30,223 nt of DNA from a virus, in the IMG/VR virus record IMGVR_UViG_3300030430_001837, positions 1-30,223 of that record; one strand, given 5' to 3'. The translations under genes and the position numbers were made by a program. Positions 1 to 30,223 of this stretch are shown here, piece by piece (the first letter of the stretch is position 1; each line of letters begins with the position of its first letter). The notes below the pieces were generated by a model. It was given only the letters and a program-made list of their open reading frames with translations. It did not search any database and was not told where the DNA came from.

Positions 1-1333
1 CCTCTTCCATTCTTTGAGATCGTGCCAATGGGCCAACATATTCTACATCTATTTTTGTTCCCTCTATTACTTCTGGCGCAGGTAAAAATGCATTGTTTCT
101 AAACATAATACCAAACACTCTTTCTATTAAAGGATTCAAAAACTCACTTTGAAATCTACCTAATGTCGGCCCTAGCAATCTTTGCATCAATTCATATCGT
201 ACTTGAACTTCTGTTGCAGTCATTTGAGGGCCAGACTGTAATTGTAATTGATCTGAATAATATGCTTGTCTTATTGCTGCTCGTAGTTGATTTTCTTTCA
301 TGTCTGTTATCTGCCAGTTTGTTGCAACTTGTAATGGTCTTACTGCTCCATCACTTCTTACAACTGTCAAGCCACCCGGTGTTACCCTAACTCTACCAAT
401 AACACCATCATCTGTTACAAGCAAAGGTGGATCTATTGCTTTTGCCCATGCCTTCAAACCAATCTCTACTGCTTTGTTTAATGTTTTTATATCTGGTAAT
501 GCATTAAAACTTGGACTTCTGCCAAATGATTCGCCTGTTGCCTTTGCCCATCTTGGTACTAAATATGGAAACTCATTATACCCACCTACACGAACAACCA
601 TTTGATCTTCTTCACACACATGACACGAATGAAATGGTAATTTTGTATCTGCTGTTTCTCCACTTCCTCTTTCGTAATCTTCTGTTGGCTCTACTGCATG
701 AATAAAAACAAATTCTTTATCTGGTTTTTTTTCTAATGATTCTAAAACTTTTTCTCCTAAATTATCTTCACCAAATTCTTGAACAGCTTGTCGTGCTGTT
801 AGTTTGTATCTTCTATATAAAGTATCTACTCTACCATTAATATTTTCTCTAATATAAAATTCTGATATATGCAAAGTATTAAAATGTATGCCTTCTACAT
901 CAAATCCCTTTGCTGCTTCTTCAACAAAAATAGCTCCCGTGCCTATTGAGCATAAATCAAGATATAACTCATGAACTTCTGTATTAAAATTTGTTTCATT
1001 AAAGACATCATACATTTTTCGTGCAGAATCTTCTAACCACAGTTGTACATCTCTTTCTTGATTTAATTCATCATTTCTTAATTTAAGATGAAACCATTGT
1101 AAAGACGGAGATGTTAATGTTCCATGTAAACTAGATGCTAATAAATTGTTTGCTGTTATTGCTGTTGAATCAAATAGGACTTCTGTTCGTGCTTCACCCT
1201 GTGATCTTACAAATGTTATATCTGCCTTTCTTGGCATAACATAATCTAATATTTGCTGCCAATGATCTTCCCATGTATCTCTTTCGGCTTCCATGGCAGT
1301 CATTCTTTTCTTTACATAATTATAATTTGCCAT
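1..1333 (-). CDS. Portal (head-tail connector) protein, partial
   Basis: The reading frame opens at the ATG at 1333 and stays open for 444 codons to the left edge, so the C-terminus is outside the window. The translation begins MANYNYVKKRMTAMEAER and has the features of podovirus head-tail connectors: an N-terminal segment with DYVMPRK, a middle segment with YNEFPYLVPRWAKATGE, and near the edge EYVGPLARSQRMEE, a motif typical of the family. Portals form the dodecameric ring at the capsid vertex through which DNA is packaged and ejected. The ATG overlaps the stop codon of the preceding small gene (TAATG), implying translational coupling. It is the last visible gene of the terminase-portal operon. 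Confidence 0.93.
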   Translation of the reverse strand, partial: MANYNYVKKRMTAMEAERDTWEDHWQQILDYVMPRKADITFVRSQGEARTEVLFDSTAITANNLLASSLHGTLTSPSLQWFHLKLRNDELNQERDVQLWLEDSARKMYDVFNETNFNTEVHELYLDLCSIGTGAIFVEEAAKGFDVEGIHFNTLHISEFYIRENINGRVDTLYRRYKLTARQAVQEFGEDNLGEKVLESLEKKPDKEFVFIHAVEPTEDYERGSGETADTKLPFHSCHVCEEDQMVVRVGGYNEFPYLVPRWAKATGESFGRSPSFNALPDIKTLNKAVEIGLKAWAKAIDPPLLVTDDGVIGRVRVTPGGLTVVRSDGAVRPLQVATNWQITDMKENQLRAAIRQAYYSDQLQLQSGPQMTATEVQVRYELMQRLLGPTLGRFQSEFLNPLIERVFGIMFRNNAFLPAPEVIEGTKIDVEYVGPLARSQRMEE

Positions 1334-1536
1334 TAGCCACCCAGTATTGTTTTGGATGTCGGCGCTTCATCTGTAAGCCCTTGACCACCTGTAAGCAGAG
1401 TACCCATTCTACCTTGAGACTTTGTTCTTATCATTGCTTGTCTTTCTGCTTCAAGTTTTGCTTCTGACTCGGCAACCTTATCGTCAACAACGGGATCTGT
1501 TGGGGGTGGCATTTGTGGCATAGATTTACCTCCCAT
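1333..1536 (-). CDS. Small protein ending in a TILG motif
   Basis: A 67-residue protein with a Gly/Met/Pro-rich N-terminus (MGGKSMPQMPPPTDP), a charged helical middle and the C-terminus TSKTILGG. The same ending (TSRTILGS) occurs in the protein encoded at 1976-2200. A clear AGGAG lies upstream of the ATG, and the stop overlaps the portal start (TAATG). Small proteins with this Pro-rich start and TILG-like end are, from memory, common beside podovirus portals, but I know of no established function. A head-completion or connector role is only an inference from position. Confidence 0.75.
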   Translation of the reverse strand: MGGKSMPQMPPPTDPVVDDKVAESEAKLEAERQAMIRTKSQGRMGTLLTGGQGLTDEAPTSKTILGG

Positions 1537-1547
1537 AATTTTCTCCT

Positions 1548-1976
1548 TTATAAATATTTACATTCATGTCTAAGTAATCCATATACTACACCATCAAGAT
1601 ATTGCATATCTTTTTTTATAACTTTTCTAATAATTCCTTCTTGTTGAAATCCTGCTGATTCAATAAGTTTTTTACATCTTTCGTTATCTGGTGTTGTCAT
1701 AGCTGTTATCCTAACACATTTACACTTAATAAAACAATACTCAAATACATCTTTTGCAAATGACCTTCGCATGATTAATGGATCATCTAATGCTAAATGC
1801 ATCCAAATATTGTGTCCGTCATAGTGTGAGAAAACTGCGCCACCAATAATTTTATCATTACTTAAATATGCTATAAAAGAAAAACCATCATCTAGGTTAT
1901 GATGAATATTGGCTCTTGTACTAACAAATGACAAGACCTTTTCTTTTAAATGTTCTTCTGATGATGAAGTAATCAT
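1548..1976 (-). CDS. GNAT-family N-acetyltransferase
   Basis: A 142-residue protein of the usual size for a single GNAT domain. Visible features are an N-terminal helix, a strand pair with IAYLSNDKIIGGAVFS (residues about 35-50), and the C-terminal part TTPDNERCKKLIESAGFQQEGIIRK (about 94-118), which matches the late GNAT region where N..A..L...GF..EG precedes the last strands. Such enzymes transfer acetyl groups from acetyl-CoA to amines. The substrate cannot be read from the sequence; a virion or host protein is possible. It sits between two small TILG-motif genes and shares a TAATG junction with the upstream one. Its place inside a virion operon is unusual. Confidence 0.8.
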   Translation of the reverse strand: MITSSSEEHLKEKVLSFVSTRANIHHNLDDGFSFIAYLSNDKIIGGAVFSHYDGHNIWMHLALDDPLIMRRSFAKDVFEYCFIKCKCVRITAMTTPDNERCKKLIESAGFQQEGIIRKVIKKDMQYLDGVVYGLLRHECKYL

Positions 1977-2200
1977 TAACTACCAAGAATAGTCCTGCTA
2001 GTTCCTCTTTCTTCCATTTGCGTCATAACAGAACCTTGACCATATCCTGCGCCACCCAACTTTGCAGCACTAGCTCTTTTTTTTCTCATAGCTGCTTGTT
2101 GTGATGTATCTGCCATATCTGCCACTGGTTTTGGTGGAGGTGGTGGCTTTGGAGGAGCTTTTGGTTTAGGTGGTGAAAATACTCTTGATACAAATCCCAT
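1976..2200 (-). CDS. Proline-rich small protein ending in TILG
   Basis: A 74-residue protein: an N-terminal MGFVSRVF, then a Pro/Lys tract (PKPKAPPKPPPPPKP, residues about 11-25), a basic alanine-rich helix, and the ending TSRTILGS. The tail is nearly the same as in the 67-residue protein at 1333-1536, so the two are likely paralogues or carry a common docking tag. The start overlaps the previous stop as TAATG, as does the next junction. Function unknown; a structural or connector role is inferred only from its place beside the portal. Confidence 0.75.
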   Translation of the reverse strand: MGFVSRVFSPPKPKAPPKPPPPPKPVADMADTSQQAAMRKKRASAAKLGGAGYGQGSVMTQMEERGTSRTILGS

Positions 2201-2448
2201 TATGCCCTCCTTTTCTTTTTAAATGTTGCAACATTTGTTGGTTTTGGTCCTGTATTAGATGCTGCTCTTTTTCGTGATACAGCAGATTTTATTTGGGCAG
2301 GTGTCATTTTTCTTGCTTTGGCTATGGGCACACATTTTGGATATTTTCTTTTTGATCCTTTTGCTCTGCCACAGGGTTGATACTTTCCATCTTTTTTTGG
2401 TGCACCAATATCAACCCATCTTTCTTTTACCCATTTTTTTAAACTCAT
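2200..2448 (-). CDS. Basic Cys-containing small protein (possibly DUF5872-like)
   Basis: An 82-residue basic protein with KKWVKERWVDIGAP, then PCGR and KRKYPKCVPIAKARKMT, and a Lys/Arg C-terminus. The KW.D...G.PCGR....KYP.C.P arrangement is one I associate with a conserved marine-phage family (possibly DUF5872). The two Cys (in PCGR and KC) might bind metal. No enzymatic motif is seen; nucleic-acid binding is plausible from charge alone. It follows the 53-residue gene with an ATGA overlap. Confidence 0.7.
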   Translation of the reverse strand: MSLKKWVKERWVDIGAPKKDGKYQPCGRAKGSKRKYPKCVPIAKARKMTPAQIKSAVSRKRAASNTGPKPTNVATFKKKRRA

Positions 2449-2606
2449 GCTCTTTTTCTTTTTGTTGTTGTCTTTCTTTTTGCATTTGGTTTTATTCTAC
2501 CACTACATACACCAGATGCATACATGTTTGCATAAGCTGAAGGATATACCTTAAACTTTCTTTTTGCTGCTGCTTTACCTTTTGCACATAATTTTTTACT
2601 TTTCAT
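2445..2606 (-). CDS. Small basic protein (KVYPSAYAN type)
   Basis: A 53-residue protein, MKSKKLCAKGKAAAKRKFKV followed by YPSAYANMYASGVCSG and a Lys/Arg tail. I recognise the C.KGKAAAK.KF.VYPSAYAN core as a recurring marine-phage small protein, with no established function. Start and stop overlap the neighbours (TAATG upstream, ATGA downstream), which supports a real, coupled gene despite its size. Confidence 0.7.
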   Translation of the reverse strand: MKSKKLCAKGKAAAKRKFKVYPSAYANMYASGVCSGRIKPNAKRKTTTKRKRA

Positions 2607-2782
2607 TATGCTCTACCTCTTGCTACTTTTTGTGCAGTTTTAGATAAATCTTTAAAATGAAACAGTTTTTTACTTGTTGCAGTATGTGTTTTACCTGTAT
2701 GCAAAGTTCCGTCTGACATTTTATGTTTATTGCCTTTATGCTCTTTACCTGTTCTTAAATAATGTTTGACTCCTTTGCCCAT
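2606..2782 (-). CDS. Small basic protein (GKTHT type)
   Basis: A 58-residue protein beginning MGKGVKHYLRTGKEHKGNKH, with MSDGTLHTGKTHT and the tail KKLFHFKDLSKTAQKVARGRA. Rich in His and Lys. The pattern H.M.DG.LHTGKTHT..S..LFHF.DL is a small-protein type I recall from marine phage terminase-portal intervals, function unknown. Both junctions are TAATG overlaps. Confidence 0.7.
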   Translation of the reverse strand: MGKGVKHYLRTGKEHKGNKHKMSDGTLHTGKTHTATSKKLFHFKDLSKTAQKVARGRA

Positions 2783-2895
2783 TATCTTTTTTTCCTTTTT
2801 TGTAGTTTTTTAAAATCTGCTCCCGTGATTTTATTGCGAGGTTTTGCAACCCTAGCAATCTTCATTTGTTTTGCTGTAAGTTTTTTTCCCGGCAT
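2782..2895 (-). CDS. 37-residue basic micro-protein
   Basis: MPGKKLTAKQMKIARVAKPR followed by NKITGADFKKLQKRKKR. It looks like a short helical basic protein. The start ATG overlaps the previous stop (TAATG) and its own stop overlaps the next start in the same way. A KIARVAKPRNKITGADF core is strongly protein-like, and I recall similar ones from other marine phages. No function is known. Confidence 0.65.
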   Translation of the reverse strand: MPGKKLTAKQMKIARVAKPRNKITGADFKKLQKRKKR

Positions 2896-3002
2896 TATTT
2901 TTTCGCTTTCATCATTTTTTCAAGTTTTACAGCTTGAGCTGCGTGAGCTTTAGATGCTTTTTTTAGTGCGCTTATTACACTTTTCATTGTTGCTTTGTTC
3001 AT
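2895..3002 (-). CDS. 35-residue basic micro-protein
   Basis: MNKATMKSVISALKKASKAH followed by AAQAVKLEKMMKAKK; it reads as a single amphipathic basic helix. It overlaps the upstream 23-residue gene by ATGA and the downstream gene by TAATG. Only the tight overlaps and the plausible helix support it; function unknown. Confidence 0.6.
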   Translation of the reverse strand: MNKATMKSVISALKKASKAHAAQAVKLEKMMKAKK

Positions 3003-3070
3003 TTTTTCTTCTTCATCATTTTCTTTTTTTTCATTCCATTTTTTTTCGTTTTTCCATAATGACCCGGCAT
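2999..3070 (-). CDS. 23-residue lysine-rich micro-protein
   Basis: MPGHYGKTKKNGMKKKKMMK followed by KKK. More than half of the residues are Lys. A clear AGGAG lies 5-9 bases upstream of the ATG, between the terminase stop and this start. The stop overlaps the next ATG (ATGA). Very short, but the ribosome binding site and overlap make translation likely. MPGHYG-type polylysine micro-proteins recur near marine phage portals in my memory. Confidence 0.55.
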   Translation of the reverse strand: MPGHYGKTKKNGMKKKKMMKKKK

Positions 3071-3080
3071 AATGTTTCTC

Positions 3081-4496
3081 CTATTTAAATAAGTTAAATT
3101 CAGAATCAGATTGTAACTGGATTGGTTCGGTATTTCGTACTCTTGCTTTTCTTAATGACATGACTGCATATCGTAATGCAGAAATCACATCATCATTCAT
3201 GGGTACGATTTTACCTTCCTTTCTATGATACATTCTTAATTCTTCTAAAAGTTTACTTTGGTTTTCAAATATTTTCAACCTCTTTGTTTGAAATCGCGTA
3301 AGCATTTCCATTATACCAGCTTCAACACTATTACCACCACTACCTTCTTTCATTCCTGTTTGGGGTGGATTAGTAAAATGTTCTCGTAATAAATTAACAC
3401 CTTCTTCTCTATATTGTACTGCAAGACTTTTACCACTTCCTTTATCTGCTTGTCTGCCATCCATAGGATAAATAACAGGAATCCAAAATCCTCTGGACTT
3501 TATAGCTGATGCATGAACAGGCACAGTTTCTTGTCGCATAGCATAGCTATCGTACACATAAACAATATCACTATCTCTATCCCATGCAATCCATACACAG
3601 GCAGTTGGATGATCCCAACCAAAATCTATACCACATATTCTTGGAAAGTATTCTGGTATTTCAAAATGCTCACATACGACATCATCTTCTGATACAGGAA
3701 AAACAAGACCAGATCCCAGTTGTGGTATTCCCATTTCTCTCATTTTTCTTTCATGAGGGGGTAATGCTGATAATATTTGTGCTCGTATATCTTTAGTCAT
3801 GTGAGGTGCATCATTCCATGTTGCTTGTATTAATTCTTGTCCGTCTTTTAAATGATTTACAAATTGCGATACAGTTTCAGTCATACCTTGCTCTGGTGTA
3901 AAGGTCATGTAAACAATTCCACCTTTATCTGCTGTACGAGTTAAAGCTTGAGAATAAATACTTTGTGGAGGTTCTTCATCTAACCAAATAACATCTAATG
4001 ATTCACCCATCCATTTTTCTTTACCCATTTCGTATGCCTTAAAACCAATACGAGAATACCCACCACTTTTATGTTTAATTACAACACTGTTCATTGCATT
4101 TGGCACTCCGGGCTTTCTGACAGTTTCACCAATTAATTTTAAAGGAATACTTCCCATGCCTTTTGCGCTTGGGTCATCTGGTTGTCCACATAATTCTTTT
4201 TGACATACATCTCGTGTCGTTTCATTTGAGACACCACCCACCCAACATCTTACAGGTCTATTAAATTTTTTACCTTTCCACCAGTTTGGATATAACCCAG
4301 TACAATGATATGCCATCTCCATTGCACCACAAAATGATTTACCCACTCTGTTACCTGCCATTAATAATCTTTGACTAGCATGAGAGTTGTGGAACTTTAA
4401 TTGATAAGGATAGGGTTTATAGAGTTTCATTAAATTTGTGCGCTGACGAAACTCAAGTTCTTTTGCAATTTTTATAGCCCGTGCAAGATCACTCAT
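3081..4496 (-). CDS. terL: Terminase large subunit (packaging ATPase-nuclease)
   Basis: 471 residues from the ATG at 4496; a TTG at 4502 overlapping the previous stop would add two residues. The ATPase half has Walker A AGNRVGKS (about 47-54) and Walker B VIWLDEE (about 169-175), with the coupling motif YMTFTPEQG near 196-204. The nuclease half has CGIDFGWDHPT (first Asp about 291), PMDGRQADKG (Asp about 346) and NDDVISALRYA (Asp about 435-436), the three acidic sites of the RNase H-like fold. It drives DNA into the prohead and cuts concatemers. The sequence is not of the T7 gp19 type although the tail genes look T7-like. The small subunit is encoded separately at 15292-15684 on the other strand. 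Confidence 0.95.
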   Translation of the reverse strand: MSDLARAIKIAKELEFRQRTNLMKLYKPYPYQLKFHNSHASQRLLMAGNRVGKSFCGAMEMAYHCTGLYPNWWKGKKFNRPVRCWVGGVSNETTRDVCQKELCGQPDDPSAKGMGSIPLKLIGETVRKPGVPNAMNSVVIKHKSGGYSRIGFKAYEMGKEKWMGESLDVIWLDEEPPQSIYSQALTRTADKGGIVYMTFTPEQGMTETVSQFVNHLKDGQELIQATWNDAPHMTKDIRAQILSALPPHERKMREMGIPQLGSGLVFPVSEDDVVCEHFEIPEYFPRICGIDFGWDHPTACVWIAWDRDSDIVYVYDSYAMRQETVPVHASAIKSRGFWIPVIYPMDGRQADKGSGKSLAVQYREEGVNLLREHFTNPPQTGMKEGSGGNSVEAGIMEMLTRFQTKRLKIFENQSKLLEELRMYHRKEGKIVPMNDDVISALRYAVMSLRKARVRNTEPIQLQSDSEFNLFK

Positions 4497-4498
4497 TG

Positions 4499-4705
4499 TC
4501 AATCGTAATACTTATGATATAATGATTTAAGGAACTTTTTAGTAAATGCTTTAATCATACTTTTAAAATAATACTTACCAATTCGTATTGGAATCAATAA
4601 AGGTGTCATCAGAACATCAAATAATAATAAAAATACATCCACCGAAAAGTCAATAACATTATCTGCCGTAGAAAATCTGGCTTTTATCTTATTAAATAAC
4701 TTCAT
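4499..4705 (-). CDS. Small membrane protein, first gene of terminase operon
   Basis: 68 residues with one or two hydrophobic stretches (VDVFLLLFDVLMTPLLIPIRI, residues about 22-42) between basic ends. It probably spans or lies on the inner membrane. AAAAGG sits upstream of the ATG, and the stop overlaps the terminase start region. It is first in the transcript expected from the promoter at 4754-4782. Function unknown; a holin-like or superinfection role is possible but unsupported. Confidence 0.65.
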   Translation of the reverse strand: MKLFNKIKARFSTADNVIDFSVDVFLLLFDVLMTPLLIPIRIGKYYFKSMIKAFTKKFLKSLYHKYYD

Positions 4706-4753
4706 ACAAGACCTTTTACCTCATAACCCTATACCATAATACCCTATATGTAT

Positions 4754-4782
4754 AGTATATTAACATAAGTTAATACTAAAAA
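4754..4782 (-). promoter_or_regulatory. Leftward promoter with TTAAC/GTTAA operator
   Basis: On the minus strand, TATACT (4759-4754) lies 17 bases downstream of a weak -35, TTTTTA (4782-4777). The palindrome TTAAC-ATAA-GTTAA fills the spacer at 4760-4773. It would drive the small membrane protein, terminase and portal genes from about 4747. The -35 is poor, so an activator may be needed or the promoter may be weak. Confidence 0.45.
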
Positions 4783-5155
4783 TACCCCTCCGGTGTGGGA
4801 CAAGAAGCATACATATATACAAATCTGCGCAGTTTGGGGGTCGGGGTGTCGTAAATATCTGATATTGCTACATTTTATGCAAGTATACAGCTATATTCTT
4901 AGATATTATCTAGCATTTGTAAATTTTTTGAGAGAGAGAGGGAGGGCGAGAAACCTTTTCTTGGCCATATATACTTCTATCTGCTTATAGTCTTATATAG
5001 TTATGTATAGAGTATAATATATAATGTATTGATCTAGATCTTATTTCCTCGTTCTTTTTTTCCTGGATTATCTAAAGTGATTTATTTTAAGTATGTATTG
5101 ATATTCCTTAGTTTATCATACTTACACACTAAAGTAAAAAAAATAATATTTATTG

Positions 5156-5183
5156 TTGACATTATGTTAACCTATGTTAATAT
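5156..5183 (+). promoter_or_regulatory. Early rightward promoter with operator
   Basis: A consensus -35 TTGACA (5156-5161) is followed after 16 bases by TAATAT (5178-5183). A perfect palindrome TTAAC-CTAT-GTTAA (5167-5180) lies in the spacer and overlaps the -10. It is well placed to drive the small-gene operon starting at 5220, and the palindrome would block polymerase if a repressor bound it. Confidence 0.65.
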
Positions 5184-5219
5184 AGTGTTTAATATTAATT
5201 TATAAGGAGACTACATAAG

Positions 5220-5369
5220 ATGAAAAAAGTTATGATAAGTGAATCAGAAGCGATAGCATTACAAGATATAATAGAACATTGGTTTATTCATGTTAATGAT
5301 GAAAACTGGGTTTTTGACAATGGAAAAAGATACCAACCTTTTATAGATAATATTGTTAAAAAACTATAA
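5220..5369 (+). CDS. Hypothetical protein, first early gene
   Basis: 49 residues, MKKVMISESEAIALQDIIEH then WFIHVNDENWVFDNGKRYQP and so on. AAGGAG precedes the ATG. It is acidic in the middle with several aromatic residues, probably a small folded domain. I do not recognise it. It is the first gene after the early promoter and is separated from the next gene by a hairpin and a hammerhead-like element. Confidence 0.65.
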   Translation: MKKVMISESEAIALQDIIEHWFIHVNDENWVFDNGKRYQPFIDNIVKKL

Positions 5370-5373
5370 ATAT

Positions 5374-5392
5374 AGGGGGATTCATTCCCCCT
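5374..5392 (+). terminator. GC-rich hairpin after the first early gene
   Basis: A perfect 7-bp stem AGGGGGA/TCCCCCT with a 5-base loop, five bases after the stop at 5369. The downstream sequence TATTTCTAA has few consecutive U, so it may be a weak terminator or a 3'-end stabiliser for RNA cut by the ribozyme at 5403. Confidence 0.5.
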
Positions 5393-5394
5393 TA

Positions 5395-5452
5395 TTTCTA
5401 ATATTAGGATATTATCCTAACTGATGATTGCAATTAAGCATGAAATTAGAAA
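5395..5452 (+). ncRNA. Type III hammerhead ribozyme
   Basis: The RNA folds as a complete hammerhead. Stem III is UUUCUAAU (5395-5402) paired with AUUAGAAA (5445-5452), 8 perfect pairs. The cleavage residue is A5403 (site AUA, of the allowed NUH form). Stem I is UUAGGAU (5404-5410) with AUCCUAA (5414-5420), loop AUU. The core CUGAUGA is 5421-5427. Stem II (5428-5441) has three Watson-Crick pairs (U-A, G-C, C-G) after a U-U pair at its base. The GAA of the second core strand is 5442-5444. It ends 6 bases before the AAGGAG of the next gene. Cleavage is predicted between 5403 and 5404. The weak point is the short stem II. Confidence 0.8.
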
Positions 5453-5473
5453 CAAAAAAGGAGACTATATAAA

Positions 5474-5743
5474 ATGAAAAAAATAATATTAACTCATTTT
5501 GACAATGAATCACATGGATATGTAAAAATTTCTAAATATGATTTGCAAGGTCTAGAAATAGATGAAAATCAATTTTCTAATTTTTCATATTATAACAATG
5601 AAAATGCATGTCTTTACTTGGAAGAAGATTGTGATGCAACAAAATTATTAAACTTATTAAAAAATAAAGGTTATGAAGTAATCATTAATAATCAATTTGT
5701 TGAAGATACTTATTTTGATAATAACTCTTTTAGGAGGTTATAA
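5474..5743 (+). CDS. Hypothetical protein flanked by two hammerheads
   Basis: 89 residues, MKKIILTHFDNESHGYVKIS onward, with CLYLEEDCDATKLLNLLKNKGYEV (about 46-69) resembling a small alpha/beta domain. AAAGGAG lies 11-16 bases upstream of the ATG. I do not recognise the family. The gene lies alone between the elements at 5395-5452 and 5746-5805. If both cut, it would be released on a 396-base RNA (5404-5799), so its expression is probably controlled by RNA processing. Confidence 0.75.
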   Translation: MKKIILTHFDNESHGYVKISKYDLQGLEIDENQFSNFSYYNNENACLYLEEDCDATKLLNLLKNKGYEVIINNQFVEDTYFDNNSFRRL

Positions 5744-5745
5744 GA

Positions 5746-5805
5746 GTCTAACTGATGAGCTTTTAATAAGCGAAACTACTCAATTTATATTGGGTAGTCT
5801 TAGAC
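5746..5805 (+). ncRNA. Type I hammerhead ribozyme
   Basis: Again a complete hammerhead, with the open end at stem I. Stem I is GUCUAA (5746-5751) with UUAGAC (5800-5805). The core CUGAUGA is 5752-5758. Stem II is GCUU (5759-5762) with AAGC (5768-5771). The GAA is 5772-5774. Stem III starts with A5775-U5798 and continues C5776-G5797 to U5784-A5789, ten pairs in all with one G-U, closed by a UUAU loop. Cleavage is predicted after C5799, in the optimal GUC triplet. It begins 2 bases after the stop of the 89-residue gene, and the AAAAAGGAG of the next gene follows at 5812-5820. Confidence 0.88.
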
Positions 5806-5830
5806 ACTTACAAAAAGGAGATTATATAAA

Positions 5831-6181
5831 ATGAATAAAAACATTTATAAATATGATGAAATCTATTCACATTTTGAAGATTTTATCAAAGAACAGTTAG
5901 AATATAATAAAGACTATTTAAATGAAACTGATTTTTCAGATATACATCATGATGCATTTAATCAAGATTATTATATTATAGGTAGATATCAGGCAACAAA
6001 ATGGCTATCTGATGAAGTTTTTAATATAATAGAGATAATCAAAGAATATGAAAATGACAATTTTGGTGAAGTTTATACTGATTTTTCAGAACCTGAGAAT
6101 GTTGTAAATATGTATACTTATATAATGGGTCACCATGTTATGCATGATTATTTTAAAAACAATAAATTAGAGGTTGCATAA
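5831..6181 (+). CDS. Hypothetical acidic protein
   Basis: 116 residues, very rich in Tyr, Asp, Glu and Asn (MNKNIYKYDEIYSHFEDFIK at the start; HHDAFNQDYYIIGRYQATKW in the middle; MGHHVMHDYF near the end). Probably helical and soluble. AAAAAGGAG lies before the ATG, directly downstream of the type I hammerhead, so after cleavage the leader would be only 31 bases. The stop overlaps the next ATG. Function unknown. Confidence 0.75.
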   Translation: MNKNIYKYDEIYSHFEDFIKEQLEYNKDYLNETDFSDIHHDAFNQDYYIIGRYQATKWLSDEVFNIIEIIKEYENDNFGEVYTDFSEPENVVNMYTYIMGHHVMHDYFKNNKLEVA

Positions 6182-6267
6182 TGAAAATTCTTGAAACCAT
6201 TCTTGAAACCTTATTAATTATAATGGGATTTGCATCATTTTTCTTAATGTGGATTGCAATACCATGA
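6181..6267 (+). CDS. 28-residue membrane micro-protein
   Basis: MKILETILETLLIIMGFASF followed by FLMWIAIP: a single hydrophobic segment covering most of the chain. TAATG overlaps the preceding gene and ATGA overlaps the next, so translation is probably coupled. An inner-membrane peptide of unknown role. Confidence 0.55.
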   Translation: MKILETILETLLIIMGFASFFLMWIAIP

Positions 6268-6347
6268 AAACAATAAAAACACTAGCTGTAATATTTGGGT
6301 CAATTTTTTTGATCCAAATGTTACTAGCATTATTAATATTTAAGTAA
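6264..6347 (+). CDS. 27-residue membrane micro-protein
   Basis: MKTIKTLAVIFGSIFLIQML followed by LALLIFK: one transmembrane segment with basic ends. It starts inside the stop of the previous membrane micro-gene (ATGA). The two may act as a pair. Function unknown. Confidence 0.55.
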   Translation: MKTIKTLAVIFGSIFLIQMLLALLIFK

Positions 6348-6361
6348 AGGAGAAACAAACA

Positions 6362-6535
6362 ATGAATGTATCAAAAATAGAAAAATTATATAAATTATTA
6401 GATGAATATTTAAATGATTTATATGTAACGAATGGTTATAAATGCACAACTAAAACAAAAAATATTGAAAAATTACTAAAAGATTTTGAATGTATTAGAG
6501 TTATTAATGGCGAACAATACAGCGATTACAGATAA
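6362..6535 (+). CDS. Small hypothetical helical protein
   Basis: 57 residues, MNVSKIEKLYKLLDEYLNDL onward, mostly helical with a Lys-rich middle and two Cys. AAAGGAG lies about 10 bases upstream of the ATG. I do not recognise it. It ends just before the second early promoter at 6544. Confidence 0.6.
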   Translation: MNVSKIEKLYKLLDEYLNDLYVTNGYKCTTKTKNIEKLLKDFECIRVINGEQYSDYR

Positions 6536-6543
6536 ATAAATAA

Positions 6544-6570
6544 TTGACATTAACAATAAGTTAATATAAT
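6544..6570 (+). promoter_or_regulatory. Second early promoter with operator
   Basis: TTGACA (6544-6549) and a perfect TATAAT (6565-6570), spaced by 15 bases; TAATAT at 6562-6567 is an alternative -10. TTAAC-AATAA-GTTAA (6550-6564) fills the spacer exactly. The short 15-base spacing may make it weak or activator-dependent. It would drive genes from 6624. Confidence 0.6.
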
Positions 6571-6575
6571 ATTTA

Positions 6576-6608
6576 AAACAGTACAGCAAAATAAACAGTA
6601 CAGCAAAA
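6576..6608 (+). repeat. Tandem 16-base direct repeat
   Basis: AAACAGTACAGCAAAA occurs at 6576-6591 and again at 6593-6608, a 17-base period. It sits in the leader between the second early promoter and the ribosome binding site at 6611-6616. It could be a protein-binding site on DNA or leader RNA. Confidence 0.7.
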
Positions 6609-6623
6609 AAAAGGAGACTACAC

Positions 6624-6803
6624 ATGAAAAGTTGGGTAATAATAAAATGGACTCTTGCCTATGCAGATAAACAAGTTGGAGATATTTCAATATGGGAGAC
6701 TGATGACTACCAAATTTGGGGATCACCAGCGTATGAAGTTCTTGGGTATTTTGACGGATATTTCAGGGATGCAAAAAAACAAGCAAAAAAGTTGGGTGGT
6801 TAA
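6624..6803 (+). CDS. Small hypothetical Trp-rich protein
   Basis: 59 residues, MKSWVIIKWTLAYADKQVGD onward, with WETDDYQIWGSPAYEVLGYF and a basic C-terminal helix. AAGGAG is 8-13 bases upstream of the ATG. A longer frame that overlaps it from 6655 is out of frame and lacks a ribosome binding site, so I prefer this gene followed by the one at 6805. Function unknown. Confidence 0.65.
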   Translation: MKSWVIIKWTLAYADKQVGDISIWETDDYQIWGSPAYEVLGYFDGYFRDAKKQAKKLGG

Positions 6804-6804
6804 T

Positions 6805-6942
6805 ATGAATAGAATAGAACTTGATATTTTATATAGCATAAAAAAACTTCTTGATGATCTTATTCAAAAGAAAGAAGAAGAGTTTAAGAAAGAAGATGAT
6901 TACAATACAGAACAAATGCTTAAGGAGGAAAATGATGAGTAG
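6805..6942 (+). CDS. Small acidic coiled-coil-like protein
   Basis: 45 residues, MNRIELDILYSIKKLLDDLI then a Lys/Glu-rich helix. It starts just after the preceding stop. The frame can be extended upstream to 6655, but that would overlap the well-supported gene at 6624. The last codons encode the AGGAGG used by the next gene. Function unknown. Confidence 0.6.
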   Translation: MNRIELDILYSIKKLLDDLIQKKEEEFKKEDDYNTEQMLKEENDE

Positions 6943-7147
6943 ATGTCAAGAATGTAAATGCAATTCTGATACTACATCTAGCACTGAGTTTAATAAGAAC
7001 TTATGTGATGATTGTTACACAGAATATAGGGCAACTATACAACACATGTTTGGACTAAAAGATTTATATGATGTAGATACTTTATTAACACATGGACTAA
7101 ACGATTGTTATGTAGATAAATTGTTAAGGAGGGTGAGTAATGACTGA
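6935..7147 (+). CDS. Small zinc-ribbon protein
   Basis: 70 residues starting MSRCQECKCNSD, with CQEC (4-7) and CDDC (24-27), a four-Cys zinc site. The rest is helical (EYRATIQHMFGLKDLYDVDT). AGGAGG lies 6 bases before the ATG at 6935; another ATG at 6932 is too close to it. A nucleic-acid or protein-binding zinc ribbon is likely. It overlaps both neighbours by 8 bases. Confidence 0.7.
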   Translation: MSRCQECKCNSDTTSSTEFNKNLCDDCYTEYRATIQHMFGLKDLYDVDTLLTHGLNDCYVDKLLRRVSND

Positions 7148-7277
7148 AAAAGAATTTATCAAATGGTTAGATAAAAATGCACCAGTTGACTATGAAGAGG
7201 TACAACACTTTAGTGATGAAGAGGGCGCATCAATATGGATTAGATTTGATTTAGATAAGGAGGAGGATGATGAGTAA
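7140..7277 (+). CDS. Small acidic hypothetical protein
   Basis: 45 residues, MTEKEFIKWLDKNAPVDYEE onward, ending DLDKEEDDE. The start overlaps the zinc-ribbon gene by 8 bases, and GAGG is present upstream. Its last codons supply the AGGAGG of the next gene. Unrecognised. Confidence 0.6.
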   Translation: MTEKEFIKWLDKNAPVDYEEVQHFSDEEGASIWIRFDLDKEEDDE

Positions 7278-7548
7278 AAAGAAATTAGTATATCCTTATG
7301 AGGGATACAATAGTAGTGGTAGTGATGCTGACTATGAACAACCAATTGAAAACACATTATTAAAAGTAAAACAATGGCTAAAAGATGAAATAAAATACAA
7401 TCTTGAAGTTGTTGAAGCAAACAATAATAACGAAGAATTCACATCTGACGGAACTGACGATATAATTATTGGTCGTTCTGAATGTGCTGAAAGTTTATTA
7501 GATCAAATAAATAAATGGGAGAAAGAAGAAAGGGGAAATAATGACTGA
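7270..7548 (+). CDS. Hypothetical protein
   Basis: 92 residues from the ATG at 7270, chosen because it has better spacing from AGGAGG than the ATG at 7267. It reads MSKKKLVYPYEGYNSSGSDA and later IIIGRSECAESLLDQINKWEKEERGNND. The C-terminus is coded by the next gene's ribosome binding site and start. No recognised domain. Confidence 0.65.
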   Translation: MSKKKLVYPYEGYNSSGSDADYEQPIENTLLKVKQWLKDEIKYNLEVVEANNNNEEFTSDGTDDIIIGRSECAESLLDQINKWEKEERGNND

Positions 7549-7726
7549 AAAATATTATACATTTAGTGTTCCATGTGAATACATTTATACTGTAGAAGCA
7601 GAAAGTGAAGAAGATGCTAGAGAACTTTTAATTAAAGAACGTGGGCTTAGTGGTAAAGGTGAGTTGCAGTTAGAAAAACATAATTATACACAAGCAGAAC
7701 TTTTAGATGTAGTTGGGAGTGAGTAA
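7541..7726 (+). CDS. Small protein, DpnD/PcfM-like fold possible
   Basis: 61 residues, MTEKYYTFSVPCEYIYTVEA then ESEEDARELLIKERG. A beta-hairpin followed by an EDARELL helix resembles small phage proteins of the DpnD/PcfM-like type, but this is a weak match by eye. It overlaps the preceding gene by 8 bases (ATGACTGA) and touches the next. Function unknown. Confidence 0.6.
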   Translation: MTEKYYTFSVPCEYIYTVEAESEEDARELLIKERGLSGKGELQLEKHNYTQAELLDVVGSE

Positions 7727-8013
7727 TGAATATATTTTTTTATCAAGATCAAAAAAAGCATAGTACTTTAATGGGTGATCTTGCTTGGTGTAGTCATAAT
7801 GAAAGAATACATCAACTTGAAGAATGTAAAGAATTGATGAAAAAAATAATACATGATGAACATGCAAATGAAAGATTAAAAAAAGTTAGTAAGAGAGCTA
7901 TAAGATATTATGATAGATTAATAAAAGTTTGCCATAAATATAAACATCAACGTGCAGTGGATGATAAATGGTTAAATAATTATTTAAAAGAAGAAAGGGG
8001 GAATAATGACTAA
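7726..8013 (+). CDS. Hypothetical basic helical protein
   Basis: 95 residues, MNIFFYQDQKKHSTLMGDLA onward, mostly charged helix (ECKELMKKIIHDEHANERLK). It ends KEERGNND, the same eight residues as the protein ending at 7548, because both ends encode the same ribosome binding site and start junction. Unrecognised. Confidence 0.65.
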   Translation: MNIFFYQDQKKHSTLMGDLAWCSHNERIHQLEECKELMKKIIHDEHANERLKKVSKRAIRYYDRLIKVCHKYKHQRAVDDKWLNNYLKEERGNND

Positions 8014-8230
8014 AGTAACTAAAGAAGATATCATCTGGGCAAGTGGTCATTACTTAGGCACACACTTGCCATTAGATTATGATGAATGGGAAGAGGAAAA
8101 AATTGATAAATTCCTTGAGGACAACGCTTGGGAGTATTTTGAATATGCAGACCCTAAATTTATATGGGAGCAAATTGAATCCTTAGCTTGGAGTATGAGA
8201 TATTATATTGGAGGTAAAAGAGGAGAGTAA
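8006..8230 (+). CDS. Hypothetical acidic Trp-rich protein
   Basis: 74 residues, MTKVTKEDIIWASGHYLGTH onward, with several Trp and many Asp/Glu. It overlaps the preceding gene by 8 bases with AAAGGGGG as its ribosome binding site, and the next ATG overlaps its stop. Unrecognised. Confidence 0.65.
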   Translation: MTKVTKEDIIWASGHYLGTHLPLDYDEWEEEKIDKFLEDNAWEYFEYADPKFIWEQIESLAWSMRYYIGGKRGE

Positions 8231-8562
8231 TGACTAAAATAAAACAGCAAAGAGTTAGCACAGAATATGTTGCATCTTTAATAGATAAAACAGTTACTTA
8301 TTCTAGCATAATCTATACACATAAAATTGAGGATAGCAAATGGGAGTTATTTGCAACAGTTTTATTTAACAATATTTCTGAACCAATAGAATTAATCTTG
8401 CGATTTAAAGAATCAGTACAAAAAAATACAAATCCTATTGAAAAGATTATTGACCTTAAAAAAATATTTGCTAACAATGACTATACAAACATACAAGATA
8501 CGATTTTAGTTATGGTCGCTGACGAATATGCAGAATTTATTAATAAAGAAAGGGGGTATTAA
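8230..8562 (+). CDS. Hypothetical protein
   Basis: 110 residues, MTKIKQQRVSTEYVASLIDK onward; mixed strands and helices with no motif I recognise. AGAGGAG precedes the start and the TAATG junction couples it to the previous gene. It ends KERGY, again formed by the next gene's AAAGGGGG. Confidence 0.65.
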   Translation: MTKIKQQRVSTEYVASLIDKTVTYSSIIYTHKIEDSKWELFATVLFNNISEPIELILRFKESVQKNTNPIEKIIDLKKIFANNDYTNIQDTILVMVADEYAEFINKERGY

Positions 8563-8859
8563 ATGCCAGTATTAATTACATATAGAATCATTGATGGTTT
8601 TCATCAATATAATGACTATCACATACATCAAGATAATGAAGATATGATTGATGATGAAGAACTAATCAGAGAGGTGTTTCCTGATAGCATACCTGATGAG
8701 AATGGTGGAGATCAAGATGATTACAGGAAGATAGAAGTTGAAACTATAAAACACATAAGTGTGAAACAAGCAGAATTTTTACGAGATTGTCATATTGCTT
8801 TTCCTTTTGGTGGTAACGAATGGTTGCAACATCTAGCAACAAAAAAAGGGCATAAATGA
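8563..8859 (+). CDS. Hypothetical acidic protein
   Basis: 98 residues, MPVLITYRIIDGFHQYNDYH onward, rich in His and Asp (DNEDMIDDEELIREVFPDS), then a helix and FPFGGNEWLQHLATKKGHK. Possibly a small alpha/beta regulator or DNA-mimic-like acidic protein, but there is no specific evidence. It is translationally coupled to the next gene by ATGATGA. Confidence 0.65.
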   Translation: MPVLITYRIIDGFHQYNDYHIHQDNEDMIDDEELIREVFPDSIPDENGGDQDDYRKIEVETIKHISVKQAEFLRDCHIAFPFGGNEWLQHLATKKGHK

Positions 8860-9050
8860 TGACACAAAAACAAAAAGAATATTTTATAGAATCAGAAAGA
8901 GAAATGTTAAACGCATTGATCCCTACACTTGAGGGAAACTCAACCCAAGAAATGAGAAATAATTTATTTGCTATGTTAAAAATACATTATCATGATGAAG
9001 ATGAAGTTGATTATTTAATTAACGAATATCTTGCTGATAGCATGCCATAG
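8856..9050 (+). CDS. Last gene of early operon, hypothetical
   Basis: 64 residues, MMTQKQKEYFIESEREMLNA onward, helical and acidic. It overlaps the previous stop by four bases; the second ATG at 8859 is an equally good start. It is followed within ten bases by a terminator. Unrecognised. Confidence 0.6.
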   Translation: MMTQKQKEYFIESEREMLNALIPTLEGNSTQEMRNNLFAMLKIHYHDEDEVDYLINEYLADSMP

Positions 9051-9058
9051 TTTCTTGA

Positions 9059-9107
9059 CAAGGTTAGGGGTTGTAGTCTCCCCCTTTTTTTATATCCTCT
9101 AACCTTG
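9059..9107. terminator. Terminator inside a larger inverted repeat
   Basis: An inner hairpin AGGGG/CCCCT (9066-9070 with 9081-9085) is followed by seven T, a rightward intrinsic terminator. An outer perfect 9-bp repeat CAAGGTTAG (9059-9067) and CTAACCTTG (9099-9107) encloses it. The right arm is also the last codons and stop of the leftward nuclease gene. It separates two convergent operons. Confidence 0.75.
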
Positions 9108-9383
9108 ACCTTTTAATAATTCCAAAGTTTTAGCTAAAAGATATTCTTGAGTGCCATGCTTATCTGTAAACGATTTAGGGCTATGGTGATAAGCTTCTTT
9201 TCCTATTCTATGATGATACATACAAAGTGGAATAGATCGCTTGTAGGACTCTTTTCTGCCCATACCAGTATGGTTTTTTATGTGATGTATTTCAGCAGGT
9301 GTTTCAATGTCGTATTGTTTACAAACAATACATCCTAATTGAGCTAATTTTGCGTAATGTTTTTTTTCATTTTTTGAAACCAT
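9099..9383 (-). CDS. HNH / Ref-like nuclease
   Basis: 94 residues. C18-x2-C21, then EIHHIKNHTGMGRKESYKRS (His 33-34) and IPLCMYHHRIG (Cys54, His57-58) form the Cys-rich HNH metal finger. The spacing and the HHI..HTGMGRK and PLC..HHR elements resemble the phage P1 Ref (RecA-dependent nuclease) family. It would cut DNA, probably in recombination or replication. It is the last gene of the leftward replication operon and overlaps the preceding gene by 17 bases. Start by ATG 9383. Confidence 0.8.
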   Translation of the reverse strand: MVSKNEKKHYAKLAQLGCIVCKQYDIETPAEIHHIKNHTGMGRKESYKRSIPLCMYHHRIGKEAYHHSPKSFTDKHGTQEYLLAKTLELLKGQG

Positions 9384-9720
9384 AATTTTTTGCTTCTTGA
9401 TTTATAGAATAAACATTAGTTTTCCATGATTCAAATTTCATTTGTATAATTTTAAGTTCCCAGTTTAGTTTTATACATAAATGTTCAGCATCACTTAAAT
9501 GTTTAATATGTTCTTTGTATTTTTGTGATGATCTAGCCATCATTTCACATTTTGCTATACTTGTTTTGTCATTACTTTCTTCATAATAATGTCGCATTAA
9601 ATCTGCAAGTACAATATGCCTACTATAATCAAGATAAGAAAATCTACTTTTAGCTTTTGCATAATCATTTGTGATTTTTCTAATTTCCTCTAGTCTTTTT
9701 TCTAAAATGTTTTCATTCAT
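9367..9720 (-). CDS. Conserved-type phage helical protein beside nuclease
   Basis: 117 residues, largely helical with LEEIRKITNDYAKAKSRF and ARSSQKYKEHIKHLSDAEHL, ending in a W.....Y/S.N.EA segment. A helical protein of this kind (S..Y..H...L..A....K..W......) is, from memory, often found beside phage recombination or replication genes. No catalytic motif. ATGA overlap with the zinc-ribbon gene. A DNA-binding accessory role is inferred from context only. Confidence 0.6.
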   Translation of the reverse strand: MNENILEKRLEEIRKITNDYAKAKSRFSYLDYSRHIVLADLMRHYYEESNDKTSIAKCEMMARSSQKYKEHIKHLSDAEHLCIKLNWELKIIQMKFESWKTNVYSINQEAKNYGFKK

Positions 9721-9860
9721 TTACACATCCTTTCATTTAAACAAGAATTACATATTATTTTTTTCTTACTGGTTTTAACCATTCGCAGATCATTGAAGAG
9801 TTGCTGACGTGTTTGATAATATTCTTTGTCTCCACATATACTACACTTTACATAAATCAT
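9717..9860 (-). CDS. Small zinc-ribbon protein in replication operon
   Basis: 47 residues, MIYVKCSICGDKEYYQTRQQ onward, with CSIC (6-9) and CNSC (37-40), a complete four-Cys zinc ribbon. ATG overlaps the helicase stop (ATGA) and its stop overlaps the next ATG, so it fills what would otherwise be a gap in the operon. Probably binds DNA or a replication protein; the helicase has its own ribbon. Confidence 0.75.
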   Translation of the reverse strand: MIYVKCSICGDKEYYQTRQQLFNDLRMVKTSKKKIICNSCLNERMCK

Positions 9861-11350
9861 AGTGATTTAAACCTTTTACTTTTTGCTTGTTTAATTTGTA
9901 AATGTTTTATAAACCCTAGAACTTCTTTTGTAGGTTGTATAGGTATAACTTGTTTTGAGTGAGGAAAATGTCCAAATTTATCTTTAAATTTGTGTGAGCT
10001 CCACCCAATATTGTAACCTTTTTGTTTAGCAATATACAACAATTGAGCATACCAATTTTTTTTATCATGTGCAGAAGTTTCTTTAGGTTTCTGCATTTGT
10101 TTTAATCTACCTTGTTTGATTAATAATTGTACTTCTTTTTGTGTAGGCCTAAAAGAACAGTTTGGACACTCTGGGTTATCTTTTGTTGGCTTGTATATAA
10201 AATCACAACGCACACAGGAAAAAGGTTGTTTCATAATAGGTTCAATGTTTTTTTTCTTGCGTTGTTTTTTCTCTTTGCTTACTGTAAGTTCCCAATGCCT
10301 ATCATCATCTGGAAAACCAAACCCCTCATATATGCATCCTGCATGGTCAAATATAATTGTATGATCTTTGTTTTTATATGGTCGCAGTGATCTGCCAATC
10401 ATTTGTAACCAAAGACCTAATGATTTAGTTGGTCTAGCTAAGATTATACTGCTAATTTTTGGCAAATTCCAACCCTCAGTTAAGACCATGCAGTTGCACA
10501 ACACTTGTATATTATCGTTTTTCATAGCATTTAAAACTGTTTCTCTTTCTATTTCTTGCATTGATCCGTCTATGTGCCCTGCTTTTATTCCATTTTGCTG
10601 AAACATCTTTGCTATGTATTTAGAATGTGCCACACTACTAGCAAAAACAACAGTAGGTCTATTGTTAGCATGATCTATATAATGTTGAACAAGATCACCT
10701 ACTAACTTTGTCGTATTCATGCGCTTAGATAATTGCTTTTTATCATAATCACCTTGCACAATCTGTATTTTTGATAAATCTGGTAATGTTGGTGCAAAGT
10801 ATTTTGTGTTTACTAAATATCTTTGTTGTTGTAATGATTTTACTGTACCACATTCTACTATTTCTTCATAAACATTTCCTAAACCTTGTCCGTCATTTCT
10901 TATAGGTGTTGCTGTCAAGCCAATAATGTAACTATCTGGATACATCTCTATCAAAGATTTAAAGGATTTGCTTGTTGATCTGTGCGCTTCATCAAGAATA
11001 ATTAAATCACCTTTTGGCTTATTAAAATATTCATTGTTTTTTCTTGCAGTAAAAGTTTGTATAGATGCAACTTGCACATTTTCAAATTGTGTCTCTGGTT
11101 GACCACTCATTAAGACACCAGAAGTAATACCATTATCGTATAATTTATTGATTGTTTGATAGACTAACTCTCTTCTATGTGCAACAAACAAACATTGTTT
11201 ATTTTTTTCTAATGCTTTTTGTATCATGGCACAGGCAATAACAGTTTTACCAGAACCAGTTGGACTAACAAGTAATACTTTTTTTTTACCTTGTTTGAAC
11301 AAAGTGCGTATATCGTTTATGGCTAAGTCTTGGTAATTACGCAGTTCCAT
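9857..11350 (-). CDS. SF2 DEAH-type helicase
   Basis: 497 residues. Q-motif-like start ELRNYQDLAI, Walker A PTGSGKT (30-36), DEAH (120-123), TATP (146-149), motif V-like LTEGWNLP (about 290-297) and motif VI QMIGRSLRP (316-324). A zinc ribbon follows: C379/C382 and C395/C398. The C-terminus has WYAQLLYIAKQKGY, common in phage helicases of this class. It unwinds DNA or remodels forks at phage replication or recombination. It overlaps the primase gene by 14 bases, which points to coupled synthesis of the two proteins. Full length for the family. Confidence 0.93.
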   Translation of the reverse strand: MELRNYQDLAINDIRTLFKQGKKKVLLVSPTGSGKTVIACAMIQKALEKNKQCLFVAHRRELVYQTINKLYDNGITSGVLMSGQPETQFENVQVASIQTFTARKNNEYFNKPKGDLIILDEAHRSTSKSFKSLIEMYPDSYIIGLTATPIRNDGQGLGNVYEEIVECGTVKSLQQQRYLVNTKYFAPTLPDLSKIQIVQGDYDKKQLSKRMNTTKLVGDLVQHYIDHANNRPTVVFASSVAHSKYIAKMFQQNGIKAGHIDGSMQEIERETVLNAMKNDNIQVLCNCMVLTEGWNLPKISSIILARPTKSLGLWLQMIGRSLRPYKNKDHTIIFDHAGCIYEGFGFPDDDRHWELTVSKEKKQRKKKNIEPIMKQPFSCVRCDFIYKPTKDNPECPNCSFRPTQKEVQLLIKQGRLKQMQKPKETSAHDKKNWYAQLLYIAKQKGYNIGWSSHKFKDKFGHFPHSKQVIPIQPTKEVLGFIKHLQIKQAKSKRFKSL

Positions 11351-12134
11351 AACGATTCCATATATCTTTTACTTGAAATAATATTTCACCTTGTTCTTCT
11401 GGTGGGGTGCACTTGTTGTTAAACGTAATCGCTTCTTGCGTTGCATATTCCATTGTCTCACCTCTCAACCTCATAGCCACTAGCATTTTTACAAGTCTTG
11501 CATGTCTCTCACCTTGACCAGTTCCATTCACAGTACCAGTAAATTTTTTATTCTGTGTTGGCACATACTTAAATATTTTTTTCTGTGGCCTTTGTAATCC
11601 AAGACCCTCTTTTAATTCTTGCATTTTGTACTCACTTGAAAATTCTGTATGTATTAATTTTACAGGATAAGGATTTTTTTTGTTATGCCAAAATCCTGCT
11701 ACTCGCATAATTCTTGGCAAATCAACTATTACAGGATCAGATCCAAATTTATTAGCCAACGCTTGTTGATACAATCTAAATGATTCTTTAGGCATATCAG
11801 ATACCAACCAATATGTGTGATACTTATTAGGACTTGTATTTACTATTAGATGTGGATTTACATTAAATTTTTTAGGTAATGGAGTACCATCAAAGTCGCA
11901 AAATACAGCTCTTACTTTTGTAATGTGTTTTGTTGTTCTGCCCTCTAAGTTCGTTTCGTTAACTGTAAAATATACCCCTGCGCCTTGTTGATTTAATTTA
12001 GACAATTCTTTTATATGTTGATTTATTGTACCATGTAATTGTTTTATTAGTTTTTTATTTTTACCTTTATCACAAAAGGTTTGAAAACTGTGTTGCTTAC
12101 CAAATGCAGATAGAAATGTATCATACGTTTTCAT
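11337..12134 (-). CDS. RepB-like primase (AEP superfamily)
   Basis: 265 residues from ATG 12134 (ATGA overlap with the DUF1376-like gene); a GTG at 12149 would add five residues. The archaeo-eukaryotic primase pattern is visible: VFCDFDG (Asp80, Asp82), SPNKYHTYW (His106) and VIVDLPRIMRVAGFWHNKK (Asp138, then R.AG...KK) as in RepB_primase domains. It should make primers for phage DNA synthesis. No helicase or polymerase domain is fused; the separate helicase follows directly. The last part (TGQGERHARLVKMLVAMRLR) is a helical domain. Confidence 0.85.
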   Translation of the reverse strand: MKTYDTFLSAFGKQHSFQTFCDKGKNKKLIKQLHGTINQHIKELSKLNQQGAGVYFTVNETNLEGRTTKHITKVRAVFCDFDGTPLPKKFNVNPHLIVNTSPNKYHTYWLVSDMPKESFRLYQQALANKFGSDPVIVDLPRIMRVAGFWHNKKNPYPVKLIHTEFSSEYKMQELKEGLGLQRPQKKIFKYVPTQNKKFTGTVNGTGQGERHARLVKMLVAMRLRGETMEYATQEAITFNNKCTPPEEQGEILFQVKDIWNRYGTA

Positions 12135-12508
12135 TTTAAGTTTCTCCACCTTATCTTTGCGCCAAGCTTACCAGCTTTTGATCTTTTTTTTCTATTATAT
12201 TCTTGTTCTTTTCTTTCTTCTTCAGCTTGTATGCAAATCAAATATGTTTTTCCATTAGATTCTTTTTTATCAAACAAATGTTCTATTTTTGGAAATATTT
12301 TTTGTATTTTTTCTGTCCTGCAATTACACATTCTTGAAATCGTTTCTAAATTATATTCTATTTTATGACCCCTCCAACAATAACAATACAATAAAATATA
12401 TGCGCCTTGTTCCTCAAGTGATAGTTCCATTCTATCTGGATTAGCTATCCAGTCTGTTGCATAAAATTGAAACGAAGGAGATTGTTCTTGGTTTGTAGAC
12501 TTTCTCAT
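12131..12508 (-). CDS. DUF1376-like replication protein
   Basis: 125 residues. FYATDWIANPDRMELSLEEQ then GAYILLYCYCWRG is the signature of the DUF1376/YdaU family of phage and prophage replication-initiation-like proteins; the C-terminal RKKRSKAGKLGAKIRW is a basic tail often seen there. The family is thought to help origin recognition or helicase loading. No ribosome binding site is seen, and the start of transcription predicted from the promoter at 12516-12544 falls at about the ATG, so the mRNA may be leaderless. Confidence 0.85.
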   Translation of the reverse strand: MRKSTNQEQSPSFQFYATDWIANPDRMELSLEEQGAYILLYCYCWRGHKIEYNLETISRMCNCRTEKIQKIFPKIEHLFDKKESNGKTYLICIQAEEERKEQEYNRKKRSKAGKLGAKIRWRNLK

Positions 12509-12515
12509 GTTATTA

Positions 12516-12544
12516 ACATTAAGTTAATGTTTTATATTTGTCAA
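12516..12544 (-). promoter_or_regulatory. Leftward replication promoter with operator
   Basis: On the minus strand, TTGACA (12544-12539), 17-base spacer, TAATGT (12521-12516). The palindrome TTAAC-N5-GTTAA (12513-12527) overlaps the -10. The start site would be near 12509, practically at the ATG of the DUF1376-like gene (12508). Confidence 0.6.
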
Positions 12545-12718
12545 ATATTTTTTTTATTTTATTAATTATGCTAGTGTTATGTGTATCTTGTATGCAGTTG
12601 TAGATGTAGTTGAAGATGAAGATGAAGATGGAGATGAAGGGGATAAAATCGCATTGGCAAAAAATAGCACAGCCATAGCAATGCCATACGCTGAAACGCA
12701 CAGTCAGCAAGGGTTTTG
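12531..12718. other. Candidate origin: hexamer repeats plus AT-rich tract
   Basis: About 190 bases without a convincing gene. A period-6 array of NAGNTG-like units runs 12595-12642: CAGTTG, TAGATG, TAGTTG, three AAGATG, GAGATG, AAGGGG. Next comes a GC-richer block (about 12643-12718) with CATTGGC and GCCATAGCAATG near-inverted repeats. To its left is an AT-rich tract (12531-12570). Iterons plus an AT-rich stretch beside the primase/helicase/DUF1376 operon fit a replication origin. This is inference; a regulatory or unrecognised coding region cannot be excluded. Confidence 0.45.
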
Positions 12719-12916
12719 CTAAAAAGTTAAATCGGGTCTAATATATTCTAATTTAAAGTCTCCAAAGTTTGCGATCTGAAATGCTCTTAATGGAGGTATA
12801 ACTTCCCACTTAGATACAGCAGGGTGTGATATTTTTAGCAAAACAGATAGATTTCTACCACCATACTTTGCTACAATTTCTTTTTTGCGTTCTTTCGCCA
12901 ATTCGTATTTATTCAT
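12719..12916 (-). CDS. Cro/YdaS-like transcriptional repressor
   Basis: 65 residues. The helix-turn-helix is KYGGRNLSVLLKISHPAVSKWEV (about 18-40), with AVSKW in the recognition helix, then IPPLRAFQIAN and the ending IRPDLTF; the PP.RA..I........RPD pattern is typical of Cro/YdaS-like proteins. It would dimerise and bind palindromic operators, and TTAAC-N4/5-GTTAA is the obvious candidate target. No ribosome binding site precedes the ATG, and the promoter at 12923-12950 would start transcription at about the ATG. No CI-type partner or integrase is visible. Confidence 0.85.
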   Translation of the reverse strand: MNKYELAKERKKEIVAKYGGRNLSVLLKISHPAVSKWEVIPPLRAFQIANFGDFKLEYIRPDLTF

Positions 12917-12922
12917 AAGTTA

Positions 12923-12950
12923 ATTTTAATTAATTATTAACTAATGTCAA
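12923..12950 (-). promoter_or_regulatory. Leftward promoter for the repressor gene
   Basis: Minus-strand TTGACA (12950-12945), 16-base spacer, TAAAAT (12928-12923). Transcription would begin near 12916, at the repressor ATG. Outward-facing half-sites GTTAA (12919-12923) and TTAAC (12937-12941) flank the -10, suggesting autoregulation. Confidence 0.55.
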
Positions 12951-12957
12951 TAAGATG

Positions 12958-13006
12958 TTGACAATATAATTTAACTATGCATATACTTAACTTTAAATTA
13001 AGTTAA
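12958..13006 (+). promoter_or_regulatory. Rightward replication promoter and operator half-sites
   Basis: TTGACA (12958-12963) and TATACT (12982-12987), 18 bases apart, point to the SSB-like gene at 13023. TTAAC half-sites are at 12971 and 12987, and TTAACTT (12987-12993) with AAGTTAA (13000-13006) forms an inverted repeat at the start of transcription. Back-to-back with the repressor promoter, this is a cro-type switch region. Confidence 0.6.
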
Positions 13007-13022
13007 AGAAAAGGAAAAAAAC

Positions 13023-13616
13023 ATGACTCTAATTATAGAAGAAAATAAAAATACGAACAGAGTACCTAGAGTGCCGGAGGGCAGACATAAGGCAAGGTGC
13101 GTTAAGATAATAGACCTAGGATCACAAAAACAAACTTTTGGTGAAGGTGGGTGGAAAAAGAAATATATGTTTATTTTTGAATTTCCAGAAATACTAAAAG
13201 ACAATAATGAGCCGGAAACATTAAGTAATTGGTATACTCAGTCATTGTATGAGAAGTCTAATTTGGCAAAAGATTTAACATCATGGCGAGGAAGAGCTTT
13301 AACACAAACAGAAAAAAATAGGTTTGATGTAACTTCTTTATTGGGCGATCCTTGTGAGGTAGATGTTATATCTAAAAACGACAAACCAAAAATCAATTAT
13401 ATAGCAAAGATTAAGGATGAAGAACCTATGCCAGAGCAAATTATTCCAAGTTTCTTTTTTAGTATTTCTGAATATCTAAATGGCCATAGAGAGAAATTTA
13501 ATCAACTATCTGAAGGCATACGAAACATAGTGTTAAAGTCGCAAGAGTTACAAGAACAAGATATAAACGACATTGGCACTAGCGACATGAACTCAGATGA
13601 CCAAGTGCCATTTTAA
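13023..13616 (+). CDS. Phage single-stranded DNA-binding-like protein
   Basis: 197 residues. RHKARCVKIIDLGSQKQTFG (about 21-40), FEFPE, WYTQSLYEKSNLAKDLTSWR and FDVTSLLGDPCEVDV match a phage protein family usually found in replication modules and often annotated as ssDNA-binding. The acidic end DDQVPF (192-197) imitates the bacterial SSB tail that recruits partners. It should coat ssDNA and might recruit host enzymes. AAGGAAAAA precedes the ATG. It is the first gene of the rightward operon. Confidence 0.75.
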   Translation: MTLIIEENKNTNRVPRVPEGRHKARCVKIIDLGSQKQTFGEGGWKKKYMFIFEFPEILKDNNEPETLSNWYTQSLYEKSNLAKDLTSWRGRALTQTEKNRFDVTSLLGDPCEVDVISKNDKPKINYIAKIKDEEPMPEQIIPSFFFSISEYLNGHREKFNQLSEGIRNIVLKSQELQEQDINDIGTSDMNSDDQVPF

Positions 13617-13632
13617 TTATAAGGAGAATACA

Positions 13633-13824
13633 GTGAGCATTTTATTTGGAATTTTATTTTTTCTAAACATAGCAAACCCAGAAAATTTTGAGTTTGCAAA
13701 CAAAACATTGGAAAATAACAAACAGTATGATTGCAAGTTTGTTTATAAAGGCATATCAAAACCAATAGATAGACCTGCATTTACTTTGTATGGCTATACA
13801 CTGTTTAAACAAGAGTGCAAATAG
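13633..13824 (+). CDS. Small possibly exported protein
   Basis: 63 residues from the GTG at 13633, which has AAGGAG 7-12 bases upstream. The first 15 residues (MSILFGILFFLNIAN) are hydrophobic and may be a signal peptide or membrane anchor; NPENFEFANKTLENNKQYDC and a second Cys near the C-terminus (QECK) could form a disulfide outside the cytoplasm. The in-frame upstream extension to 13597 lies inside the preceding gene and is less likely. Role unknown; an envelope-acting protein in a replication operon is noteworthy. Confidence 0.6.
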   Translation: MSILFGILFFLNIANPENFEFANKTLENNKQYDCKFVYKGISKPIDRPAFTLYGYTLFKQECK

Positions 13825-14126
13825 TGATAAAAGAATCTATGTTTTTGTTTTTGCTGATTGGTGAAAATAATAATTTTGAAGAACACTATATTGGCAAAGT
13901 TCCTAATTGTGATGTTCATGCCATAGAAGTTATGAAAAAAGCGAAACAAAAATATAGGGATATAAATGGATATTTGTGTATAAACAGTAAATCTTTTGAA
14001 GCAAGAAAAAAGTTTATGCACAATCCAACACCACCGGAACAAAAAGTTATAGATGATGTAAAAGAACTATTACCAGAACCTATCAGTAAACCTTTAATAT
14101 TGAGAAAAAAAAATGAAACTAACTAA
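13824..14126 (+). CDS. Small protein with hydrophobic start
   Basis: 100 residues from the GTG at 13824, which overlaps the previous stop (TAGTG); a GTG at 13815 is an alternative. It reads MIKESMFLFLLIGENNNFEE, then ends with PTPPEQKVIDDVKELLPEP and a basic tail. The N-terminus is a short hydrophobic stretch that may be a strand rather than a signal. It overlaps the nuclease gene by 14 bases. Unrecognised. Confidence 0.6.
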   Translation: MIKESMFLFLLIGENNNFEEHYIGKVPNCDVHAIEVMKKAKQKYRDINGYLCINSKSFEARKKFMHNPTPPEQKVIDDVKELLPEPISKPLILRKKNETN

Positions 14127-15012
14127 TCTAGCAAACCTTCCTAAAGTAATTGAACGGGCAGTAACTAACGATCCTTATGACTCTGATGGGTCAGACATAT
14201 CTGCTACCCGTTTGGTTGCTCCACCAAGAATTGTAGCTTTACAAAAAAAACACGCACATGAAATAGAAGAAGATGTATCGGATAGAATCTGGTCATTGCT
14301 TGGCCAGTCAGTGCACCATGTCATAGAACGATCCGTTAGACCAGAGGACATTTCTGAACTACGATTATTCTACAAAGACAAACAAGTAACAAATGACTGG
14401 ACAATATCCGGAACTTTTGATTATTTGCAATCTGACGGAACTCTTGTTGATTTCAAGCTTACTTCTGCATGGTCAGTTTTACATGCAATGACCGAAGGTA
14501 AATCAGAATGGGAGCAGCAACTTAATATCTTAGATTATTTATGTAGCATAAATTCTGATAAACTAAAAAACATACAGGTAAAAAAATTATATATTATGGC
14601 AATTCTTAGAGATTGGTCTAAAAATAAAGCACAAGAAGCCAATTCGGACTATCCAAAGAAACAAGTTGTAATTATACCAATTAAAAGGTGGAATAAGAGC
14701 CAACAAGAAGAGTTTATAAACCAAAGGGTGTTAGGTCATCAAAAGGCGCAAAACGAAGGCACTGCGCCTGTATGCTCTCCGGAAGAAAGGTGGTCTAAGC
14801 CAGATCAGTATGCTGTAATGAAAAAAGGCAGAAAAATTGCGTTACGATTACTTTCATCACAGGAAGATGCAAAAAAATACATGGAGCAAAAAAATATGTT
14901 GGACAATAAAGATTTTAGTATTGTTCACAGAAAAGGGAAAGATGTAAGATGTGAGCAATATTGCAATGTAAATAAGTTTTGTGATTATTATAATAAGGAA
15001 TTAGCATTTTGA
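14113..15012 (+). CDS. Cas4-like PD-(D/E)XK nuclease with Fe-S site
   Basis: 299 residues. LGQSVHHVIER (His 68-69), SGTFDYL (Asp103), LVDFKLTS (Asp113, Lys115) and EQQLNILDYL (Gln136, Tyr142) are the RecB/Cas4 family motifs. Four Cys (221, 280, 284, 290) match the Cas4/AddB iron-sulfur cluster. It should degrade or process DNA ends during phage recombination or replication. It lies between SSB-like genes and TerS, with no Cas genes, so it is a recombination nuclease, not a CRISPR part. Confidence 0.88.
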   Translation: MKLTNLANLPKVIERAVTNDPYDSDGSDISATRLVAPPRIVALQKKHAHEIEEDVSDRIWSLLGQSVHHVIERSVRPEDISELRLFYKDKQVTNDWTISGTFDYLQSDGTLVDFKLTSAWSVLHAMTEGKSEWEQQLNILDYLCSINSDKLKNIQVKKLYIMAILRDWSKNKAQEANSDYPKKQVVIIPIKRWNKSQQEEFINQRVLGHQKAQNEGTAPVCSPEERWSKPDQYAVMKKGRKIALRLLSSQEDAKKYMEQKNMLDNKDFSIVHRKGKDVRCEQYCNVNKFCDYYNKELAF

Positions 15013-15158
15013 GGTGTTGGCATTGCAATACACAATTAATATGGGGGGGAGATCACGACATAGACCATGAGGATCAAGAGTATACTATGGAAACAAACTT
15101 ATCGTGTCCAAAGTGTAATTCATTTGTCGTGGTATACTTGCCTAAAGATAAAAAATAA
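15009..15158 (+). CDS. Small zinc-ribbon protein (TTG start)
   Basis: 49 residues read as MRCWHCNTQLIWGGDHDIDH onward, with CWHC (3-6) and CPKC near residues 34-37 and the ending VVVYLPKDKK. The TTG at 15009 overlaps the nuclease stop (TTGA) and has AAGGA 9 bases upstream, so it is a good non-ATG start. It is of a known phage zinc-ribbon type (CWHC..LIWGGDHD...NLSCP.C). Probably DNA-binding or structural. Confidence 0.75.
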   Translation: MRCWHCNTQLIWGGDHDIDHEDQEYTMETNLSCPKCNSFVVVYLPKDKK

Positions 15159-15173
15159 TATAAGATTTACACT

Positions 15174-15290
15174 ATGTTAGATAAAATTAAAAACAAAGCA
15201 GCAAAATTTATTGACAGCTTTTCTGTTATAAGCATTTATGATTGGACAGTCTTGGTTTTGCTTATTATTATTTTAATAAACACATTGTAA
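15174..15290 (+). CDS. Small membrane protein
   Basis: 38 residues, MLDKIKNKAAKFIDSFSVIS then YDWTVLVLLIIILINTL. A basic amphipathic helix and one transmembrane segment. There is no strong ribosome binding site. It sits just before TerS and the holin, so a lysis accessory function is possible but unproven. Confidence 0.5.
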   Translation: MLDKIKNKAAKFIDSFSVISIYDWTVLVLLIIILINTL

Positions 15291-15291
15291 T

Positions 15292-15684
15292 ATGGGTAAA
15301 AATTTATCTAAAATGCAATCTGATTTTATTTACTATTTTAGTCAGACCGGTAATGCAACCCAGTCAGCCATAAAAGCAGGGTATAAAAAAACTAATGCTG
15401 ATAAAATGGGCTACGAACTAAAAACCCGTTACCAACAGCAGATAGATGATGAGATAAAAAAACAATTATCTGGATCAGTTCCTATGGCCCTAAACAGAGT
15501 GGTTACATTGGCGCAAAGTGCCAAACAAGAAAGCATACAATTACAAGCAAGTAAGGATTTACTTGACAGGGCAGGGTATCAAGCTGTTAATTTACATCAA
15601 GACGTTACAAATGAAAGATCAGACAAAGAATTGCAAGAAGAGCTTAATACTATTTTAAATGGTATAAAAGGAAAGCCAAACTAA
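15292..15684 (+). CDS. terS: Terminase small subunit-like protein
   Basis: 130 residues. KMQSDFIYYFSQTGNATQSA followed by IKAGYKKTNADKMGYEL (about 7-43) is the helix-turn-helix of Terminase_2-type small subunits (F...TGNAT.AAI.AGY....A...G..L). The rest is helical and ends in a Gly/Lys tail. It should recognise the packaging site and recruit TerL. It is about 11 kb from terL and on the other strand. It starts one base after the preceding stop. Confidence 0.8.
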   Translation: MGKNLSKMQSDFIYYFSQTGNATQSAIKAGYKKTNADKMGYELKTRYQQQIDDEIKKQLSGSVPMALNRVVTLAQSAKQESIQLQASKDLLDRAGYQAVNLHQDVTNERSDKELQEELNTILNGIKGKPN

Positions 15685-15685
15685 T

Positions 15686-16081
15686 ATGTTAGCTACAAGT
15701 ATAATTGGAGTCGCAGGTAAAATTCTTGATAAATTTATTGAGGACAAAGATTTAAAGCGCAAAATTGAAGGCGAAATAAGAAAAGAAACTCTTGCTATTT
15801 CACAGGCACAGGCACAGGCAAATCTTGAACAGGCAAAACACCCATCTTTGTTCGTATCTGGCGCAAGACCTGCAATTATGTGGGTATGTTGTCTAGGTAT
15901 AGCATGGCAATATTTTATAGGGCCAATATTAACTTGGATTTTTGCTATTTGGATGCCGGGAGTTGAGCCACCTCGCATTGAGCTTGAAGGATTATTAGGA
16001 TTGACCATGAGCTTATTAGGATTAGGAGCTATGCGTAGCTATGAAAAAAGCAAAGGTGTAGCAAGAAATAACATGAAATAA
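15686..16081 (+). CDS. Holin (GTA-type three-TM superfamily)
   Basis: 131 residues. A cytoplasmic helix (LKRKIEGEIRKETLAISQAQ), then HPSLFVSGARPAIMWVCCLG, hydrophobic segments at about 63-80, 80-92 and 102-115, and LLGLGAMRSYEKSKG. The HP.LFV.GARPA.MWVC....W signature is that of the 3-TM holins found in gene transfer agents and phages. It forms inner-membrane lesions to release the lysozyme encoded two genes later. AAAGGAAAG lies upstream of the ATG. Confidence 0.88.
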   Translation: MLATSIIGVAGKILDKFIEDKDLKRKIEGEIRKETLAISQAQAQANLEQAKHPSLFVSGARPAIMWVCCLGIAWQYFIGPILTWIFAIWMPGVEPPRIELEGLLGLTMSLLGLGAMRSYEKSKGVARNNMK

Positions 16082-16284
16082 TGCTACAGTATGGTGATAT
16101 GTTTAGTTTCTTAAAAAATCTTTTTTTCCCAACACCGAAAAGCAATATTAAAATAACACACTTACAAGTTATGACAAAGGCAGAGCTAGAGCATCTTGGC
16201 AGAAAACATGGCATAGAGCTTGATAAAAGATTTAAAAAACCACAGCTTGTTCTTACTTTATTTAACCATTTGAAAAAAAAATAA
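16081..16284 (+). CDS. Small SAP-like domain protein between holin and lysozyme
   Basis: 67 residues; the ATG at 16081 overlaps the holin stop (TAATG), while an ATG at 16099 is an alternative. The region KAELEHLGRKHGIELDKRFK then KPQLVLTLFNHLKK is a helix-turn-helix of SAP or Rho-N-like form, a motif for DNA or RNA binding. The N-terminus (MFSFLKNLFFPTP) is hydrophobic. The role in the lysis cassette is unclear. Confidence 0.6.
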   Translation: MLQYGDMFSFLKNLFFPTPKSNIKITHLQVMTKAELEHLGRKHGIELDKRFKKPQLVLTLFNHLKKK

Positions 16285-16712
16285 TGCACGACAAACTTAA
16301 AGAAAGAATAAAACAACACGAAGGGTTTAGAAACTATGTTTACTTAGATAGTTTAGGCAAAAAGACTGTCGGGTACGGACATTTGTGTAGAGATGATGAA
16401 GATTGGGATATTAAAAAATCATACAGTATTCAAGAACTAGAAGCATGTTTTGAATCTGATTTTAACAATGCTCTAGTTGGCGCAGAAAGACTTATTGGAG
16501 ATATAACTATAGACCCAAAAGCAAAAGAAGTAATCGTAGAAATGGTATTTCAATTAGGTGAAACAGGTGTATCAAAATTTAAAAAAATGTGGGCTGCATT
16601 GAAAGAACAAGACTACATAAACGCATCTAATGAAATGCTTGATAGTAAATGGGCAGAGCAAACAGAAAAAAGAGCAGAGTCTTTAGCTAGAATTATACGA
16701 TCACTAGCTTAA
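16284..16712 (+). CDS. T4-type lysozyme (GH24) endolysin
   Basis: 142 residues. KQHEGFRNYVYLDSLGKKTV then GYGHL holds the catalytic E13-x8-D22-x5-T28 triad. SKWAEQTEKRAESLARII is the typical C-terminal W..QT..RA. It cleaves peptidoglycan glycan strands. No signal peptide is present, so it depends on the holin. TAATG couples it to the previous gene, and a terminator follows. Normal length for the class. Confidence 0.93.
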   Translation: MHDKLKERIKQHEGFRNYVYLDSLGKKTVGYGHLCRDDEDWDIKKSYSIQELEACFESDFNNALVGAERLIGDITIDPKAKEVIVEMVFQLGETGVSKFKKMWAALKEQDYINASNEMLDSKWAEQTEKRAESLARIIRSLA

Positions 16713-16783
16713 TGAAGTTTTAAAATTTTTATAAAAAAACTTGCACCCTAAAAATAAACTGTTATTATATACTTGGTAAATGC

Positions 16784-16800
16784 TCAATCACATTGATTGA
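16784..16800. repeat. Perfect 7-bp inverted repeat
   Basis: TCAATCA (16784-16790), CAT, TGATTGA (16794-16800), just before the bidirectional terminator. It differs from the TTAAC/GTTAA operators. It may be an operator or an RNA hairpin. Confidence 0.5.
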
Positions 16801-16807
16801 ATAATAA

Positions 16808-16838
16808 AAAGGGAATTTTAGAGATTCCCTTTTTTTTT
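16808..16838. terminator. Bidirectional terminator
   Basis: Nine-bp stem AAAGGGAAT (16808-16816) and ATTCCCTTT (16824-16832) with loop TTTAGAG, then a T tract to 16838. The opposite strand also has TTTTTA after the stem, so it ends both the rightward lysis operon and the leftward late operon. Confidence 0.85.
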
Positions 16839-16849
16839 GTAATATTTAT

Positions 16850-17323
16850 CTACCTTAATAAATACTTCATTTCTAACAAGAACAAAAGAAATCCAAATAT
16901 TACTAAACCCAAAACTACCATAATTTTTTTTAGTTCTTCTTTTTCTTTTATCTGTTGCTGTATTCTTTTTTTGGTTAAAGCTCTTTGATGCGCTATTTCT
17001 TTTTGCAAATCCTCCCATTGTTGCAATCCATTAGGCGCATACAACAAAAATATTTCTCTTAATTCTGCTTTCATGCGTTTTACTTCTTCTTTGCGTAAAT
17101 GTGCTGCTATAGCATTTTGTTCTATAGTTGAAAACTTACCAAATAATTTACCTGTAATCGTTTTTCCTTTTCTACTTGCTGCAACATCCATGTGTGATTC
17201 TGCATTTGCCCATTTCATTATAGGACTTGCTAGGTCATGCAATCCCTTGCCAACCTTTATACCTTCTTGTATTATTCCGGTTGCTGATTTTATTGCAGCA
17301 AATGCTGTTAATGGATCAATCAT
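16850..17323 (-). CDS. Coiled-coil protein with C-terminal membrane anchor
   Basis: 157 residues. MIDPLTAFAAIKSATGIIQE at the start, AHLRKEEVKRMKAELREIFL then a long helix with KEIAHQRALTKKRIQQQIKE, and a C-terminal transmembrane segment (IMVVLGLVIFGFLLFLLEM). This type follows tail genes in marine T7-like phages. A role in lysis (spanin-like) or in the virion is possible. It is the last gene of the late operon, and the 3' end is close to the terminator. Confidence 0.7.
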   Translation of the reverse strand: MIDPLTAFAAIKSATGIIQEGIKVGKGLHDLASPIMKWANAESHMDVAASRKGKTITGKLFGKFSTIEQNAIAAHLRKEEVKRMKAELREIFLLYAPNGLQQWEDLQKEIAHQRALTKKRIQQQIKEKEELKKIMVVLGLVIFGFLLFLLEMKYLLR

Positions 17324-17592
17324 TTTTTTTTATGTCTATTTGCAAAATTCCTAGCTGCTTCAACACTACCAAATCCCCATGCTTTTAAAGCTAATGCTTT
17401 TCGTGTGGGTCTACCCTTTTCGTCTTTCATAGGGCCTTTCATTCCTGCGAAACGAGCAGCAAAGCTAACTCTTCTAGGACTTGTTCCTGTTTTTAATGGT
17501 CTTTTTAAATTTGAACCTTCTTTGCGTTTAAAAAATCTTCTTCCTGCTGCATTAAGACCACCTTTAGGATTTTGATACCTTTTTGCAACCAT
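17320..17592 (-). CDS. Small basic protein (possibly DUF6321-like)
   Basis: 90 residues with NPKGGLNAAGRRFFKRKEGS, PRRVSFAARFAGMKGPMKDE and GRPTRKALALKAWGFG. The NPKGGLN..GR..F....G.NLK / R..SF.AR..G.KGP..DEKGRPTR.ALAL..W pattern is a recognisable phage family (possibly DUF6321), function unknown. Highly basic. ATGA-type overlap with the next gene. Confidence 0.7.
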   Translation of the reverse strand: MVAKRYQNPKGGLNAAGRRFFKRKEGSNLKRPLKTGTSPRRVSFAARFAGMKGPMKDEKGRPTRKALALKAWGFGSVEAARNFANRHKKK

Positions 17593-17786
17593 TATAACAC
17601 CTTAAATATAACTCCGATCATTGTAGATAGTATAGTAAGTGTAGATGCCATAATCAATAGCTCCAGTCTTTTTATTCTACTTTCCAAGTTGTCTAGACTT
17701 CTTTGTGTGCTAGAACGATAGACTACACATTCTCTTTCATGTGCTTCCATTTCCTTTGCTATATCTTGAATTGTTCGTCTATCCAT
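17592..17786 (-). CDS. Small coiled-coil membrane protein (XhlA/holin-like)
   Basis: 64 residues from the ATG at 17786 (TGATG overlap with the previous stop). MDRRTIQDIAKEMEAHEREC and YRSSTQRSLDNLESRIKRLE form a coiled coil; the C-terminal LIMASTLTILSTMIGVIFKV is a membrane segment. The HEREC...R...L..LE.R..RLE form resembles XhlA-type lysis proteins. Likely a lysis accessory, though a GTA-type holin is present elsewhere. Confidence 0.65.
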   Translation of the reverse strand: MDRRTIQDIAKEMEAHERECVVYRSSTQRSLDNLESRIKRLELLIMASTLTILSTMIGVIFKVL

Positions 17787-18064
17787 CAACTTTTAGGATA
17801 TTTATCTTTTACTGCTTTTATAGTAGCTTTCCAACCATCTATTCCGTTGTGATATATGTCGTCTAGTTGGTCTACAATAGATGGGTATTCAAATGCTCTT
17901 TTTCTTTGATATTCTAAGTTGTTATAAGCAGTTTGTAATTCTGCAATCTTTGCAGTAATTGCTGACTCGTCTAAAGTAACTTTATTTCCATCTTTATCTA
18001 ATGCATCTTCACCAATAATAGTAACAACAGTGTCGTATAACGCTCTAATTGCTTCGTGTCTCAT
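17786..18064 (-). CDS. Tail fibre assembly chaperone-like protein
   Basis: 92 residues. The end EYPSIVDQLDDIYHNGIDGW then K..I..VKDKYPK is the well-known conserved end of proteins encoded after tail fibres (XkdW/phage tail assembly chaperone-like). It starts with an ATG overlapping the fibre stop. The context supports a role in fibre folding or attachment. Confidence 0.75.
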   Translation of the reverse strand: MRHEAIRALYDTVVTIIGEDALDKDGNKVTLDESAITAKIAELQTAYNNLEYQRKRAFEYPSIVDQLDDIYHNGIDGWKATIKAVKDKYPKS

Positions 18065-20637
18065 GCTCCTATCTCCATTATTGTAATACTAGAAGAAGCA
18101 CTAAATCCAGAACTTGATGCTCTGCCATTAACTGACCCTACTGGCGAACCCGATAAATCTGGATGTTGATATACTCTATGATATACTTTATATGTTACAG
18201 CAGATGTTGTATTTGGAGAGTCTAAAAAATGCCCAGATACTGGGTGATAATTATCTTGTGGACTTGTAATAGTTCCAAAACTAAATCCAAAGCCAAACTG
18301 TTGATTGTTGCTGTCTCCACTATCTGTACCTATTCCAATAGCACTATATCCACCACCACCAATATCTCTATAAAACGAAAAAAATTGTTGACGATTTTCT
18401 AAACTTGTTGATGCAGACCCAATATCAGCCATAATAAGAATTTTACTGCTTGTTGATGCTGGTGTTAATGATGCCGACAATCCACTTATAGCAACATCTG
18501 TACTTGAAGTAGTTGTCTGCTTCGCTGAACTAAAACCAGTAACGACTTGTAATATTTTTCCACCACCAGCAGGAGTTTGAAAACTAGGTACTGCACCTGC
18601 GCCTGCACTTGTTAATACTTGACCAGAACTACCTGTAGCAACTGCAACAGGGTTTCCAGAGGTATCAAATGAAATAATATTACCATCTGTTCCAGAAGCC
18701 ATTTTTGCTAAAGTAATTGCATTATCTTTAATAGTTACAGCACCACTACTGACATCAAAATCACTAGAGTTAAAACTTGCAATACCTTTATTACTAGAAG
18801 TAGCATCTTCTCCAGCTATGGTAACAGTATCGGTTGCTCCACCCGTAGTTGTTATTCCTTCGCCAGCAGCTATTGTAAGTGTGTTACCATTTGTTATAGT
18901 TTGATTAGATCCCGAAGTTCCTGCAAGGGTAAATGAGGTCATATCTCCAGACCCGTCTGCACCAGAATATGCAAAATGAACACTCACTCCATCCAGATTA
19001 GAAAACGATCCGGAGCTTGTAGAGGGTGTTACTGGCACTTTCGTATATCCACTTGCATCTGTTATAGCTCCCGTAACTTTAAATGTTGCATACGTTGCAG
19101 GTGTACCTTCTTTAGTTATAGTAATGATGCCTCTGGCTACTGCATTAGTTACATCATCAAATGATTGCACAAAAGTTGAAATATCTGCACCTGCATCATC
19201 TGCATCATCTATAAATAAAACCGATACACTTGAAAGAGTTCCGTTATTAAAAGCAATCTTACCAGCTCCCGGATCAGCATCACTTGTTGAGTTATTAAAT
19301 GTCATAGAAAGTTGTGGATTTGCGCCTATTGCTCCAGTGGCACCAGTACTACCGGTGCTACCGGTGCTACCGGTGCTACCAGTATCACCTTTACTTCCAG
19401 CAGGTGTAAAATGAACAGATAGTTCGTCTGCTGCACTAAATGTATTATTGGAATTTAAATGACCCACTGCTAGTTTTACATACCCACTTGCATCTGTAGA
19501 TGATCCTGTTATTTTAAATCTAGCATAAGTAGATCTATCATTAATATCGTAGATCATTAAGAAACCTTTAATAGTGCTTGTAGAATCATCCCATGTTAAG
19601 ATATCTGCTGATACTGTTACTCCGTCTGCGTTAGCATCATCAATATATATTTCTGTAACACTTGCGTATGTGCCATTATTAAATGCTATTTCACCTGCAC
19701 CGGGATCTGCATCTGATGTGCCTGTGTCAAATTTATAACGATAGCCCGGTATTGCTCCATCTTCTCCACTAGCAACAAATGAAACAAATACTTTATCGTT
19801 GTTAGAAAATGTTCCTGCTGTGTCAATATAAACAAGACCTACCTTTGTATATCCGGTTTCATCTGTTACTGCACCTGTAACTCTAAATACCATCCATGTA
19901 TCTAATGTATTAGCTTTACTTATTCTTATTCTACCTCTGTTTGTATCATTACCAGTTACATCATCAAAAGACTGCACCCACGCAGAAACATCTGTACCAT
20001 TAAATTCTTTATCATCTATATATGCTTCCGTTGCTGATGCTATTGTTGTATTATTTAATCTAAGAAAACCATCTCCGGGATCTGAATCGGTTGTAGTTGT
20101 AGAATATTGAAACATTGCACTATCACCACCTGCAGGTAAAAAATCTGCTACTGTTGTTAGATCTCCAGACGAATCAAACCCAAGTGTTTTACTTGCCCTT
20201 GATGTAGCATTGTCTGTAAACTCTGATGATGTAATACTATTAGTTCTACTCACTTTAAAAGAACGATCTACTTGTTCTTGCAATTCTTGAATAGCTGAAA
20301 GATTTTTATCAAATGCTCCCTCAACACTATCTGCTGTAAATGGATCATTCTCAACTAAATCTAATGTTTGCGTTAATGTCGTGTTTCTTCTTAATACAAC
20401 TGTTTCTGTTGCTGTAGGAATATTACCAGATGTAAAGACCACATTGCCACCAGTCGCATTTCCTGCTCCTGTTACTGTATAATGAGTAGTTAATGTTTTA
20501 ACAGTCTCCGTTCCTGTAGAAGAGCGAATAATAACTTGCATATCAGCATCAGCAGATATTTTAAATGTATACGCAAAAGTATCTTGCGACCCATCTCCTG
20601 TATAACTGTTTTTTATTGTTGTCGTTGATATTGTCAT
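18061..20637 (-). CDS. Tail fibre with T7-like N-terminus and repeats
   Basis: 858 residues. The first ~130 (YTGDGSQDTFAYTFKIS, VLRRNTTLTQTLDL, DPFTADSVEGAFDKNLSAIQ) match the T7 gp17 N-terminal domain that docks to the tail. Three repeats of ~105 residues follow, about 184-294, 307-416 and 451-561 (DSDPGDG/SDADPGAG ... YIDD ... TGY.K). A collagen-like GSTGSTG tract is at about 415-440. The C-terminal ~290 residues (Ser/Gly/Thr-rich, ending SSSITIMEIGA) should be the receptor-binding part. AAGGT precedes the ATG. Confidence 0.9.
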   Translation of the reverse strand: MTISTTTIKNSYTGDGSQDTFAYTFKISADADMQVIIRSSTGTETVKTLTTHYTVTGAGNATGGNVVFTSGNIPTATETVVLRRNTTLTQTLDLVENDPFTADSVEGAFDKNLSAIQELQEQVDRSFKVSRTNSITSSEFTDNATSRASKTLGFDSSGDLTTVADFLPAGGDSAMFQYSTTTTDSDPGDGFLRLNNTTIASATEAYIDDKEFNGTDVSAWVQSFDDVTGNDTNRGRIRISKANTLDTWMVFRVTGAVTDETGYTKVGLVYIDTAGTFSNNDKVFVSFVASGEDGAIPGYRYKFDTGTSDADPGAGEIAFNNGTYASVTEIYIDDANADGVTVSADILTWDDSTSTIKGFLMIYDINDRSTYARFKITGSSTDASGYVKLAVGHLNSNNTFSAADELSVHFTPAGSKGDTGSTGSTGSTGSTGATGAIGANPQLSMTFNNSTSDADPGAGKIAFNNGTLSSVSVLFIDDADDAGADISTFVQSFDDVTNAVARGIITITKEGTPATYATFKVTGAITDASGYTKVPVTPSTSSGSFSNLDGVSVHFAYSGADGSGDMTSFTLAGTSGSNQTITNGNTLTIAAGEGITTTGGATDTVTIAGEDATSSNKGIASFNSSDFDVSSGAVTIKDNAITLAKMASGTDGNIISFDTSGNPVAVATGSSGQVLTSAGAGAVPSFQTPAGGGKILQVVTGFSSAKQTTTSSTDVAISGLSASLTPASTSSKILIMADIGSASTSLENRQQFFSFYRDIGGGGYSAIGIGTDSGDSNNQQFGFGFSFGTITSPQDNYHPVSGHFLDSPNTTSAVTYKVYHRVYQHPDLSGSPVGSVNGRASSSGFSASSSITIMEIGA

Positions 20638-20662
20638 ATATTACCTTAATATATTTATACTT

Positions 20663-23600
20663 CTAATCTAATGATTTATCCACTTCTTTTATATATTTAT
20701 TTGCTCCATTGGCTATTTTTATCATACCCTCTAACAATGTATCAATATTATCTCTAACTTCATTTGGTGTAATATCAGTGCTATCTTTTGGTATTCTTTG
20801 TTGCAAATATACTAAATCTCCTAAAGATTTTATTGAGTCGGCAAAATCTATAAGCTTATCTAACGCTTGTTCTCTTGGTGAGAGCAATTCTGCTGCTTCT
20901 TGAAATTGATTTCTTTTTCTAAGTGCACGGGCAGTTTCTAATTTTGTTTTTATTTTACTATACTCGTTCCAAAAATCAGACAAAGGTTCTGCTCCCGGAC
21001 TAAGTTTTCTTACAACAAACGATCTAAAAAATGGCATATTTTCTAAATTTTTTACATAATTATCACTCCAAGGTCTAATGGTATCATCTCCTACACCTGC
21101 TTTTCTAAGTATTGCATTTGTTGCATCAAGAGCATATTTACCAAGACCCCCTGTCCATGCCTGAATTAAATAATCTATTTGTATTGGGCTACTATAATCT
21201 TCTAAGCCGGGAATAGCCCTTATCATCCTTCCTAACCCCTTGGATATTTCAGAGGTATACGGGGTTGTTTGATATTCTGGTAAAATGTTTTCCATAGATC
21301 TAGGCACTATAGGCCTATCTTGAAAAAAACTTTTATTCACTGCTAATTCTAAAGGCACTCTGCCTATTTCTGGTAATGGTGCTAAATTTACTAAAAAATT
21401 ACCAGAATTTTCATATAGCTCTTTGCCTAATTGTTCTATAGCTTTTGGATCTTTTTTTGCTATAAAATCCAATGCCCTTTCTGGTAGCGTGCCGAAAATA
21501 AACCCTAACTCCCATAACTTTGGTATTTTGTAAGCTATTTCATTTGGCTTTCCTTGATTCAATATTACAATATGATGTGTGTCTTTTACCCATTGTGGCA
21601 AATTTTTATATGTTTCGCTATCTCTGTTTGCAAACCATAAATATACACTTGGCAAAGTCTGTGTAATTATAAGCGTTGACAAAACTTTAGTTGGATTTTT
21701 TATAACTCCAGATATAACTTGTTCATACCCTCTAAGTCGTGCATTATAAAAGGCAGTTACAGAATTAACAGCTTGCATAGATAGACCTATTTTTTGAAAA
21801 TCTAAAGTAATATCTCTTGCCGACAACCCAGACTCTTCTAATATTTCTCTTTGTGATTTTTTTCCTTCTTTAGTAAGTCTTTTTTGTTGCATCCTAAACT
21901 CACTTATTCTAGCTGCGCTTTCTGCAAATTCTGCTAATATTCGTAAGTTTTCTAAAGTGTTTTTTGGATTTATAGAGTTTACTAATTTTCTAGAAGTTAA
22001 TTCCTCTTTCATAAACCCCTCTCTAATATATTTTCTATCAAAACTTACAAGGGATGATTGCAATGCACCGGATTTGATAAAGTCTTTGTACAGTTGTGTT
22101 TGTTTGTTTTTTCCTTGCACTAATCTAAAAACCCCAAGTGATCCATGTACCAATGGTATATAGTTGTTTTTGGAAAATGCTGTTGCAGCCAACTCACCTC
22201 TAAAAAAGTTTCTAGCCATAAATGCTACGTCTAATGTAGCACCGGCTCGTAAAACTCTTGTTGGCAAACCCATAATTCTAAGAGCATTATCAAAAACTGG
22301 TTTGGGTATATCTCTAAGAGCTTTTCTAAGCTCTGGACCAACCTCGTACACTTCTAACTTTCCATCTCTTCTAATTGATATCTGTGTATCTGTAAGTCCT
22401 TTAGTTTGTTTTCTAAATACTGTTAATTCCTCTAAAAGTTTTTCATTAATTTTTGTAGGGTCATCAAATAACTTTTCTGCTTCTTTTTTTGATAATTTAA
22501 ATCCTTTTGTTTGGGCTGCAACCTTGCTTACTTGGTTTGGTTTATCATAACCAAATGATAAAAAAGTGTCATTTTTTTTTGCAGTTTGTATATCTATTTC
22601 TTGTTTTAATTTTTCTATATCTTTTTCTAATAACTCAACTTTAGCAGTATTTCTTGTTTTCTGTCTTTGTTCTTCTTTAGTTTTAAGCTTTTCATTTAAA
22701 TCTGTAATTTTTTCGTCTATATTTTTTACTTTGCCTTCTATAGTTTTTTTGGTAGACATTGCCATATCAACAAAATCTCGTAAGACTGCATTTTTTTCTG
22801 CTAAAGCAATAAATTGATATGTATTTAAATACGCAGTCTCTATTGGATCATATACTCTTTTTTCACTCCCTTTAAATTCTTTCAATGGATTGCGTAAAAA
22901 ACTGCCAACTTTAGAATCTGGTAATTTTAAATCTAACTCTCGGGCAAAAGGTACATAATCCTTGTTAAGTTCTAAAGCTTTCTCATAAAATTGTTTACTA
23001 ATAACACCACTATCATACACATACCTTAATATTCTTTGATTATAGTCTACAAAATCTTTAAATGTTTTATTAAACTTTGTATCATATTGTTTGATGATGA
23101 TTTTTGCATCTTCAACATTAAAGCCAGTTTGCTTTCCTTGCCCTTCTTTTTCTACAACCCTTTTTGCAACTGCATAATTTTTAAAATTGGTATAATCTTT
23201 TTCTGATTTAAGTATAGGTTCTAAAATTTGTAGTAGACCTTTTCCGTTTTCATTTAATGTTTTGTAATCTAGTGTGCCATACCTAATAGCGTGCTCTCCC
23301 CTACCTATCATACCCGGTTGTATTCTAAATCTTTCATAAATGTTTTCTGCTGTTTTGTTCCCAATTTTTTTTCCAGACTCTGCTACTTCTAGTATGGGAA
23401 ACAGTTTGTCAGACAAATATTGCATTTTTCTGTTAAATACTGATTTATCTACTTCTTGTTTAACTTTGCCCTCTGGTATATTATCATTAAAGTTTTTTTC
23501 TGCCTTTTGTAATTTTTCATCTAAAGGTTTTTGTTTTTCTTTAGCTAAATTGAGCTCTTGTTGTGTTGGTTGCTCTTGATCTGTTTTACGAGTTTTTTCT

Positions 23601-24808
23601 GTTTTTTCAAAAGATTTTAAAGTTTTTATAGGTTCAAAAGGTTCAGCTAAATCATTCAATATTTGCTTTGCATCTTTATACCTATCTAATTTTATTTTGT
23701 TTGCCGAAGGATTATCAACAAATTCTTTATCTTGTCTTAATGTTTCAATTTCTTTTTTTGTTTGTTCAATTAAATTTTTATTTAGTTGCCTTTCTTGCGT
23801 AAAGCTTTTATGTGTCGTGCTAACAGCTTCAGCAAGCATAACAGGATCTTCTAATATTTTTCGTGTTGTTTCTGCTGGATGCTTTAGTGTGGTTTTTGAG
23901 CTATTCCTCATCATAGTAATTGCTTTTTCTGCCATACCTAGCTTAGTAAAAACAAGACTGTTTACTACAAAATCTTCGGTTGTAGGCATTTGACCCTCAA
24001 GCGCAGCTCCTATAGATGTAAATGCTGTTGTTCGGGCTGCTGCTTCTGTCAACACATTTCTTGGAATATTTGTTGCATCCAGCACCTTTGTCGCACCTCC
24101 TGTTCCAACCAATAGCGCAGACTCCTTTACACCTTTACCAATGCCCTTAAGTCCAGATATAAAGCCAAGTATTTGTGGATCATTTTGCAAATCTTTAGGC
24201 AATGCTTCTATAAACCATTTATTCCAAAATTGTGAAAAATTTTGTACTCTTCCGGCTTCTATTTGATCCATTGCTATACTTCTTATAGATGCAGGGATAC
24301 TTAAACCTACTGCTGTTCCTGTAACTGGATTGCCTGTTGCTGCTGTTGCACCAGCAATACTTGCTCCATAAAAAGGAAGATCTGGAACAAGAGTAATTAT
24401 TGATTCTAACGCTTCTTCAAGAACGCCTTTATCTTCATCTTGACGAAAAGCTCGTTCTAAGGGTATACCTTTATCTTTTAGTTGCAAAACAGTATTATAA
24501 ACTGTCTTACCTAACGCTGCCTTTACATCTACTTCAAATCTTTCTCCTACAAGAAATTTTTTTGTTTCGTTTAAATCTTCTGCAACATTGTCTCTAACTG
24601 TTTGCCAAAACCCTTTGTTTTGCTTTTTAACAACTTCATCTTTTTCTAATGTGTTTGGATGCACTAAACCAAGTTGTTTGAATATATCCTCTTGCGAATA
24701 TCCCAGCTCGGTCATATTTTCTATTTGTGAATTTTTGTACTGCTCTCTTTCTAGCTCGGAATATCCCAAATCCTCCATATCAAGCAACTTTTCTTGTATT
24801 GTTGGCAC
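20663..24808 (-). CDS. Large internal/ejection protein (gp16-position)
   Basis: 1381 residues, the largest protein here. It begins LLDMEDLGYSELEREQYKNS and repeats the motif as MTELGYSQEDIFKQLG. It has a hydrophobic segment near 150-180 (LPFYGASIAGATAATGN), long coiled coils (about 335-470 and 680-750), and a helical C-terminal half. Size and position match T7 gp16, which enters the cell wall during ejection. I see no lytic transglycosylase catalytic motif at the N-terminus, so the T7 muralytic part is missing or very divergent. It abuts the 580-residue gene. Confidence 0.75.
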   Translation of the reverse strand: MPTIQEKLLDMEDLGYSELEREQYKNSQIENMTELGYSQEDIFKQLGLVHPNTLEKDEVVKKQNKGFWQTVRDNVAEDLNETKKFLVGERFEVDVKAALGKTVYNTVLQLKDKGIPLERAFRQDEDKGVLEEALESIITLVPDLPFYGASIAGATAATGNPVTGTAVGLSIPASIRSIAMDQIEAGRVQNFSQFWNKWFIEALPKDLQNDPQILGFISGLKGIGKGVKESALLVGTGGATKVLDATNIPRNVLTEAAARTTAFTSIGAALEGQMPTTEDFVVNSLVFTKLGMAEKAITMMRNSSKTTLKHPAETTRKILEDPVMLAEAVSTTHKSFTQERQLNKNLIEQTKKEIETLRQDKEFVDNPSANKIKLDRYKDAKQILNDLAEPFEPIKTLKSFEKTEKTRKTDQEQPTQQELNLAKEKQKPLDEKLQKAEKNFNDNIPEGKVKQEVDKSVFNRKMQYLSDKLFPILEVAESGKKIGNKTAENIYERFRIQPGMIGRGEHAIRYGTLDYKTLNENGKGLLQILEPILKSEKDYTNFKNYAVAKRVVEKEGQGKQTGFNVEDAKIIIKQYDTKFNKTFKDFVDYNQRILRYVYDSGVISKQFYEKALELNKDYVPFARELDLKLPDSKVGSFLRNPLKEFKGSEKRVYDPIETAYLNTYQFIALAEKNAVLRDFVDMAMSTKKTIEGKVKNIDEKITDLNEKLKTKEEQRQKTRNTAKVELLEKDIEKLKQEIDIQTAKKNDTFLSFGYDKPNQVSKVAAQTKGFKLSKKEAEKLFDDPTKINEKLLEELTVFRKQTKGLTDTQISIRRDGKLEVYEVGPELRKALRDIPKPVFDNALRIMGLPTRVLRAGATLDVAFMARNFFRGELAATAFSKNNYIPLVHGSLGVFRLVQGKNKQTQLYKDFIKSGALQSSLVSFDRKYIREGFMKEELTSRKLVNSINPKNTLENLRILAEFAESAARISEFRMQQKRLTKEGKKSQREILEESGLSARDITLDFQKIGLSMQAVNSVTAFYNARLRGYEQVISGVIKNPTKVLSTLIITQTLPSVYLWFANRDSETYKNLPQWVKDTHHIVILNQGKPNEIAYKIPKLWELGFIFGTLPERALDFIAKKDPKAIEQLGKELYENSGNFLVNLAPLPEIGRVPLELAVNKSFFQDRPIVPRSMENILPEYQTTPYTSEISKGLGRMIRAIPGLEDYSSPIQIDYLIQAWTGGLGKYALDATNAILRKAGVGDDTIRPWSDNYVKNLENMPFFRSFVVRKLSPGAEPLSDFWNEYSKIKTKLETARALRKRNQFQEAAELLSPREQALDKLIDFADSIKSLGDLVYLQQRIPKDSTDITPNEVRDNIDTLLEGMIKIANGANKYIKEVDKSLD

Positions 24809-26551
24809 TTACTCTTCTTTCTCTTGTTGCTGTTGCTTATATTGTTTTTTAAATTTCTCTCTTCTTTTATACTCTTCTGTTTGCTCTAATTCATCAAACG
24901 GCATTGTTTTAATTTTTTCTTTAAGAATTACATTTAATTTTTCTATTTCTTTAGGGTAATCTATCTTCGTTTGCACCCCTGTGCTTGCTATAGCTTCTTG
25001 CGTAATTACATTAAGTGTTGGCAAAAATCCACCATTTTCAATAGTTAAACCTTCTTCTGTATATATATAATTTGGATTAGGATTGATTCCATTTGTAGGT
25101 CTCAATAAATCTTGATAAGGTATTCCCTTTTCTATACCTTCACGAAACTTTTTTCTCATTGATGATGTAAAAAAATCACCCCGAGCTATTGCTGAATCGC
25201 TTAAAATAGCACTTGTCTTTTTGCCTAAAATTTGTGGCAACCTTGCTTTTATAAAAGCATCAAACGCCTTTGCTCTTTCTGGTTCTGCTCCCACTTCTTT
25301 TATTAATTGACTAATTTGCCCTCCATCATAAATTTCTTTTCTTGGCAATAAACCCTCAACCATCATATCAAAAAGGGATACAGCTTTATTTTCTTTAATT
25401 TTTCTTTTGCCTTCTTTAGATTTAAACAATTCAAAAATCGCTTGATCCCTAATTACTCTTTCCCCTACGCTGCCTATTTCTCCTGTAATAATTTTATCTT
25501 CAACATAATTTTTTGCTAATCCTGTAATTGCACTTGGTTTACCTTTGAGTGCTTCATTTTCAAGATCTTTTATCAATCCCTCTTTAAGTGTTCTTCCTTC
25601 CTGCCCTATGAAATTTAATTTTTCTATCTGCTCTGCTTTTTGCAACAAACCAATAGTTGGATTGTCCTCAATTTTTTCTGCTCGTAAAAACAGTTTAGCA
25701 TTTTCCGATTTGATAAAATTGGCTTGAAAATCCCTAAATTTTCTATCACTTTTTTCGTAATATGCTTTTAGCTCCTTTCTTAGGTCATCAGTTAATTCCT
25801 CTCCACCTATTGCAGTAAAATCTGTATTATTTAAATTTGCTCTAATTGTTTTATAATCTAATACTCTTTGTTCCGTTACAGGATCTATAAAACTATTTTT
25901 TGACAATATTTTTTTCATTATTAATAGTTTAAATTGCTTTTCTTCTTCTTCTTTATCATAATTTGCGCCTACATTATTTGCATTTTTCCTTGATAGGTCA
26001 AGACTCTCTATTTTTGAATAAAAATTTGAAAACATAGCAGAACCGGGTGTTTGTGCTTCAATAGATTCTGCTAATGATGTTAAATTATCTTCATGCGTGG
26101 ATATTGTTTGTTTCTGGAATACTTTATTACTATTTTCATATAAAAATTTTTCATTTAATTTATATGCATCAAATTTTAATTTTCCAAAATATTTTTGCAT
26201 TTCGGGTCTGTCTGGAAATTTCTTGTTTAAAAAATCATCAATATAATCTTTACCTTCTTGAATTTTATCCTTTATAGTTTTAGGACTAAAATCATACCCA
26301 GATTGAAATAGCTCGTTGTTTTTTTTTTGAATTTCTCTACTAAGCTCTGATTCAGCATTAATTATGTCATTTTGTACTCTTATTTTTGCCTTTTCATTTT
26401 CAATATCTAATATTTTTTGTCCTAAATTATTTATTGCTGAACCTATGTCTCCTGCTAAATCCGTTCTTGCTGCCTGCACAAGTCGTAGATTATTTGTCTG
26501 TGGCAACCTAACTTGCCGGGTTCTTGTTGTTCGTGGTATTCTTATTGCCAT
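24809..26551 (-). CDS. Internal/ejection protein (gp15-position)
   Basis: 580 residues, mainly charged helix. It begins MAIRIPRTTRTRQVRLPQTN, has IGSAINNLGQKILDIENEKA and continues with long coiled coils, ending with KYKQQQQEKEE. Its size, composition and place between the gp14-like and gp16-like genes fit T7 gp15-like core proteins, which line the ejection channel. No close family signature is visible by eye. Confidence 0.7.
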   Translation of the reverse strand: MAIRIPRTTRTRQVRLPQTNNLRLVQAARTDLAGDIGSAINNLGQKILDIENEKAKIRVQNDIINAESELSREIQKKNNELFQSGYDFSPKTIKDKIQEGKDYIDDFLNKKFPDRPEMQKYFGKLKFDAYKLNEKFLYENSNKVFQKQTISTHEDNLTSLAESIEAQTPGSAMFSNFYSKIESLDLSRKNANNVGANYDKEEEEKQFKLLIMKKILSKNSFIDPVTEQRVLDYKTIRANLNNTDFTAIGGEELTDDLRKELKAYYEKSDRKFRDFQANFIKSENAKLFLRAEKIEDNPTIGLLQKAEQIEKLNFIGQEGRTLKEGLIKDLENEALKGKPSAITGLAKNYVEDKIITGEIGSVGERVIRDQAIFELFKSKEGKRKIKENKAVSLFDMMVEGLLPRKEIYDGGQISQLIKEVGAEPERAKAFDAFIKARLPQILGKKTSAILSDSAIARGDFFTSSMRKKFREGIEKGIPYQDLLRPTNGINPNPNYIYTEEGLTIENGGFLPTLNVITQEAIASTGVQTKIDYPKEIEKLNVILKEKIKTMPFDELEQTEEYKRREKFKKQYKQQQQEKEE

Positions 26552-26563
26552 TTATATTTCCTA

Positions 26564-27016
26564 CTAATCAAAAAGAGATTGAGACCAGTCTGTTTTATAA
26601 GCAGTGCCTGCTATATTCGTAGCTCCTTGGGCTATAGCAGCTTTTCTTCTATAAGATTCCTGCGATAATGCTGCTGCTTCTTCAAAATTTGTTCGTTGCA
26701 ATCGTGTTGTATAAGCTCTTTCTAACCAAAATAAATTATCATTTAAATCTTGCATAGCTTCATCATGTAATAATAACGAAGTGCCTGTGCCTATTGTGCC
26801 ACCACCTGCACCTGCTGCTGCCCGTTGATAACTTAATAAATCTGCTGCTTCTTGATTTGCTATTATTTGTTCTTGTTTTTTTTGCAGATCCTGTTGATAG
26901 CGATCCCATGCTGCTGCTGCTCTTATTCTTTTACTTTGTTGTCTACTACCAATAACAGATATTGCTGTGCTTGCTACCTGTGTTGCTATCAATGCTGCTG
27001 CTAGTTGCCATGCCAT
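26564..27016 (-). CDS. Internal virion protein B-like (gp14-like)
   Basis: 150 residues. The hydrophobic N-terminus AAALIATQVASTAISVIGSR then a Gln-rich helix (RYQQDLQKKQEQIIANQEAA), AAGAGGGTIGTGTSLLLHDE and NFEEAAALSQESYRRKAAIA. The helix, GTGTS and YRR.AA elements are characteristic of podovirus internal proteins that embed in the outer membrane during infection. It starts two bases before the end of the nozzle gene region. Confidence 0.85.
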   Translation of the reverse strand: MAWQLAAALIATQVASTAISVIGSRQQSKRIRAAAAWDRYQQDLQKKQEQIIANQEAADLLSYQRAAAGAGGGTIGTGTSLLLHDEAMQDLNDNLFWLERAYTTRLQRTNFEEAAALSQESYRRKAAIAQGATNIAGTAYKTDWSQSLFD

Positions 27017-27018
27017 AA

Positions 27019-29508
27019 TTAATCTACCACTAATAAAGTTCCTGTTATACCTAAGACTGTCATAGGTAATGGTTGCGTTTGTTGAACAACAATCTGTCCA
27101 TCTCTATCCCATCCTAGATTTGTTACCCGTTTATCTCCCGTAAACTCTGTAATACTTTCACCCATTGGTACTGCGCTTGTTCTAAATGGTAATTGATCCC
27201 CATTAATTGTTGCGCCTACTGTTTTAAGTAATCGTACTATAATTTCATTATATCTTTTTTTTCTGCCTTGTGAAGTACCTGCTTGACTTCCTCCTTCAAC
27301 TTTCATTGTTTTAAGAGTAGAGACATATCCAAGACCTACTTCTATTGTTTTATCAGAAAATGTGCTTGGCAAACTAACTGTTACTGCTCCATTCGTTACA
27401 GTTTGAGCAGGATATACAGCATCATCAATTAATATCTGTACTTTCTGCCCTTCAAGGTGATCCAATGATGTAACCTTTGTAGATGATCCGTTTACTGTAC
27501 CAGAAAGACCAGAGTCTAAATTTAAAGTAGAATCTTTATACTCAACATACTGAACTGTTGATCCATTAACAATTCTTTCTACAATCATATACACCTCGTT
27601 TTCTAGCTCCTCTGATATACTTGCAATACTTTTAACATCTGCATGTGTTTCACTTGTTGATGCCAGTCTCGTAGGATCTGTTGTTTTAACTGTTAAAAAC
27701 CCAGTAGACTGTGGATCTGTTTCTTTTATGGTAACGACATTTGCAGACGGATTAGCAACTGTAAAATCTGCATGAGCATTTATTGCTGTAAATATATTAT
27801 CTGCTGTAGTGTTATTATTTGTATTTGGTCTCCACCCAAGTGTTTCAGAAGGAGAAGATGACCCTGCTGCTTCTGATGTAAATGTTACACTCGTTCCATC
27901 TGATTTTGTTAATACAATACGACTACCTACAGGTATATTATCATAATCTGTAACTGTTACAGTACAATTTGTATTTTTACCACCAATAATTGATCTATGC
28001 CATGAAACTACTTCATCTTCTCTTTGATAAGTCAATCCCAAAAGTTGTCCATCTGCACGAACAGCATAATATATAGAGTTTGGTTCTTGAGCATAATCTA
28101 CATCAACAATACCACCTTCTGTTATGTGCTCTGATAATATAGTCATATCTGGTGCTGCGTATGCATCATTTTCAAAACGATATGATAATTCTCTTACTTT
28201 TCTTTTTTGTCTTTGCACAAACAAAACTGTATTTCCTATTTGTTGTGGTCCAATCGTATGACTTCCATAAGTTGTTTGTTGTTTGATATTTACATTATCT
28301 GGTTTTAAAGGTTCACCCGTTGGTCTACCAACTTGAAACTCGCCACCTGCTGTACCTATAATCAAATCTCTTGCTGGCGCTATCCATCTAATAACATTCA
28401 CTCTGTTTGCTGCTATTGTGTATATAAACGCATCTGCTGCGCTTGAATCACCAACATCAAAATTATTATATAAGCCAGATTGTGATGCCCATATTGTTTG
28501 AGGAAAGTCTGTACTACCTCCATAAATTAATCTTTGTTCAAAAAAACTAACTGCTCTGGGAAATCCTGTTGTGTTAGAATATGCGCCTAATGCCCAAGTT
28601 GTTGATCCATTGCTTGTTAATGCTACTAGCACCTCTACTGTTACTTCAGTAGCGCTTGTAAATGCTGTTATTTTTCCATGACCATCCCCTAGCTTAAACA
28701 ACCTACCAACATCTGTACTGACAAATAAATCTGCACTTGCAGTAAGTGTTCTACCTGTGCCAACTGTAGTCGCACTAGATGTCAATGTTGTTGTTGTACT
28801 ATTTGCGTCTAAATATGGACCTTTTTCAAAAACTGCATCTGCAAGTGTCCAGCTTGTATGCCCTGTTCTTGATAATATTGCAGGTTCATGTAATGGATGC
28901 ACTAAATACATAATATCTGCTGATTGTGCAAACTGAATATCAAACACCTGCGCTGATGTATATGGTGTTGATATTTCAAAAACTTTCGCTGCTGTTCCAC
29001 CAGAGCTATATGTTGTATAATTAGTAGAGTCTACTCCGGATAGTTCAAATGTATTTGTTGTTTTATTTGCAACTGTATATCTTCTTCCATTTACCTCAGT
29101 CATACCAACAACACTATTAATCCATACATGATCTCCATTTACAAACCCATGTGAGCTGCTTGTTACAACTGCCGGATCTGCTTTTGTTATTGCTGTAATG
29201 TTTTTTGCTGTTTCTGTAATCTGTCCATTGTCTTTGTAAAATCTTATGTACTGATCTCCAAACTCCATTATATAAGATTGTTCAACATTAAACTCAAAAG
29301 GTATTAATCGTGTTGTGTTTGCTGAATTTTTTACCTCTGCTATAAACCTCGTACCCGGCCTGCGTGTTGCGCCTCCCTGTGGAAAGACCTGCATATTTTC
29401 AAGTGTTTCTACACCATTAGAATATTTTTTAAAATCTACTTGAGCGCCTAGTTTGGGTGTTAGTTCTCCGGCTGTAAAATTAGTTTGAAACGGATGTACT
29501 CTCGCCAT
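27019..29508 (-). CDS. Tail tubular protein B (nozzle)
   Basis: 829 residues. HPFQTNFTAGELTPKLGAQV and QVFPQGGATRRPGTRFIAEV are the hallmark start of podovirus tail nozzle proteins (T7 gp12). Later GFPRAVSFFEQRLIYGGSTD and IGNTVLFVQRQKRKVRELSY are also typical. About 110 residues (514-623, CTVTVTDYDNIPVGSRIVLT to ASTSETHADV) interrupt the usual WHR...GG to V.SIA....E..VYMIVER join and look like an inserted beta-rich domain. It forms the hexameric tail tip through which DNA leaves. Confidence 0.92.
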   Translation of the reverse strand: MARVHPFQTNFTAGELTPKLGAQVDFKKYSNGVETLENMQVFPQGGATRRPGTRFIAEVKNSANTTRLIPFEFNVEQSYIMEFGDQYIRFYKDNGQITETAKNITAITKADPAVVTSSSHGFVNGDHVWINSVVGMTEVNGRRYTVANKTTNTFELSGVDSTNYTTYSSGGTAAKVFEISTPYTSAQVFDIQFAQSADIMYLVHPLHEPAILSRTGHTSWTLADAVFEKGPYLDANSTTTTLTSSATTVGTGRTLTASADLFVSTDVGRLFKLGDGHGKITAFTSATEVTVEVLVALTSNGSTTWALGAYSNTTGFPRAVSFFEQRLIYGGSTDFPQTIWASQSGLYNNFDVGDSSAADAFIYTIAANRVNVIRWIAPARDLIIGTAGGEFQVGRPTGEPLKPDNVNIKQQTTYGSHTIGPQQIGNTVLFVQRQKRKVRELSYRFENDAYAAPDMTILSEHITEGGIVDVDYAQEPNSIYYAVRADGQLLGLTYQREDEVVSWHRSIIGGKNTNCTVTVTDYDNIPVGSRIVLTKSDGTSVTFTSEAAGSSSPSETLGWRPNTNNNTTADNIFTAINAHADFTVANPSANVVTIKETDPQSTGFLTVKTTDPTRLASTSETHADVKSIASISEELENEVYMIVERIVNGSTVQYVEYKDSTLNLDSGLSGTVNGSSTKVTSLDHLEGQKVQILIDDAVYPAQTVTNGAVTVSLPSTFSDKTIEVGLGYVSTLKTMKVEGGSQAGTSQGRKKRYNEIIVRLLKTVGATINGDQLPFRTSAVPMGESITEFTGDKRVTNLGWDRDGQIVVQQTQPLPMTVLGITGTLLVVD

Positions 29509-30092
29509 TAGCCAAACTTACGGAAATCTGTGAAAGTATCAGATACAATATCATCTGTAAATCCTTCTGTAGAATCAATACTTCTTGCTTCTGTAAGTTT
29601 TAATTTATAGATTCTCTCCATTTCCCTTTGAAGAGTTGTGCTGTTAGTTACTGGATATGCCATTAATGATGCAAGTTTTGCAGTTAATGTGTCTGTAAAT
29701 ATTGAATCAAATAATGTTGTATCTGTAATTTTTGCTATATACAAGATATTAGCTGTACCTTCGTCTGTTAATAATACTCTCCCTGTTCCTGCAAGATTCT
29801 CAATCTTAAAAACAAAATCATCAAACTCCATTTTTAACACACGCAAACAAAATGGATCTGTAGGTAGAATAAATTGATTTGCAAATTCAAAGGCAGGGGA
29901 TTCTGTTGCCTTTGCCAAACTTGCCCTCGTAATGGCAAAGTTCCACGCATGAGATCTTAATAAACTATCTCTTGCTGGCTCATACAACGCATTACAAAGT
30001 CTGGCTCTTTCTGTATCTTCTGTTAAAGATGTTATAGGACTATCACCTAATCTTCTTAATGCATTTGAACATATTGATACTTCTGTTGCCAT
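29508..30092 (-). CDS. Tail tubular protein A (gatekeeper)
   Basis: 194 residues. VSICSNALRRLGDSPITSLT, ERARLCNALYEPARDSLLRS and HAWNFAITRASLA are the classical start of T7 gp11-like tail tubular A proteins, which link portal and nozzle. The size is right. The ATG overlaps the nozzle stop region. A hairpin lies between it and the upstream partial gene. Confidence 0.93.
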   Translation of the reverse strand: MATEVSICSNALRRLGDSPITSLTEDTERARLCNALYEPARDSLLRSHAWNFAITRASLAKATESPAFEFANQFILPTDPFCLRVLKMEFDDFVFKIENLAGTGRVLLTDEGTANILYIAKITDTTLFDSIFTDTLTAKLASLMAYPVTNSTTLQREMERIYKLKLTEARSIDSTEGFTDDIVSDTFTDFRKFG

Positions 30093-30114
30093 AATACACC
30101 TAATGTAACAAATA

Positions 30115-30136
30115 GGGTGCTATATTTCAAGCACCC
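30115..30136 (-). terminator. Hairpin between partial gene and tail tube A
   Basis: Stem GGGTGCT/AGCACCC with an 8-base loop, then TATTTGTTA on the minus strand. It could be a weak terminator or partial read-through element after the capsid-region transcript, reducing tail gene expression. Confidence 0.55.
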
Positions 30137-30143
30137 ATTTTGC

Positions 30144-30223
30144 TTAGTCTACAATATAGGTAACTACCATTGTTACATCTCCTGCTGCTGCTGTTGCTGC
30201 AGCATTTGACATAGTTAATGCAA
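30144..30223 (-). CDS. C-terminal end of an unidentified gene, partial
   Basis: The minus-strand frame ends in ALTMSNAAATAAAGDVTMVV and TYIVD with TAA at 30144-30146. Only 26 codons are in the window. The order of genes suggests a capsid-region or small head protein, but I cannot identify it. Confidence 0.55.
   Translation of the reverse strand, partial: ALTMSNAAATAAAGDVTMVVTYIVD

Follow-up and report, generated by a model that had tools for sequence, protein, structure and literature searches.

The element at positions 5746-5805 of a 30,223-base virus record (the whole stretch analysed, hereafter the window) fits the type I hammerhead ribozyme by every sequence and structure criterion applied. 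It is a real and very probably active hammerhead. We consider it likely that, as a functional ribozyme, it cuts a polycistronic early transcript between the genes encoding 89 and 116 amino acids. The features of the region are listed in Table 1.

Table 1. Features of the hammerhead region in the window, with the evidence or remarks for each.
Feature	Positions	Strand	Evidence or remarks
Promoter-like TTGACA-16-TAATAT before gene group	5156-5183	+	Weak; such matches are no commoner than in shuffles
49-aa ORF	5220-5369	+	Upstream of the GC hairpin and type III element
GC hairpin, terminator-like	5374-5392	+	AGGGGG-AUUCAUU-CCCCCU; directly 5' of the type III element
Type III hammerhead	5395-5452	+	Direct reading, fold, descriptor, homologue in locus L003
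Type III, stem III			UUUCUAAU/AUUAGAAA
Type III, H17	5403		A5403, triplet AUA; predicted cut 5403^5404
Type III, stem I	5404-5420
Type III, core	5421-5427
Type III, stem II			UGC/GCA with a U.U mismatch at 10.1/11.1
Type III, GAA	5442-5444
Predicted excised single-gene RNA, 396 nt	5404-5799	+	Carries the 89-aa ORF; deduced from the two predicted cleavage sites
89-aa ORF	5474-5743	+	Homologues in loci L006, L011 and L012; no known function
Extended stem I of type I element	5741-5810	+	MFE and centroid folds
Type I hammerhead, whole minimal element	5746-5805	+	Direct reading, MFE fold, descriptor against shuffles
Type I, stem I	5746-5751/5800-5805	+	GUCUAA/UUAGAC; direct reading
Type I, catalytic core (C3-A9)	5752-5758	+	CUGAUGA; direct reading
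Type I, stem II	5759-5771	+	GCUU 5759-5762/AAGC 5768-5771, pentaloop UUAAU; reading and fold
Type I, core G12 A13 A14	5772-5774	+	GAA; direct reading
Type I, stem III	5775-5798	+	Ten pairs, 5775-5784/5789-5798, tetraloop UUAU; fold
Type I, H17	5799	+	C5799, triplet GUC 5797-5799; predicted cleavage 5799^5800; direct reading
Downstream leader, 31 nt	5800-5830	+	Shine-Dalgarno AAGGAG 5815-5820
116-aa ORF	5831-6181	+	phrog_10208 (unknown function)

Structure of the type I and type III elements

A sequence-only reading of this DNA had proposed the type I hammerhead, and its coordinates and every conserved element were confirmed base by base, including the cleavage triplet GUC, the gap of two bases between the UAA that ends the 89-aa ORF and stem I, and the 31-nt leader between the predicted cut and the start of the 116-aa ORF. 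By reading and fold, the core CUGANGA ... GAA lies in a three-helix junction, in which stem I is open and loops close stems II and III. The A15.1-U16.1 pair (A5775-U5798) closes stem III, and H17 (C5799) is not G. The MFE structure was exactly the type I hammerhead (-20 kcal/mol, z -3.19; equalled by one of 200 shuffles), and the centroid fold was the same. Stem I is extended in both the MFE and centroid folds: the A5745.A5806 mismatch is followed by pairing of UAAG (5741-5744) with CUUA (5807-5810), which places the stop codon UAA inside the helix. These outer four pairs are not general among phage type I elements.

The type III element that the same reading had noted in the adjacent gap proved to be real. 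It contains the core, the A15.1-U16.1 pair, an open stem III, and closed stems I and II. Its MFE structure was a competing fold, better by 0.2 kcal/mol, and its centroid was the hammerhead. Natural hammerheads are known to contain the U.U mismatch at 10.1/11.1, and no other mismatch at that place is tolerated as well (PMC3088659). In the homologous element of locus L003, a G-C pair of stem II has become A-U, with both sides changed, and the GC hairpin preceding the element is kept. Within window 5368-5398, this hairpin can extend into the 5' strand of type III stem III, so that the two structures may compete.

The 49-, 89-, and 116-aa ORFs gave no significant family with Pfam and PADLOC. Promoter-like sites with TTGACATTA...GTTAA repeats were observed at 5156-5183 and 6544-6572, before small-gene groups, and are possibly under operator control. 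A similar sequence lies upstream of the 89-aa homologue in locus L006.

A descriptor built from the core, all three stems, the A15.1-U16.1 pair, and an H17 other than G gave two matches in the window, both scoring 18. In 300 dinucleotide shuffles searched on both strands, there were four matches in total, the best scoring 16 and none reaching 18, which agrees with the earlier claim that two such neighbouring elements are unlikely to arise by chance. A looser descriptor (variant cores, shorter stems) added only a score-12 match at 6144 in the window. At gathering scores, Rfam gave no match in the window or in the Pelagibacter phages Eistla EXVC025P and EXVC032P Baldr. The window element reached 43 bits with RF03152 (E 2.3e-5; gathering score 56.3), and RF00008 reached 24 bits on the window, under its gathering score; RF00163 was absent from the Rfam matches listed for the window. 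The Rfam cut-offs miss many such elements, and phage annotation consequently under-reports hammerheads.

Covariation and position in related phages

Two short-pattern scans of viral contigs returned 54 and 60 DNA stretches. The first pattern, which left the tested stem bases free, matched 54 distinct elements; pairing at the free positions was found in 54/54 for inner stem I, 53/54 for outer stem I, 53/54 for stem II, and 54/54 for stem III. When distinct strands were swapped between elements, full pairing fell to 9% (stem II) and 14% (stem III). With stem I left wholly free, the second pattern matched 57 elements, 53 of which had six pairs and four had five; the swap control for this stem is weaker, CUAA/UUAG being common to many stems. 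Compensatory changes in the relatives keep the type I stem pairing. Loop II is mostly a U-rich pentaloop (UUAAU, UCAAU), UUAAU being the commonest among 126 distinct phage type I elements, and A.A flanks the 6-bp stem I in 103 of these, as it does in the window element. Such conservation of loop II and of the A.A flank could reflect a possible tertiary contact between loop II and stem I.

The fetched loci contained 188 distinct hammerheads (161 type I and 27 type III), and in the relatives both the fold and the location, after a stop codon and ahead of the next Shine-Dalgarno sequence, are conserved. An upstream ORF end was found nearby for 152 of the 161 type I elements. The stop fell at -4 to +13 of stem I in 134 of these 152, against 6% at random sites, and overlapped the ribozyme in 103; downstream starts with a Shine-Dalgarno sequence were 15-36 nt away in 127/139 cases, all these counts resting on mechanical ORF calls in many related loci, so that the events are not independent. 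Arrays of 5-10 elements, all on one strand, were also present, with ten in L106, eight in L111, six in L134, and five each in L093, L107, and L135. Such rows of hammerheads at gene junctions suggest the cutting of long messages into single-gene messages. An array order with type III first was rejected as a general feature; most loci show it, these represent few lineages, and L106 and L111 break it.

Six type III elements (window, L003, L153, L157, L160, and L172) follow an ORF stop by 25-31 nt, and each of them has a strong hairpin just 5' of the ribozyme. The feature holds only for these six: a stronger local fold before type III elements in general was discarded, the mean z being -0.51 for 24 type III elements vs. 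-0.49 for type I.

The large terminase of the window phage shares 79% identity with its counterpart in Pelagibacter phage EXVC032P Baldr, and a SAR11-type host is therefore likely. No hammerhead was found in Baldr, the nearest isolate by terminase, and the annotated phages searched included no direct nucleotide relative of the region. The core UUGAUAA, a double change of C3-G8 to U3-A8, was observed in five elements (L012:3620, L181:6355 and 7391, L183 at 335 on the minus strand, and L184:5199). It was not retained as a new variant, since this change had been reported earlier and is active (PMC3088659). At another junction, L011:3954, the core of a type I-like element is UUGAUGA, with U3.G8.

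Proposed message separation and alternative roles

For the proposed message separation, one transcript is assumed to run from upstream of 5220 to at least 6181, where the type III element would cut at 5403^5404 and the type I element at 5799^5800. After type III cleavage the ribozyme would stay on the downstream RNA, so the upstream product would need another end structure; its end would lie just after the GC hairpin. The type I ribozyme would remain attached to its upstream product after cleavage, and a single base would separate its stem III from the 3' end. The middle product would thus be a 396-nt one-gene RNA ending in the stem III hairpin and a 2',3'-cyclic phosphate, and the third a downstream RNA with a 5'-OH, the 31-nt leader, and an open Shine-Dalgarno sequence. 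From what is generally known of bacterial RNA decay, such products would be expected to resist 3' exonucleases and 5'-monophosphate-dependent decay, and through such ends each gene's message could have its own stability and level. In this model, the ribozyme belongs to a mosaic of small accessory genes, and gene exchange takes place at its edges.

Gating of self-cleavage by translation is a tentative and rather unlikely addition to this model. In most of these phage elements the upstream stop codon falls in or against stem I, and a ribosome at that codon would mask the stem together with some of the core. Cutting would then occur only when no ribosome terminates there; the separation of each message would then be tied to translation of the preceding gene.

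It is doubtful that the hammerheads serve mainly as linkers of gene cassettes, that is, as 50-60 bp units providing homology for recombination, with real but secondary cutting. Locus L003 matches the window at 5220-5461 (91.8%) and resumes from 5845, with a different gene between, so that the mosaic breaks at the hammerhead edges. The closest matches to the hammerhead stretch 5737-5806 are copies located at other junctions, in L012, L100, L107, L128, and L142, and L107 itself carries near-identical copies at several junctions. Because the nucleotide matches break at these edges, cassette exchange is a serious second role, compatible with cutting. As a main role, however, it does not account for the compensated stem changes without sequence identity, which homology-based joining neither needs nor favours, and the conservation of the core and loop II exceeds what a linker needs.

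The message-separating role must also be weighed against turnover of the element in close relatives. The 89-aa homologue of L006 is itself followed by a type I hammerhead, with entirely different stems I and III (GCAAAU/AUUUGC), and this supports the proposed role. In L011 the copy is decayed (core CCGAAGA) and retains stems I and III, in L012 none follows the 89-aa homologue and one with a U3-A8 core occurs at another junction, and L002, L004, and L005 have no hammerhead before the 116-aa gene. Copies being absent or decayed, the element is not essential. The same losses would fit a non-functional relic or neutral repeat that spreads at gene ends and then decays, but this is improbable, as many different phages keep intact cores and compensated stems, and the double changes described above preserve the core pair in a form known to be active.

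Excision of the RNA 5404-5799 by the hammerhead pair and its closure to a circle by a host or phage ligase, as in retrozymes, is very improbable. The two predicted cleavage sites flanking one gene would indeed leave a 5'-OH and a 2',3'-cyclic phosphate on the same RNA; however, the RNA that would be excised holds an ordinary gene preceded by its own Shine-Dalgarno sequence, single elements commonly form long arrays on one strand, and no ligase was identified in a search that was not systematic. Finally, the view that an AT-rich intergenic hairpin resembles a hammerhead merely by chance carries practically no weight: RF03152 and RF00008 both scored under their gathering scores, but the descriptor score was unmatched in the shuffles, and the relatives conserve fold and place.

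Cultured pelagiphages and known hammerhead systems

Hammerheads were also found in two cultured pelagiphages. In Eistla (MT375521), two type I cores were located, at 8793 and 10047, with predicted cuts at 8839^8840 and 10098^10099, and HTVC142P (OR420754) contains a type I element (core 669) and a type III element at 39623-39676 (core 39648). They are absent from the record annotation, and no report of them was found in searchable papers, most subscription papers lying outside the search. As in the window, the type I elements of both phages have a stop codon in or beside stem I, stem lengths of 6, 4, and 10-11, and a next start soon after. They differ in belonging to the Pelagivirus group of Autographiviridae and in their stem I (GUAACA/UGUUAC). 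The presence of hammerheads in these cultured phages makes cleavage, message separation, and the effect on expression directly measurable.

Other structured RNAs were observed in these genomes. In relatives of Eistla, a type III hammerhead lies between the arms UUUGUUUGU and ACAAACAAAC; Eistla itself (L146, 8160-8297) carries a distinct RNA at the same site, with a strong fold (z -5.8) and no match in Rfam, which is possibly another kind of self-cleaving RNA. In HTVC142P (L147), a conserved, apparently structured non-coding stretch (ACCGCAACAGCCGCACGGCGAGCCGGUC...) at about 39430-39620 directly precedes the type III element, and it also occurs before type III elements in the pelagivirus-like genomes L149, L155, L158, and L166. 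Rfam gave no match for the L147 stretch. RNase P RNA, suggestive by eye before the pelagivirus type III elements, was rejected, as Rfam gave no such match.

Among Rfam families, RF00163 (Hammerhead_1) and RF00008 (Hammerhead_3) have the same catalytic core and three-helix junction as the window element. RF03152 (RAGATH-1-hammerhead) is alike in being type I and in its long stem III, core, and AGGAG upstream. It differs in its 5' hairpin presenting AGGAG, which is broken in the window (two non-standard pairs flagged), where a coding sequence ends in AGGAGG. Membership of the window element in RF03152 was dropped on account of the score and this hairpin.

Hammerheads around single phage genes, and the idea of message processing, have been known since 2011, when Perreault et al. 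described tandem hammerheads flanking single genes in prophages and proposed processing of the message; several of those hammerheads were shown to cleave in vitro, and one set did so in E. coli (PMC3088659). Among the open questions named in PMC6155905 is the role of hammerheads in phages and prokaryotes. No earlier report of the hammerheads described here was found in searchable papers. Like the 2011 prophages, the window has several hammerhead types situated between phage genes, on either side of single small genes. Unlike those prophages, it comes, with its relatives, from a marine, probably SAR11-type phage, its ribozyme is placed at the stop codon, and its type III element is preceded by a stable hairpin.
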